Assembly (NCBI GenBank): GCA_002812745.2
Contig: NCSJ02000091.1
Location: forward strand, 62,001-126,000
Direction: 5' to 3'
From: Scytalidium lignicola
Lineage: Eukaryota; Ascomycota; Leotiomycetes
Length of the DNA: 64,000 nucleotides
Shown: positions 1 through 64,000 of the stretch, piece after piece
Layout: each line of letters opens with the position of its first letter
Position numbering within the stretch: position 1 is the first letter of the stretch
The notes under the pieces: model-generated
Database searches by the model: none
What the model was told of the DNA's origin: nothing
What the model saw: the letters and a program-made list of their open reading frames with translations, nothing else
Made by a program: the position numbers and the translations under genes

Positions 1-1075
1 AGTGATAAAGGCGTTGTCGTGCTTTTGGAGCCATTCCTGTCTAGACGTGGATTCTCGCGGGATGGGGAACCCTGAGCTGTAATTTTAGGCTGATAGTCGT
101 AAAGTCTCATCTTTCACAAGAATGAAAGTGTCAAGCGTAGACAGAGTAATACAATGTTGTTGAAATCGCACGAGAAGGAAAGAGTATGCACGTCTGCATT
201 GCCATATTCACAATCAGTTGGGAGGGAAACGTTGCCTACTCGTACATCCTTGGTGACCTTCATGTCATCCATCTTTGCCAGGACTCGACATGCAAAGCAG
301 CTTGGTCAATCTGCGAAAGTTATCGATCGGCAAGCTAAGAAGAGACTTTGATATGAAAAAATACTCCCTGCTCTGGCCGCCTGTCTAGCCTGGAGCTGTC
401 AAAGGTCGCCATCCTGCCGTTGGTCGTCTCGTCCCCCGTCCATCGCGGGAATGCAGTTGTGGTTCAACCCTGCACAACCGAATTTTGCTAATGACAGACC
501 TTGACAATATTGGTATTACGAATTACCGGCAGATCAATTTGTGCTGTTGTTTTGCGTTAATCCTCACCTTACTTGGCGTGTGCGCCAAGCTAAAGTGCAC
601 ATGACACCTCGTTACTTTGCTCACCCTCGCTTCACCTCACCCTTACCCTTCCTCACAAACCTTTTTACATGCTCTTTACTACCTTACCTCTGCTTACCAA
701 TTTTGCTTAGGAGGTTAGCTGTTAAAGTGTTACATGTACAAAGTAAAGGAAGTGCTAGTAGTTGACGATTATAATAATAAAGAATTTATAGCTAAGAACT
801 AATAATATAATAGTGTATTTTAGAATAGTTAGAATTGTAATAAAATACAGATTGTTTTTTAACGAATTTTTNCTAAAGCCACTTCTGATAATGAACAATT
901 AACTTACTAATCCCTTATTTAGTTAGCCTTTATACTTTAACATACTTCATTTCTTGAATTAGTTTAGAAGTTTATAAATTGATATCAGCTTCTTCTTTCT
1001 TTGCAATATCTATTAGATTTGCATGCGAGATTAGCCAAGTGCTTAACCTTCGGACTTACCCTTGCAATACAGACA
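1..1075. other. Gene-poor left edge
   Basis: I see no supportable gene here. The open frames are short and have no recognisable domain. Base composition becomes strongly AT-rich from about 760 to 1000, and a single N sits after a T run near 872. The first 120 bases could hold the end of a minus-strand exon running off the window, but nothing identifies it. Confidence 0.5.
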
Positions 1076-1591
1076 CTAAATTGGTAGTAGTCTTGTGCAT
1101 AGTTTTATATATAGTATTTTAAAGATTTTCAGGTCGCTGATTGTGACGGTGGCGGCAAAAGTTTCACTTAGCTCCGATACTTTACTGAGAAGTGGTTTAT
1201 AACAATCATCGATGTTTTTGACTTCTGCAGAACCTGGATAAAGCCCATACGATGGGTCGGTGAAGATAGCACTAAATTTGTTATAGAACGGCATGATAGA
1301 GTTCGCAATAAACGAAATCACGGCATCGACATCTTTTAATGGTTTATCGCACTCGTATGACGCAATATCATCCTCTTCCTTCTTCATTTCAACACGATGA
1401 AGCTCGAAAAATTCCTTTAGATCCTGAACTAGAGCTATGAGCTGTTCGATAATAGGGAATGGCGAGTTTGCCTTCGCTGTAGGTATCGCTAATGTTTCGC
1501 TTTCGCTATACAGGGGTGGAGAAATGTTACTAGATGTTGGTGGAGTGTTTAGACTGGCATAAGCTGGGGTGCCGGACGAATCCTTGTTCAT
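1076..1591 (-). CDS. Hypothetical protein, 171 aa, single open frame
   Basis: This is an uninterrupted minus-strand frame starting with ATG at 1591. The first 45 residues are rich in Ser, Thr and Pro; the rest is mixed charged and hydrophobic and could form helices (residues about 47-75 include a Glu/Lys-rich stretch). I recognise no family, signal peptide or membrane segment. It lies about 700 bp from another minus-strand frame at 2288-2611, and the two could be exons of one gene, but I cannot find convincing splice sites joining them. It may also be a chance frame. Confidence 0.35.
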   Translation of the reverse strand: MNKDSSGTPAYASLNTPPTSSNISPPLYSESETLAIPTAKANSPFPIIEQLIALVQDLKEFFELHRVEMKKEEDDIASYECDKPLKDVDAVISFIANSIMPFYNKFSAIFTDPSYGLYPGSAEVKNIDDCYKPLLSKVSELSETFAATVTISDLKIFKILYIKLCTRLLPI

Positions 1592-2287
1592 GGTACACTT
1601 GGATTGAAAGTGATAGGATGGTTATCAATCACAGTCACAGGGATTTGGTGTGCATCGGAGACAATGCTAGACGATGCTTGATTTTGAGAGCTGGGTTTGC
1701 TCCTTTTTCTGAAGAAGCCCATTCTGAAGCTTTTGAGACAAGCTTACGAAACTTGTAAAATAAATATATTATCAAGAATTAAGAATAAGACAATACTCAA
1801 GATAAGAAAGAGAGAAAAGATTTACAACAATAAAAGATGTTGGCATCTACCCCAGCAAAGAATAACAAAGCCGTTCTCTCAAGTTTATTCATAAATTAAG
1901 GTCCAGATAGCCATATTCTGTTCACGAGACCACTCGAGATATCGGCCAGACCCCGTGTTAGCAGAAAGTAATCTAAGTGGTCGAGCGGGAGAAAGTAGTC
2001 ACGTGGAATTTTTTACAAAGAGTACATTACAACATACCTGAACACTTAAGCTTGGACTTAAGAAGTCTTAAATCTAGGATCCATATTATGGCAGACTAAA
2101 TCCAGATCATTTGTGGTAACTTAAGCATTATTATCTTTGCTTACCGGTCTTTCTAGCTCCATCGCCACCCAAGCTGCATTATAAGAAAGTGATCCTCGTT
2201 TATACAGGTACTCAGCAATGCAATACTTCGCCTGTTTTGTCAAGAACCACAGCACAGAGCTATTGTAGTTCTAATGTTAAGTGATCG

Positions 2288-2611
2288 CTAAAAATTTGAA
2301 ATAGAATCCGATAAAATATCAATAATTTCTATGCTAGAGACTCGCTTACCCTTCCCATCAGCGAAAATGTATTTAGATCTTACTTCCACCGATATAATTT
2401 CTGCTTTTGGATCCTTTACCATCCATTCCAGCGAAGAAAAACCAGGACGAAGGAAACAGCGCTCAAAATGGATATAAAGCATGAAGTCAGGATCCTCTTC
2501 ATCCGGGAAGTCTTTTTGCAGACGATCTGGCCATAGCGATGGATCAAGCTCTTTGGTGATAACTTCCCAAATCAAACGAGTCTCAGACTGACAGACTAAA
2601 AGAAGAATCAA
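2288..2611 (-). CDS. Hypothetical protein, probably a 3' exon
   Basis: A 107-codon minus-strand frame rich in acidic and aromatic residues. The ATG at 2611 lies just upstream of a pyrimidine-rich run ending in TTTTAG, a good splice acceptor, so the true coding part probably begins a few codons inside and belongs to a gene whose 5' exons I cannot place. No domain is recognisable. It ends 378 bp from the start of the HET-domain NLR on the opposite strand. Treat both the boundaries and the reality of the gene as tentative. Confidence 0.3.
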   Translation of the reverse strand: MILLLVCQSETRLIWEVITKELDPSLWPDRLQKDFPDEEDPDFMLYIHFERCFLRPGFSSLEWMVKDPKAEIISVEVRSKYIFADGKGKRVSSIEIIDILSDSISNF

Positions 2612-2989
2612 GGATTCAATTGTGAAATTATTAATTTAAACATCAATAGCCTAATCTACTCGAGGTTGGGAAGGCATACAGTGATAAGAGTAGAGTCTTG
2701 ATCTTCACTTTATTGACTGTGGCTTATTGTAGCCTTTTTGCTGTGTAGTCTTTCTAAGTTGATTCGCCTCAACTTCGCCAACAAATACCGACCCACATAT
2801 GAAGGTTCTAGATGGATAAGATTGAGTGATGACTCGCGTAAGGTACATAATAATTGTACATTGATAAGCTGCCACAGTTCTATTGTAAGGCCCCGCACTA
2901 ATTTGTTTAAAGTTACATCCGTGCGCCGCCTTTCCCAGAGCCATCCCCGCCTCCCTTTGTTTAACCCGAAATCCGACGTTTCGAAAACA

Positions 2990-5900
2990 ATGCGCCTGTT
3001 GAAATATAATAATGCTAGCGAAATCACCTTGACAGAGAATTTATTTGGCGATGATATTCCCAAGTATGCCATACTATCCCATACATGGGGTACCGAGGAA
3101 GTTAGCTTCAAAGAGCTGATGGCTGGTACTGGCAAGAATAAGGCTGGCTATCATAAGATCCAGTTTTGTGGGACACAAGCAGATCGCGATGGTTTGAAAT
3201 ACTTTTGGGTAGATACCTGCTGTATTGATAAATCGGATAGTACCGAAGTTCAAGAGGCTATCAACTCTATGTTTCGCTGGTATCGTGATGGGGCGAAATG
3301 CTACGTTTATCTCTCAGATGTTTCGATCTCCGACACTTACAACCAATCCAGTCAGCTGCCTTGGGAGTCAGCTTTCCGGAAAAGCCGGTGGTTTACTCGG
3401 GGATGGACCCTCCAGGAGCTTATTGCTCCCGCAGTAGTAGAATTCTTCTCTATGGAGGGGGATATATTAGGAAATAAACAGTCGTTAGAACGACATATTC
3501 AAGACATAACTGGGATTCCCGCGAAAGCTCTCAGAGGCAGCCCTTTATCTGATTTTACTGTGCTTGAACGAATGACATGGTTTGGATTGCGAAAGACTAC
3601 CCGCCCTGAGGACGAGGCATACTCGTTGTTAGGTATTTTTGAAATTCATATGCCTCTACTCTATGGAGAGGGAAGAGATAACTCAATTCGTCGACTCCGG
3701 GAAGAGATTGGCAGAGCTTCAAAAGGCAAGCCTTTTTNATTTATTTGTCGTATCCATATCAGATAAAAAAAAANTCCTAAGTTGTTAGGATATTGTTAAC
3801 TGAAACAGGAATTCAACGCGAAGAATTCTCAGTTACTCTCAGTCTTTCAGATGTTTCTGAAACAACACACTTTGTGGCGAGGGAGAAGGAGCTAGCAGAA
3901 ATACACGAAAAACTTCGCGGAGACGGTAGTCGCCACACAGTAGTTCTTCATGGGCTCGGAGGAATGGGTAAAACACAACTTGCTATTGCATACGCAAAGA
4001 AGCACAAAGATGACTATTCAGCTATATTCTGGTTGAATACAAGGGATGAAAATTCTTTAAAGCAAAGCTTCGCTAAAGTTGCAAAACTAATACTACGAGA
4101 ACACTCTAAGGCCAGATGGTTAAGTGGTGTGGACATGGAAGACTTTGATGCGGTGGTCGATGCTATCAAAGCATGGTTAAGTCTTCCCAATAATACCCGA
4201 TGGCTAATCATATACGACAATTATGACAATGCAAAATTACCGGGGGTCATAGATTCTACAACGATAGATATCTGCAAGTTTCTTCCGGAATCATATCAAG
4301 GATCTGTTATTATCACAACTCGCTTATCGCGAGTTAATATGGGCCACCTTATCCGAATTGAGAAGTTGGAAAATATACATGACAGTCTTGAAATTCTCTC
4401 AAATTCCTCAAAGCGGAAAGGACTGAAGAATGGTAAGAGCTTTCTAAGTTTTGCATAATATACACACTAAATATAATATTAGACCCTAATGCTGTACAAC
4501 TAGCCAGAAAATTGGACGGGTTTCCTCTCGCATTAGCTACAGCTGGAGCATATCTTGCTCAAGTAGCAATCAGTGTCTCACATTACCTCCACTTATATAA
4601 AGCATCATGGTTTAAACTCCAAAAAGCAAGCCCTCCGCTAGCCTCATACGAAGACCGGACATTGTATTCAACATGGCAGCTTTCATTTGATCATATCAAA
4701 AAACGAAACCAACTTTCTGCCAAGCTTCTCCAATTTTGGGCATATTTTAGCAATGAGGATATCTGGTTTGAGCTTTTTCAACACAGCGATCAAGAAGATC
4801 CAGAGTGGATACGAGAGCTAAGTCAAGATGAATTCAGTTTTCATGAGACAGTTCAGGTATTAAATGACCACGGACTAATAGAGATGAATACGTCATCACA
4901 AGAGCGAAATGAATCAGCAGGATATAGTATTCATGGGTGTGTACACTCATGGTCAATTCATGTTTTAAATCCAGAATGGGATTGCGATTTGGCAAAGTTG
5001 GCTTTGAAATTTGTGGCATTGCATGTTCAGGGGCAAAATTCTGTCAATTGGTGGCTAATGCAACGACGTCTTCTTCAGCATGCTACAAGGTGTATAAACA
5101 GTATGCAAGACGGGAATATTAAAGATGACGGATTAGAATGGGCCCTACACAACTTGGGTGAACTTTTTGCGGACCAGGGAAAACTATACGAGGCTGAGAA
5201 GATGCACCAGCGAGCATTACAAGGAAGGGAAAGGACGTTAGGTACTAATCATAACTTGACACTAAATACGGTTAACAGCTTAGGTCTTATTTATGCAGAC
5301 CAGGGAAAACTGGACGAGGCTGAGAAGATGTATCGGCGAGCACTGCAAGGAAGGGAAAGGACGTTAGGTCCTGATCATGCATCGACACTAAATACAGTTA
5401 GCAACTTAGGCCGTCTTTACACAATGCAAGGCAAATTAGACGAGGCTGAAAAGATGCATCAGAGAGCACTGCAAGGAAAAGAAAAGGTATTAGACTGTGA
5501 TCATATATTGACACTTGGCACAATCAACGATTTGGGTCTTCTTTATGCTGGTCAAGGCAAGTTAGATGAAGCCAAAAATATGTATCAGCGAGCATTATAC
5601 GGATTTGAGAGGACGTTAGGCCCTGATCACACATCAACCCTGGATACAATTAATAACTTGGGTCTTCTTTATGCGGATCAAGACAAGCTAGACGAGGCTG
5701 AAACGATGTATCAGCGAGCACTACAAGGGTACGAGAAGACATTAACCCTAGAGAATGTTACGAACTATCGTCCAGCGCTCAACACGGTTTGGAATTTAGG
5801 TAATCTTTTTGCCGCCCAAGAGCGGATAGAGGAGGCAAGAGAGATGTACTCGAGGGCATACAGTGGCTTTGAGAATCTCCTAGGCACCTCTAGTGATCAA

Positions 5901-5996
5901 TGCCAAAGTCTTACTCATAGTATTGCATGTTTGGATCAGACCTTTTCAGAATCCAGTTTACCAAGGAACAATAAAAAGAGAAGGTTTCAGAAATGA
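2990..5996 (+). CDS. HET / NB-ARC / TPR protein (fungal NLR)
   Basis: A STAND-class NLR expected to act in heterokaryon-incompatibility or immune-like cell death. The ATG at 2990 opens directly into a HET domain: AILSHTWG, then FWVDTCCIDK, then a tryptophan-rich core ending in WTLQEL. An NB-ARC domain follows with P-loop GLGGMGKTQ, Walker B region WLIIYDNYDN and, after splicing, a GFPLAL motif. The C-terminus carries six kinesin-light-chain-type TPRs of 42 residues. An intron at 4433-4482 (GTAAGA...TTAG) is clear because it joins the frames exactly. The HET/NB-ARC junction holds two Ns (3738, 3774). With both removed the two frames coincide, leaving one TAA at 3778-3780, so either an intron I cannot define lies here or the gene is cut. 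By analogy with HET-bearing incompatibility NLRs, the TPRs would sense a ligand and NB-ARC oligomerisation would switch on the HET domain. Domain calls are secure; the junction is not. Confidence 0.88.
5154..5885 (+). repeat. Tandem TPR-coding repeats, 126-bp unit
   Basis: Six repeats start at 5154, 5280, 5406, 5532, 5658 and 5796. The first four intervals are exactly 126 bp (42 codons) and the last is 138 bp. Central copies are nearly identical, each with a Gly-Lys-Leu-Asp-Glu-Ala-Glu core followed by a Leu-Gly-Pro-Asp-His turn. This regularity suggests recent duplication or homogenisation. Confidence 0.85.
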
Positions 5997-6620
5997 AACT
6001 AACAATAAACAAATTTACCATACGAGGTGCTAATTACGCAAGGGAAGGAATATTTCAAAATAAGAAATAGAAACCTTTTGCGCAAATCAAGTAAGTCTGC
6101 AATCCCGACTTCTCTTAGATTTTCAGGCTCTCATCCTTCGGATAGTTTCTTACTTGGAACGGATTGCTAGAAATGCCTCCTATATTCTCGACTATATCTA
6201 CGCTTTGCAATCGAATAGCCATTCAAAAGATCTTATATGACGCGCCGCAGGCCGCGTATAAGTTGAGATACTAAGTAGTAGATAGCGCTAGTAGTTATTA
6301 ACAGCATCGGTATACCAGTAAGGTATCTAGCTTCAGAGAAATAAGGGATATTTATCGTTGAGTTGCCATATGCTCAATATTGCCACAATAAGCGCGTATC
6401 TAATGATGCCTCTAACCTTATCCCGTAATGCCACTACCACTATGGATCGTATGGTAGAATGCATTGGAGGATAGACGATCAACTCAATCCTCGTGATATT
6501 CATGTATGCCTCCAAATATTCATTTAATACTTTAGCATACTGTAGCTCAAGCACAGATCAGTTAAAGGCAGCAAGAGCCAAAGTCCCAAACGAAAATGGA
6601 AAGAAGGCCCATGATTTCGG
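5997..6620. other. Intergenic, no gene seen
   Basis: Downstream of the TPR stop I see no coding frame with recognisable content. The short open frames on both strands lack domain features and splice context. Confidence 0.5.
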
Positions 6621-6764
6621 CTATCTGCCCGATACACGGTACTTTTCCACAACACAGTTTTGGCAACGTCTATGATTGCAGGATGGGCAACTCTCGATCT
6701 GGATGGTCATTCCAGAATGCCCACAGTGGCAGCATGTCCAGACATAGACGACCGTGCCGCCCAT
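6621..6764 (-). CDS. Small Cys-rich protein, 47 aa
   Basis: A short minus-strand frame from ATG at 6764 to TAG at 6621-6623. It has six cysteines and two histidines in a compact pattern: C-C-H-C-G-H near residue 11, then C-P-S-C-N-H-R-R-C-Q-N-C at residues 26-37. The two CxxC-like knuckles suggest a zinc-binding fold. Similar Trp-Cys-Cys-x-Cys-Gly ... Cys-Pro-x-Cys-x-His-x-Arg-Cys modules are common at the ends of uncharacterised fungal proteins, so this may be the last exon of a longer gene. An in-frame stop lies upstream of the ATG, and an AG acceptor just before it makes splicing possible. I cannot assign a function. Confidence 0.5.
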   Translation of the reverse strand: MGGTVVYVWTCCHCGHSGMTIQIESCPSCNHRRCQNCVVEKYRVSGR

Positions 6765-8166
6765 CCTTGCCTCTCTAAAGGTACCTACGAGTTAGCCATA
6801 AAACGCATTTAAGGAATTGAAAATCGAGGTCGACGAACAGCAGTGATTGTGACAGCGCCTTCTAAAGAATTTGCTTATCTAGGACCTTACCGCTGAGAAG
6901 GTAAAATGTGATTATCGTCTATGTAACGTCAGCAGCAATAGAGGATGAAGAGGCTCATCTCGTACTCACATGAATCGTAAATCGTGAGGTATTAGCTCTG
7001 GCGACTAGAAAAGCGACGCTACCTGTCTCACGCAGGCGTAGTTAATTTGCAAATCAAGTCGGGAAAGAAGTGTGATGAATATAAAGAAGTAGGTAAGCAG
7101 TCCAGGGTGGAATTAGCCTGACGGAATATATGCCTTGCGACCGAAAGCCGATCGCAACGGCTGTTTTGCAGTGGAGATGGGATGAAGTCTGTTGGCTGAG
7201 TTAGATGGAGCTGATCCGGTAGAATACCCAAATCATTATTGAAGTTCAGGAGCAGTTTTGCATGATGTCTGATCTCGTGCTTGTAGTTCGAAGAGGTTGA
7301 TTATTCTTTTGCGAAAGATATGCTGGTTCCGCTTGGCGAGTGGCGAGGCCTGATTCCATGTGATTTGCTCAGCAATCCAGTACCACCTTCAATCTTTATT
7401 TGACACAAAGCCGTGGGAGCCTCAACCTTGATGTCCGATTTCCCCACTTGCAATACTAACTCAGTCAAGACGGATGGGACTGGCGGTTTTTTATATTTAA
7501 ATAGAATATTAATTTGATTTTAGTCTTAAAGCACATACTGTACTGTACAATTTATATACACCATATTAAGTTTATGTTTTACTTGTACCACTGTTTTGCG
7601 ATCATGTGATTGCAACGAAATCACATGCCTCCGTACATTCTCATACAATACTTCTTTAATACAATAAACTAACTGTACATAGACTTGACTGCTACTTTAT
7701 TCAAACAATAGATTATTATATAAGTTCAATTAGTCTTAAAATTAAGAGTAATAGTCAAACAGCTAAGGTTTGGCAAATTCATTATTATTAATTGCTGGTC
7801 GTTCTTGTTGGACAGGCTACGGCTACTGTTATCATTGGTACGTACGCGAACAGTATGAATTTCAACTATCAAAAACAACTAGCTAATAACAGCTACAGCT
7901 GGGGAAATACACCCATATCATATACGCACCTGTAAATGTACGTTTCATGTGAAAATGTCTCACAGGTATGATAATTGCCCCGACTCTGACTCTATGACTT
8001 CATATGGCTTGTCACGTGAGTGTATCAAATACCTGAGGCTACAACAGTTCTGAAGCGAGCAGTTCTGTGCCTAACTGTTTAGGCTGTCATCTACAAGCGA
8101 ACCGCGTTTCATATGCAGTTAAGAACCGTCACTCATTCCTGAGATGATTAAGTCTCACTTGTCACC
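6765..8166. other. Intergenic, AT-rich, no gene seen
   Basis: No supportable gene. About 7470-7770 is strongly AT-rich and resembles degraded repeat DNA, with a perfect 9-bp hairpin at 7603-7627. The last few hundred bases are the presumed promoter of the gene starting at 8167. Confidence 0.5.
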
Positions 8167-9550
8167 ATGTCCTACTATAGCCGTGATGAAATTACTAGGA
8201 ATGGCTTCGTCTGTTCACACGGGCGGTTTTACGCTCTCCCTGGTCGAGTAGAGCTAGTTGAAGGTTCCACTCTCCGGATCATGTTCTTACCAAAGCTCAC
8301 TCCTGAAGGAAGAAAACTATTGGACTATTCTGGCCATTTTGTTCGTGGACAACTAAAACATTACGATGTGCGGTTCGACAAAAAAGAGTTCTCTGGGAAC
8401 GGAACTAATCTGCTGAAGAAAGTTCTCCAAGCTGGGAAATGTGATAGGGTTCCTGACCACATCACCGAGCTACGTAAGCGGATGCATAGAGAATGGCTTA
8501 ACAAACTCACCCCCGAGCAACTCTCGAGCTACCCCGAGTGGGTCATGGAGAAGTACTTCTCCTCTTCTGACCGGCCAGANTCGCACGAAAGCCACTACGG
8601 TTGTGGGTATACCCCTTCCTCATGATAGTTCGTATCGCGCCGATCGGATGCGCGAAGCCGCCAGCAAGGTCGAGGGTCTGCACCAAGAGACAGGCCGGGG
8701 ACCCAAGACGCAGACCATCTTCATGGGGTGGGATTCAGTAACCGTGAGAGAGGCGGCGAAGGCCCATGCTGCCAAGGAGGCAAAGGAGCTCAAAGCCGAG
8801 GAGGATGGTCGAGAGAATGAGCGTGCAGAAATGCATACGCTCTATCTCAATAATCTCAAGCAAAAGAAACGCTCCAAGAATTTTGAAGCATATTCGCCTG
8901 TTGGTAGCTATATTGTCGACTGCGAGGAAATAAAAGACCAGTACTCAGATGAGGCAAATGACCTAACTCTTGACATATGTCAGACTGAAAAGCCTGGTGT
9001 TTTTGAAGCTAGCTTCGATTTCGGCATTCTTGAGGGAGTCATGATTATCAGTGCGGAACAGAATGCCTTAGATCAACACTGTGCTCAGCTAGATCGCGAA
9101 GCTGATTCTGACGAGGACGAGACCGAGGAGAGCGAAGACGAGGGCGAAGAGACAGATGAGGATGAGGACGATGTGGAGGACAACGTTGAGAATAACGGAA
9201 AGCTTATTACAGGCTCCAAGAGGAAAGTCGGAGCTCCCCAAGGCCGAGGTCGTCCACCAAAGAAGTCCAAGACTCTGGCTGCCCTGCCACGCACACGCAC
9301 ATATTTACTAAAGTTGAAGTGTCGTGAGACTGGCGAAGGCGTGATTTATTTCACGGCAGAAAAGGGGTCTATCAAATTCAAAGACGAGAACTTGGCCAGC
9401 TTCATAGGAGAGGCCAACCTTCCTTGCGTTGGCCAGGGAGTACATTTCAGTGCGCGGAAGATTTCTGATACGCCCGCTCGTCCTAGCAGTTCATGGGCTG
9501 ACTTCTCGGAGAGGGCGTACGAGTATGCACGAGTTAGGCGATGGCACTAG
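8167..9550 (+). CDS. Conserved-type hypothetical protein with acidic tract and AT-hook-like motif
   Basis: A single-exon gene broken in the record only by an N at 8580. Dropping that N gives one frame of 460 codons plus stop, so the break looks like a sequence artefact rather than a mutation. The N-terminal half is a mixed globular-looking region. Around residues 190-245 the protein is Lys/Glu/Ala-rich and probably helical. A long Asp/Glu run at about residues 310-345 (DNA about 9100-9185) is followed by a basic stretch with G-R-G-R-P-P-K-K, an AT-hook core. The C-terminus is again globular. Acidic tract plus AT-hook suggests a nuclear, chromatin- or DNA-associated protein; that is inference. 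I recognise no catalytic motif. A 1.4 kb gene-free stretch lies upstream. Confidence 0.75.
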
Positions 9551-9930
9551 TTCTGTCCAACAGCACATACAGATCTAGATTACAGTCATATATTTGGGAC
9601 TCTTTTTCGGTTAACCACTGTGAACACAAAATTGATATGAATGTTGAATTAAGGTAAAGGATTTTGTTTGAGAATCGTAATCGAGAAAGGGGAAATGACT
9701 GAATATGACAACTGAGAGCTTGTCGCTTTCTTGTAGTATTAACACTTTTTCTGAAGCGCACGTTATATTTACTATTGATATTTAATAGTTATTATGAAGA
9801 TAGGCGACTCCTTTCACTAAAAATTGCAGTGGGCGGGAGTACTTAGCAACTGTGGTTGCGTTTGTTGTGTATGTTGTTGTGCAATTTTCTTCGTGTAGAG
9901 CCTAGCAAATTGTTTGATTAATAAAGTATA

Positions 9931-10278
9931 TTGATAAAGCGTCAATTGCTTGTTACCGGCATTGCATTTCCTGCCAAAATTAGTGTTCCAGTCATTCCAG
10001 ACATCTTCAACAGCATCGCAGTACCCGGTCGTTCATTCCTCGACTTGATAAGTTGGATTGAAGCGGTGGGTTACAATGTCGTATGCAGGCCCATCAATCA
10101 CGAGGTGCCATTTCCCAGCAGCGAACGTGTTAAGGCTATAATACATGGGATAGTCTCGTTGCGATATTTACCCCCCTTGCAAATTACAAACATCATCTCT
10201 ACTGCAAGAGTCAAAGTAGATGATACTAAGGATGTCCTCGCTGCCACCGACGAGCTTACACGCATTCAACCGCTGTAG
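9931..10278 (+). pseudogene. Possible fragment of a reductase-type domain
   Basis: A 115-codon frame without a good start codon. The stretch S-F-L-D-L-I-S-W-I-E-A-V-G-Y-N-V recalls the region near the end of thioester-reductase (NAD-binding) domains of NRPS-like and hybrid PKS enzymes, where a Trp-Ile-x-x-x-Gly-Tyr helix follows the substrate-binding part. No Rossmann motif, carrier domain or adenylation domain is visible nearby, so at best this is a relic. Another protein-like frame, rich in Thr, Val and Ala, runs to a TAA near 10370. The assignment is weak and the frame could be chance. Confidence 0.22.
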
Positions 10279-10695
10279 TCGAAACTTTCGAGGCCCCCAA
10301 CGGGGAAAGTTCCTTCGCAGTAACAAATACCGCTGTGAAGGATGCCAGGTGGGAGTAAATGCATTGTTACAAAAGAGAAAGAAAAACGGTGAGGGTAGCA
10401 AAAGAAGTAAACGGAGGTGGAAAGGCAATTAACGAAGGTAGGGGAGCAAAGTAAATATGAATGAAGAGCTGAACGGCTAGGAAGGAAGAGAAAATACGGT
10501 TATGAGGTCAAATTNGACCTTTCTCAATCCCCTTGAAATCTAATGCTCAGGAGGGCTAGATGTAGATATCAATCTTTAACGGCGAACTAGAAATCCATAT
10601 AACACTTATACAGCAGTAATGTAGGCACAGAAAGGTTAGCTGCGGTTCTCTAGCTACTCTATCCTATTGTACTCTTAGCAATACATTTTCGAGAC

Positions 10696-11034
10696 CTATC
10701 TTTGATGAGAAGAAATACATTTTAGATTCTCCGTCTTTCGTATGATTCTTTGAGAATACCATACTTTATATTTACTTTGCTTCTTCCCCGTATGTTGGAC
10801 TGCACTGTCACTTATTCCGTTTGCTATGACCTCATCTATTGCCCCCTGGACATCATGCCCCCCTTGCCCGATAAGCCGAAGTGTTTTACCATCCATCCAA
10901 CGAGATTGGAGGGAAGGAACAAATGAGCGCTTGAAGAGAGCTCGCTGTAGTTCGATAAAAACATTATCCGGGGAGGTTATGTGCTTGTCGAACATAACAA
11001 TCCAGGTCTCGGCCATGTCGAACAATACCACCAT
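10696..11034 (-). CDS. Hypothetical protein, 112 aa
   Basis: A minus-strand frame with balanced composition and an ATG at 11034. I see no recognisable domain. It may be a terminal exon, since two other minus-strand frames lie directly upstream (11113-11370 and 11358-11752) and all could belong to one gene with short introns. I could not find splice sites that join them convincingly. Confidence 0.25.
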   Translation of the reverse strand: MVVLFDMAETWIVMFDKHITSPDNVFIELQRALFKRSFVPSLQSRWMDGKTLRLIGQGGHDVQGAIDEVIANGISDSAVQHTGKKQSKYKVWYSQRIIRKTENLKCISSHQR

Positions 11035-13707
11035 GGATCGTTGTTGTGAACGTTTAACAATGCAACGAGAATATAATGTCAGGCAATGACCCGAAGCGGG
11101 TTATAGCACAGTTTATGTTTCTTTCTGACTAAGTCGCGAAGGAACAACAGGGCTGCTTGCTGGAAGAATTGGCGGTTCGAGAGTGGACACAATGCTTCGT
11201 TCTGATTCAATATTCTCTGTTTGAGCACTAAGTTTGATAGTCCAGGAGCGGTACATGCGGTTTAAAGATCTACTTAAGAGTTTATATAAACTATTATAAT
11301 ATTCGATTGGGTTCTGCCGCATCATTGGAACCCCCACTGTTCCCACACATGCCAACATTAGGACATCCATCTAAGGCTCTCTTGTACGCCACGTCTAATT
11401 GCTGGGACGGTTATTGTGGGCCTGCGCGGCCTGTACGGCCATACCACCACTGTATATAGAATTGCTTGTGGCTGTAGGCTCCGGGCCCCGCAGATCACGC
11501 ACGCAAGGAGCATCGATTCGTGTACTGAACCACTTGATATGCTTGATCTTGTAAGTTTCAGCCGCCGGGTGGACCGATATATCGGAGAATTACAGGCTGC
11601 CCCGTCCTGGCAAGGAGTTCCACCTTCTCCACGAACGCCACCAAAGCACTGGTCCTTCCTATGTCGGTTCTTTTGCATTTTTGGTGGCTGGCTAAACTTT
11701 CAGCGGCCCCGAATATTAAGACAAATTGATGATTGATAATATCCGGTTGCAAAAAGTTTGAACAACGTATATCTCACAAGTAGCAAGATGAAAGGCCGGT
11801 TTAAATAAGGGATGCCAGAACAATTGCTACAGTTTTAAGATAATCCTTTCTACTCCAAATACTACAAAATAATTAAGAAAATTACCTAAAGGTAGCATAC
11901 CACCCACCAGATGGAGGTTAGCTCCGGAATTCATTTTGCTTCAACAAGGGTGAGGGGGATACGGCCCCCACCATTTTCTCCTTTACCTCCCCGATAAATA
12001 ACCTAGTATGATAATGAAGTGGAAAGCTAGGTGCGCTAAGAGGAACTTGGACGATTGGTTGCATGTGTCTTAGTGAAAAGAGATGTGGGCCGGACATAAG
12101 TTGGTAAGTATGATTTGGTATTTTGGAACTACGGAATCCAAAAATCTCACCAATTGTTCGGATTTACATTGTTTTATTTGCAGACAGTTCCATCCTTAAC
12201 TATGTACATCCTTTTTGATATTATTTTGTAGCTTTTTATATTATACTTCAGTATTCTTCTGACTAGAACAATAAGGCAGATCATAGATGATTGCACAATG
12301 AGAGATATATCTGTTTCGTGATAAAGACAACAATGTGAAAGAATATATTATTCAGCGAAGTACTAAGGTATGGTGTCCAACACGATGTACGCCTACAGTC
12401 AATAACCAGAATAGAAAGTGCATACGTATGTACTTACATCCAACTATACGGTGAACTAAGTACATTATCTAAGATGCCATAGTCTATTCAACCTATGTGA
12501 ATATCTCGGTGGAGAGCCCAAACAGGGGCACGGGCATAATCTACATTGGAAACTATTTGAGCCAAAAAAAAAANTTTTCTAAAGTACGAGCTCAGCGGTC
12601 TGTCATCTACTACTTTCAGGCTCTAGCTGCTGCTGTTTGCTGTTCAGCCTCGAGACTGCCGTTAAATTTGGGTGAGTCAAGCCCAACTCTAACGCTGAAT
12701 ATGTAGCATTAACCCAATCATTCTCGAATAACTATGCCAACATCACCAATTATTTGAATTCCTCCCTCTTGAAAACTACGGTGATTTCGTAGGGCAGGAC
12801 ACACCCAATACGCCAAAGCTTCCGCTCACCAGCTTTGATTAGCAAGTTTGCCCGGTAAGGGCTAAAATTTGATTGGCAATCTCGATATTCCATTATAATC
12901 CGCTGTAACGGAGTCCTACTAGGATAGACTACGGGCATGAAGTCATAGATAACTGGGTGGCATTGAGACTTGGAGCATTCTTTTGACCAATACATCTAAA
13001 GCTTTACCTGGACTTATTAACCCAAATGATTTTAACGGATTCTAAAAATTGTATACGAGATTCGGTCAATTTAGAATCTGAGCCGACGCATCCGTCCTAC
13101 ATTAATACTAATATCCTTTTGTTTGGTAAAAATTAACAATAAATGGAAGACCAAATTGTTTTATCTCCCCTGTCATATCCGTATCTTGCAGACTAACCTC
13201 TTCGATTATTATATTTCCTGTGGGCTCTATTGCTGTTGTGGTGGCTTCGGAGTTAATTTCAAGTATCATGATGTACTTCGGGAGTACAACATGCTTACCA
13301 ATTCGGCTTTGATGGTTTTACGCTATTAACACGCTTAAAACTCAACTTTGATGCAATATGCGAACTTTTATCGTAGCGAGGCTGAGCAGTTGAGTCCAAT
13401 CATGCTCAAGGTTATTGACCTTTTTCAAAAGTGTAACGTAACACTGATATAACGTTTTCAAGACAAGCATAAGTTATATTCGGGCTACACTTGTTATAAA
13501 GAAATATGTGATTTCCCCCTTTTTTGTACAGAAAGTGTGTTAAATTTAGTGTCTAAATACTACGACGTATTCTGTCTCTCACTCAAATAAGGACTGGTGG
13601 TTCGTGTTTCCATTACCTTGAGATATAGCTGCGAATACACAAGCCCTAACATTACCAACAGCCAATCATATATTTCTAATGCGTATTAGATAACAAGATC
13701 ATTCATC
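11035..13707. other. Intergenic; only weak frames
   Basis: Between the hypothetical frame at 10696-11034 and the oxidoreductase I see no secure gene. Minus-strand frames at 11113-11370, 11358-11752 and 12750-12995 have plausible composition but no domain. The rest is AT-rich, with an N after a ten-A run near 12574. The last 150 bp are the likely promoter of the oxidoreductase. Confidence 0.4.
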
Positions 13708-14751
13708 ATGGACTCCCAATTTAAACCTCTAACTGTTGTAGTTATTGGCGTGGGTCAGATGGGACGCAGTCACCTCCTTGCCTACCACAATAATCCTGGG
13801 TATCAGGTGGTTGGCATCCTCGCCAGACATCCACCTGCCTTACCTGCTGAGCTTAAGCACTACGAAAATCTCCTCTTCCCGGACCTGACTACAGCACTTG
13901 TATTGAAGCCGGACGTTGTCTCGATTAACAGTCATACGGACACTCATGCACAGTATGCGGTGGCGGCCATGGAAGCCGGAGCCCACGTTTTCCTTGAGAA
14001 GCCGATTGCGACTACAGTAGCTGAAGCTGAGAAAGTCGTTGAAACTGCTAAACGGACTGGAAAGAAGCTTGTTATTGGATATATTTTGCGCCATCATCCA
14101 AGTTGGGTTGAGTTTATCCGACAAGCACGCCTCTTGGGTCCTCCATTTGTTATGCGTATGAATCTGAATCAGCGGTCTACCGGGGAAGCCTGGAGAATCC
14201 ATAAACAAATCCTAGAAAACACGAGTCCAGTTATTGATTGCGGGGTGCATTACATTGATGTGATGCTCCAGATTACCGACAGCCGCCCGGTTCAAGTGAG
14301 GGGCATGGGCGTCAGGTTGAGTGATGAGATTGATGCACGTCAGGTCAACTATGGCCACTTGCAAATCATCTTTGAAGACGGATCAGTAGGTTGGTATGAG
14401 GCTGGCTGGGGCCCTATGATCTCAGAAACTGCGTATTTTGTCAAAGATATCATGGGTCCCAAGGGCTCGGTCTCGATAGTCATGGACGAGGGTAAGAAAT
14501 CGGCTGATGTAGACTCTCATACCAAGACATCGAATATCCGTGTCACTCACGTGGATGGAACGGACAAAATGCTGTCCATGGATGGGGAGCCAGACCACAA
14601 CGCACTCTGCGCATTGGAACAAGAGTTCCTTTTACAGGCCATTCGTGAAGATAGGGACTTGTCTAAGCATATGAACGACGCAGTACGCTCACTTGAAATT
14701 GTGCTTGCTGCAGATTCCTCGATGCGGGAGAATCGTGCCATTGATCTCTGA
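13708..14751 (+). CDS. Gfo/Idh/MocA-family NAD(P)-dependent oxidoreductase
   Basis: An intact single-exon protein of 347 aa, the usual length for the family. These enzymes oxidise or reduce sugars, inositols or related alcohols with NAD(P). The N-terminal Rossmann fold has the nucleotide loop G-V-G-Q-M-G at residues 14-19. The family E-K-P motif is at residues 97-99, whose lysine is the expected catalytic residue, and the second signature D-C-G-V-H-Y-I-D lies at 177-184, giving the Asp/His pair of the active site. The C-terminal half is the alpha/beta substrate domain. No signal peptide or membrane segment is present, so it is probably cytosolic. The substrate cannot be read from sequence. 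It stands alone, with gene-poor DNA on both sides. Confidence 0.92.
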   Translation: MDSQFKPLTVVVIGVGQMGRSHLLAYHNNPGYQVVGILARHPPALPAELKHYENLLFPDLTTALVLKPDVVSINSHTDTHAQYAVAAMEAGAHVFLEKPIATTVAEAEKVVETAKRTGKKLVIGYILRHHPSWVEFIRQARLLGPPFVMRMNLNQRSTGEAWRIHKQILENTSPVIDCGVHYIDVMLQITDSRPVQVRGMGVRLSDEIDARQVNYGHLQIIFEDGSVGWYEAGWGPMISETAYFVKDIMGPKGSVSIVMDEGKKSADVDSHTKTSNIRVTHVDGTDKMLSMDGEPDHNALCALEQEFLLQAIREDRDLSKHMNDAVRSLEIVLAADSSMRENRAIDL

Positions 14752-15605
14752 TGACATTAGTGAATAAGTAGCGGGATATTCGAGGTCATTTCTGGGGTTT
14801 TCTATATTATGGAATTCATACGTACATATCTCCTTCCGCGCTTTGATGACTATAAGTGCTTGTACGAATGGTAGCCAATAATTAAAAGCTTTGAGATGTT
14901 ATACCATTCATACCTTCAAAATGATGTTATTTGATATAAGACTTGGAATCCTATATGTGCATTCCCTGTCTTTGTAAGAGTATAAGTATTTCAAACCTAT
15001 AGCGTAACAGACCAGCTAGACGATCTAGTCCACATGAAATATTGCCATTGGTTAAATTCAGCAACCCACCGTCTCAAAAAAATAAAAAAANTTGCATCCA
15101 TTTGTAATGTTTACGAATATTAATTTCCATTTGACTTTAGTCGGAGGTTACGGAGGTTAAGCAGATGAAGTATAAGAACAAACTATTTACGTTAGGATAG
15201 CGCAGCCAAGAAGTGCGACTTCCTAATTAGGTATCGTTCGCTGGCCATTGGAGGCATATGTAGACATTTACATAGATCGAAGTAATTACTAGTATTGTGT
15301 GAAATTATACGCAGGAGAGAAGATAGTGTGAATCCTACACGGCTAGTGTGCATTTTCTTCTCCTGGATAGCTGATCATGCATGATCATGAAAGGAGGTAA
15401 CCTTGTGGATATTATTGGCAATACTTCCAGACGCTAAACATAGTTATTTCCACACATTATCGTACACTGGCATAACAGATCTATATTCAACTAAAGGCCT
15501 CTTTTTAGAATATATAACACTAAGAGAGGTCCATCTGGATGTATCACAACACTCTTATACAAAGTGTTTCATTGCTAAAGTTATCACCAGGATTTCATCA
15601 ACAAC
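14752..15605. other. Intergenic, no gene seen
   Basis: AT-rich sequence downstream of the oxidoreductase. One N follows an A run at about 15091. I see no coding frame with recognisable content. Confidence 0.5.
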
Positions 15606-15860
15606 ATGCTGCCATTTGTTAATCGCACCGTAGTTGTTACTGAGGGGGCAGGAGCTCTAGGACGTGCCATCTCTGTTGCCTTTGCAAAATCAGGAGCGAA
15701 CGTAGTTGTGAATGATCTTGGAAGTTTACCTAATGGAGAAGGAAGCTCTAAGACTGCCGCTGAGGAGGTTGTACAGCACATACGAAATTTAGGACTGTCA
15801 GCTGTTGCCGATTCAAACAGTGTGATTGAAGGGAAGAAAATCATTGTTGTTTCACGTTAA
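15606..15860 (+). pseudogene. Truncated SDR, FOX2-like N-terminal fragment
   Basis: An 84-codon frame that matches only the first part of a short-chain dehydrogenase of the kind found in peroxisomal multifunctional beta-oxidation enzymes (FOX2/MFE-2). It shows V-V-V-T-E-G-A-G-A-L-G-R-A, a shifted version of the TGxxxGxG nucleotide loop, and V-V-V-N-D-L-G-S, the strand after helix B with the family's conserved Asn-Asp-Leu-Gly. It then stops in a TAA. The catalytic Tyr-x-x-x-Lys region, the second dehydrogenase and the hydratase domain are all absent downstream. An extra residue in the glycine loop and the truncation mark it as a non-functional relic. Confidence 0.65.
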
Positions 15861-17107
15861 TCCCGACCTCTTTGCGTGTGGACCAAGTTGTCGCTCACGT
15901 GATATATTGCTGCTTTACTTCGCTTGTAGTAACAATTCTGAGCCAAGAAATCTGAGCTACTAAAACTGCTAATAAGCTAGCACTAATAAGCCGAAGGGGG
16001 TCGGGGTTCTGGCGGTCGGCGAGCCAGTCATCTGTGACATAGCTCGAACTTAGTTTTTAAGCTTCTTAGAAACACGTATGAATAATCATCCCTTAACTCA
16101 ACTTAATAGAAAGTAACTTGTGCTGTACGGGTGTCCGTCAGACACTACTGTTTTAGAAGAAATCATCATGGATGCAGCGGCTCTTCACTGATGAGCCTAA
16201 CACATGGGCTTGTAACGGTGTATGACCAAATCTGTATTACGAGTTCTTCCAAAAGAATCTGCTGATATAAAGCATTTCTGGAACAAAGTCAAATCATAGA
16301 GCTTATAGCTGAAGTCGTGTGAGTTGTCGTCTTTCATAAGTAACACCATTCGAGCTATTCAACTATTCTCGGAGCTACCACCGTAGTAACTCTTAAGCCA
16401 GTAAGGACTGTGCTTTGAGAGTCTACTTAAATGTATTCAGAAATATGGTATAGTCTGGTCCATGATGCCACCATAGTAGCTAGCACACGACGGTAGAGTT
16501 ACAAGTCTCCCACAAGGTTACCCAACAAGGTTGTCATCAACTGTTATGCATCATATTTCAAACCACATATTCGATTATTGTTACATTTAAATCTCATGGT
16601 CCAACTCCCAACACTTACAACTTTCAATAACTTATCGCTGATATAAATTGTATCTTCAAAAACTCCTCTATATTGCCCTTGTCGACTGCTATACGTATTT
16701 GCCAACAGGTGTACAAACTGGTAAATATTTTCTAAACAAAGTAATTTTCTATCAAATTGTACTTTCCTCCGAAAATTAAGTTAATCGTTCTTGTTAAAAA
16801 CATTGCACTTTTCATTTACTATAGTTCTACAACATTCGACAATCTATCCCACAGAATCCTCGAATTCCATCATTCACTTCTGCTATTCACCAGAATATTT
16901 TATTCTATATCTTGAGCCCAACTTGATGCCTCTACCTAGAATCATGTCTCTTATATTCACTCCTTCGTTCCACCTCTACAAAAAAAGATTCATCGACTAT
17001 AACATCTCTCTGCTCCTTCATCTTTCCTCCATCCAACATCAACCACCCAACATCCATATAACTGCAACAATTCATTCGATATCTTCTTTTTCTTTTCTTG
17101 TTATCAC
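15861..17107. other. Intergenic, no gene seen
   Basis: No domain of the expected missing dehydrogenase is found here, and I see no other gene. The last 400 bp are pyrimidine-rich on the plus strand, which is common in fungal promoters, and probably serve the gene starting near 17108. Confidence 0.5.
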
Positions 17108-18119
17108 ATGCGATCCTTCCTCACTATGGCAGATGTTTATGGCGAAACCGCACGGCCAGATACTTACTTGACCGCAGCACCCACAATAATGACGTCCTCA
17201 CTCTCCTCCATAGCCGGAGAGATATTACAAGGTATTTTAGCATTCGACTGGTATGCAGTAAAACTAACCATGTTCTATAGGACCCATCTCGTTTTCTTAC
17301 ACGGGGATTGTTGACCTTTTAAATTGGATTGATAATACCGCGAATGATTCTCTAACAATCCGTGGCGTTTCCCGGACCGAATATAAAAAGATTTATTCGC
17401 GATCCGAAAGCAGGGGAGGATTCAATGTATCCATGTATATCGCTGACGCAAAGTTACTCATTATCACAATTCCCAAGGGTGGGCACGAGCGGGTCCATGG
17501 GTTGCTTGATGATCATATTTTGGTTAGAGTCGTGAATATGAATCTAGTGTACGACTGGGATAGGGTTGGAGCTACAACCTATTGCAGAATGAATAATGCT
17601 GGCAATATTGATACAGCAGGCGAGGGTGATTCAGCTCGCAAGCCTCTCTCACAACGTCCTGGAGGAAATGACTTTCCCACTCTTGTTATAGAAGGGGGAT
17701 ACTCCCAGAGTTTGGCATCTTTGAGAGCCAAAGCCCGCTGGTGGTTTACGACATCAAATCATCATGTTAAGGTCGTTTTAATTGCAAAGGTCTACAAAGA
17801 CAATGGAAATATCGTCATTGAGTTGTGGAAAGAATTGCCTATACAGAGACAAGGCGCAATGACAACGAGAGCCTCCGTAGTGGCTTCTATGTCGCCTCAG
17901 TGCATTCACACAATTAATATTTCCCGGGCCAATGGAATCGTGCCTGGCCATGCTAACATTTACCTGCCTGGATCATATAATGTCGGCAACGCTCCTCTAC
18001 GACTTTTGTTTACTGATCTCTTCCTTCGCAATCCAGTCGGTACAGAGGGTGATATCATTTTGAGTGCAGCAAACCTGCAACAGTTTGCAGCTATGGTCTG
18101 GAGAAGCATCTTGGGTTGA
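17108..18119 (+). CDS. Fungal multicopy-type protein, possible PD-(D/E)XK-like fold
   Basis: Two exons, 17108-17231 and 17281-18119, joined by a 49-bp intron (GTATTT...TATAG, branch ACTAAC). The frames join exactly to give about 320 aa. An alternative start at 17126 has a better context. I recognise a family that is abundant and unnamed in ascomycetes: the core L-V-I-E-G-G-Y-S-Q-S-L-A-S-L is followed by a K-A-R-W-W-F-T-T-S motif and a strand ending in I-V-I-E-L-W-K. The Glu-rich strand followed by a Lys/Trp helix resembles nuclease-like PD-(D/E)XK folds of the Uma2 type, but I cannot confirm a catalytic set. No signal peptide is present. The stop codon lies inside the first copy of a tandem repeat that continues downstream. 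Confidence 0.72.
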
Positions 18120-18360
18120 TTACCAAATTTCTGCGGCTCTTTTATCGGGAATGATAAGTGATACTTGGGAGCTTTATGATCTGGGGAAACATCTTGCGTT
18201 GATCATCGAATCTCTGCAGCTCTTTTATCGGAAATGATAAGTGATATTTGGGAGTTAAGTGATACTTGGGAGTTTTATGATCTAGTGAAGCATCTTGCGT
18301 TGATTATCAAATCCCTGCGGCTCTTTTATCAAGAATGATAGGTGATACTTGGGAGCTTTA
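18105..18360. repeat. Three-copy tandem repeat overlapping a CDS end
   Basis: Copies begin at about 18105, 18188 and 18289. The first period is 83 bp and the second 101 bp, the difference being an internal 18-bp duplication in copy 2. Each copy contains the sequence around the end of the upstream gene, so its TGA is in copy 1 and the remaining copies are noncoding. Confidence 0.85.
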
Positions 18361-19194
18361 GTTATAATATTTTACATTCTGAAAATATAAACATATCTTA
18401 TCCAGCATATCATTCTCATCTGTATAAAGATTCATAATAGAAAGGATTTTATAGATCATTATTTCTTCTATCCTTGTAGAGCAACTCGATATTTATAAAT
18501 AGTAGTATATGTTCAGGTTCAGGTTCACGTCATGCACATTTGTTAAGCAGTTATCTCGCCACTTTCCTACAATACTACTATATAATCCTTTTATCATGTG
18601 TGAAATAATAACAGGAAGATATTAATTACATCATGTTCTTTAACTCCATGCAGTATGAAATTAGAGATTTATATTCCCACAGTCCTATTACCATTAACTG
18701 GAGACTTCATCATATTGCTATTTCTCCCCTCCATTTTAGTTTCATACGCAAGCCTTTTTTATCTCAGTTTCTCATATTTCTGCATCACCAGGCAAGCTGC
18801 CTCAATTTCTAGCTTAATTTACCGCCAAATTCGATTTTCCAAAGGTAGGGGACCATCTTTCTGATATTCGTACCGCCATACTAATCACCATATTCCCAGA
18901 AACGCCTTTGAAAAGGGGATATATACTACTAAAACAAAATCTTAATGCAGATATTATCATATACTACCTTCTGATTATCCTGATTATTTCAGGATTTATA
19001 CAATAATAGTCTCCTTGGAAAGGGATTATCGACGGCCTGTAAATTTGGCCAGAAGCTTTTTATATAATTTGGATATGCAGATATAAAAGACTACTCTGTA
19101 ATTGCTACATGAATATAACAACCAATTGGGTTTTGATTAGTATAGTAATGCGACGAGGATGGATTAATATCAGTTATGTTAAGCTAAAAAAAGG
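18361..19194. other. Intergenic, AT-rich
   Basis: No supportable gene. One 69-codon plus-strand frame near 18655 is hydrophobic but has no family signature and sits in AT-rich DNA, so it is probably chance. Confidence 0.45.
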
Positions 19195-19360
19195 GCAGAA
19201 TGGGATGCAGCTGGCATTCTAGTCTAGTGGAAGAAATGCCAGTGTGTATTTCCAATGTAGAGTAGTGGGCCAAGAGGGGAGAATGGGATAAGATGCGGTT
19301 ATTATTCTAGTCTGAGGGAGGGAGTGGCAGCCTGCATTTCCAATGTATGTATTGGTGGAC
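19195..19360. repeat. Diverged direct duplication, about 84 bp
   Basis: Two similar blocks start at about 19195 and 19279. Both contain GAATGGGAT, ATTCTAGTCT and a CATTTCCAATGTA or TATTTCCAATGTA element in the same order. They differ by many substitutions and small indels, so the duplication is old. Confidence 0.6.
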
Positions 19361-19683
19361 ATAGATCCATCACGTGTTAATCACAGGCAGGTAATGACAT
19401 GGATGAAGACATGGAAGCCTTCTTTTGTGTACGTCCGAGCCAAGTACAGCTGAATTGCTGACATTCTGCAGAGAGAGCATATTCCCACGGTTGAAGACTG
19501 GGAACAATATGCACCCGGCGGTGTTGGATACTGCTGTGGGCAGATCCGCGATTAAAAGTAAGTAAGTTGTGATAGTCCGGCACTGTGATTACCTCTCGAT
19601 GATTTCGGACTGAGCATATTCTTGGGCCAGTTCGCCATCGGCGTCATCCGGCAGTGTCGCAATCGGAACAAACACCGTTCCTG
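19361..19683. other. Intergenic, no gene seen
   Basis: Sequence between the duplicated block and the P450 relic. It may include unrecognisable upstream P450 exons but I cannot support any. Confidence 0.4.
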
Positions 19684-20161
19684 AAAATTATCTTGAACGG
19701 GGGAAAGGATAAACATCTAGGAAGACAATTGGCTAATTTTGAGCTGGCCGAAGAGTGTATGGATGGGATATATGTTCTCGGCCATCGCCTCAACTTCTCG
19801 TATCATGTCTAATCTCCGACAGGTTTGGGGGAAGCTGAACCACAGCAAACACATTTGTATCTCTTGTGGAGTTGTCTTCAGAGGCCAGAAATTGTTAAGA
19901 AACTCCATGCTGAGTTTCAGAGTGCGTTCCCAGACACAAATATAGTCCCTGATTATCAAGTGAGCAGATAACCCCTCTTTTCATTTTAACTGCTAAATTG
20001 TGAAACCCAAGATTTGCAGCACGTTAAAATACACTCAAACCTGCATCAACGAAACATTTTGTCTTTATCCCACGATTGTGGCAACTTTGCCACGGAAAGC
20101 CATCGAGGCGGCCACTGTCACTTCCTGCCCGTTTCATTCTTGTTACCCAAGTGTATTGTGA
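19684..20161 (+). pseudogene. Cytochrome P450 fragment (I helix to K helix)
   Basis: Three decayed exon pieces follow the P450 order. The first contains F-E-L-A-E-E-C-M-D, matching the start of the I helix region. After an intron ending CGACAG at 19822 comes a piece (about 19825-19965) with L-L-W-S-C-L-Q-R-P-E-I-V-K-K-L and A-F-P-D-T-N-I-V-P-D-Y, the J helix and following loop. After another intron, T-C-I-N-E-T-F-C-L-Y-P-T (about 20039-20074) is the K helix. The invariant Glu-x-x-Arg has become Glu-x-x-Cys because codon 20060-20062 is TGT. The oxygen-binding Ala/Gly-Gly-x-x-Thr is not recognisable and the haem-binding Cys loop is missing. It cannot encode a working monooxygenase. The substrate class is not assignable. 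Confidence 0.68.
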
Positions 20162-20999
20162 TACCTGATCCTCTTCCATTGTTGTCTTTGCTAGTTAGCT
20201 CTTAAGGCAGACTATTATCTACCATCTCCCGTCTCCTGGGTTCTGAATTAATTGTACAGCGGTACCAATACAATAGACCCATATGGCAGACTCCATCCAG
20301 GCTTAGGACAAGCGCCCCATTCCAGCGTGGAGACTTCCCCCAGAGTACACCGCATAACATGTACAAGTATTCCCCCTTGATCCACACCATTCTCTCGGAT
20401 ACTCGTATAGCAGTAGGTGAATGAAAACAATAGAGTTAAAAAATACGGTAGAGCTAGGGTCTTCGGAGATATCAGGAAGGTTTCAGCACCAATCTCAGCT
20501 CTCCTTTGTTGTCCACCAGCCCAGCATCATTTATTCCCCATGTCGATGCAACATCGTCGGGCGCTGCATCCATTGTCTCAGATGGCTGTCAAGTAATACT
20601 GAGCATCTATATACTGCACAATGTGTACGAGGGATTTGCCAGGCTCTAGATCTTGACCCCTTGTCCTTGGTGTTTTTTTAGTTTGCTTTTTGCCGTGTCT
20701 CGGCAATATTAATTGCTTCTACAGGAATCTCTCATCTGCTTCCTAATTATGCACTCCTAGCTGGCTGACGGACTACATTAGAGAGGGATAATCATTGGAT
20801 TATCCAGGACCCTTCATTCTATTGGGGAAGGAGATTCCATTCAATAATGCGAAGTAAAACAAGTGTGACGGTAAGAAGAGGATTGATTATAATGAAGCAG
20901 ACAGAAATCTCGTAATGCCGGTATTGTGTCATGGTTTATATAAAATTTCATTAGCTATTTCGGGCAATAATAATAGTAATAATATTTGAAGGCTCATAT
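20162..20999. other. Intergenic, no gene seen
   Basis: The haem-binding end of the upstream P450 is not recognisable here on either strand. No other gene is supported. Confidence 0.45.
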
Positions 21000-21853
21000 T
21001 CACAGCTTTGCTTTCTCACCACCACCGACGATGTTTCCTACAAATGCATTATCCAGTTCGTCCCACTGGCTTACCTCAATATTTTCACTGTCAAGATATG
21101 GGCTCATGGACTTCCTAGACTAGCTTTAGTGTATCTTCGAGATTGATATAGAAAAGTTAAACTTGTAGGAGAACTCACAACATATCTCCCAACTCTTTTA
21201 AAGCCTCATGAGCTTTCAAAAAATTTTCATTCTGGTATCGTTCAAACATCAACACCTCAGTCGGAGCCTTAGGTCGCGTCATGACACTATAGGTCAAGAC
21301 ACCAGGCTCACTGACTTTCACCCGCTTTGCAAAGTTGCTTGACAGTGATAACATTAACATTAGTTGTGAAAAATAACATACGCCAGTACTGGGCGGGAAA
21401 GGTTAACGACAGGACAAGGATGAAATTATCACACCTCAATATTTCCACAATCTTTTTTTTCCCTTCTTCATCCTTACATGTAAATCTCGCCAACAACACA
21501 ATAACTCCTCCTCCAAATGGTCGTGCAAGATCTGTCCTGGCCACGAAGCCGCCGACAGGGTACCAAGCGACCATTTCCTCCATTCTAGCATGCCATCCTT
21601 CTTCCTTACCTTGCCTTTTGAGTTCTTGGAACCAAGGTTCTTTAAGTTGAGTCGATAGCGATGATTTATCAGTATAAATCTCCATACCGCCAACGAGAGT
21701 CTCTCTGCCCACGTTGGATGAAGATGGGGTCCATGGTGGCTGGAAAGATGCCTCGATATTTGAAGCCCTGGGAAGGAAATAAGACCAAGTCGTACAGAAA
21801 CCACGTGAAGAACGGTAAAAGTCGGCTGCATCACCACCTAGAGTTGCCAGAAA
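21000..21853 (-). CDS. ABM-type (antibiotic biosynthesis / quinol monooxygenase-like) protein
   Basis: A minus-strand multi-exon gene. Exons 21435-21853 (5' end uncertain), 21182-21337 and 21000-21114 are joined by introns of 97 bp (21338-21434) and 67 bp (21115-21181); both keep the frame. The stop is at 21000-21002. The last two exons give a region like a dimeric alpha-beta barrel (ABM) domain: a strand R-P-F-G-G-G-V-I-V-L-L-A-R-F, then V-S-E-P-G-V-L-T-Y-S-V and E-V-L-M-F-E-R-Y-Q-N, which is the typical core strand with a Glu-Arg-Tyr turn, and a C-terminal F-V-G-N-I-V-G-G-G tail. Such proteins oxidise quinols or act in secondary metabolism, or have unknown roles. I cannot find a convincing first exon; an acceptor CTAG precedes 21853. 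Function beyond the fold is inference. Confidence 0.6.
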
Positions 21854-22356
21854 CTAGATAAAAATTCATGGTGAGCTATTACAACTTGACTATTAAGCTG
21901 CGGAAAGATTTGGAAAGAGACTCGGGTCATGTCGACGCCGCATTGGTAGGGCCAGTGTAAAACTGTTATGGACTATTGAGAAAAAGAAATACATAAAAAA
22001 TTATGAACTAGAGGATTCGTTTCCAACTGACCCTGTTCCGCTTCTCCACCGATGTGATGTGAATGAAACATAGAAGTGCCATGTCCTTAGCCATATTTGC
22101 GAGCGGAATCGTTGCCGGAAGGGAAAGACACGGGTAGATTACAGGATAAAACAATAGTAATTATACTATAGTCCTTGTATTTTCCTTTCCGAATACTCTC
22201 TAATTGAATAGTTTTGAAATTTACATCAATCTAGGTCACCCCGTAACCCAAACCATGCAGCGAAACTGTATCGGATATTGCTTTTAAGGATTGAAATCGG
22301 AGTATGGAAAATATCCGAAATTCATGCTGGAGCCGAGGTTCTCGTAAATCAAGTTA
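21854..22356. other. Intergenic between ABM-type gene and MITE
   Basis: May contain the first exon or promoter of the minus-strand ABM-type gene, for example near 21900-21960, but no start codon can be fixed. Nothing else recognisable. Confidence 0.4.
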
Positions 22357-22632
22357 CGAACCGGTTACCAAAAGTCTGTGTACACGAAAACCCACCAAAG
22401 TTTTGTCTTTCACATAATCGGAAATATTAATAATAAAATATCACATTAATAATCTGAAAAATTCATTAAGATTGAGAGATACCTCGAATTATTAATTTAA
22501 ATAAAATTTAATCAGTTTTATGATTTGTTTTATTACATTTTGAAGTAACTCTATAGAAGGTTCTGTGCATAGTAATTGATATTTTTGCGCAAAATTTAGG
22601 CTAGTGTACACAGACTTTTGGTAACCGGTTCG
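22357..22632. mobile_element. MITE with perfect 29-bp terminal inverted repeats
   Basis: A 276-bp AT-rich element bounded by perfect inverted repeats, 22357-22385 and 22604-22632, each beginning CGAACCGGTTACC at the outer end. It is flanked by TTA on both sides (22354-22356 and 22633-22635), which looks like a 3-bp target duplication. Size, AT-rich non-coding interior and TTA duplication fit a PIF/Harbinger-type miniature element. A TA duplication of a Tc1/mariner type would also be possible if one flanking T is ignored. Perfect ends indicate recent insertion. Confidence 0.85.
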
Positions 22633-22699
22633 TTACTCAGTTCAGCTAGCCTGATCCTCCCCTCAGAATTCCAAGAAAAATGTCCCATAATTAACTTAC

Positions 22700-22843
22700 A
22701 ACTCCAAGCCCGCCAGCATTAGAAACTGCGGATACCAGTTCGGCGTCAGCTACCAATTGCATGCCGTCCTGGACAACTGGCGCTGTAGCTATGTAAGCTC
22801 GGATCACCTTGGCTCGTGGGTAAAGTTTTGTATTGAATGGCAT
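22700..22843 (-). pseudogene. Nitronate monooxygenase, first exon only
   Basis: A 48-codon minus-strand exon from ATG at 22843 to a clean GTAAGT donor directly below 22700. It has the N-terminal signature of 2-nitropropane dioxygenase/nitronate monooxygenase: A-P-V-V-Q-D-G-M-Q, the first barrel strand, then A-E-L-V-S-A-V-S-N-A-G-G-L-G, the FMN-binding helix and loop. These FMN enzymes oxidise alkyl nitronates. The following exons, which should hold the rest of the TIM barrel and the catalytic His, are not recognisable downstream; the MITE begins 65 bp beyond the donor and unrelated sequence follows. The gene is therefore truncated, though the exon itself still looks well preserved. Confidence 0.7.
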
Positions 22844-24850
22844 CTCAGTTTATGACAGAACAGTGGCGAAGATGTTTTACAAACCTTCGATATATTATGG
22901 CAAAACCATAGTCGAACGAAAAATATTAGAACCACTTCCAATACGAGTATATGTAGATGGAAACTAGGGCTCCAGCTGACTGATTGACAATACAACAGTA
23001 GTGATGCATAATTGACTCTAAGCAAACAGATTTGATAGCGCATTGTATACAGAGTTAAATGAGTACAATAATGATAAGTGCTTCTGGAAACATACGTTAA
23101 TTTGGTCTGGTGCCTACTCTTGAGGGTTCTGGCGTTCTGCATTTCGCGAAGGGATCGGTTACACAAGTTATTACATAAATTCGTACAGTAAAAGGAGAGC
23201 TTTTTCGATTAACGTCGCTCTTTGTTCAACATCATCATTCCCTATGGCTACCACAAAGATCTACTGGACAATCATGAGACTGTTAAAGCTTTAATAATTG
23301 ACCCCATAGGCACTTGTACTGATTAGAAATTAACAATTACCGCTTGCATCAGTTCAAGTCAGTCACTTGCTCATCTTCTCTGCCCTGCCGAACCAATCCA
23401 GCTTGCGACCGACTGGCGGGCTGGATTCTTTAAATAGATCCATGCGCGGTTCCACGCTGGAAGCCCACAGGAGGACATTGATGTTACACATAGACGTGTT
23501 CTGGACAACCTGTTGGGAAGTAGAAACATTGATCTCGGTATGTGTGGAGAAAGTGAGGGGGCTAGATTAGTGAGGGCATGGCACCACCCAAGATGCAAGT
23601 ATCATAAATCCAAACGCAATTTTTTGTAGTTTGGTGCCAAATCTTTCATGAACCACTGTTTTAGCTAAACCTTAGTGAGGGGATACAGCTCGGTCTGATG
23701 CTATCAATGCTATTGAACGACTAAAAAATAAGATGGTGGTGTGAGTATCTTCAGAGCCTGGCGATAAAAGTTGGAGATGCAAACTAAGATCTATCTCCGA
23801 CTATGAGTAGTGTAGTCCTTGCAAACGGTACAGCCCGTCTCCAACTTGATATAATCCGTTCTTTTGGCCTACCTACCTTTATAGAGCCAAATCAAGCGAT
23901 GATGGTTGCTGCTCATGCTTATGACTTTCGAGCAGCTAAACAGATGTTAGACACCAGAGCCTTCTTGTATTGTCGCACTGCGAAATCAAGTCTAGTGGAA
24001 TGAAAACGGCATATATTTTACGCGAAACAGAGGATCTTGATGAGAATATGGATACTGTGAGGAAAGGAGGTGGATTGGTTCTTTGATGGAGATCAACATA
24101 GTCCTTTAAATGAACTATTGGATTTCCTTTTGTAGACGTAGTTGGCTGGTTACATGTGCCTCTTGGAACACCTGGGTATACTTGACAGTCTGTTAGTATC
24201 TCTAGAGATCGATGGAAGAGTATAGGTATGTGACAGTAAGATTTGAAGCTTAGCGAGTGCTTTATGGTTAGATGAGGTAACAAATAGCAAGTTTTAATGA
24301 TACTGGGATTTTGATATGATATTCAGGGCATAAGCAGAGGGGTCGAGCTAATATTTAACTTTGTAGACACTGGATGCATCGAGAATTCTTCCACTTATAA
24401 GATTGATATCGCGAACCATGGCAGAAAATAAATCTACAGAAGGGTCGTAATACATATCATTATCTCTTACACGGACCTGCAACTCAAGGTAGGGGGGTCT
24501 CGTATTTATGAAATACTGTACACCCACATAAGAAACCCAATGGACTATATAGGATAGACTGAGCGGCTTGGGACATATATTAAAGATCACGTATTCTGGC
24601 ATCATTCCGCTCTTAGTTTGCGATCTACTGCGATAACACTTCATCGCCTTCCTTTTTGAGATAGATTACTACGTTGTATTGAAGCCCCGCACGGCTCAGA
24701 CGGAGAAAATGCATGCAGTTTTATCAGGGAAAGTGATCAACACAAGAAGTATATCTTCAGCCTAAGCCTACGAAGTGATTGAATCTTCTCAACAGGTGAA
24801 TCTTTGATCCCCTATAACTCGAAGCGGTTTCTTTTCTTATATAGAACAAA
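22844..24850. other. Intergenic, no gene seen
   Basis: Two kilobases without a supportable gene. Frames at 22804-23166 (-), 23803-24003 (+) and 24348-24644 (-) have no family signature. The last 100 bp are the likely promoter of the carboxypeptidase relic. Confidence 0.45.
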
Positions 24851-26668
24851 ATGAAACAAGCCTTGATCGTTGTTGGCTCATTGCTTATTGCTTCAGCAAT
24901 AGGTCATCCTCGCGATGCTTTCACTCGATTGGAATCTCGATCCCCTGAGCTTGGCCTGGTCGCCGATTCGATACTTCATTCACCTAGAATTGCTGTTCCT
25001 GCAAATTTGCAAGAGCATGCCACCCCATCTTTTAGCTCACCTTATCAAGGGTCGCCATATCTAAGTAGCAATACAAAACGTTAGTGAACCGCGCAGACTA
25101 TTTGAGTAGTATGTGAGCTTAATTTATACAGAATTTGTCGTCAATAGCACAGGAATTCCGGATATTCCTTTTGACATTGGAGAGTCCTATGCCGGGCTAT
25201 TGCCAATTAGTGACGTGTGGAACGAGACAAGGAAGTTATACTTCTGGTAAATAATCCGCTTCAAATCAATTCCACGCTGTGCTTTAGCATTTAGGACTTC
25301 TGTTGACCATCATGAAGGTTTTTCCCTTCAGGCAACGTCAATGCTACGGATGAGATAGCTATCTGGTAACCCCACAACCTATCTCAGAACTAATGAAGCC
25401 TTTCAATTGAACGGATCAGGTTCAATGGTGGCCCTGGATGCAGCTCGCTCACTGGATTAATCCACGAAAATGGACCTTTCCTCTGGCAAACTGGCACCCA
25501 AGGCTTCACGCCCAATACATATGCATGGAGAAATCTTACCAACATCGTATATGTAGAGCAACCTGTCGGTGTTGGCTTTACTCAAGGAACTCCTGACATC
25601 TCTAACGAGGTTGAACTGGGTCAGCAGTTTATCGGATTTTGGAAGAACTTCGTAAATACATTCAGACTAGAGAATCGAAAAGTATACATCACAGGGGAGA
25701 GTTATAGCGGATACTATATTCCGTATGTTGCCGACGCCTTTATTAATGCAAAAGATAAAGTTCACTACAATCTTCAAGGAATATCTATAAATGATCCTAT
25801 TCTTGGCGACAATACTGTTCAGCAGGATGGTATGAATTTCCGCGCCCTACCATTTNGCCATATTAAACTTACGAAGAGCATAGTGATTATAAGCCCGTTT
25901 ACAGACTTCTGGACCAAAATATTCAACTTCAATGATACTTTCACGCAGGAATTGCACTCATTACACGATGATTGTGGCTATGAATCGTACATTTCAAATT
26001 ACCTGAGATTTCCTCCACCAAGAGGCCCTTTTCCAGTACCTCCAACTCCAGGACGAAATAGGACTTGTGCAACGTGGAACATTGTGCATTCCGCCATAAA
26101 TCTTCTTAACCCCTGATTCAACGTCTACCATATAACGGATTACTGTCCTTTACTTTACAATCCCGAGATTCCTTACTTCAATCGCCTGGATGTCCAAGCT
26201 GCAATCAACGCTCCCGTAGGTACTGTATGGCAACAATGCACCAACGTCCAGGTCTTTCCACCTAGTGGAGACCAATCACTTGGTCCGGCTCAAGACGGAG
26301 TTCTGCAGCATGTGATTGAACATACAAATAATATAATTATAGGTGTAGGAGGCCTGGATTATATTCTCCCAGTAAATGGAACTCTGCTATCGCTGCAGAA
26401 TGTAACATGGAATGGAAAGCAAGGCTTTGAGTCATACCCGGGTGATAAAGAGCTCTTTGTGCCATACCACAAAGAAACAAATCAAGGTAGCCTGTCAGCA
26501 AGCGGAATTGTGGGAAAATGGGGATCTGAACGGGGACTGACGTTCTATCACGTTTGGTATGCGGGCCATCAGCAGCCACAATATGCTCCAGGCAGTTCCT
26601 ATAGAGTCATTGAACTGCTATTGGGGCGAATTAGGTCATTGGATCAACCCGGCAGCTTTTCAACATAG
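24851..26668 (+). pseudogene. Secreted serine carboxypeptidase (peptidase family S10), broken
   Basis: A four-exon gene: 24851-25079, 25132-25246, 25318-25365 and 25420-26668, with introns of 52, 71 and 54 bp that all keep the frame. The start encodes a signal peptide, so the product would be secreted to release C-terminal residues from peptides. The substrate-binding F-N-G-G-P-G-C-S-S follows the third intron. The catalytic triad is all present in codons: Ser in G-E-S-Y-S-G (about 25700), Asp in G-G-L-D-Y (26357) and His in A-G-H-Q-Q-P-Q-Y (26567). Two defects stand out. An in-frame TGA lies at 26114-26116 where homologues carry a residue before Phe-Asn, and the stretch after the N at 25857 does not read like the family and may hold frameshifts. 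The stop would remove Asp and His. Either the gene is newly dead or the sequence has errors. Confidence 0.82.
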
Positions 26669-27150
26669 TAATCTAACGGAAGAGATAATGTGGAGAGGAA
26701 ACACGTAGGATATTACACTTGAGAGGTACCCTGGCAGAATATCTCCAATTCTTTTATATATTCATCAAAGGTGTACAATACACGTTAGGATATAAGCTTC
26801 CACACTTCCTCTACGTACCAGCTGTAACGAGCTTGGATTTATCAGTCTCCCAGTCTATGGAGTTAGTTATATATAAATTTAGAATATCATATCTCGTTCA
26901 CCAGGTTGTGGGGGAAGAGCGATCGAGGAGATATCTGCATATGTTGCTCAACTGGTGACAGGGCACGGATTATTTGGTTAACTAAGTCTTATTACTGGCA
27001 TATAAGCATTACGTTGCTTCAAAGTAGCCTATATTACTGACTGTCAAGAACAGTCATTCGAATGGCATCAATGGTTTGTAATATATGAGACGTTATTTCC
27101 CTTTATTTCGGCATTAAATCCATGCGAGGCCTGGTCTATATAAAGTCTAG
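26669..27150. other. Intergenic, possible degraded 5' exon of next gene
   Basis: No intact gene. Near 27125-27150 there may be remains of the upstream part of the carbonic-anhydrase-like gene, but with a TAG just before the recognisable part. Confidence 0.4.
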
Positions 27151-27611
27151 ACTGCAAATGCAGGAGGGAGGGTAATGAATGCCATTCGCTCACTTGTTAT
27201 GCTTGATGGTGTGATGTCTGTTCGAACTGTTATTGTCGTACACCATACTGGTAAGTGATTCTTGTTACCAGTTATCATTGCAGTGACTAACAAGATCTAA
27301 TCTGCTAGACTGTGGCACTACTCTCCAAACCGACGAAGGAATTCGACAGCGACTCAAGACCTTTGCAGGCTTGTATTCTCAAGAAATTGAGAAAATGAAA
27401 TTTGGTGAAATTAGAAAGTACATTATAACTTTTACTCTGAATTTACATAACCCAAATATGGGAAATGTTAACGAGTCATTAATAGTCTTGAGCGGAGTGT
27501 CAAGGAGGATATGCAAATTCTCGAAAATTCGCCATACCTGACAAAAGACTAGAAGTCTTTGGGTTCGTGTTCGATCTGAAAACTGGTGGACTTACAGAAG
27601 TCACAATATGA
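27151..27611 (+). pseudogene. Beta-carbonic anhydrase-like fragment
   Basis: Three exon pieces, 27151-27250, 27309-27417 and 27486-27611, are joined by good introns of 58 and 68 bp. The first reads A-N-A-G-G-R-V-M-N-A-I-R-S-L, the region after the first zinc ligand in beta-class carbonic anhydrases. The intron then joins V-V-H-H-T to D-C-G, giving the His-x-x-Cys zinc-ligand pair. The third gives S-V-K-E-D-M and, in a second frame, G-F-V-F-D-L-K-T-G-G-L-T-E-V, the usual last strand. A TAG directly precedes the first piece, the upstream Cys-x-Asp-x-Arg ligand motif is missing, and a frameshift occurs near 27550. The enzyme, which hydrates CO2, cannot be made. Confidence 0.65.
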
Positions 27612-28851
27612 ACGAATAAATTATGTTTTTCTCCTTGCAGACACATCATCGTACCTAGATATAGAAGAAGTGAATAATGTGGAAGAATATATAGAATCGC
27701 TTCCTGAACAAACTTAAAACGTGAGAAATTTGAGGTTAATTGTTAATGTTTACTCTGACTCCATGAAGCGAACCGTCCTGTAATTGAAGAGCAACTGAAA
27801 TGCTCACACATGTATCCTGTCAGATTATAGGAAGCGGTATATTAAATAATTTCTCATCATCTCATATCATAATGAGAACCTGTATAATATTGCTGGGAAT
27901 ACCAAGAAGTAGCATTCCTATTATGACAAGAATGTGCATAATTGGATCCGAGGCCATATACTACTCAATACACACAATAACATTGAAAATATATTAATCA
28001 TATTGAATAAAGGGCCATAACATCACCCGCTATCCACTACTATCGCGATCGCTCTGACGAATCCAAGAGATAAGGAATCTCATGATTTGTGCCTATCTCT
28101 TGTTGCCGTGCGAATCTGGCAGAAGCCGTATATAACTAGGATATGGCAAAATTTTCCTGTTCTGAATGCTTCCCAGCAAGTCTTAAGAACCCTAGATTCC
28201 TCTCCTCTATTTCATTAGTATCACAATACAACTGCTTTGCATTAAAGACACACGTATCTGAACATAGAGAAATATCGGAATGGGTTCCCACACCGAAAGT
28301 GGTTGGAGAAGACTGAACGTAGGCGTGGTGGCTGGTACATGAGCTAGCCTATTTATTGGGTGCCATCTGTAACTGTTGCAGTGCTGTGTAGATGACGTGG
28401 CAGACGTGTTGGTTGCACCGCAATGCACCCTACTGGCCAGACTTAGCTCATGAGGCTGAATGCATCCTCAATTTTTTGCTTGCCATTCCTCCCTTGGTTC
28501 TTGAGGCTCAGATTACAATTTCTTTGAACGAAATCCTGATTCCCCACTCCTCAAATGCTAAGCCTTGCCACCTTTGAATTATGTTTCTAAAGTAGCTGCC
28601 AAAGACAGGGCCTCTGTAGTCAGCCCACATGGTTTGTCCTGTAGCTATCAACACTTCCCGCTTATCTAACTAGATTGCTTAGTTATTACACCTCCCTTTA
28701 CTATATGTGCCTGGCAGCAATATAAACGAAATACGTTTGTAAACTTCACCTCGAACTGTCCCTAGCGGAGGAGAGCCGAACGAGTCGCGGACCAATTCGA
28801 GAATACTACCTATTCCGCCTCTCCAACCACCAGTCACTTCGTGGGTCAAAT
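27612..28851. other. Intergenic, no gene seen
   Basis: No supportable gene. The last 200 bp should hold the promoter of the NLR that starts at 28852. Confidence 0.5.
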
Positions 28852-31800
28852 ATGTCCAACCCTAACGATTACACTGTCGGCTGGATCTCCGCTACAGTTA
28901 CAGAATATGTTGCTGCACAGGCGTTTCTCGATGAAGAACACGAGGGTCCAGAATTTGTATCAACGAACGATCATAACGATTATACACTGGGGAAAGTTGG
29001 GAAACATAATGTCGTCATCGCTGTCTTACCTCAAGGGGAGTACGGCATATCGTCTGCGACAGCGGCCATAAAAGATATGTCAAGCAGCTTTCCTAACGTT
29101 AGAATTGGTCTGATGGTTGGTATCGGCGGTGGTGCTCCAAGTCCAAAACACGATATTCGTCTTGGTGATGTTGTGGTTAGTGCTGCTGGCAATGGAAAGG
29201 GGGGCATATTTCAATACGATTTCGGTATAGCGACACAAGGCCAAGAATTCCAAGAAAAACAGTTCCTCAATCAGCCGCCGGTTGTTTTGCGGACGGCGGT
29301 GAATGGACTCATGGCCCAGTACAAGAGAAAAGGCCACCAGTTTGAAGAGACCATCAATTCTATTCTTGAAAATAACCGAAGGATGCAAAAAGAATACAAG
29401 CGACCAGATTTAAGCAGTGACAAGTTGTATAAAAGTGACATCATTCATCCTCCAAATTGCGAGAAGAGCTGTACAGAGGTATGCGGCGACGAAGAATTCA
29501 AATTAGTACTGCGAAATCCACGGACGGAAGATGAGGATGACCCGAGAATCCACTACGGCCTGGTTGCCTCAGCAAACCGATTGATGGAGGATGCTCTGCT
29601 TCGGGACAAATTTGCCAAGGACAAAGATGTGCTATGTTTTGAAATGGAGGCAGCAGGACTGATGAACCAATTCCCTTGCCTAGTTATTCGTGGTATATGC
29701 GACTACTCGGACTCTCACAGAAATTGGGGTTGGCAGGGATATGCCGCAATGGTAGCTGCTGCATATGCTAAAGATCTCCTTTATCGAATTCTTCCAAATA
29801 AAGTCGAAGCTGAGAAAAAGATTATTGATATTTTTTCTAATGGTAAGCTAGATTAAAGGGCTGCCAAAATAAGACTTTTTAAATAACAACAATTAAGTTG
29901 CAGAAGATGTGGCCAATATTCGTTCCGCTACTGTTAAGACTAAAAATGTTGTTGACAGACTGGATTTAGATAGTCAATCGAACAAGATCAATAACTGGCT
30001 TCGTCCCCCTGATCCCTCAACCAACTTCAATAAAGCGACAAAAGAGCGGCATAAAGGAACTGGTTCATGGTTCCTCGAGAGCAAACAATTTAAGGAGTGG
30101 AAATCTGGAACACGCCGCTATCTCTGGTTACATGGGATTCCAGGATGTGGGAAGACCGTTCTCTGCTCGACAATCATCGAGAATATCCACCAGACCCAAG
30201 ATTCGTCTTGTGTTGTTGTTTATTTCTTCTTTGATTTTAAAGATGCAGACAAACAGTCGTTAGAAAAGATGATTCGTGCGCTTATTGCACAGTTATACTC
30301 AAAATGTGGGAATGCCCAAAAGGAACTCAAGGCCTTATTTTCATCCTGCGATGAGGGACGTAAACAACCGACACAGGAATCTCTCTGCATTACTTTCCAG
30401 CATATGATGAAGCATATCGAGAAGATTAAAATCGTTATAGATGCTCTAGACGAATGCACAACGCGAGGTGATTTACTACTCTGGATGAAGGAGTTCTCAA
30501 ACGTTAATGGAGTGAAATCTAACATTCTTGTTACGAGCCGGGATGAGGAAGATATTAGGTCGGGCCTGGAGCTTTGGCTGTATCAGGCTAACTTCGTCCC
30601 CGTTCAGCGAAATTCGGTACACTCGGACATTCGTGCATATGTCCAGAAAACACTGCGAGAGAATGGTGACTTCGAGAGATGGCATTCAACACCATCTATA
30701 CAAAATGAAATTGAGACTGAAATTATGAAGAAGGCAGACGGAATGTAAGATAGGCTATTATTATTATGATCTGCATGGTTTTATAACCACACGAAACTTA
30801 CTATCCGCATAGGTTTAGGTGGGCCGCTTGCCAACTTGACAGTTTGAAGGGATGTCTACATCTCAAGGCACTTCGCAAAGCGCTTGCATCACTCCCAAAG
30901 ACATTAGACGAAACATATTCGCGGATTTTGGCTAATATTAACCATAGCGAGGAGCATAGAGAGGATGCAATAAGGATTCTACAGTTTCTCACTTTCTCAG
31001 AACGGCCTTTGACGATTGGAGCAGTTGTAGATGCAATAGCAGTTAATCTGAGCGGAGATCTTCAATTCGATCCCAGCTATAGGATGCCAATTCCCCGAGA
31101 AATTTTGAGGATTTGTTCAAGTCTGGTCTCTCTAGCAACGGAAGAGCTTAATGATAAGACAAAAGGTGTAATTGAACTTGAATTAGCGCACTTTTCCGTT
31201 AAAGAGTACCTCATATCCGGACGAGTTGAGGAAAGCTTCCGAGAAAGTATGACTGAAATTTGTGCACAAGGTTCGATTACAAGAGTCTGCTTATCATACT
31301 TGTCGCATCTAGATAATAGATGTCCTGTTGAGAAAATCAACGCTGAATTTCCGTTGGCGGGATATTCTGTGCAATATTGGATGAATCATGCCAGATCTGC
31401 AGAGACTGACATATATGTCCGAAAAAGAATTCTCAAATTCTTTCTGCAGCAAAAGCAAGCATACGAAATGTGGGGTAAGCTTTTTGGCACAGATCAACCT
31501 TGGAGAGCAGAACTGGCGCAACTTAAAGATATAGAAACTCCATTATACTATGCATCTTTAGCAGGTCTTGAACAAACGGTAGAATCATTAATAGAGGAAG
31601 GAGAAGATGTCAATAAAAAAAAGTGGTATCTTCAACACTGCTCTTCAATCTGCTTCAACAGAAGGTTATGACAAGATAGTAGAAATATTATTGAATGCAG
31701 GAGCAGATGTTAATAAAGAAGGTGGTATTTATTATAATACTGCTCTTCAATCTGCTTCGGGAGAGGGTCATGAGAAGATAGTAAAACTATTATTAAATGC

Positions 31801-32107
31801 AGGAGCAGATGTTAATAAAGAAGATTATGTTTTTGGCAATGCTCTTCGATATGGTTCAGTAAAAGGTCATGACAAGATAGTGGAAATATTGTTAAATGCA
31901 GGAGCAGATGTTAATAAAGAAAGTGGTATTTATTATAATACTGCTCTTCAATCTGCTTCAGGAGAGGGTCATGAGAAGATAGTAAAACTATTACTGAATG
32001 CAGGAGCAGATGTTAATAAAGAAGATAATGTTTTTGGCAATGCTCTTCGATATGCTTCAGAAAGAGGCCATGACAAGATAGTAGAAATGTTGTTAAGTAA
32101 AAGATAA
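28852..32107 (+). CDS. PNP_UDP / NACHT / ankyrin-repeat NLR
   Basis: A three-exon NLR: 28852-29842, 29904-30744 and 30813-32107, introns 61 and 68 bp, both frame-keeping. Residues about 5-320 form a nucleoside-phosphorylase-like domain (G-I-G-G-G-A-P, R-L-G-D-V-V-V, and C-F-E-M-E-A-A-G-L followed by V-I-R-G-I-C-D-Y-S-D), a fold that many fungal NLRs carry as N-terminal effector or sensor. NACHT follows with P-loop G-I-P-G-C-G-K-T and Walker B I-V-I-D-A-L-D-E-C. A helical region leads to C-terminal ankyrin repeats. At an eight-A run (about 31614-31622) the frame shifts by one: upstream runs to a stop at about 31671, while the ankyrin frame continues from about 31607. One A fewer would join them, so this is an indel or a homopolymer error. 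By family analogy the repeats recognise a ligand and NACHT assembles the signalling complex. Domain calls are secure. Confidence 0.88.
31721..32103 (+). repeat. Higher-order ankyrin repeat, 201-bp unit
   Basis: Two copies begin at 31721 and 31922, each 67 codons long and made of one 34- and one 33-residue ankyrin repeat of different type. They are nearly identical at DNA level, with only scattered changes; the second ends in the stop codon. A diverged partial copy precedes them from about 31620. The unit is AT-rich compared with the rest of the gene. Confidence 0.88.
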
Positions 32108-32170
32108 AATTTAAAATATCTTTAGTGTAATACATGACATTTACAACTTTCCTTGAGGAAGTTCCATTTA

Positions 32171-33076
32171 TCAATAATCAAACACGCCAAACTGTAGGTC
32201 GTCATACTCGATCGGCGCTCCAATCCTCAGCAACCACCATCCTCGGATGTCAGGATTTCGTGGTTGAAGTTGACCAGCTCTCTCTACGTCTTCGACCCCA
32301 TCCCCATCTTTCACCCCATCAAAGCAACGAATGATGTCTTCTCGCATCTCCTCCCACGTAGTCACCTTTCTTAACTGCCCACGCAGCCTGCCCGCCTCAT
32401 CCGCCACGACAGCACCTAAGCTCTCATTAAGGGCCAATGGCCTCTCCCACGGGATCTGCGTCTCCCCGGGCAGCGGTACCAGCTCCGCGATGAATTTGTG
32501 CGCGTTGTATGGCTCCCAACCGATTGGCATGCTACCCCGGTGGCGGACTATGGGCAAGATGTAGTTGAGGGTCTGCATGCGAGGCAGACGGGCGAGGATT
32601 GGGGTGATGGCTCGTCTCCAGGCCACGCGGGGGTCTTCGTTCGCTCCCAACAGAGGCGCATCGTGAAAGGAGGCCCGCCACTCAATGCCAACATGGAGGA
32701 TGCGATCGAAGCCAGAGAGGAGAAGCACGGATGGGCCACGCCTCGCATGGAAGATCAAGTTCGCCGTATTCCGGTCAAAGTACAACACATCTACGCCTGG
32801 GTTGAACCACACACCGAGTGGCCCCCTATGTGGCGCCAGGTAGAATCCCTTGCGCATGGCTATGGCTCGAGATTCCTTGCAGACGGCAGTGATTGCGGGG
32901 GGCCGGTGGTTGATGTGAAAAGTGAATGGCACATCGAGGCCGGTGTCTTTGATCTCCTTGAGGTGAAAGACGCGACGTGGAGGTAAAGCAAGCTCCCAGA
33001 TGAGATCACGCACTTCGGATGGGAAGTCTTGGAAGGTGGCAGACGTCAACGGGGTGGCTGACTCTAACATCACCAT
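32171..33076 (-). CDS. 2EXR-domain protein
   Basis: An intact single-exon minus-strand gene of 301 aa. The N-terminus has the 2EXR signature: F-Q-D-F-P-S-E-V-R-D-L-I-W-E-L-A-L-P-P-R-R-V (residues about 15-36), then a V-C-K-E-S-R motif and a V-W-F-N-P-G-V-D-V-L-Y-F strand. The domain is common in filamentous ascomycetes and its function is unknown; it resembles a truncated F-box-like module. There is no signal peptide. The gene is GC-richer than its NLR neighbour and is divergent from the coiled-coil gene starting at 33289, with about 210 bp between start codons, so the two may share a promoter. Its 3' end lies 64 bp from the NLR's stop on the other strand. Confidence 0.85.
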   Translation of the reverse strand: MVMLESATPLTSATFQDFPSEVRDLIWELALPPRRVFHLKEIKDTGLDVPFTFHINHRPPAITAVCKESRAIAMRKGFYLAPHRGPLGVWFNPGVDVLYFDRNTANLIFHARRGPSVLLLSGFDRILHVGIEWRASFHDAPLLGANEDPRVAWRRAITPILARLPRMQTLNYILPIVRHRGSMPIGWEPYNAHKFIAELVPLPGETQIPWERPLALNESLGAVVADEAGRLRGQLRKVTTWEEMREDIIRCFDGVKDGDGVEDVERAGQLQPRNPDIRGWWLLRIGAPIEYDDLQFGVFDY

Positions 33077-33288
33077 GATGGGAGCTGGGTCTTGAGCCCC
33101 GTGGTGAGGCGAAGATCAAAAATCATCACGGTGGACAGGATAGATACCTGAGAAAAGGCGCGTCGATGAGGATGGCTGAGTTTAGAGCGTCGGAGCGGCA
33201 CAAGGCAAGCAACACGGGAAGGGCGGGGGTTTATATACTAACCCGATTGCCTCCGCCCTCGAGGCTTCCATTTCTCATCTTAAGGAAG

Positions 33289-34532
33289 ATGGCCACGGCA
33301 AAGTCGAGAAGTGCAAAGGAACGCATCCTCGCTGCTGCAAATCAGCGAGAGTCACTCTTGCAGACCATCGCGGCTACCCAGCACGCGGTATCCACCTTGT
33401 CGCAAACCAAAATCGACCTTGAAGCCATCAAGGCGAACTGGTATGCCGCCGACGAGAGATGTGGTATTCTTGCCGTGGCAGTCGAAGGAGAGAAGGCAGA
33501 GTGGGAGGAATTGAAAGGGAGTAAAATCAAGAGAATTCTTCATCGGTCAAAATTTGACCAGAAAGTCAAAAAANGAAGAAAATGACTACACTGAAGCTAT
33601 GGAATGGCTGGAGAAGGCGAGGGCCTCGAGAGATGTTCTAAAGGAGCAAGTGGATAAGATGAAGGGAAAGAGGGATGCGCTGGAGAATATGGCCAAGGAG
33701 CATGTCGAGGCACAAATCGCCCTTGATGCACTATACAGCTCCGTCTTTGATGGACCAACACCAGACCATCGGCAGGAAGACGAGCTTGAGGAAACCGTCC
33801 TAGTTGCTCAGAAGGTATCAGCCTGCGGTGCTCCGTTTGTTAAAGCTAGAAAAGAAGCTGCTGCTAACTACGTCTAATAAGGCTTATGACTCAATTCAGG
33901 GTCGCCTCACACATGCTTCTCACGTCGTCAATGCCGTTTCTACGGCCCACATGTGCTTGAATTACGCCATCAAGAGTGCTGGATATGCACTAGAGGTCTC
34001 AAATACCGATATTGCCAATCGAAGAGTTACAGCCTCTTTACGCAGCATCAACAATTTCAGCTCTGCACATGCTGACTGGGCTGAGCGTGACTCGTTGCAA
34101 TGGGCACAGAGGACCCTTACTGAAGCCGAGCATTTCATGGCTGTCGCCCATCAGCTGGACCCACGGGTGCAAGGATTTAGGACTCCAAAAGTCGCTGACG
34201 GAAACAGTAGTGTCGCTGGAATTCTGGATCAGGCTGTAGACAATCCCGTCACAGACTATATGTTCCACCGCGAAATCCAAGCCACGTTGGATGGACTTGC
34301 TGAGGCAGCAATGATCGTTGATATAGAGCTAAAACGAGCGGAGGAGAGAATGGCGATAATAGAAGATGAGATGAAACCAGCGGATGCACATTTGAAGGGA
34401 GCGAGACATAATCTCATCGTTGCACGCGCCGCCACCTTCGAGAAAGCGATAGCTGACGACCGAGGCGCGGCGCCTCCATACGAAGGGCCCTACGTTTCTG
34501 ACACTACATCGCCGTACGACGAGGTAAAATAG
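33289..34532 (+). CDS. Coiled-coil-rich hypothetical protein
   Basis: Two exons, 33289-33814 and 33882-34532, joined by a 67-bp intron (GTATCA...AATAAG) that keeps the frame. The N at 33574 breaks the frame in the record, but dropping it gives one continuous reading frame of 391 aa, so the break is probably an artefact. The first exon is rich in Lys, Glu, Ala and Leu with heptad-like spacing, suggesting coiled coils at about residues 15-65 and 90-150. The second exon is also helical and ends in a disordered Pro-rich tail. No domain is recognisable. It may associate through its coils with itself or another protein. It is divergent from the 2EXR gene. Confidence 0.7.
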
Positions 34533-35323
34533 ATCAAGATGGTTTGCTTATTAGCACTTTATAATATAATACAACATAAGTTAGGTTTAAGATTATGTCT
34601 AAGTAATATATGTGAAATATTCGCAAACTGACTGTTAAACAAAGAATCTATTTTTTGAGTCTCGAGCACCATCCTATTCTGAGCTGCTGAGAAAAGTGAT
34701 TAGCATCCGTGTAGGTTAATTACTGTGTTATGCAAAACATGGAAACAAACAGATTGTCTTGTAAGGCATTATAGCTATTTTAAACGTACTGAAAACTACA
34801 AATAGCTTCGAGCAGCAATTTGGAATAAACTATCCTGCATATAACTTTAGGAATTGAACAGTGAGCTTACTGGTGCTGAGGTCCGACTATAAATAGATCA
34901 TGCATGTACTGTATTCACTTACTTGGTTAATGAGACAGGTGGAACCAATATGACCTTTTGAGAATAGCCTCTAGTGAATAGTGAAATAGCTTTAATTCCG
35001 AGTCACTACATATAGTTTCCTTTCTCCCATATACCCCGCTGAAAAGTAGTCTTCTCCTCCGTACGGTGGAGGGGTCCGTGCTTTTTTCTTTCTGGTTGGC
35101 TCTAAGTGAGGGCCAGCCCTAAGCGAATGCAAGATGACTCAGCATCAGCCATGGAAACCACTGCTATTGGCTAGCCTGCCCTGTGAATGTGTGTGCACAG
35201 CTTGGGGGCCACAAATATGCACGTCATCCACACCAAAAGGGCTTTTCTGAAGAAGCTCGACGTCAGCATACTGTATTAGGAAATTCACTACTGCCGCCTT
35301 TACGACAATTACACTCTATTGAA
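34533..35323. other. Intergenic, no gene seen
   Basis: AT-rich sequence after the coiled-coil gene. I see no coding frame with recognisable content. Confidence 0.5.
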
Positions 35324-36505
35324 ATGAATCCTATCCCTATCCCTCCCACTCTCCCAGTTCCGAGAAGCCAGGAGGAGTGGCTGCTGGAGGCCCAGAGAGA
35401 AGGCGTGGCCAACCAGACCCTCCACGCCAATACCATCCAATTCCAGTCCGGCTCGGCGGTGGTCTACCGCCAATACTTGTTGATGAGAACGATTTGGACT
35501 CCTACCAGGCGTGAGCGGTTCGATCCCGCCGCGTTGGGCCGAACCTGACACTTGGAACGGACCGAGGCCCATTTATCGACTTACGCTTCTTGGGCGACTT
35601 ACCTCGACAGCTTCGCCACGCCCGGCACCTTCCACGAAGGTGTTTTTAGTGTGGTGAAGCGGGCACAAGAGCTGTGCCAGCAGGGTGCGACCTCGGATGC
35701 GCCGCCGTCGAGTCGCACTCGAAACCATCGCCCGGCCCCCAGTACCACCGCGGGACGAACAAATCGCCAATGGGCGTTTTGGTAGACTTTGCGAATGGAG
35801 TGTCCCTACCTTTCTTAAAAACCCATGACTGGGTTCCTCATCGAATGGAGATTCAGGCCCAATTCGGGGCCAAGCGGTACGCTGCTAGGGTAGACGGATA
35901 CCTCTGGGACCGCCTCCAAGGTCGCCCTTGGGGTGTGTGTGTGTTAAAAGTTAAAAGGAGTAAGATTGCTTGATTGTTCCTATGCAAGATACGGTGTTCT
36001 AATATACAGTAGGGTGCAATCCAATCCCAAGAACCGATATCAGACATTGATCAAGGAATACGAGCCAAGGGAACCCCCTCAAGGGATTCCGTTCAACAGT
36101 GTGAAGTCAAGGCGCACAGGCGCCATGTGGTGGGCCGCGCCCTGTAGATGCAGGAGACGAGCGAGATGGTGGGGAGGCGCCAGCATCGGTAAGTGAAGCC
36201 CCAAGGCTATGCTATATATACAGTAAGATGAAATTATCCATACTGACCGAGTACTCCCCCAAAACAGCTTTTGGATGCTGTTGCAGGACCAGGATGAGGT
36301 TTACCTCATTTTGGCCGAATTCGAGGAGTCCTACGTCCGGTATCTCCAAGGTCGGCCGCTGCCGGGAGACCAACAAACCTCGTTCCTGACCATGAACCGC
36401 ATGGGTCCATGGTATACCTGGGATAGAGCTGCAATGGAAGAGCTGGGCGGCATCGTGCTGGCCCTGGGATACCGGGCGGAGGAGGATCACCGTCACAACA
36501 ACTAA
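35324..36505 (+). pseudogene. Broken fungal nuclease-fold-like protein
   Basis: Successive pieces match a widespread unnamed ascomycete family, but in several frames. The first part (from ATG at 35324) runs to a TGA at about 35546 and continues in the same frame to about 35785. Another frame then carries V-D-F-A-N-G-V-S-L-P-F, then R-V-D-G-Y-L-W and V-C-V-L-K-V-K. In the family this last pair reads as the Asp and Glu-x-Lys of a PD-(D/E)XK-like fold; here the Glu position is Lys (codon AAA). A piece with M-Q-E-T-S-E-M-V near 36150 is preceded by TAG. After an intron ending AACAG the last exon is intact: D-E-V-Y-L-I-L-A-E-F, F-L-T-M-N and M-G-P-W-Y-T-W. With two stops, frame changes and a lost key residue it is dead. 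Functional inference for the family is uncertain. Confidence 0.68.
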
Positions 36506-37080
36506 ATTGGTCGCAGGGCCGAGGACGGGTTGTATATACGATTATTGAAGTGAACTGCAAAGGCAAAGACAACTGAGCTTTACATGTAATATTATAGCTA
36601 GAAAACGATTCTGGTTTTTTGTCTACTCGACTTTTACTGCTGAAATAAATACAGGTGTTCTTCAATATTAAAACTTACAGTAGGCCTAATGTGGATGTCC
36701 TGTGATCTCGTTGATATCAGACAAAGCGTAATATAAAAGGATTTCTATCCAATTGGGTAGAAATCGTACAGGAATGAATACTTGTAAGGGACGGAGCACA
36801 TTTAGCCTCATTTAAGATTTTCATCCATATTTGCTTTCTGCTCCGCTCCATCCCAACGGCCACACACAAAGGCTCCCTCCCCTGAAATCCTTTTCATCAA
36901 CCGCCTGACAACACCATCGGCTGCAAATGTTTACCCTTGTAAATCGAACTCCAACAACAAACTAGCAAAATCTTCGAACTCTACCACCCCCACTTTGTTA
37001 TTTTCGACTTCTCCAACTTCCCACTTCCTCAAATACATCTCAGTCGCAGTGTGTCCTCTACTATACCCAATCTATCGACT
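36506..37080. other. Intergenic; promoter of downstream gene
   Basis: No gene. About 36840-37080 is rich in C, T and A with long pyrimidine stretches, typical of fungal core promoters and 5' leaders. Confidence 0.5.
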
Positions 37081-38102
37081 ATGGAACAGCTAGTTAAAGT
37101 CCCTGTAGCTGACCTACAAGCTAAGCACGGCAACTTCTTCCATCGAACCCTAAGTAGCACTTTGTCCACGGAACTAGCAGAACGCACGTTTGCGCAAATT
37201 ATTGATGGCCTTCCGACAAGAGACGACATCGGATATTCTCCAATTTACAGCGATGAAATCGCTAATAATGCTACACCATCTTCAGAAGCAATGAAAGCTG
37301 CAAAAGAACTGCGAGAATTTTGCAAAATTCACTATACTCAAATCGATGCCAAGGCAAGTTCAAGTTATCCAGGAATTCGTAGCAGCAAATTTTGATAGAT
37401 TGAATAGGTTGCCCAGAGGTATCAAGATGCTCTCCCTGGATCCTCAGAATTCTATATGCGGTTGCTAGAGATGATAGCTGTTGCTTGTCACGATATTGCA
37501 GCCCTTGTTCATGACAAGACAAAGCCGGGTTTTCGGCGACAAGGTCAAAGTCCCTACACGATTCTTGCTGCCCTTGAAGGTCGGCCAACAGATTTCATGC
37601 ATGAAGATTATACTGCTTGGCAACAATACCCCCAAGGTATTTCTGATATGGTGGGATACTGGGCAGAATATCATCTCTTCGGTGGCGTAGTGCTCTTTGA
37701 CAGAGGAGAATCCGGTGTTGAAGTACATTCCTTCTTGGTTCTATCCCAGTAGATCCTTCATAACTAACCAGAAAAAACCAGTGCAAACGTGCACTTCTAC
37801 ATCCAGTTGGACGCTCTAGGATTTTTCAGCTTACGGAATCACAAATTTTGCAATTCTCCAAATATGTAAAACAATTCGCTGACAGCCCTGACGGTGCTAA
37901 TATACCAACGCCGTTTCCATTCCAGGCAGAGAAGTACGCCTATCGAGTGGATCCATTCGATTCCATGTCACTCAACATCTTTCGCAATAAATATGAGCGG
38001 ATTATACCACAGGATAGGCAAGCTCGGTGTGTTCAACGTCTCGCAGACTTTCCTGACTTAGCAGATGTACTCGTACAGATTAATAATCAAGAGTCTAGCT
38101 AA
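37081..38102 (+). CDS. Conserved fungal protein of unknown function, three exons
   Basis: Exons 37081-37353, 37408-37722 and 37782-38102 join exactly to give 302 aa. The first intron is a GC-AG intron (AAG/GCAAGT...AATAG/GTT); no GT donor nearby keeps the frame. The second is GT-AG, 59 bp, with an AACTAAC branch sequence. Features include helical W-A-E-Y-H-L-F-G-G-V-V-L-F-D-R-G-E-S-G at the end of exon 2, and in exon 3 R-V-D-P-F-D-S-M-S-L-N-I-F-R-N-K-Y-E-R near the C-terminus. I recognise this order as a recurring ascomycete family without a known function. No signal peptide or membrane segment. The gene looks intact and sits beside AT-rich, transposon-bearing DNA. Confidence 0.75.
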
Positions 38103-39257
38103 TAATTAAAATCATTTATTAGATTTCAAACGCCTTATACCGTCTTGAATATTGCAAGTTTATTAATTTCTTTGCACCTCACGCTTAGATCTAGCCTATT
38201 ATTAGTTATGATGCACATACTTGCAGGAAATTATTATGAAAATTTATCATACTTATTAGCTTATTTAAAATCTTAATAGTTCTTCCATTATTTGTGACTT
38301 TAGAAGTTTGACTTTCTTTGCTAAAGCTACTCTACAATCAATCTCTTTGTTGACTTCTTTTCCACTCTTTTTNGACGGCATTTATCCGAATAGAACTATA
38401 CTTCTCTTTGGTTTCTTCACAATCCTTTTAGGGGCTTGAATAATAGGAGTTGATGGCTTTGAACATGACGGATTTGAAAGAGCAGGAAAGCTTTGAGACA
38501 TCGCGGGTCTACACACGTTCACTCGTAGATTGTTCTAGCATCGGAGGTACAGTAAAAGTCTCAGCCGGCTGGAAGAGGTTTATATATATATAGTTATACC
38601 TGTCCTCTGTACAGTAGTTAATTTAGTCGTCATTTCAATATATTTCATGGGAACCTATTACGATCGGGGCAATTAGCCTGTGTAACGGAACCGAGATTTA
38701 TATTTTCAATGATTCTGACTAGGTGAAACGATCCGCTCCTATCACGAAAAAAAAAANCCATCGTTAACCTGGGGTCATAATAATTCCATGGGCCTAATAC
38801 GATCAAATCCGGTAAGGGATCTAATCGTGCATGAACTATAGTCTTTTTTAAGGAAACACAATAGACACGTGCTATAACTATTGTCCTGAGGAATCTGACT
38901 AATACTGCTCCATTGTCGGAACGATTGTTCCATCATATAATGATATTCATGAGATCCACTTACTCATTAACTAGCGTAGCTTTTACATCAGTTTTCTAAG
39001 GAGGTATTTATACATAATTACCGTAGAGACTCATCTGTAAGAATGTAGAACTAGTAGGGATAAAACCTTACCACTTCGGTAAATAACCATGTATATGGTA
39101 TAGCTAACAGCCACCCATGCTACCCCTATTTGCCATCAATTTTTGGTGTTTTACCTCCCAAATTCTATTATTCCCAAGCGTCGCAAGTCAATTTTTTNGA
39201 TCAATTATACCTTTACAAGAAGTCTCAACTAATATTCAATATCCTGATCGCCCTAAA
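38103..39257. other. AT-rich flank of transposon remnant
   Basis: No gene. The sequence is AT-rich and contains two loosely similar blocks at about 38646 and 38786 (CATGGG...TACGATC). It probably represents RIP-damaged repeat DNA around the transposase. Ns occur after homopolymers near 38373, 38757 and 39198. Confidence 0.45.
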
Positions 39258-40802
39258 ATGGGCCCCAAAATCAAATCATTGGCTAAACGTATTTATACCC
39301 CTAGAAACAAGCCAATCACAGCATCACGCCATTTTTATTCCAGAAAACGCAAGATTGAGGTGTTAAAATTCTTTCTTCACTACAAAGTTGCTGTTCCACC
39401 TTCTCCAAACCACCAAAGACACCCTCTTCGTTCTGGCGTTCCAGAGCCAATTTACACCCTTGAGATGATATATCAACCTGTAACTATACAAGAAGCTTCT
39501 GAATACTATAAAATCCCATTTAGTATAATACGAAGATAATGGGCAACACAAGATAAAATATTAGCCGGTAAGACATTTATCTATTCATCTTGTTAGCCTG
39601 AGCTAAAGCAAGAGTTATATACTCAAATTCTAACTTATAAAAAAGCTAACAAAGTGGTTACAATAAGATGGATTCGTCGTATTACAAGGCAAATATTCAA
39701 AGCTAAATATCCTCAATGTGATTCAATATTCACATTTTCAAAAGGATGGTTTTATGGGTTTCAGAAGTGATATCATCTTTCAAGACGTCGGATTACTAAA
39801 CAAGCTAACAAGCTCCTTGCAGAATATATTCAACTTACCAATAGCTTTCTTCAATTCATTAGAAGAAATTCTTAGATTGATCGAGCAATCAATCCAAATA
39901 CTCAGCAAGATCTTGAGATTTTACCAAAACAACGTTTTCCCAAAGTTAAAATACTTAATATGGATGAAATACTTATTCCTTTTGAGTATCTGGATGGTTA
40001 TTCATATGATATCAAAGGTTCTAAGACTGTATTAGGATATACAAATCGAAGTAGTTAGGATAAACGTTAAGTAATACTAGTATTATATATCTTTGTAGAT
40101 AGGATACAACGTCTTAAGCTAAACCTTATATTTCATGGTGTTTCCAAGGCTATAAGTAGAATCTACGAAAAAGAACATCATTTATACAGTCCAGATATTA
40201 TAATAGAATACAATTCTACAGTATATAACAACGAGGAATTACTTATTCAATGGATTGATGAGGAGTTGATTCCTTTAACTAATCAGAACAATACATTGTT
40301 GGTTATGGATGTGGCTACTTTTTACAAAACAGATGAGGTTTTGAGCCATCTTAAATCAGTTAATATAACTCTAGCTTTTATACTTCCAGGTTGTACAAGT
40401 TTATTACAACCACTAGATACAGCTGTCGATAAGCTATTTAAGCAATGGCTTGAAGATGCTATAAATGAGTATGTATTAGCTAAGGAGGCTAATCAACTTA
40501 ATTTTAAGTAGAGTATATCTGACAAGCGTATTATGACTATTTATGTAGTTGCAAAAGCAGCTTAATATCTTCAGGATGAGAAAAAAGCATTGGTTCAACA
40601 ATCTTTTATTCAATGTAGTATTAGTATACGTCCAGATGGGAGTCAAGACAAGCAAATCAAGATCAAAGATATACCAGAGGATGCAATAGATTATTCAGGG
40701 TAAGAGTTTAGTAGTTATAACCTTGAAAAGATTCAAGAAGAACTGTGTAAAGAGGTTAGTTCTGTTATTGATGAAGAAGAAGTAATAATAGTAGAGTGGT
40801 AG
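39258..40802 (+). mobile_element. Pogo/Tc1-like DDE transposase, RIP-degraded
   Basis: One reading frame runs from about 39258 to 40802 with no frameshift that I can detect, but it is cut by many stop codons, for example TAA at 39537, TAG at 39594 and TGA at 39768. The protein is a DDE_1-type transposase of the pogo family. The three catalytic acids are visible: Asp in N-M-D-E (codon 39963), Asp in V-M-D-V-A-T-F (40308) and Asp in L-L-Q-P-L-D-T-A-V (40416). All stops I checked can arise from CAA, CAG, CGA or TGG by C-to-T or G-to-A change. A basic N-terminal region would hold the DNA-binding domain. I could not find convincing terminal inverted repeats, so element limits are unknown. Confidence 0.85.
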
Positions 40803-42321
40803 TAATAGATTTCAGTTATCCAGCATTCAAAGATTTAGGTGTTCAAGATCAAATTTACGGTTAAACTATATGGAGAAATGATCACCAGATTCTTACTCGG
40901 CTAAATGCGGGCCCTTGCTAGTTCTATATTCTTATGGATGAGACTCTACGGTACGGTTCGGACCGAAGTGTTACGTATAAAGTACCACCCCCTCACCTTA
41001 AAATATGTGGTGCGTTTAATTGTACCCAAAAGATTCATACGTTAAAGGTAAAAGTGTGATTTGCGTGATCTCATTTGCTCAAACCTTTGTATAACCCTTG
41101 CAATGTGAGGATTCTATTTTATGGATATTACTCAAATGAGCTCATATGGTCTTTGCAGTCCTGGTTCAGAATCTTACTGTACTGTAAAATCCTAGTCTGA
41201 TCCTGGTCTAATCCTAGCAATAATCCCAGTTTTGACCCTTGAATCTTTTGGTGGGGGTCGTAAAAGTACGAAATTTAGGAGCATGCGTAAGCGTCTCGTA
41301 CCAAAATTTAATGTCACACAATTGCGGGTTCTTGCAGATAGTTATTGGGGTTCATGTCTTAAAAATAGATTTCCATCCGCGGAGAAAGAACAGACGCCGA
41401 TAGTGGGTGTTCCAACGCGTTTAGGCCGCGAATTGCAGCACTTGGTTAGTCCAAGGCAAGAATACCGTACGTACGTACCTGCACTAATAGTCGCAAACCA
41501 ACCACCATGGAGTAGTTGGCTTGCGAGGAGTCGATGCCAAGCCGTATTGGTACGAACTCCAATTTTGTGATTGAGGCTGTGCTTGCTTGTGTATAAATAC
41601 AGAATCCCTAATTCAGACTCTCAACGGCTGATTATGATTATGCTCTGATCCTTGTGGCTTTGTGCGGATTTTTGTGCCACCGATGCCATTGCTCGAACGA
41701 GTACATGGTACTATCGTACGAAACATCCAAGCAGATTTTGAAATACACAGATCTTTTAACTTAAAACTTGCACCCTTTTCCTTGTCTTGTACTCTAGATC
41801 CCTAAATTATAGAATTGTAATTAAGCTAAAAAANTTCAAAATTCAAAATTCAATATGTTAATTAAAACTGATCATTTTTATAGTATTAAATTAATAGATG
41901 TGTAAATACAGTACTGTACATATTCATTACTTCAAAAACAACTGCCCAAGTCAAAGGTAGAGACCCACTCGTACTCGTCCCGGTACTACCGGTACTGTAT
42001 TTAGGGGGCGGAGCTTAAAATAATCTTAAACCTTAAAAACTTTGAAGCCAAATATCAACCAATGATGGCCGCCGCTTCGTGCACGTTCTTCACCTGACAG
42101 GGAGCCGCCTTCTAGCAGCGATATCACGTGCAACCGATCCTCACACATGTGCGCAGCCTCGAGCGCTGTATGGCTTGATGAAGTTCCCATATTTTGTTAG
42201 ATCTTCTGTTAGATCACTGAACACATTTACCTGCATGGCTTGCAGGATTCGCTCTTGTCTGGAAGTACTTAGCCGCAGTGCATCTTGTCTTGGCGCTTAT
42301 CTATTCTTGATGTAGTTGTAA
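40803..42321. other. AT-rich flank; no gene seen
   Basis: Probably repeat-derived near the transposase. A 112-codon plus-strand frame at 41232-41570 has no family signature. An N follows an A run at 41834. About 41990-42315 is less AT-rich but holds no supportable gene. Confidence 0.45.
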
Positions 42322-42633
42322 CTAACTCCTTACCAAAAACTTCCGGATCGTCTGGCTCGATGGCTGCTCAGCTTCAACGTCAGGATCTCCGTCTGACCAC
42401 ACACTATCACACCTCAATGTATTACTGTATTCATGAATCCTAAATAGAAATTTCAAATGCTCGATCAAGGTGTCTCCTTGCAATGTCTCCTGACCGGTAT
42501 TATTATAAAGAGACAATGGAGAGCCGATGGAAATGGTACAATTCTCAACCAACAAGCAGTACAAGCAATTCAAATAACAACCTTGTATTCGATAATATAA
42601 AGTTTCCTTCAAGTGCCTACATTCCTTAGCCAT
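42322..42633 (-). CDS. Hypothetical protein, possible first exon
   Basis: A 103-codon minus-strand frame starting at ATG 42633, with five cysteines among residues 5-32. Near its 3' end a GTAAGG donor follows the codons for Phe-Leu, and AATAG acceptors lie about 30 bp further on, so the frame may be the first exon of a longer gene. The resulting intron would be unusually short. No domain is recognisable. It starts 15 bp from the start of the secreted-protein gene on the opposite strand, so at least one of these two starts may be wrong. Confidence 0.28.
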   Translation of the reverse strand: MAKECRHLKETLYYRIQGCYLNCLYCLLVENCTISIGSPLSLYNNTGQETLQGDTLIEHLKFLFRIHEYSNTLRCDSVWSDGDPDVEAEQPSSQTIRKFLVRS

Positions 42634-42647
42634 ACCGAGTCTTCAAA

Positions 42648-44350
42648 ATGCGCCAATTTGCTCCTTACTCTCTCCTCCTCCTTCCATGGCAACAGCTGGC
42701 CTCGGCCAACCCTATGCCAATCCCAGAGTTACCAGGCGACGCCGACCATTCCATTCAATGCAGCCAAGTTGGTGATCCAAATGCAGACCCTAATGATCGT
42801 TGGAACACGGCTATGGCAGATGGTGCTTTTGCAAATGCCACAAATTACTACAATGACCAACGTGTTAACGATGGAGCCACCGCGACATTCGACAATCAAA
42901 TTTCTCATTTCTTTAACGGACCAGAGAGCTACGATTGCCAGCTGATCACCAGCGCCTGTGATGCCGGTGTTGGAAAGTGTGAAACCGTGACCAGCCCAGC
43001 AGGATGGCTGATTTTGAATTCCTTTTCAAACTTCCACAACGTGAGACCTCTTCTATCCTACTACATTTTCAATGTTTGACCAATTTTACAGACGTGGCTG
43101 AACTTTTATAATTCACTCACTGCTGCTGAAGCTGACCTTGCTCCCAACATTGCTTCCTTTGCAGCTACCTTTGCTCCCCCTCAAGTACAGAATGATGATG
43201 CCCTCAAGCTGTTCTTGGATATCACGTCAATATTGTTTGGTGTGTTCAATGCCGGCATTGGATTCTATGCTGGCACAGCCAAAGCATTGGCAGGTGTTCC
43301 GGGTAAGGCTATAGATAAGGGTTCTGCCGCAATAGTTGCAACCATTAACGGCGGTATTACTATTGGAAAAGACCAGCTGCCTGCGTACGTGTCTTCCACA
43401 TTTCATTGAACCTCATCTGACATGTTACTTATTATGCTCTAGTGCTGAACAACAAGCCATTAACGTTGCTCAACTCGGATCCGGCTTGTCTACCATCGTA
43501 AACTCGATGCAAAGCGTTATGTCAACGATGGTCACGGAAATTACCGAACAGGGAGGATACTTTTCTGCTAATCCCTTTGTCGCAATCCAGGATCTTTTCT
43601 CCAACGGTCAATTCTTGAACTCACCTCTCAGCACCATTGATGGTTTTGATCTCAAGACTTACTTTGAGCATATCATGTATGGTCTTCTTGCAGTCAAGGC
43701 TTGGCACTTAACTGAGAACCTGTACCCTGTCGTGATGTAGGTGTATAAGTCTGCATTTCTCTTCATACAAAATACTGATATCATTAATAGCTGGGTGAAC
43801 CAGGACTGTAGCCAGGAAAACAGTGTTTTGACTCAATTCTACGGAAAATCTCGATCCTGTGCTATTTCGGGAAATACTCTATATCTTTTGGGAATCATCG
43901 ACGACGGAACTCAGTAAGATACTCTAAAGCTAGTTGATAATATCAGAGCTAACAATATAATTTGTTTTAGCTCTCCCGACTACCTTCCAGGAGGTTCAAC
44001 CGACACTCTCACTGGTGACCAGAGCGTCTTTGCTGGACTTAGTATTGATGACTTTGTAGTCAGTGCCTTCCAAGGCTTCCAGTTGAATGGGAACCAGCCA
44101 GGCTACCAGATGCCATTCCCATCCTACAACATTGATGGCTCCGGTAATCAGGTTTCTTTCCCTTTCACCCAGGGCATTCGCACACCAGGTTTGCTCAACA
44201 TCCCTACCTGCGACTATAATACTTTCCACAGTGCCTGGTTCAGCACAGATGTGAGTTTTCCCGCTTTATGAGTACTTTGGAAATACCATCTAACGTTTTA
44301 TACAGACCCAACCCGGTAGCCGTGGACCAAACTTCCCTTGCCAGCCATAA
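42648..44350 (+). CDS. Secreted protein of unknown function, six exons
   Basis: Exons 42648-43040, 43092-43384, 43443-43736, 43791-43913, 43971-44250 and 44306-44350 join without a frame break to give 475 aa; introns are 51-58 bp. The N-terminus is a signal peptide ending around Ala-Ser-Ala, so the product is secreted. The mature protein begins with a Cys-containing region (W-N-T-A-M-A-D-G-A-F-A ... S-H-F-F-N-G-P-E-S-Y) and then C-E-T-V-T-S-P-A-G-W-L-I-L-N-S-F, a motif I associate with a recurring family of secreted ascomycete proteins of unknown role, possibly the DUF7872 group. A Gly/Ala-rich segment around residues 185-240 may be a helix pair or membrane-active part; that is inference. The C-terminus has no GPI signal. 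Confidence 0.75.
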
Positions 44351-45385
44351 GGGTAGGAAGGAAATATATTTATAGGAATTATGGTACAGAAAGATAGACT
44401 ACAGATCTTTGTTAACAATGATACATGCTTCTTGCTTTTCTTGTTGTATATACGCATCATGTCATGTATATAGACCATAGATTTCAGTTTCTTTTAAATA
44501 GAGTCACTCGTTTACGTCACTTGGTTATCAGTACTTGCCGTGATATGTAACATTTAAAGTAAGAATTGATATTTGGGGGACTAAGAAGGAGGCGAGTATC
44601 AGAGTCTGATTTAAACTGAGAAGAGATCAAGACCTATTTATACCTTGACTTCATGGTGTACTATATCAGAGCTGTAAACACCACTCTCGTTTTCACTAGC
44701 TACCCACGCGCGAAGAAAGCAAGCGAGGTTTGCTAGGAAATCAAGGCTTAGAACCAGGAAGATGAAAATAAGAATAGGACCTATTTCTATGCCTTAAGGA
44801 CTTACAAGACAAATGATTCTCTACATTATTCATTCTTCGGTCCGATATCAGTGGAGATATTAGGCACAAATGATTATGGGTTCGAGTCTGCCAACCTATT
44901 AAAGTTTTCCCTCCACAAAAAGCTATTGAACTTATTGGTTTATTACTGATCAAATACGAGGATTGTCATCTAAGATCTCACATTTCTAAAAAGGGGCTAC
45001 AAAGTTTTCGAATAGTATTCGTGAAAAAAGAATTCGCGGGTAGCTAGTACTTGCATGATTTTATATAGCTTTGATCACAGAGATATGTAATGACAAACCA
45101 ACTGGGTGACAACAGGTTTATTACGCAAGACAGAGCTTTCTGGAGTATTTGGTAATAATAACTTACTTTGGATTATACCTGATATTGTCTTCGAAGGAAA
45201 ACAGCTTAACGAGGATGCGAGGTTAGCTGAGCTGGCCGAGCCGAGGGATGACTAAAGCCTGAGTAAAAACCGCAAACATTCTGAGTGCGATGCGCAAATG
45301 AGAAAGAACTATTTCGAAATATTCCTAAGATTTTCATATACTCCTTGATCATTTTACTGCGCAGTATTATTTACTTAACTAACCA
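44351..45385. other. Intergenic, no gene seen
   Basis: About 1 kb between convergent gene ends. A tRNA-like T-loop sequence at about 44878 is isolated and does not form a tRNA. No coding frame is supported. Confidence 0.5.
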
Positions 45386-46242
45386 TTATTTCATTGCAAA
45401 GAGATCGACACCTCCATACTTATCGCCATTCAGCACTCTTAGCCCGTCGGCTCCCTTGATTTTAATATTTTCGAACGAGTGCAACACTCCTAATCCAAAA
45501 ACCCCAGTATAATCTGCAGAAATTACGTTGCCGTTCACAACCATGGCGTCCTTTCCGCCCTCAATATCGATATTGTCAAACTTATGGCCGGAGACCTCTG
45601 AAAGTGCTTCATGCAGCGTGGAATCTAATCCTCTCGAAGCACTCTCCAAAGCCTGGATTTCGGTTCTCTCCTTCACGGTGGCGACTTCTTCTTTCGCGAG
45701 TTGCTTCTCAGCGTTTGGGGCTGGAAATAAGATTCCAAGGTTGTTGACGAGGCCCGATATATCTTCAATTAGAGTCTTCGCTGCAGCACCATGATGGATT
45801 GCCCAGCTAGTCAACTTGAGGAGACTCGTGCCTTTCTGTCACTTGACAGCGATTTGGCGCATCTTATTGTTAACCGCCTCTATGGCAGGATCAGCAGCTA
45901 AGTCCTCAGGTGCGGGTGTAGCTGAATCGCCTTTAATCCTAAACGTTTTCGAGATCTTGTTACTGTCTTCCATGAGAACCAGGATTTGAAGAAGAGTGTC
46001 CTTGGCAGCCTGGATCTCTACCCTTGTTGCGGCAGGGTTGCCGAGCTGAGGGTCTTCGTCGATATGGACAGCCTCACCCCATCGCGAAAGACGAAGCCGT
46101 ACTAGGTAAGTTTGAGTTGGTACGTCTGGTAATCTTTCCTAAAGCGACGGCCGAGATGGATATACTCGAAGATTTCCACGCACGTTGTAAAGGCAGTCGC
46201 AATACTAATTGCCCCGGAAATAATACCGAAAGGCTCGGACAT
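45386..46242 (-). pseudogene. HeLo / HET-s-like prion-type cell-death effector, broken
   Basis: A minus-strand gene of 857 bp, about the length of HET-s-type genes. The start at 46242 opens into a HeLo domain N-terminus (M-S-E-P-F-G-I-I-S-G-A, then a hydrophobic helix and E-I-F-E-Y-I-H-L-G-R), the pore-forming module of such proteins. The C-terminus has two 16-residue repeats, N-I-D-I-E-G-G-K-D-A-M-V-V-N-G-N (45527-45574) and N-I-K-I-K-G-A-D-G-L-R-V-L-N-G-D (45422-45469), 35 residues apart, the layout and spacing of a HET-s amyloid domain, then Tyr-Gly-Gly. Two breaks inactivate it: the frame is lost at about 46100-46105, with TAG following, and a TGA stands in frame at 45839-45841 before the C-terminal part. 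In the family, amyloid templating of the repeats by an NLR exposes the HeLo domain, which attacks the membrane. It is divergent from such an NLR. Confidence 0.82.
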
Positions 46243-46891
46243 GATGCCTTTCACAAACCTGGTCTATCGCTGGTCGTGATGGCTCTTTAATTCGTGCTTG
46301 TGTATTTGTGGAAATCAGATTTGGGCCAGGTTTGAGGGAAGGCTTGATCCAACATGAGACAAGAGATGTTGAGGGAGTTAGAAGATATGCCTATCTGCGC
46401 CAGGGAAACAACACCCGAAGTTTTAAAGTGGTGGTGGTCAGGAGTATCTGATAGGCCCCGGCTGGCCAGTTGTGTGCGTTACCACACCTTCAGGTGCAGC
46501 AAATCCAAGCCTCAGCGCTTTGCGGCCTAGCTCATTTCGCCCGTCCACAGCGCTTAAATGTGAATGGCTATTGACTCGCATTTATAACCTGTGAGGCTGA
46601 TTTAGCTAGGACGAAGAGTCGTGGATGCCCAAACATTGCCTAGGGAGGGGAAGGGAAGTAAATTTCTGCACCACAGCCCCGTCTACCTAGTCTATAATCA
46701 GGCCCATCTACACTTTACTTCTATTTCTTATTTTCAGCGACTGCTTGTTGAAATTGCGGAACTTTCTGGCTGAAAGTAAAAAATTAGGACAAGAAGGGCA
46801 TCTCGGAGCTCTGCTGGTTTACTGTAGTGACCCAACCAATCTCTCAACGCCCCTCTCCCCTAAGAGCACGATATTTAACAAGGCTGCCTTC
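46243..46891. promoter_or_regulatory. Shared divergent promoter region of effector relic and NLR
   Basis: 649 bp between the effector start (46242, minus) and the NLR start (46892, plus). There is no other supportable gene. Divergent transcription would allow joint regulation. No specific operator is evident. Confidence 0.45.
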
Positions 46892-49800
46892 ATGCCGGAA
46901 GGGAGCGAGTATCATCATAATGTGGTTTATGGAGGAAATGTGCATCTGGGTAACATCATCCACGGTCCGAATGAACAAAACGGTTCGTCTCGCTTTCTAC
47001 GCATGCATTGCTTTGTACTAACTACCTATAACCTAGAATGTACCATCGACAAATTCCTTAGCGACCTGTTCTTAACAGATGCATCGGCTGACCTTGACAA
47101 GACCCGTAGGCTTAAAGGGGAGAGGGCTGCCGGAACTTGCGAGTGGCTTTTGAAGACTGAGGAATTTCAGGATTGGTTAACTGGGACGAGCCTGGAGCTC
47201 CTCTGGCTAACCGGTGTTCCCGGAATTGGCAAGACTGTTATCTCGTGTTTTGTGGTAGAAGAGCTGCAACGTACGGTGAAGGAAAACAACTCGGTGGTTC
47301 TGATATACTATTTCTGTGACAACAAAGATGAACAGCGGAGAACACCGATAGCAATTTTGAGAGGGATTCTTTTCCAGTTGTTGAAGCGACGACCCGAACT
47401 CTTCAAACTTATTGAGGATGATTACAAGATACAAAAGGCATCCATAGTTACCAAACTGGATACCTTATGGCGAGCACTGGATCGGATGTTGCAGTCTTTG
47501 GTTGACGACAAGGTATACATACTTATTGATGCTCTAGATGAGTGCGAGGAGTCATCACGAGGAGATTTTCTTGCCTTACTTGGAGAACTAGGTGAAGTGG
47601 CAAATGTCAAAATTCTCATAACTGGGAGGCCAGAGTTAGACATCGAGGAAACTGCTCAATCAATGGGAAGGAGTCTTAGAATAGATTCGGGGAATATTAA
47701 CGAGGACTTGTCACAGTTTATTAATATCCAAATTGCCAAACTCCAGAAGAAGAAAAAGTATCCGCTGAAATTGATTAACGATATCAAGACAACGCTGCAG
47801 CACAAAGCTGGTGGAACATTCTTGTGGGCATCATTAGTGTTGAAGGACATCGAAGCAACGAAGACGAGTGCAGCAGCCAGGAAGAAGCTTGAAGGTTTGC
47901 CTTCAGACTTGTCCGAAGTCTACAAGCGAATCCTCAAGAATATCAGTGGTGATGACATCGAAGGCGCGATGTTGGTTTTGCAGTGGGTGGTTGTTGCACG
48001 GAGGCCTATGACGGTTTGCGAGTTGGCCACAGCACAAGTTTTAGCTAGTGGGGATTGGGATAGCGACGCAGTACCGCCTTCCGATCTCGTGGATGAACGG
48101 AAGGACGGATTCAAAGCTTGCGGCTCACTTCTTTATCATGACCCCGAGAACCATACCATCAACCTCATTCACCAATCTGCAAAAGACTATCTTGTTGGGA
48201 CGGACTGCGAATCCCGCTATCGTGTCAACCGAGAAATGACGAGCCTCTCCATCGTAAAAACGTGCTGGGAGTACCTTAGTAAGGAGGAATTTAGTCGTGG
48301 CGATGTGATTGTCACCCGGACCGAGTCGAATGAACTACAGCCACGAAAACTCTCTAGGCGAATTCTAGAGACTTACGGTTTCCTTGGGTTTTCCACCGAA
48401 GAGCTGCGGGATGGGGTATCGGAAGATAGGTTTGAGTTGATCGTCGCTTTCATATGCCAATGCGAGAGCCTGCACAGCTTGCCATCGCTGCGCGACTTCT
48501 GGTTTATTACATTTATGCGTAAAGACTATAAAAATGGAGTGCAGGCTTTGATCAAGAAGGAAGCTGACTTGAATGTAACAGTAGGTAGAAATGGTATGAA
48601 AGCTCTACATATTGCAGCTTCTAACGGAAATGGCGCAATACTAGGGCTGTTACTAGCTGGGGGGGTCAATGTCATGTCCCGCACTGAAAACGGGGAGACG
48701 GCACTTCATCTAGCTGCGGAGAAGGGATTCAAAGACATCTGTGGGGTGTTGATTGAGAAGGGAGCCGACCTTAACGCCAAGACCCTACGAGAGCACGACA
48801 CCGCGCTGCACTTAGCGGCAGGGAATGGGCATCTGAAAGTAGCGTCGTTACTTCTGGAAAAGGGGGCTAATATTAATGAACAAAACAAGAGCAGATGCAC
48901 TGCCCTTTTCAAGGCTGTCGAATGGGGACGCCAAGAAATGGCTCTTCTTCTTTCGAAGAAAGGGGCCGATATTATGATTAAGGGCCAAGTGAGGGGTGAT
49001 GAACAGACGGCATTATTCCCCGCAGCTGCGACGGGATGCTGCGCAATTGTGAAACTCTTAGTTGAGACGGGGATTGAAATCAACGAGGAAAGTTTGTCGA
49101 GCACACCACTCTCCGAGGCGGCGGAAAATGGACATGAAGCAGTAGCACAACAATTGATTGATGAAGGGGCTGATCTCAAATGGAGACACCCCGATAATCA
49201 AAAGACGCTTCTGTCCCTTGCGGCGGAAGGGGGACACAAGGATATGCTAGAGTGGCTGGTGCGGAAAGGCCTTGATGTTGACGCCACAGCTCACTACGAG
49301 AATTGGTTCCGCGGAACAGCCACAGCCTTGCAGTTCGCCGCTGTGGTGGACGACCGAGAGATGGTCAAGGTGTTGATCAAGGCTGGGGCAGACCTCGGGA
49401 TAGGTCGCGACGAAGGGACTAGCCCGCTGCAATTAGCAGCACAGTATGGACGCGATTCAGTAGTGGAATTTTTGCTCGAGGCAGGGGGTGATGTGAATGA
49501 GAGTGATAACCGGGGTTGGACGGCGCTACACAGAGCTGCTCGAGATGGTCGCGATACAACGGTCTCCCTCTTGATTGGGAAGGGAGCAGACATTAACGCC
49601 AGAGCCAGCGATGGACAGACTGCCCTTCACGTTGTGTCTCAGGAAGTGAAGGATGTCTGGCGCGCCCCACCCGTCTCTAAAATCGAAAGAGTGCTCCAAA
49701 TATTGCTAGAGCACGGGGCATGCATTGAAGCCAGGGACTGCGCTGGGCGAACACCACTTTTCATAGCGGTTAGCAACAACTATCGAGTTATATCTTGTAT

Positions 49801-50926
49801 ACTACTTAACGGGGGTGCTCATACCTGTACAATGAGTGGTCAGGATCAGACCGGCCGTATGTATCCCAACATGGATCAACTTCTGAAGGCTACCCAACTC
49901 TGGCGTGATCAAGGAGATTACCAACTCATCTCAGAAAGAGAGGCCCATTCACACTATTTATCATTCTCAAACGATGACAGCGACTGGCCCTATTTGCGTA
50001 ATTCCGATGACAACGAGCTCCAAGCGGCGAAGAGCAGGACCGAGGACTTGTTGCGACTGCTATTTGAAGTGGCCGCTTACATCCTAGCCGAGGCTGAGCC
50101 AACCGGACGACGACTTGTTAAGGCAGCCAAGGAAGGATACATCACAGTTGTGTCGATGCTGCTGGCAAAGGAAGCAGATGGCTCGATTCGGAGAAAATAT
50201 AAGAGATCAGCACTCCGTGCCGCGGCTGGTGCCGGGCATGAAGAAATCGTGCGCGCGTTCCACAACAGCGGTGTTAAGATCAAGCCTGGGAAGAGCTATA
50301 CCAGATTAGCTCTAGATAAGGCAGCTTCCAATGGACACGCAAGCATTGTTCGTTTTTTACTTGAAAATGGGGCTAAAGTAGATACAGCTATGTATGATGA
50401 TGAAGAGGTTAGATGGACTCCTTTACTCAGAGCAGCTGCTCAGGGTCACCAAGATGTAGTTCAGATTCTACTAGACGGAGGCGCAAACATATTGGACTAT
50501 AATAGTCAAGGAAGTGTGCTTGAGTTAGCCATCAAGAATGGAGATGACAGCGTAGCTCAAGTTCTTCTCAACCGAGGGGCTAGCGTGATTGATCTAAGAA
50601 GCCTCTATAATCTACCGGATTTCCTAATGCTGAACCTTAGTGTTGAGACTATGGTAGCGCTCTTACAGCTTGCAGTAGATCTAAAAATCAATATCCTAGT
50701 CGTGAAGCCGCTGTCCTGGGCTATGTCTAAAGGCCAAGATGCTACACTTAGACTTCTAGGCCTAGATCGAGAGTGTTTCGATATTAAAGGTAAAGATGGA
50801 CAGATTCTCTTAACGTGGGCAATTGAGAAGGGATATGATGATGTTATTAATTGCTTGCTGGAAAAGGGTGTTCAAATGAATGTCCCAGCTAGTGAGATGT
50901 TAATTGAGGATATGTGGCTCTCCTAG
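46892..50926 (+). CDS. NACHT / ankyrin-repeat NLR with short amyloid-like N-terminus
   Basis: The first ATG in frame is 46892; an upstream frame lacks one. A 54-bp intron at 46983-47036 with a perfect TACTAAC branch point separates exon 1 (about 30 residues) from the rest; its length is a multiple of three, so the frame stays open without splicing. Exon 1 encodes N-V-V-Y-G-G-N-V-H-L-G-N (residues 10-21), similar in its Asn, Gly-Gly and Gly-Asn positions to the repeats of the divergent HET-s-like gene. Exon 2 has a linker, then NACHT: P-loop G-V-P-G-I-G-K-T, Walker B Y-I-L-I-D-A-L-D-E-C. A helical region precedes a long ankyrin array (about residues 590 to the C-terminus), which should be the ligand sensor. 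Intact, roughly 1,325 aa. By analogy with NWD2, the N-terminal peptide could template an amyloid effector; this is inference, and here the nearby effector is broken. Confidence 0.85.
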   Translation: MPEGSEYHHNVVYGGNVHLGNIIHGPNEQNGSSRFLRMHCFVLTTYNLECTIDKFLSDLFLTDASADLDKTRRLKGERAAGTCEWLLKTEEFQDWLTGTSLELLWLTGVPGIGKTVISCFVVEELQRTVKENNSVVLIYYFCDNKDEQRRTPIAILRGILFQLLKRRPELFKLIEDDYKIQKASIVTKLDTLWRALDRMLQSLVDDKVYILIDALDECEESSRGDFLALLGELGEVANVKILITGRPELDIEETAQSMGRSLRIDSGNINEDLSQFINIQIAKLQKKKKYPLKLINDIKTTLQHKAGGTFLWASLVLKDIEATKTSAAARKKLEGLPSDLSEVYKRILKNISGDDIEGAMLVLQWVVVARRPMTVCELATAQVLASGDWDSDAVPPSDLVDERKDGFKACGSLLYHDPENHTINLIHQSAKDYLVGTDCESRYRVNREMTSLSIVKTCWEYLSKEEFSRGDVIVTRTESNELQPRKLSRRILETYGFLGFSTEELRDGVSEDRFELIVAFICQCESLHSLPSLRDFWFITFMRKDYKNGVQALIKKEADLNVTVGRNGMKALHIAASNGNGAILGLLLAGGVNVMSRTENGETALHLAAEKGFKDICGVLIEKGADLNAKTLREHDTALHLAAGNGHLKVASLLLEKGANINEQNKSRCTALFKAVEWGRQEMALLLSKKGADIMIKGQVRGDEQTALFPAAATGCCAIVKLLVETGIEINEESLSSTPLSEAAENGHEAVAQQLIDEGADLKWRHPDNQKTLLSLAAEGGHKDMLEWLVRKGLDVDATAHYENWFRGTATALQFAAVVDDREMVKVLIKAGADLGIGRDEGTSPLQLAAQYGRDSVVEFLLEAGGDVNESDNRGWTALHRAARDGRDTTVSLLIGKGADINARASDGQTALHVVSQEVKDVWRAPPVSKIERVLQILLEHGACIEARDCAGRTPLFIAVSNNYRVISCILLNGGAHTCTMSGQDQTGRMYPNMDQLLKATQLWRDQGDYQLISEREAHSHYLSFSNDDSDWPYLRNSDDNELQAAKSRTEDLLRLLFEVAAYILAEAEPTGRRLVKAAKEGYITVVSMLLAKEADGSIRRKYKRSALRAAAGAGHEEIVRAFHNSGVKIKPGKSYTRLALDKAASNGHASIVRFLLENGAKVDTAMYDDEEVRWTPLLRAAAQGHQDVVQILLDGGANILDYNSQGSVLELAIKNGDDSVAQVLLNRGASVIDLRSLYNLPDFLMLNLSVETMVALLQLAVDLKINILVVKPLSWAMSKGQDATLRLLGLDRECFDIKGKDGQILLTWAIEKGYDDVINCLLEKGVQMNVPASEMLIEDMWLS

Positions 50927-51325
50927 TCATATCTTGCCTTAATAGGCAAGATTTCATTTTAGCTACCATCTAATAGAGGACAATGATATGTCACCGTGTA
51001 GATAAAGTTAAAGTATATATTATGACAAGCTAATCTAGGAGATGTCCTCGCTTCTATTATGAATTGGGGTATATCCTCAACCCTCAGCTAAATATCTGCT
51101 TCATAGTCCACCATACAACTGCCTCTTCTTCAACAAAGCCGCCAAGCAGGAACAATATCAATCCACTTATCCGGTGGCTCGCTCTCATCTGTTGTTCCCC
51201 TACCGACGTCTCTTCGAGAAGTACTTAACACCACCGCTCTTTTTCGTAAACTCACAGCACAGTGTCTCCTTTACACAAACTATATAAATCCCGGACCGTA
51301 AGATTTAGAGGCTTTAGTCCATTAT
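50927..51325. other. Intergenic, possible upstream part of TF relic
   Basis: No intact gene. The sequence up to 51325 may contain unrecognisable upstream parts of the transcription-factor relic. Confidence 0.4.
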
Positions 51326-51750
51326 ATGTTGTCAAAATACTTCAGATCTAATGATGTGCGAACCGGAGTGTTAATCCTCCTTGGCATCATTGTAAAACTT
51401 GCAATACGTATGGGTTATGATAGATATTTAAAGCATTATCTTGATATATCAGCTTTTAAAGGAGAAATAAGACGTCAAGTTTGGGTTATGATTTATTGGT
51501 TTGAGTATTTAGTCTTATTTCAAGTTAAGCTATCTTGAGTTATTTAAGATTAGTAATATGGTACAAAACTGCCTCATAATCTCCTCGATGAAGGCTTTGA
51601 TAAGAAACAGCTTATCTTCCGCCATCTCAACTAATAACAGATCGTACTTTAGTGTTATATATAATTGCCAAATCAAAGATTAACTTCGTATTTGAGAAAA
51701 CATCAGACATGGTATTCTTACATAAGTATCATATAAGGATGTCATAAAGC
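51326..51750 (+). pseudogene. Fungal-specific transcription factor (Fungal_trans) relic
   Basis: A decayed middle-homology region of a Zn2Cys6 regulator. The first frame reads V-K-L-A-I-R-M-G-Y-D-R and E-I-R-R-Q-V-W-V-M-I-Y-W, matching the A-x-R-M-G-x-x-R-D ... E-x-R-R-R-x-W-W core of the family. After TGA, TAA, TAG and TAA codons the same frame resumes with L-P-H-N-L-L-D-E-G-F-D, a typical downstream motif. A further piece follows with a frame change near 51660. The zinc cluster itself is not found upstream. Surrounding DNA is AT-rich, and the stops fit RIP-type transitions. Confidence 0.68.
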
Positions 51751-52145
51751 TCAACAAGAATCTTCAGGAAGCACATGCTGTAAACCCAACTTTTCGCTAA
51801 ATGTGCATTGCAGACTTGTTGAAAACCAACTCACTAGACTTAGTTATACAATATTACACTTTTAAACACTTCTATTAGAAGACATGCTGTGTTTTCCATT
51901 ATAACTATCTAACTAAAGCTAATATAAATTTACAATACATTTACTCGACATAAGCAGTAGTAAATACAATTAAAGAGAATTTTTAACACTAAGCTAATAG
52001 TTTATCATGAGATACAATTAAGAAGATAACTTTACCATGATAAATTGTTTATCAAGTCGCTTTAGTTTTATGACTTTTCACTTGCCGTTATGATCATATG
52101 CCTTGAATTATCTTAAAACTTTGAACGTGGTCTACAGACGTAAAG
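51751..52145. other. AT-rich intergenic
   Basis: AT-rich DNA between the transcription-factor relic and the 3' end of the surface-protein gene. No gene seen. Confidence 0.5.
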
Positions 52146-54365
52146 TTAACAGTTGAACGAAAGAAACACAGCCAGAAGCATTCCAGCAGCAAACCAAACC
52201 GGATTCTCTCTTGATATGGGGTTCACAGCCCCTCTCACTCCAGCATTAACATTATCTGAACTCCCCGGCCCTCCAGTTCCCGATAAATTCCCTGCACCAG
52301 TCGCAGTTGCGCCAGCTTTCCCAGTCGTCACCACCGGATCAATTGTAGGACTAGCAAACGCACTACTCTGATTATTCCAAAGCAGGCACGTCGTTGGCAA
52401 CGCGAAAGTGGTACCAAACAACGTAGTCTGCGTCCCGATTGTCGTATGGATATCGACTCCAGGGATATTCAAAGACGCATCAATGTCCAGACCAGCATCG
52501 ATGCCAACTTCACCAGTAATGTGAGTCAGATTAGGGAAGATGTGGGAGAGGAATCCACTGGTTGTTGTTGATCCGTTGACTGGCTCGCAGTCGGCGTTTA
52601 CTCCTGCGAGTTGGGATATTGTCACGGACAGTGATGGGGCATCGAGGAAGACGCCTGCTGAAATGTGGCCGGACCTGTCGAGGATGTCTATTTCTAGATC
52701 GAGTTGGAGACGGAGGCCAAGGCTGAGGGTGAGATCTATTTCTGGGGCGTTTGCCGTGAAGGGGATTGCGGAGATATTAGCTTGGTTGCTGTACCATCAT
52801 ATTAGTCAGGCGATGTGTCCGTTACGCATTCAATAGAAATGTAGAATCAAGTTTACTTACAAACCAGTCGAAGTCGATTGATTGAGACTTCCAATATTGA
52901 CGATAATGGAAGAATCGGGTATCTAATTAATTCTATTAGTTGAGGGATTCGAAGTGAGTTCCAAGAAAACATACAGTGACATCAAACCCGTAGCCAAAGT
53001 CTAAATCTCCCTCTACCTTGATACTGCCGATGAGATGAGGAGTAAATGCTGGCCCAACAACCGCAATGTCCGGAATCTACGTTACAGTTAGTCATGACAA
53101 TTTACAATATAATCCATCCTAGGTATGAGGATTGGGGCGGCCAAACTCACTGAAAAACCAGGAGGCGTAATAGTGATCAAAGTCTTATCAAACGACTGAG
53201 TGCTGGACAAGGAAAGAGTTGTATCAAGAGCAATGTGCGCATTCATTCCGGTAGCAACAGCCTTGAAGAACCCATTGTCTATGAAATCTAGGGCCTTGAA
53301 AGCTGCGGTGGTTGAGTTGCTTATCGTGAATTCTCCTTCGGTGATTTCGATTGCACCACCAACGGTACAAGACTTGCAGGAGACAGTTACAGATTCTGCT
53401 AGTGAGCCACTTCTATATTGTTTCTTGCTTAGTATTATGGGAAATCCAGGTTTGAGTCTTTCGAGGAAATGGACTTACCCGCTTGACAAGCTGAAGATTT
53501 CCAGGTCTGCAGGAGACGAGAAACTGATATCAAAGGCAGAGGAGTTTGAAGTCGGCGTTGCAGATGGCACCGTAGAATTTGTCGTTGGAGTTGCAGATAC
53601 GCCCGTTGAAGTAGCAAGCTGACGTCGACGAAGGGTATCATGGAATCTGAAAGCATCTGATCTGAATTTACCTCTGCTGGTGCCGAATTTGACAGTCATG
53701 GAATCGTATGAATCATTCCACTTGATCTTCTGTGTAGAAAAGATTGCCGTGGATGCGTCCAAGTCATATGCAATGCTCGAAACCCTAGCATTTGATATAT
53801 TTAGTTTTGGAACCCTGAAGAGTTTTCTTTAGAACATACATATGTACAGCTCTCTCACCGTCGTTATTGCAGCTAGGATGAGAAGAAACGGCAAAAAAAT
53901 TGGGAGTGCGGTCCCAGATTTCTTTGCTGCTTTCCAGCATTTCCTGGCTAGGAAATCCAATTATAATAGCAGAGTCGGAACATTTAATCCCCGTTACGTA
54001 ATTTTCAATGTCTTCCAGCGTAAGTGCTGGTAACTTGTACTCCAAGGACGTTGAGGCGTATCTGGAGCTTGCTCCACGTAGGACAGAAGAGTCTATACCA
54101 GACCGTAAGTTTTTGCTTCAGGTTTCTTTTAATGCATGGATAGTTACATACGGTCAGCATAATGATGGTCGCAGTGGGTCTTTGGAACAAAATTATCTTC
54201 TCTCTTCTGGACATTTGATCTGAGGGTAACTGCAGTTAAACTTGTATAGTGTCGTGCCGACAAGTTATCTCGCTCTTGGATATCTGGGGAATGGACGAGG
54301 CTGTTAGCGGTGATGGCCTGCACCAACATCAACGTTGGAAGCAAGTATTTTGTGATGCAACCCAT
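52146..54365 (-). CDS. Putative GPI-anchored surface protein (DUF7029/DUF7223-type)
   Basis: A complete seven-exon minus-strand gene: 54152-54365, 53840-54092, 53479-53784, 53151-53409, 52975-53076, 52861-52922 and 52146-52788. Frames join throughout to give 612 aa; introns are 52-74 bp. The N-terminus is a signal peptide. Residues about 85-200 carry I-K-C-S-D-S-A-I-I-I-G-F and later S-C-N-N-D-G-E-R and I-A-Y-D-L-D, the pattern I associate with the DUF7029 module; a Ser/Thr-rich linker follows, then a Cys-bearing beta-rich domain resembling DUF7223 with L-S-L-G-L-R-L-Q-L-D-L-E. The C-terminus has a Ser/Gly/Ala-rich stretch and a final hydrophobic tail typical of GPI-anchor signals, so the product is probably at the cell wall or membrane. 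Function is unknown. Domain names are from memory of similar proteins. Confidence 0.75.
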
Positions 54366-56397
54366 GATTGAGGCAATTCCATATGAAAAAGTAGGACTTT
54401 AATTCTTTACTGTGGAATAAATCCTTTGGAACAATTGCAAAAAGCCTTGCTTCCAGCACAGGCTCTGGCTTAACTCATATATCATGTTGCCGGTATCATC
54501 TGTCTACATTGCATGCGCACAGCAACTGGAAAGGTATTCTAACATACTATTCCAGGGAGCACAAGCCAGGATTAGCTATGAACCTTCCTCCACGCGACCC
54601 TCCCACCTTTAACGTTAGGGGTCCATCCCAGGATGATCCTCCTCGGGACGGAAGGTTAGACACACCGTTACATTCTTTTTACTGAGCCTCAAGCATTAAA
54701 CTGCGCTGGACAACGGTGCTCAAGGTGTTTTATCCCCATGATGTGACCCTGCTCCAGAGCCTTGCAGATTGGCTACAGCGTGGCGGACGTGGATGAGTAC
54801 ATTTAGTAATCAGTGCTGACGCATTTAGGGAGGATTAGGAGATAGCCCCGTGCTGCCGGCCAGGCTCTGTTACGTTGTTGGAATTACGTTGTTTCAGCCA
54901 CGATCTGTCGTAATTTTACGAGTGAGTCCAACATACTAACTATCATGGTACTTTACCGTATTGATATTCTTGTGCGACTCTCTGCGACTTTTGCGAAAAG
55001 GATCCCGCAACAAGAGTTTCACGGGTCAAAAGCAGTTCCTGAAGCCTGCATGATAAGGGGGAAGGATTTTGCCCCCTGTTTCCAACTATTCCGTCGTTCC
55101 ATCGTTCCGTCGAAAAAAGTTGTCTGATTAATTATTTTTACCTCTTCAGCTGGGCTGCAGGGCTGCGACGCCATTCGAGCACACTGAAGCCGGGAGCTCA
55201 CTACGGCGGGACTCTGTTGCCATGCTGGTTCTTCGAGGTCGCAGAAATGTCACGAATAGGGGAAAGGCATTATGCTATTATTTTAGTATTACTAGCTTGG
55301 TATTCAATACAGTGTGTAAGATAGATCACAGTTATATTTCAATAATGCCTTGTCAAAAACAATTTTGATCATGCCGCCGAATTTTCGGTTAGGAACGAGT
55401 GGTAGGCTGAGTAAGTCTGATTCTAACGACTCACAAGCTCACAAAGCTCCCGGGATATTTGCAGAGTGACGCGTTTGCTTACTTCTATTTTCGACTTGCG
55501 TTCGACAGTTTCAGTCATGCACCCTAACCAAAATCGCTCTAGTACTGTGGCCAAGATTTTCAGTCTCTGCTTTAGGGTTCTCAGTAATCAATGGCGATGC
55601 TGTATCCCGGACTGATAACCCTAATTAAACCACAGACCATACCCTACTTTCTCTTCCGTTCTAGATGTTTGCAAGGAAGGATTATGGATGGCCGAGGCAT
55701 GACGGTGTTTACCGAAGAAAAATGGATAAGGAGATCCAAAGAGGGCTATTTTTATACGAGCCAAAATGGAAAAAGAGACGAGATAGAAATCTTAAGAATG
55801 ACAAGTCACCTAGTGAAAAGCGAAAATACACATTGCATAGTTCATGCAAGATAACGTTAAAGATCGAAGACAAATGTGTTTACGTGACGTGTTTAATGAA
55901 TAATCATGAAATAAATCCCATTGCTCACTGCATTAAATAACTTAAGTGGATCAACTAACGTTAGCACTGCATGCGAACATTTAAAAAGTGAAAATACAAG
56001 TTATCATAAGATTTAACTTCGAGTATTCTGGTGATTAAGCTTATCAATAACAATATTCAAAGACAGTTTGGAGGGCCTTCAAACTTCACAATTCTCTCTG
56101 CACTGCTAACGTCATCAAACGCTTATCCTCTCCATGTGATATGGCCTTGCTCCTCCTTTGTAACGAATATAATGGAGACAAAGAAAATAATCACCAGCGG
56201 ATTATAAATCCTGAATGATATGGTTAAACCAGGAAGCTATTGAACTAGTTGCGAATATAAATTTTGGAGGATTTTGCCTGAATCCTGTACTTTAACATCA
56301 ACTTTAATCCTTCCACTTACTCGTTATCTTAAACTTTCGAGGAAAATTTTGTACTTTATAATTTATATCTCAGTGAAACACTTTAAATACTTTAGCA
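54366..56397. other. Intergenic, 2 kb, no gene seen
   Basis: No supportable gene on either strand. Short frames at 54945-55201 and 55591-55940 have no domain. The part before 56398 should be the promoter of the SDR relic. Confidence 0.45.
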
Positions 56398-57547
56398 ATG
56401 TCTAAATACGGCTTCAACACCCTGGCGTCTGAAATAGTGGCGGACCTTCCACGGAGGGTTGCTGGTAAAAAGTGTAAGTTCTCTGCCACATTTAGTTTCA
56501 AGGGTTGAGCATTATAACCAAGTATTATCCTATTTATCTATCATTTGTTGACATGTCAAAATTCCCAGTCGTTATCACCGGAGCTAGTGCATCTAGTCTC
56601 AGAGGCAATACAGCGCTCTACCTCGCAGCTGGCAAGCCATCCGCAATAATCCTACTTGCACGTACTGCTTCCAAAGTTGAACCAGTTATTAAAGAGATTG
56701 CCTCCATCAGTCCTTCCACAAAAGCTCATTTCATCCCTATCATCTCTCTAGCCAAGAATCTATCCGTTCAGCAGCCGCCTCCATAATCTCGAGTGTCTCA
56801 AGCATCGATGTACTCATAAACAACGCAGGCATCATGGCTGTACCGCATGAGACATCCAAAGAAGGTATTGAGTCGCAATTTGGCGTCAATCATATTGGCC
56901 ACTTCCTTGTTACTAACTTGCTCCTCCCAAAGATTGCCAATGGCGGCAGGATCGTCAATGTTGCCAGCAACGGCCATGCTCTTGGTGGAGTGCGGTTTGA
57001 CGACCATAACTTCCAAGACGGCAAGGTTTATGATGAATGGGAAGCGTATGGGCAATCGAAAACTGCCGATGTGGTATTTGTTGTGACATTGGCAAGAAGT
57101 TGTTGGAAGGTAGGAACATAAAGGCTTTCTCTTTGCAACCCGGCGTTGCAAGCACTAGCCTATCTGGACATCTTGATCCAGCCACCACCAACTGGACAGG
57201 TATAATGAAGAGAATTTCTAGCAGAGGAGGTATGCTTCACAGTTTTTAATTTGGAGTATAATCCATTTACTCATATCAATTATAGTAAGGGCGGTTCAAG
57301 AGTTCAAGTCTATAGACGAGGCTTGTGCAACGATAGTTGCAGCAGCGGTAGACCCCTCTCTAGAAGGTACGTTACATTAAATTGTCAAGGTGATACCGCT
57401 TTTTTACTTATATGTACAGAATTCTCTGGAGCTTATCTGGATGACTGCAATCCTACCCCGGCTACCCCGGAAGCCACTGGTGACGAGAATGCAGAAAGAC
57501 TTTGGAAGCTGTCTCAGGAGCTTGTAGGAGAGAAATTTACGTATTGA
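56398..57547 (+). pseudogene. Short-chain dehydrogenase (SDR), broken by frameshifts
   Basis: A multi-exon SDR of the retinol-dehydrogenase-like kind. Exon 1 starts at ATG 56398 and is followed by an intron ending CCCAG at about 56568. The nucleotide loop reads I-T-G-A-S-A-S-S-L-R-G-N. Downstream are L-I-N-N-A-G-I-M (NNAG motif) and Y-G-Q-S-K-T-A, the catalytic Tyr-x-x-x-Lys. Two single-base frameshifts break it: one near 56750 between the second strand and the NNAG exon, one near 57090 just after the catalytic lysine. The C-terminal exons then continue (A-F-S-L-Q-P-G-V, E-F-K-S-I-D-E-A-C) with plausible introns to a TGA after 57540. The catalytic parts are still clear, so the decay is recent or the indels are sequencing errors. 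Confidence 0.75.
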
Positions 57548-57988
57548 GGAGAGCAGATGCAAAGTGTAAGCATCGATTCACATAGGATATGCAAAGATAA
57601 AAGTCCTTAGTGGAAGAACAGTTAGTCGTCAATGAGTTCTACATTTCCTCCTTATAAATCTCCTAAACAAATATAACAAGATAAAAATATCTATGATGAA
57701 GGAATTAATTGATTTCTGAAAACGTGACAGCGGATCTGTCTGGCTTATGGAAACTTTTTGTCAGTTCATCATACCACGCTTCACTGTAGATTACTTGTGT
57801 AACTACGTTAAATGAAGTAGGTATAGTATAAGTTTTCTATTAAAAATAAGATAAAACTTTATAATATTAGCTTTCTTTAAAACAAAAGAATTCTTTATAC
57901 GTCTATATGAAAAGATAACAAGTTAAGAAGCTTAAACTGAAAATGAAGTTTAGTTTTGAAAAAAATCTTTATATCTAATACCCTGACT
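57548..57988. other. Intergenic, AT-rich
   Basis: AT-rich sequence between convergent 3' ends. Nothing recognisable. Confidence 0.5.
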
Positions 57989-59718
57989 CTAAACTTCACT
58001 CTTGTCCTCCTCCAGCTTAGCTTCTTCAGACTTTGGAGAACCTTCAGAGCCCTTTTCCCCTTTGATACTCTTCCATTCCACGGCTAGGGACCCCATAATC
58101 ATACAGGAACTCAGGGCGGCAGTCATCATGAAGACTCGGGTTAGTGAATAGTTGTACGCGTCCACAACAGTGCTGAGCTGGCTCGCAGGCACAATGCTGC
58201 GAAGATTGGTCGCACCGGTGTTGACAATAGCTTCGGTGTCGAGGCCCGCAATCCCGGAGAGGCTACTCACGAGTTTGTTCGAGAAGATGTTTTGACTGAC
58301 AGAAATGAAGATGGAGCCACCAAGCTGCTGCATAAAGAACATCACAGCCACGCCGAGAGGGACGTCAGCGCGTGGCAAAACGTTTTGCGGGACCAAGTTG
58401 CAAGTCTGAAAGCCACAGCCTATGCCGAACCCATAAAGGACCTGATAGCCAATCCATTTACTATGACCTGAGCTCGGCGCAAGAGTTGAAAGCAAGCCAG
58501 CGGCAGTGGCACAGAGAACTGGGGAAAGCAGTAGGGCTGGAACATAGTACCCAGTCTTCTGTGTAAAAATGGCAGTTGGTATACTCAGGACGACCATGGA
58601 CAAGATCAATGGGATGGTGCTAATACCAGAGTGTATGGCCGAGTCTCCCTTGATGACTTGGAACCAAATGGACAGGTAATAGATGATGGACATCAACCCT
58701 CCGGAGAGCAGGAACATGAAAATCATGCTACCAGCAACCGAACGGTTCAAGACAACCCAGGTTAGCGTTATTGCAGTCTCTGGCATCAGGACCTCAACAA
58801 CGACGAAAATGACGAGCAAGATGGCAAAGGCGACAAGGAGGCCGATAATCTTCGGTGCCGACCAGGAGTATGTGGAGCCTCCCCACTGAAGAGCGAGGAT
58901 GAGGCATACCATGGATGGAACGAAGAAAATGGTCCCAATGGGGTCAAGATTCTTTATGTGAGCAATAACAGTGAGCTTTCCATGCTTGGGTGATGGGGTG
59001 TGGAGGAATAGAAGTGTCGCCAGGATTGCAAAGCCACCAATGGGCAAATTAATGTAGAAACACCATCTCCATGTCCTAAGAGGAGTCAGCTAAAGACCTG
59101 CTAGGAACTACGTCGACTCACTTACACTTTATCGGTAAAGGTCCCGCCCATGATGGGGCCAAGCACCGATGCAATACCAAAAGCCATACCGAAAAATGAG
59201 GTGTAAATGGGACGTTTGCGAAGGGGAATGAGTGGAAGTATGATCATCATGCCGCCGGTGAAGATGCACGCTGACCCCAGACCAGCAATAGCACGTCCAA
59301 TAATGAAGGCAACAGAGTTAGGAGCAGCGCCGCAGAGGGCCGATCCGGCCTCGAAGATGATAAGGGAGATAATGAAAATCCATTTTGTCGAGTAGAGCTG
59401 GTAGATGCGGCCGGAAATGGGAAATAAACAGGCGGCAGCCAACATGTAAGCGCTGCCATACCAGCCGATATCCTCGATGGAGTTGAATTCGTCCGTGATT
59501 TTTGGAATGGCGGTGGCAATAATGGTCCGATCCAATGCGACGAGGAAAATAGACAGATACATGCCAATCATGATGGTCCAGAACTTGAGAGATTTTGGTT
59601 GGTAGTTCTTTTCGGCATCTTCATACTCGTTGTCGAGTTCGACTGACTGAGCTGGCTTGTCTGCTGTGGGTGCCCGGCCAGCGGACGATGGCTCCAAAGA
59701 AGCTGTGGGAGAAGCCAT
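57989..59718 (-). CDS. MFS exporter, DHA2-type (14 membrane segments)
   Basis: Two exons, 59126-59718 and 57989-59075, with a 50-bp intron (GTAAGT...CTTAG) that joins the frames, give 559 aa. The N-terminal 45 residues are hydrophilic. Then come the hallmarks of DHA2 drug/toxin exporters: L-D-R-T-I-I-A-T-A-I-P-K-I in the first helix, G-R-A-I-A-G-L-G-S-A-C after the fourth, and L-G-P-I-M-G-G in the fifth helix. About fourteen hydrophobic segments are expected in the plasma or vacuolar membrane, and the C-terminal tail is acidic (Lys/Glu-rich). Such pumps export toxic metabolites or xenobiotics by proton antiport. The gene is divergent from the Zn2Cys6 regulator at 60188, with 469 bp between start codons, which suggests joint control. 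Intact. Confidence 0.92.
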
Positions 59719-60187
59719 GGTTAGTTCAGTGCAAGTAGAAAGAGTGGACTATATGAATGTAGTTTTAATGAAAGTTGAGTAAGTTTGTATTGTCTCACTA
59801 GGTGCGTACGATACTGCTGCTGCTACCGTGCAGCAGCCGGCTTTGTTTTATATATTTCTCTCATACTTTAATGCGGACCGAGCTGAAAGTCGAGTCCCCC
59901 AAATGAGCGCGCGATGATGATAACGGGGAGGGCTAAGAGCCCGAGTGAATGAGGAAGTGGAAGAATGGAGGAGGGAGTTGCTTTTCGGACTCTTAGTAAA
60001 AGCCCGAGGGGGCAAGATGTCGCTCACGTGACATCGTCACTGCTCGCCACGCCCCGAGACAACGAGACAAACACCTCTTCCTCTAATTCCCGCGCGGCTA
60101 TCGTCTGACCTGTTACTGTCACTTAACCCTTGGGTTTGCTGAATTGCCTAGGGACGTATATTTGGGCGTCTATGGCTGCATGTAATC
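59719..60187. promoter_or_regulatory. Divergent promoter of MFS exporter and Zn2Cys6 regulator
   Basis: 469 bp between the two start codons. It contains a CACGTG at 60025-60030 inside the imperfect palindrome GATGTCGCTCACGTGACATC, a possible bHLH/E-box site. CGG/CCG half-sites, which Zn2Cys6 factors bind, also occur, for example in GCGGACCGAGC near 59873. These are sequence matches only. Confidence 0.45.
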
Positions 60188-62510
60188 ATGTCGACGGTTG
60201 TGCCCACGCCAGAGCCGAGTACGAGTAACCCGGACATATCTCCGTCAGTGTCTTCTCTGTCCGCTCAACCTTCGAAGCCACAACGGGTGCTGGCGTGTGT
60301 ACGCTGTCAGCAGCGCAAGGTCAAGTGTGATCGCAGGTTTCCTTGCGCAAATTGCAACACGTCCCGCTCGCAATGTGTGCCGGCCACGCTGACTCCACGC
60401 GTCCGGCGAAGACGCAGGTTCCCTGAGCGAGAGCTGCTGGACCGTCTCCGCAAGTACGAGGACCTACTCCGTCAAAACAATATCAAGTTCGAACCACTTC
60501 ACAAGGATCCGGCTGGAGAGAAGGGATCTCCTAACACGCAAGGCGGCGATGAATCAGACGACGAGCAGCTAGAAGCGGATTGGTCGGCTCCTTCAACCAC
60601 TGCCAAGTCTAAAAGACTGTATGAGGCTAAGTACGCGCCCTCTAAGAGGCTATCTCAATATGACTAATTCTCTCAGGAACTTCTGGCACGCCCTGAATTC
60701 AGGAGTATGACTACATCGCGTGCTTGCTATTCAAGCTCTGCTGACAATTCCAATATTAGTTCCGAGACCCTGACAATGACAGCGATTCTTCGCACGATGA
60801 TGTTCGTGACGTGCTGTTCAAGAAGGGATGGGTCCAGTTATTTGGAGATAACGACCACCTTCTATTTGGTTCCCCCAATACAATCGTTGATCTCTCTACT
60901 TTACACCCTGAACCAGTTCAGATTTTCAGGCTTTGGCAGATTTACTTAGACAATGTCAACCCGCTGCTCAAAGTTACACATACCCCTAGTCTACAAGGAC
61001 GTATCATAGAAGCTGCTAGCAATGTGTCAAATATCAGCTCCACCCTAGAGGCACTCATGTTTAGCATCTATTGCATGGCCATTCTTAGTCTCGTTGCAGA
61101 CGACTGCCAGTCTATTTTTAATGCATCAAAAGAAGATCTTTTGATGAGGTTTCAGTTTGGCTGTCAGCAAGCTCTACTCAACTCTAGGTTTTTACGGTCC
61201 AGTGATCGTGACTGCTTGACTGCATTACATCTCTACCTAGTAAGTCTGTCTGGCGGTTATGTTTATGCTTTCTAATGGTGTTAGATCTCGGTTGCACCTA
61301 GTATCGTTCCTCAATCTCTGTCTGCTATGCTTGGTGTTGCAATTCGCATTGCGCAACGCATGGGTATTCACAACGAGTCAGACTTAGCAAAATGCACCGT
61401 TCTCGAGGCCGAATTACAGCGAAGACTTTGGTGGTCACTTGTACTCTTCGACACTCGCATTGGCGAGCTGGCCGATTATAAGACTGCAACATTAGCTCCT
61501 ACCTGGGACTGTAAGATTCCTCTTAACGTGAATGATTCCGACCTCCGACTAGAGATGAAGGAGTTACCAGTGGTGCATTATTTGCTGTTGTACGCGGCGA
61601 GCTTGGGGAGTTCATCCGCCACACGATTTTCCACCTTGACTTTACCAGTCCGGCTTTGAAGCCTATTTCCAAGACTGTTCAGCATGGTCATATTCCAGAA
61701 GTTGCTGAGCTGGCCACTCTGGAGAAGATGATTGAGGACAAATATCTCAAATTCTGTGACCCAGAGAATCCACTCCACTTCATGACGCTCTGGTGGACGC
61801 GAGCACATATTGCTAAATGCCACCTTCTGGAACACCATTCAAGATATTCCAACTCATCCGTGCCTCAAACGGACGCGCAACGCGACATCTCCATTTCCCA
61901 TACGCTTCGTATGCTTGAATGCGATACGAAGCTCATGACATCACCCCTTACCAAAGGTTTCCTTTGGCTGGTTCACATCCGCTTCCCATTTCCCGCATAC
62001 ATCCAAACCCTTCAAGACCTGAGAGGCCGACCTGGCAGCGAGCATGCTGAACAGGCTTGGGAGGTTATGAGTGACAACTACGAGGCTCGGTTCGCTTTTC
62101 TATACTACAAGCACAAAAGTCCTTTCTATAAAGTTTTCACCAAAATTGTCCTCAAGTCTTGGGAGGCTCGCGAGGCAGCTTCCAGTCAATTAGGAGAGCC
62201 GTTGATGCCACCGAGAATTGTGTCATCCATCAGACACAGTATAGCTCAAAAGGCCTCAAATGCACAAATTGCTGACACACAACGGCCCAAAATTGTTACG
62301 GGCATGGGCATAGGCGTTGACGACTCCCCGATGCCAATGCCGATGGGAGGGCAATGGTACGAAGGAATTAGGCCGGGATTATACCCTAACATGCCCGAAC
62401 AGCCTCTGTTAGACGTTGATGTGGAACGTCTAGACTGGGCTGCAATGGACTGGGGGTTTGGTGGGGTGTATCCTGGGGTGTATCCTGGGTTATGGGATGC
62501 GGAGCTTTGA
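60188..62510 (+). CDS. Zn2Cys6 transcription factor with one-base frameshift
   Basis: Four exons: 60188-60630, 60677-60704, 60760-61239 and 61285-62510, with introns of 46, 55 and 45 bp that keep the frame. Residues 37-63 form a Zn2Cys6 cluster with Cys at 37, 40, 47, 53, 56 and 63 (CX2CX6CX5CX2CX6C), followed by a basic linker R-V-R-R-R-R-R-F and a heptad-like dimerisation helix. The middle-homology region includes A-I-R-I-A-Q-R-M-G and E-A-E-L-Q-R-R-L-W-W. In exon 4 the frame slips by one base between about 61562 and 61575; upstream it runs to a stop at about 61657 while the family sequence continues in the next frame to 62510. This is a one-base deletion or a sequencing error. As the divergent neighbour of an exporter it probably regulates that gene. 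The DNA-binding part would survive truncation. Confidence 0.85.
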
Positions 62511-64000
62511 ACGTTTGGTGTTGAGGTGAAAGGAAAAGAAATGTTTAGGGCTGGCCTTTTCTTCCACTTCATGTCATTGCGATTCGTGAAAGTTATATTC
62601 ATCGTGGGGACTCTATAATGTATGTTGAATGAAATAAGACAGAATAATTAAATTAATACTGAATACCAAGAAATTAATTCTAAATCGTGGTCCTAATTCT
62701 ATACACGTATTTTCTACTCGTACTATGAGATCAGAAATTCAGACCACGGGCACATGACTTTAGGAAGTTGTATTTGTTGATTGGCCTCCTTTTTTNGTGT
62801 AAGTGCGTGAAAATATCTTGTTACTAGGGCTAGGAGGAAAATTGAAATGGAAGGACAAATACGACGGCTGAGATCTGGACTTATTAGTTAGTTAGCTCAT
62901 GAGCACTATATATCTCACCCTAATATGGTTGGCAAATGAGACCATCGCCGTTAACACCGCGACGCTAGGTTTGAATTTTGCTACTTGCATAGAGTCATTT
63001 GCTGCATGCTAACGTTATCATACATGGGAGCTCCGTGGGACATGAGGAGCTGGAAGCAAAGCCGTGGTTTCTGAAGAAGTGGTGGTGGCTGGTAGGAGAT
63101 AAGGATGATATTATGTGGAGTGGAGCTCGATGGTGGTATATGATTAGAAGAGTTGATGGGTCGTAACTAATCAACTAATAATAATGTTAACTTACTAAAA
63201 TATGTTATAGAGGTAACAAACTTACCCAAAGAATATTTTCCTGAGTGCTGTAGCGCCTAGAATGCAGCAATACAAGATTAAAAGGTTAAGAAACAATATT
63301 GAAGCTAGATAGATTGCCCTAATAATATGGACTGGAAATACTGATGTTATGATGCTTAAAGTAACTATTAGAATTTTGGCTACCACGAAGAGATCGCGAT
63401 GAAGGTTATAATGATGATGAAAGCAACGTCGCAGCAAATAACCCGGGGAACATGGGGAAGCTGGGGAAGAGTTCAGCGCGCAAACTGTTTACATTTGACT
63501 AATGCTCAGTTGTTCAGGACTACGAGAGCATGCCTCTTACGGCACATCTCTGACCGACTTTTACGTTGACAAAGCCCGCCCTTGCTTCAACAACTTTTGG
63601 TTGGCAGGTTGAACACCAGGCTATATGATGGCGGCGATACAGGGTCCTGCGTGATTGTTTTCTTCACAATAATATTAGACAAAGGTTTGATGTCCGCCTC
63701 CGCATTCCCCAACCTCCCTTCGAGCTTCCCCGAGCCGATAGCGCATAGTTCACCGTTCCACCATGTTGATGTTCGGTCTTGTCATAACGGACGACGTCGT
63801 CGGGTTAAAAGATACCGACACCAGGTCCCCGGCCCCTGAATTGGTGTCGAGTGGCAAAATTATGCAGGTTATTAAAACCAATCATGATAATAAATTCGAG
63901 AAGAATCTCATTGTAGTTCGCTATAATACCCCGGTTTATTTTGCCCACGCGACACCGATTCAAAGGGGAAGGGGACTGTAGCATTAGACCGAACTAGTTC
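62511..64000. other. Right edge, no gene seen
   Basis: No supportable gene. An N follows a T run near 62796. Frames at 63222-63437 (-) and 63582-63981 (+) are short, lack domains and overlap each other in different frames. Confidence 0.45.

What the first reader, a model, noticed from the sequence alone, without database searches (positions are those of the whole stretch)
45386..50926. HET-s/NWD2-like pair: dead HeLo amyloid effector divergent from an intact NACHT/ankyrin NLR
The minus gene has a HeLo N-terminus and two amyloid-type repeats 35 residues apart, as in HET-s. The divergent plus gene is an NLR whose first exon encodes a short peptide with matching Asn, Gly-Gly and Gly-Asn positions. 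Established knowledge: in Podospora the neighbouring NWD2 templates HET-S through such a motif. Here the sensor has ankyrin repeats instead of WD40 repeats, which would be a variant of the system, and the effector is broken.
Basis: partly seen in the sequence, partly recalled or inferred. Interest (0 to 1): 0.9.

Follow-up and report, generated by a model that had tools for sequence, protein, structure and literature searches.

The report
HET-S/NWD2-type pair, ankyrin sensor, broken effector
A wood-dwelling fungus carries a known type of cell-suicide gene pair, a sensor and a pore-forming killer linked by an amyloid signal, in which the sensor looks whole but the killer gene looks recently broken.

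Summary
The minus gene (45386-46242) is a HET-S homologue: its three open pieces match Pfam HeLo and its tail carries two repeats (36.0 and 39.7 bits; best of 2000 shuffled tails 8.2). It is broken twice: a frame change near 46105 and a TGA at 45839-45841. The plus gene (exons 46892-46982, 47037-50926) is an unbroken 1326-aa NACHT-ankyrin NLR, identical to Scytalidium lignicola B7463_g5552. Exon 1 encodes one r0-type motif. It matches relatives' r0 motifs (21.1 bits; best of 2000 shuffles 9.6) but not, taken alone, its own effector's repeats. Four related NLR/effector pairs, one from Hyaloscypha finlandica, share exact contig lengths; those effectors are full-length. The same genome holds an apparently intact pair with a WD40 sensor. 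Ankyrin-bearing NWD2 homologues are already in print, so this is a new member of a known kind. The uncommon part is a broken effector beside a whole sensor, the mirror of Podospora het-s strains. It rests on one Ion Torrent assembly; normal branch lengths suggest that the break is recent or partly technical.

The parts
45386..46242 (-). HET-S-type effector gene (HeLo + two amyloid-type repeats), broken; NCBI model B7463_g5551 covers it only by an unrelated upstream exon and an intron over the stop
46105..46242 (-). HeLo N-terminal piece, 46 codons from ATG
   Evidence: Pfam HeLo E 7.8e-13, profile 1-40
46099..46111 (-). stretch holding the frame change
   Evidence: homologue residues 1-48 and 45-283 lie in different frames and overlap here
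45839..45841 (-). in-frame TGA stop in the HeLo domain
45590..46105 (-). rest of HeLo domain, interrupted by the TGA
   Evidence: Pfam HeLo E 5.4e-8 and 3.7e-8; HET-s HeLo structures 2wvo/2wvn E 2.3e-8 and 7.9e-7 for the part after the TGA
45527..45589 (-). amyloid-type repeat r1
   Evidence: 36.0 bits, best of 2000 shuffles 8.2
45422..45484 (-). amyloid-type repeat r2
   Evidence: 39.7 bits
46892..46982 (+). NLR exon 1, with r0-type motif (residues 5-25, about 46904-46966)
   Evidence: r0 profile of four relatives 21.1 bits; spliced product equals NCBI protein
46983..47036 (+). 54-base intron (GT...TACTAAC...AG), in frame
47037..50926 (+). NLR exon 2: linker, NACHT, ankyrin repeats, stop
47132..47629 (+). 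NACHT (NPHP3_N) domain
   Evidence: E 6.3e-42
48689..50602 (+). ankyrin repeat region (span of the best stretches listed)
   Evidence: Ank_2 E 1e-101 and others
46243..46891 (.). 649-base shared upstream region of the divergent pair
   Evidence: 0.6 kb in Podospora (PMC4344463)

Best explanation
This is a NWD2/HET-S-type amyloid-signalling cell-death pair of the HRAM class with an ankyrin sensor. [quoted passage not shown] In S. lignicola DSM 105466 the receptor is intact but the effector is interrupted inside the HeLo domain, recently on an evolutionary scale, so the local output is most likely off. Shown here: gene structure, domains, repeats, relatedness of r0 to r1/r2 at family level, breaks in the assembly. 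Inferred from Podospora work: ligand, oligomerisation, templating, pore formation.
Confidence: 0.82

Rival explanations
1. The effector is intact and the lesions are assembly errors, so the pair is an ordinary working member.
For: Ion Torrent PGM, five million reads of 140-260 bases for 47.7 Mb (PMC6256649, whole text; roughly 15-27x by my arithmetic); no clear excess change on the window effector's branch compared with P0176; 14 single Ns in the window.
Against: Two lesions about 265 bases apart, one a stop by substitution; the longest run of one base wholly inside 46099-46111 is 2, though a run of three T starts at 46111; the 3.9-kb NLR exon beside it is open throughout; none of the 14 Ns lies in the gene.
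Confidence: 0.15
2. The gene is functional with introns as in NCBI model B7463_g5551.
For: A GT-AG reading exists that skips the TGA and starts at an upstream exon 46581-46489.
Against: It drops the 46-residue HeLo N-terminus, which still matches Pfam at 7.8e-13, and a stretch present in 19 of 20 relatives (P0182 lacks it); the in-genome homologue at C646 is one uninterrupted frame.
Confidence: 0.04
3. The NLR exon-1 peptide is not an HRAM but a PP/RHIM-like or unrelated motif, so the NLR does not signal to HeLo proteins.
For: The peptide alone is not matched by the repeat profiles of its own effector subfamily; it lacks the hydrophobic residue expected at motif position 6 (position list from PMC4344463; alignment by eye).
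Against: Exon-1 peptides of P0003, P0004 and P0024 are colinear with it, and as a set match the repeat family; no GxQxG, the feature given for PP in PMC5485727 (section read).
Confidence: 0.07
4. The orphan sensor now acts through the intact effector of the WD40 pair at contig C646.
For: Window and C646 r0 motifs share YHH and LGNI.H; window r0 scores slightly better against C646-type repeats (13 and 19 of 1000 shuffles as good) than against its own (261, 468).
Against: Weak, uncorrected for several tests; the three Podospora systems tested (HET-S, HELLF, HELLP) do not cross-seed (PMC7889193, passages).
Confidence: 0.07

Closest known systems
NWD2/HET-S of Podospora anserina (HRAM1)
   Same: Divergent genes with about 0.6 kb between; HeLo + r1/r2 effector with repeats 36 apart; NACHT NLR with one N-terminal r0 (PMC4344463 and PMC3321046, passages).
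   Different: Sensor has ankyrin not WD40 repeats; repeats are 35 apart and, by eye, 2-3 residues longer between core and Gly-Asn; effector broken, whereas in Podospora het-s strains it is nwd2 that is a pseudogene.
HRAM subfamilies 1-5 (PMC4518210, passages)
   Same: HeLo protein with two pseudo-repeats and, in 98 of 155 cases there, an adjacent NLR with a single motif.
   Different: Subclass not assigned here; logos are figures that are not held.
sigma locus of Nectria haematococca (HET-eN/SesA/SesB)
   Same: NACHT-ankyrin NLR with an N-terminal region shared with its effectors (PMC3321046, passage).
   Different: Different motif and effectors.
C646 pair of the same genome (L027)
   Same: HeLo + two repeats, divergent NACHT NLR with r0 on a short first exon.
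   Different: WD40 repeats (PF00400 E 3e-151); effector unbroken; a different repeat subclass.

Membership tests
HET-S/NWD2-type HRAM pair | effector with N-terminal HeLo domain | tested here: met
   HET-s HeLo structures
HET-S/NWD2-type HRAM pair | two C-terminal pseudo-repeats with conserved Gly | tested here: met
HET-S/NWD2-type HRAM pair | repeats related in sequence to the HET-s amyloid core | tested here: inconclusive
   A3 (11 tails, 2 of them C646-type) E 2.5e-4 and A4 (33 effectors) E 0.0013 to 2mus; subfamily-only profiles A1 and A5 E 0.44 and 0.18
HET-S/NWD2-type HRAM pair | adjacent NLR with a single N-terminal motif like the effector's | tested here: met
   met at family level (r0 profile on window peptide; r0 set vs repeat set); the window peptide taken alone does not match the repeats
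HET-S/NWD2-type HRAM pair | NLR with nucleotide-binding domain and ligand-binding repeats | tested here: met
   ankyrin repeats, as in some NWD2 homologues (PMC4344463)
HET-S/NWD2-type HRAM pair | motifs form amyloid and seed each other; HeLo kills | not testable with these tools
   bench assay needed
Pfam HET-s_218-289 (PF11558) | score over the family's cut-off | tested here: not met
   no hit in the window (up to E 1; up to E 10); not filed as a member
Canonical NWD2 (NACHT-WD40) | WD40 repeats | tested here: not met
   ankyrin families only among repeat families; not filed as a member
PP/RHIM-type signalling NLR | GxQxG core | tested here: not met
   absent from the exon-1 peptide; feature from PMC5485727

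The most novel reading that the evidence does not exclude
A sensor that outlived its own effector and is being re-tuned to signal through the effector of the second pair in the same genome: its r0 has drifted away from its dead partner's repeats and shares residues with the r0 of the WD40 pair, so two receptors with different ligand domains would converge on one HeLo killer, against the present picture of separate, non-crossing HRAM pathways.
Probability: 0.07. Interest if true: 0.65.

Novelty: new member of a known kind. Interest (0 to 1): 0.35.

Why it matters
It adds a conserved ankyrin-sensor branch of the HET-S/NWD2 system (S. lignicola, H. finlandica and three unnamed metagenome contigs here) and shows ankyrin- and WD40-sensor pairs side by side in one fungus. 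If the break is real, it is the reverse of the best-known case (Podospora het-s strains: broken sensor, intact prion protein) and makes a simple question testable: what happens to an amyloid receptor, and to its r0 motif, once its killer partner is lost.

Tried and rejected
Direct match of window r0 to effector repeats: not significant. The r0 profile on the window effector tail: 3.4 and 1.7 bits, above the 99th percentile of 2000 shuffled tails (2.1) for the better one but below their maximum (5.2), so not used. PP/RHIM reading of the peptide, considered from the VHLGN core: rejected because related exon-1 peptides show the HRAM layout and there is no GxQxG. NCBI model of the effector: rejected. 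Mirror tree: not significant. Fold search with the window's 150-aa piece: HET-s HeLo chains rank 1 and 2, but the lowest E is 0.64. Search of the genome with the window-type tail found, besides itself, only C646 (E 0.0025), so no second effector of this subclass was seen among the candidates scored. The HRAM subclass could not be assigned (logos not held). For print on an NLR of this kind without its effector I searched; judging by titles, abstract starts and the passages read, I saw none. The phrases 'orphan NLR' and 'effector loss' occur in none of the 10 papers listed of 14. Most subscription papers are not in that library.

Full report
Setting. The window is bases 62001-126000 of contig C655 (138,737 bases) of an assembly of 46.85 Mb in 664 contigs. 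The plus-strand gene's product is listed as B7463_g5552, partial, of Scytalidium lignicola on a contig of 138,737 bases, so the organism is S. lignicola. The genome announcement (PMC6256649, whole text read) describes an Ion Torrent assembly of strain DSM 105466, version NCSJ02, 47.7 Mb in 826 contigs; the held copy is a little smaller.

The sensor. The ORF 46691-50926 is open throughout. A 54-base intron at 46983-47036 (GT...TACTAAC...AG) lies in frame; splicing it gives 1326 residues identical to the NCBI protein. Exon 1 encodes 30 residues, exon 2 a NACHT domain (NPHP3_N E 6.3e-42) and ankyrin repeats (Ank_2 E 1e-101). No lesion is seen.

The effector. Three open pieces on the minus strand match Pfam HeLo, and the last also matches the HET-s HeLo structures 2wvo, 2wvn and 2wvq (E 2.3e-8 to 9.3e-7). 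The homologue P0176 aligns across nearly all of it, but changes frame between 46099 and 46111 and meets a TGA at 45839-45841. The piece after the TGA has its first Met at residue 99, inside r1, so no separate downstream product with HeLo is to be expected. NCBI's model B7463_g5551, marked partial, avoids both lesions by an upstream exon (46581-46489) and an intron. It loses the HeLo N-terminus and a stretch present in 19 of 20 relatives, and I take it for a gene-caller artefact.

The repeats. The tail has two repeats 35 residues apart; in HET-S they start at 226 and 262, 36 apart (PMC4344463, passage). In the family alignment the window's r1 and r2 have no gaps; 5 of 20 relatives have a short gap in r1 and 3 of 20 in r2. 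A profile of those 40 repeats, window left out, scores 36.0 (r1) and 39.7 bits (r2) on the window tail; the best of 2000 shuffled tails scores 8.2. Pfam's HET-s core family PF11558 does not match the window; in this genome it hits C259 strongly and C37 at E 0.25. A profile of nine window-type tails finds the HET-s amyloid as its best PDB hit but only at E 0.18; the profile of 21 window-type rows gives 0.44. With two tails of the other subclass added, E is 2.5e-4, and a profile of 33 effectors of both subclasses gives 0.0013. So the link to the HET-s core is clear for the wider family and weak for this branch alone.

The sensor motif. In one search I read the first 110 residues of all 52 NLR hits. 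Four (P0001, which is the window's own, P0003, P0004, P0024) begin with a short peptide holding a Leu-Gly-Asn core; the other 48 start inside the gene or have other N-termini, which does not show that their genes lack the motif. A profile of P0003, P0004, P0024 and the C646 receptor scores 21.1 bits on the window peptide; best of 2000 shuffles 9.6, best of the 48 controls 0.1. The r0 set (aligned by hand) against the r1/r2 set, profile to profile: P 2.3e-5 (probability 76%) with the window, 1.5e-6 without it, 1.7e-5 without window and C646; none of 200 or 150 column-shuffled controls reached these. The window peptide alone does not reach significance: 69 of 150 shuffles as good; 261 and 468 of 1000 with the own-subclass r1 and r2 profiles, 13 and 19 of 1000 with the C646-type ones. 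The four other r0 peptides, singly, give 12 to 22 of 1000 with the own-subclass r1 profile and 155 to 1000 of 1000 with r2. Against the position list of PMC4344463 (passage), aligned by eye with one gap, the window peptide keeps hydrophobic residues at 3, 8, 14 and 16, Gly at 10 and 17 and Asn at 18, and lacks the Asn at 1, the hydrophobic residue at 6 and the charge at 13: 7 of 10. P0004 keeps 9 of 10, P0003 8 of 10.

Relatives. One search returned 39 effectors. Five share the exact contig length of an NLR: the window's own and P0003/P0176 (Hyaloscypha finlandica), P0005/P0177, P0007/P0179 and P0027/P0180. All five NLRs are listed with NACHT-type (PF24883) and ankyrin domains. The four other effectors are 283-291 residues, without a break in the listed proteins. 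Adjacency itself was not seen, because those contigs could not be fetched with the collections on hand. The distance matrices of the five pairs correlate only weakly (r 0.48; 18 of 120 permutations as high).

Same genome. Contig C646 holds a second pair that looks intact: a 279-residue HeLo effector in one frame with two repeats of another subclass, divergent from a NACHT receptor (NPHP3_N E 3e-30) followed by WD40 repeats (PF00400 E 3e-151). The receptor lies in three frames: a short r0 exon, the NACHT part and the WD40 part. Both junctions hold GT-AG intron-like sequence, as read by eye; no RNA was seen. Thus WD40 and ankyrin versions coexist. A third HET-s-type gene seems broken too: HeLo pieces in two frames at the end of C591 and a PF11558 match with a TGA at the end of C259; whether they are one gene is unproven.

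How recent is the loss? Distances of the window effector to five outgroup effectors are 0.793, 0.733, 0.934, 0.816 and 0.994, against 0.793, 0.701, 0.920, 0.816 and 0.953 for P0176: equal in two, slightly larger in three. There is no sign of long relaxed evolution, so the gene was kept until recently or the lesions are partly technical. Ion Torrent data are prone to indels in runs (recalled). The frame-change stretch holds no run over two, though three T begin at its edge, and the TGA is a substitution.

Mechanism. By the Podospora model (PMC4344463 and PMC12881547, passages; PMC5485727, abstract and two sections), ligand binding oligomerises the receptor, r0 folds as amyloid and templates r1-r2, and the HeLo domain attacks the membrane. 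In this strain the chain would stop at the effector.

Novelty. PMC4344463 states that some NWD2 homologues carry ankyrin repeats; an ankyrin NLR with an amyloid-type motif is known from the sigma locus (PMC3321046); adjacent NLR genes were found for 98 of 155 HeLo-HRAM genes (PMC4518210). In Podospora het-s strains nwd2 is the pseudogene. So this is a new member of a known kind in an uncommon state, with the receptor surviving the loss of its effector.

Noticed in passing
window 28891-31671, plus: PNP_UDP-NACHT NLR-type gene about 14 kb from the pair (PF01048 E 7.7e-8, NPHP3_N E 8.5e-46).
   Followed up: partly
window 2876-5993, plus: HET, NB-ARC and TPR domains in consecutive frames with Ns at 3738 and 3774 between the first two; a third NLR-type gene in 64 kb.
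   Followed up: partly
L032 end (contig C591) and L030 end (contig C259): Two contig ends carry an N-terminal HeLo part in two frames and a canonical HET-s core (PF11558, E 2.2e-24) with a TGA inside; possibly one broken HET-s-type gene split by the assembly.
   Followed up: partly
L012 / L028 (contig C31): A 327-residue HeLo ORF whose tail has two other repeat-like stretches ending in Tyr-Gly-Asn/Asp; a 373-residue HeLo ORF about 8 kb away (L033:3488-4606) starts with a similar single stretch.
   Followed up: no
L014 / L029 (contig C66): HeLo ORF of 290 residues with a Gly/Asn/Gln-rich tail of another kind, next to a divergent NLR-like ORF (by eye).
   Followed up: no
whole genome G000: At least 56 NACHT matches and 15 HeLo matches (counted exon by exon).
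   Followed up: no
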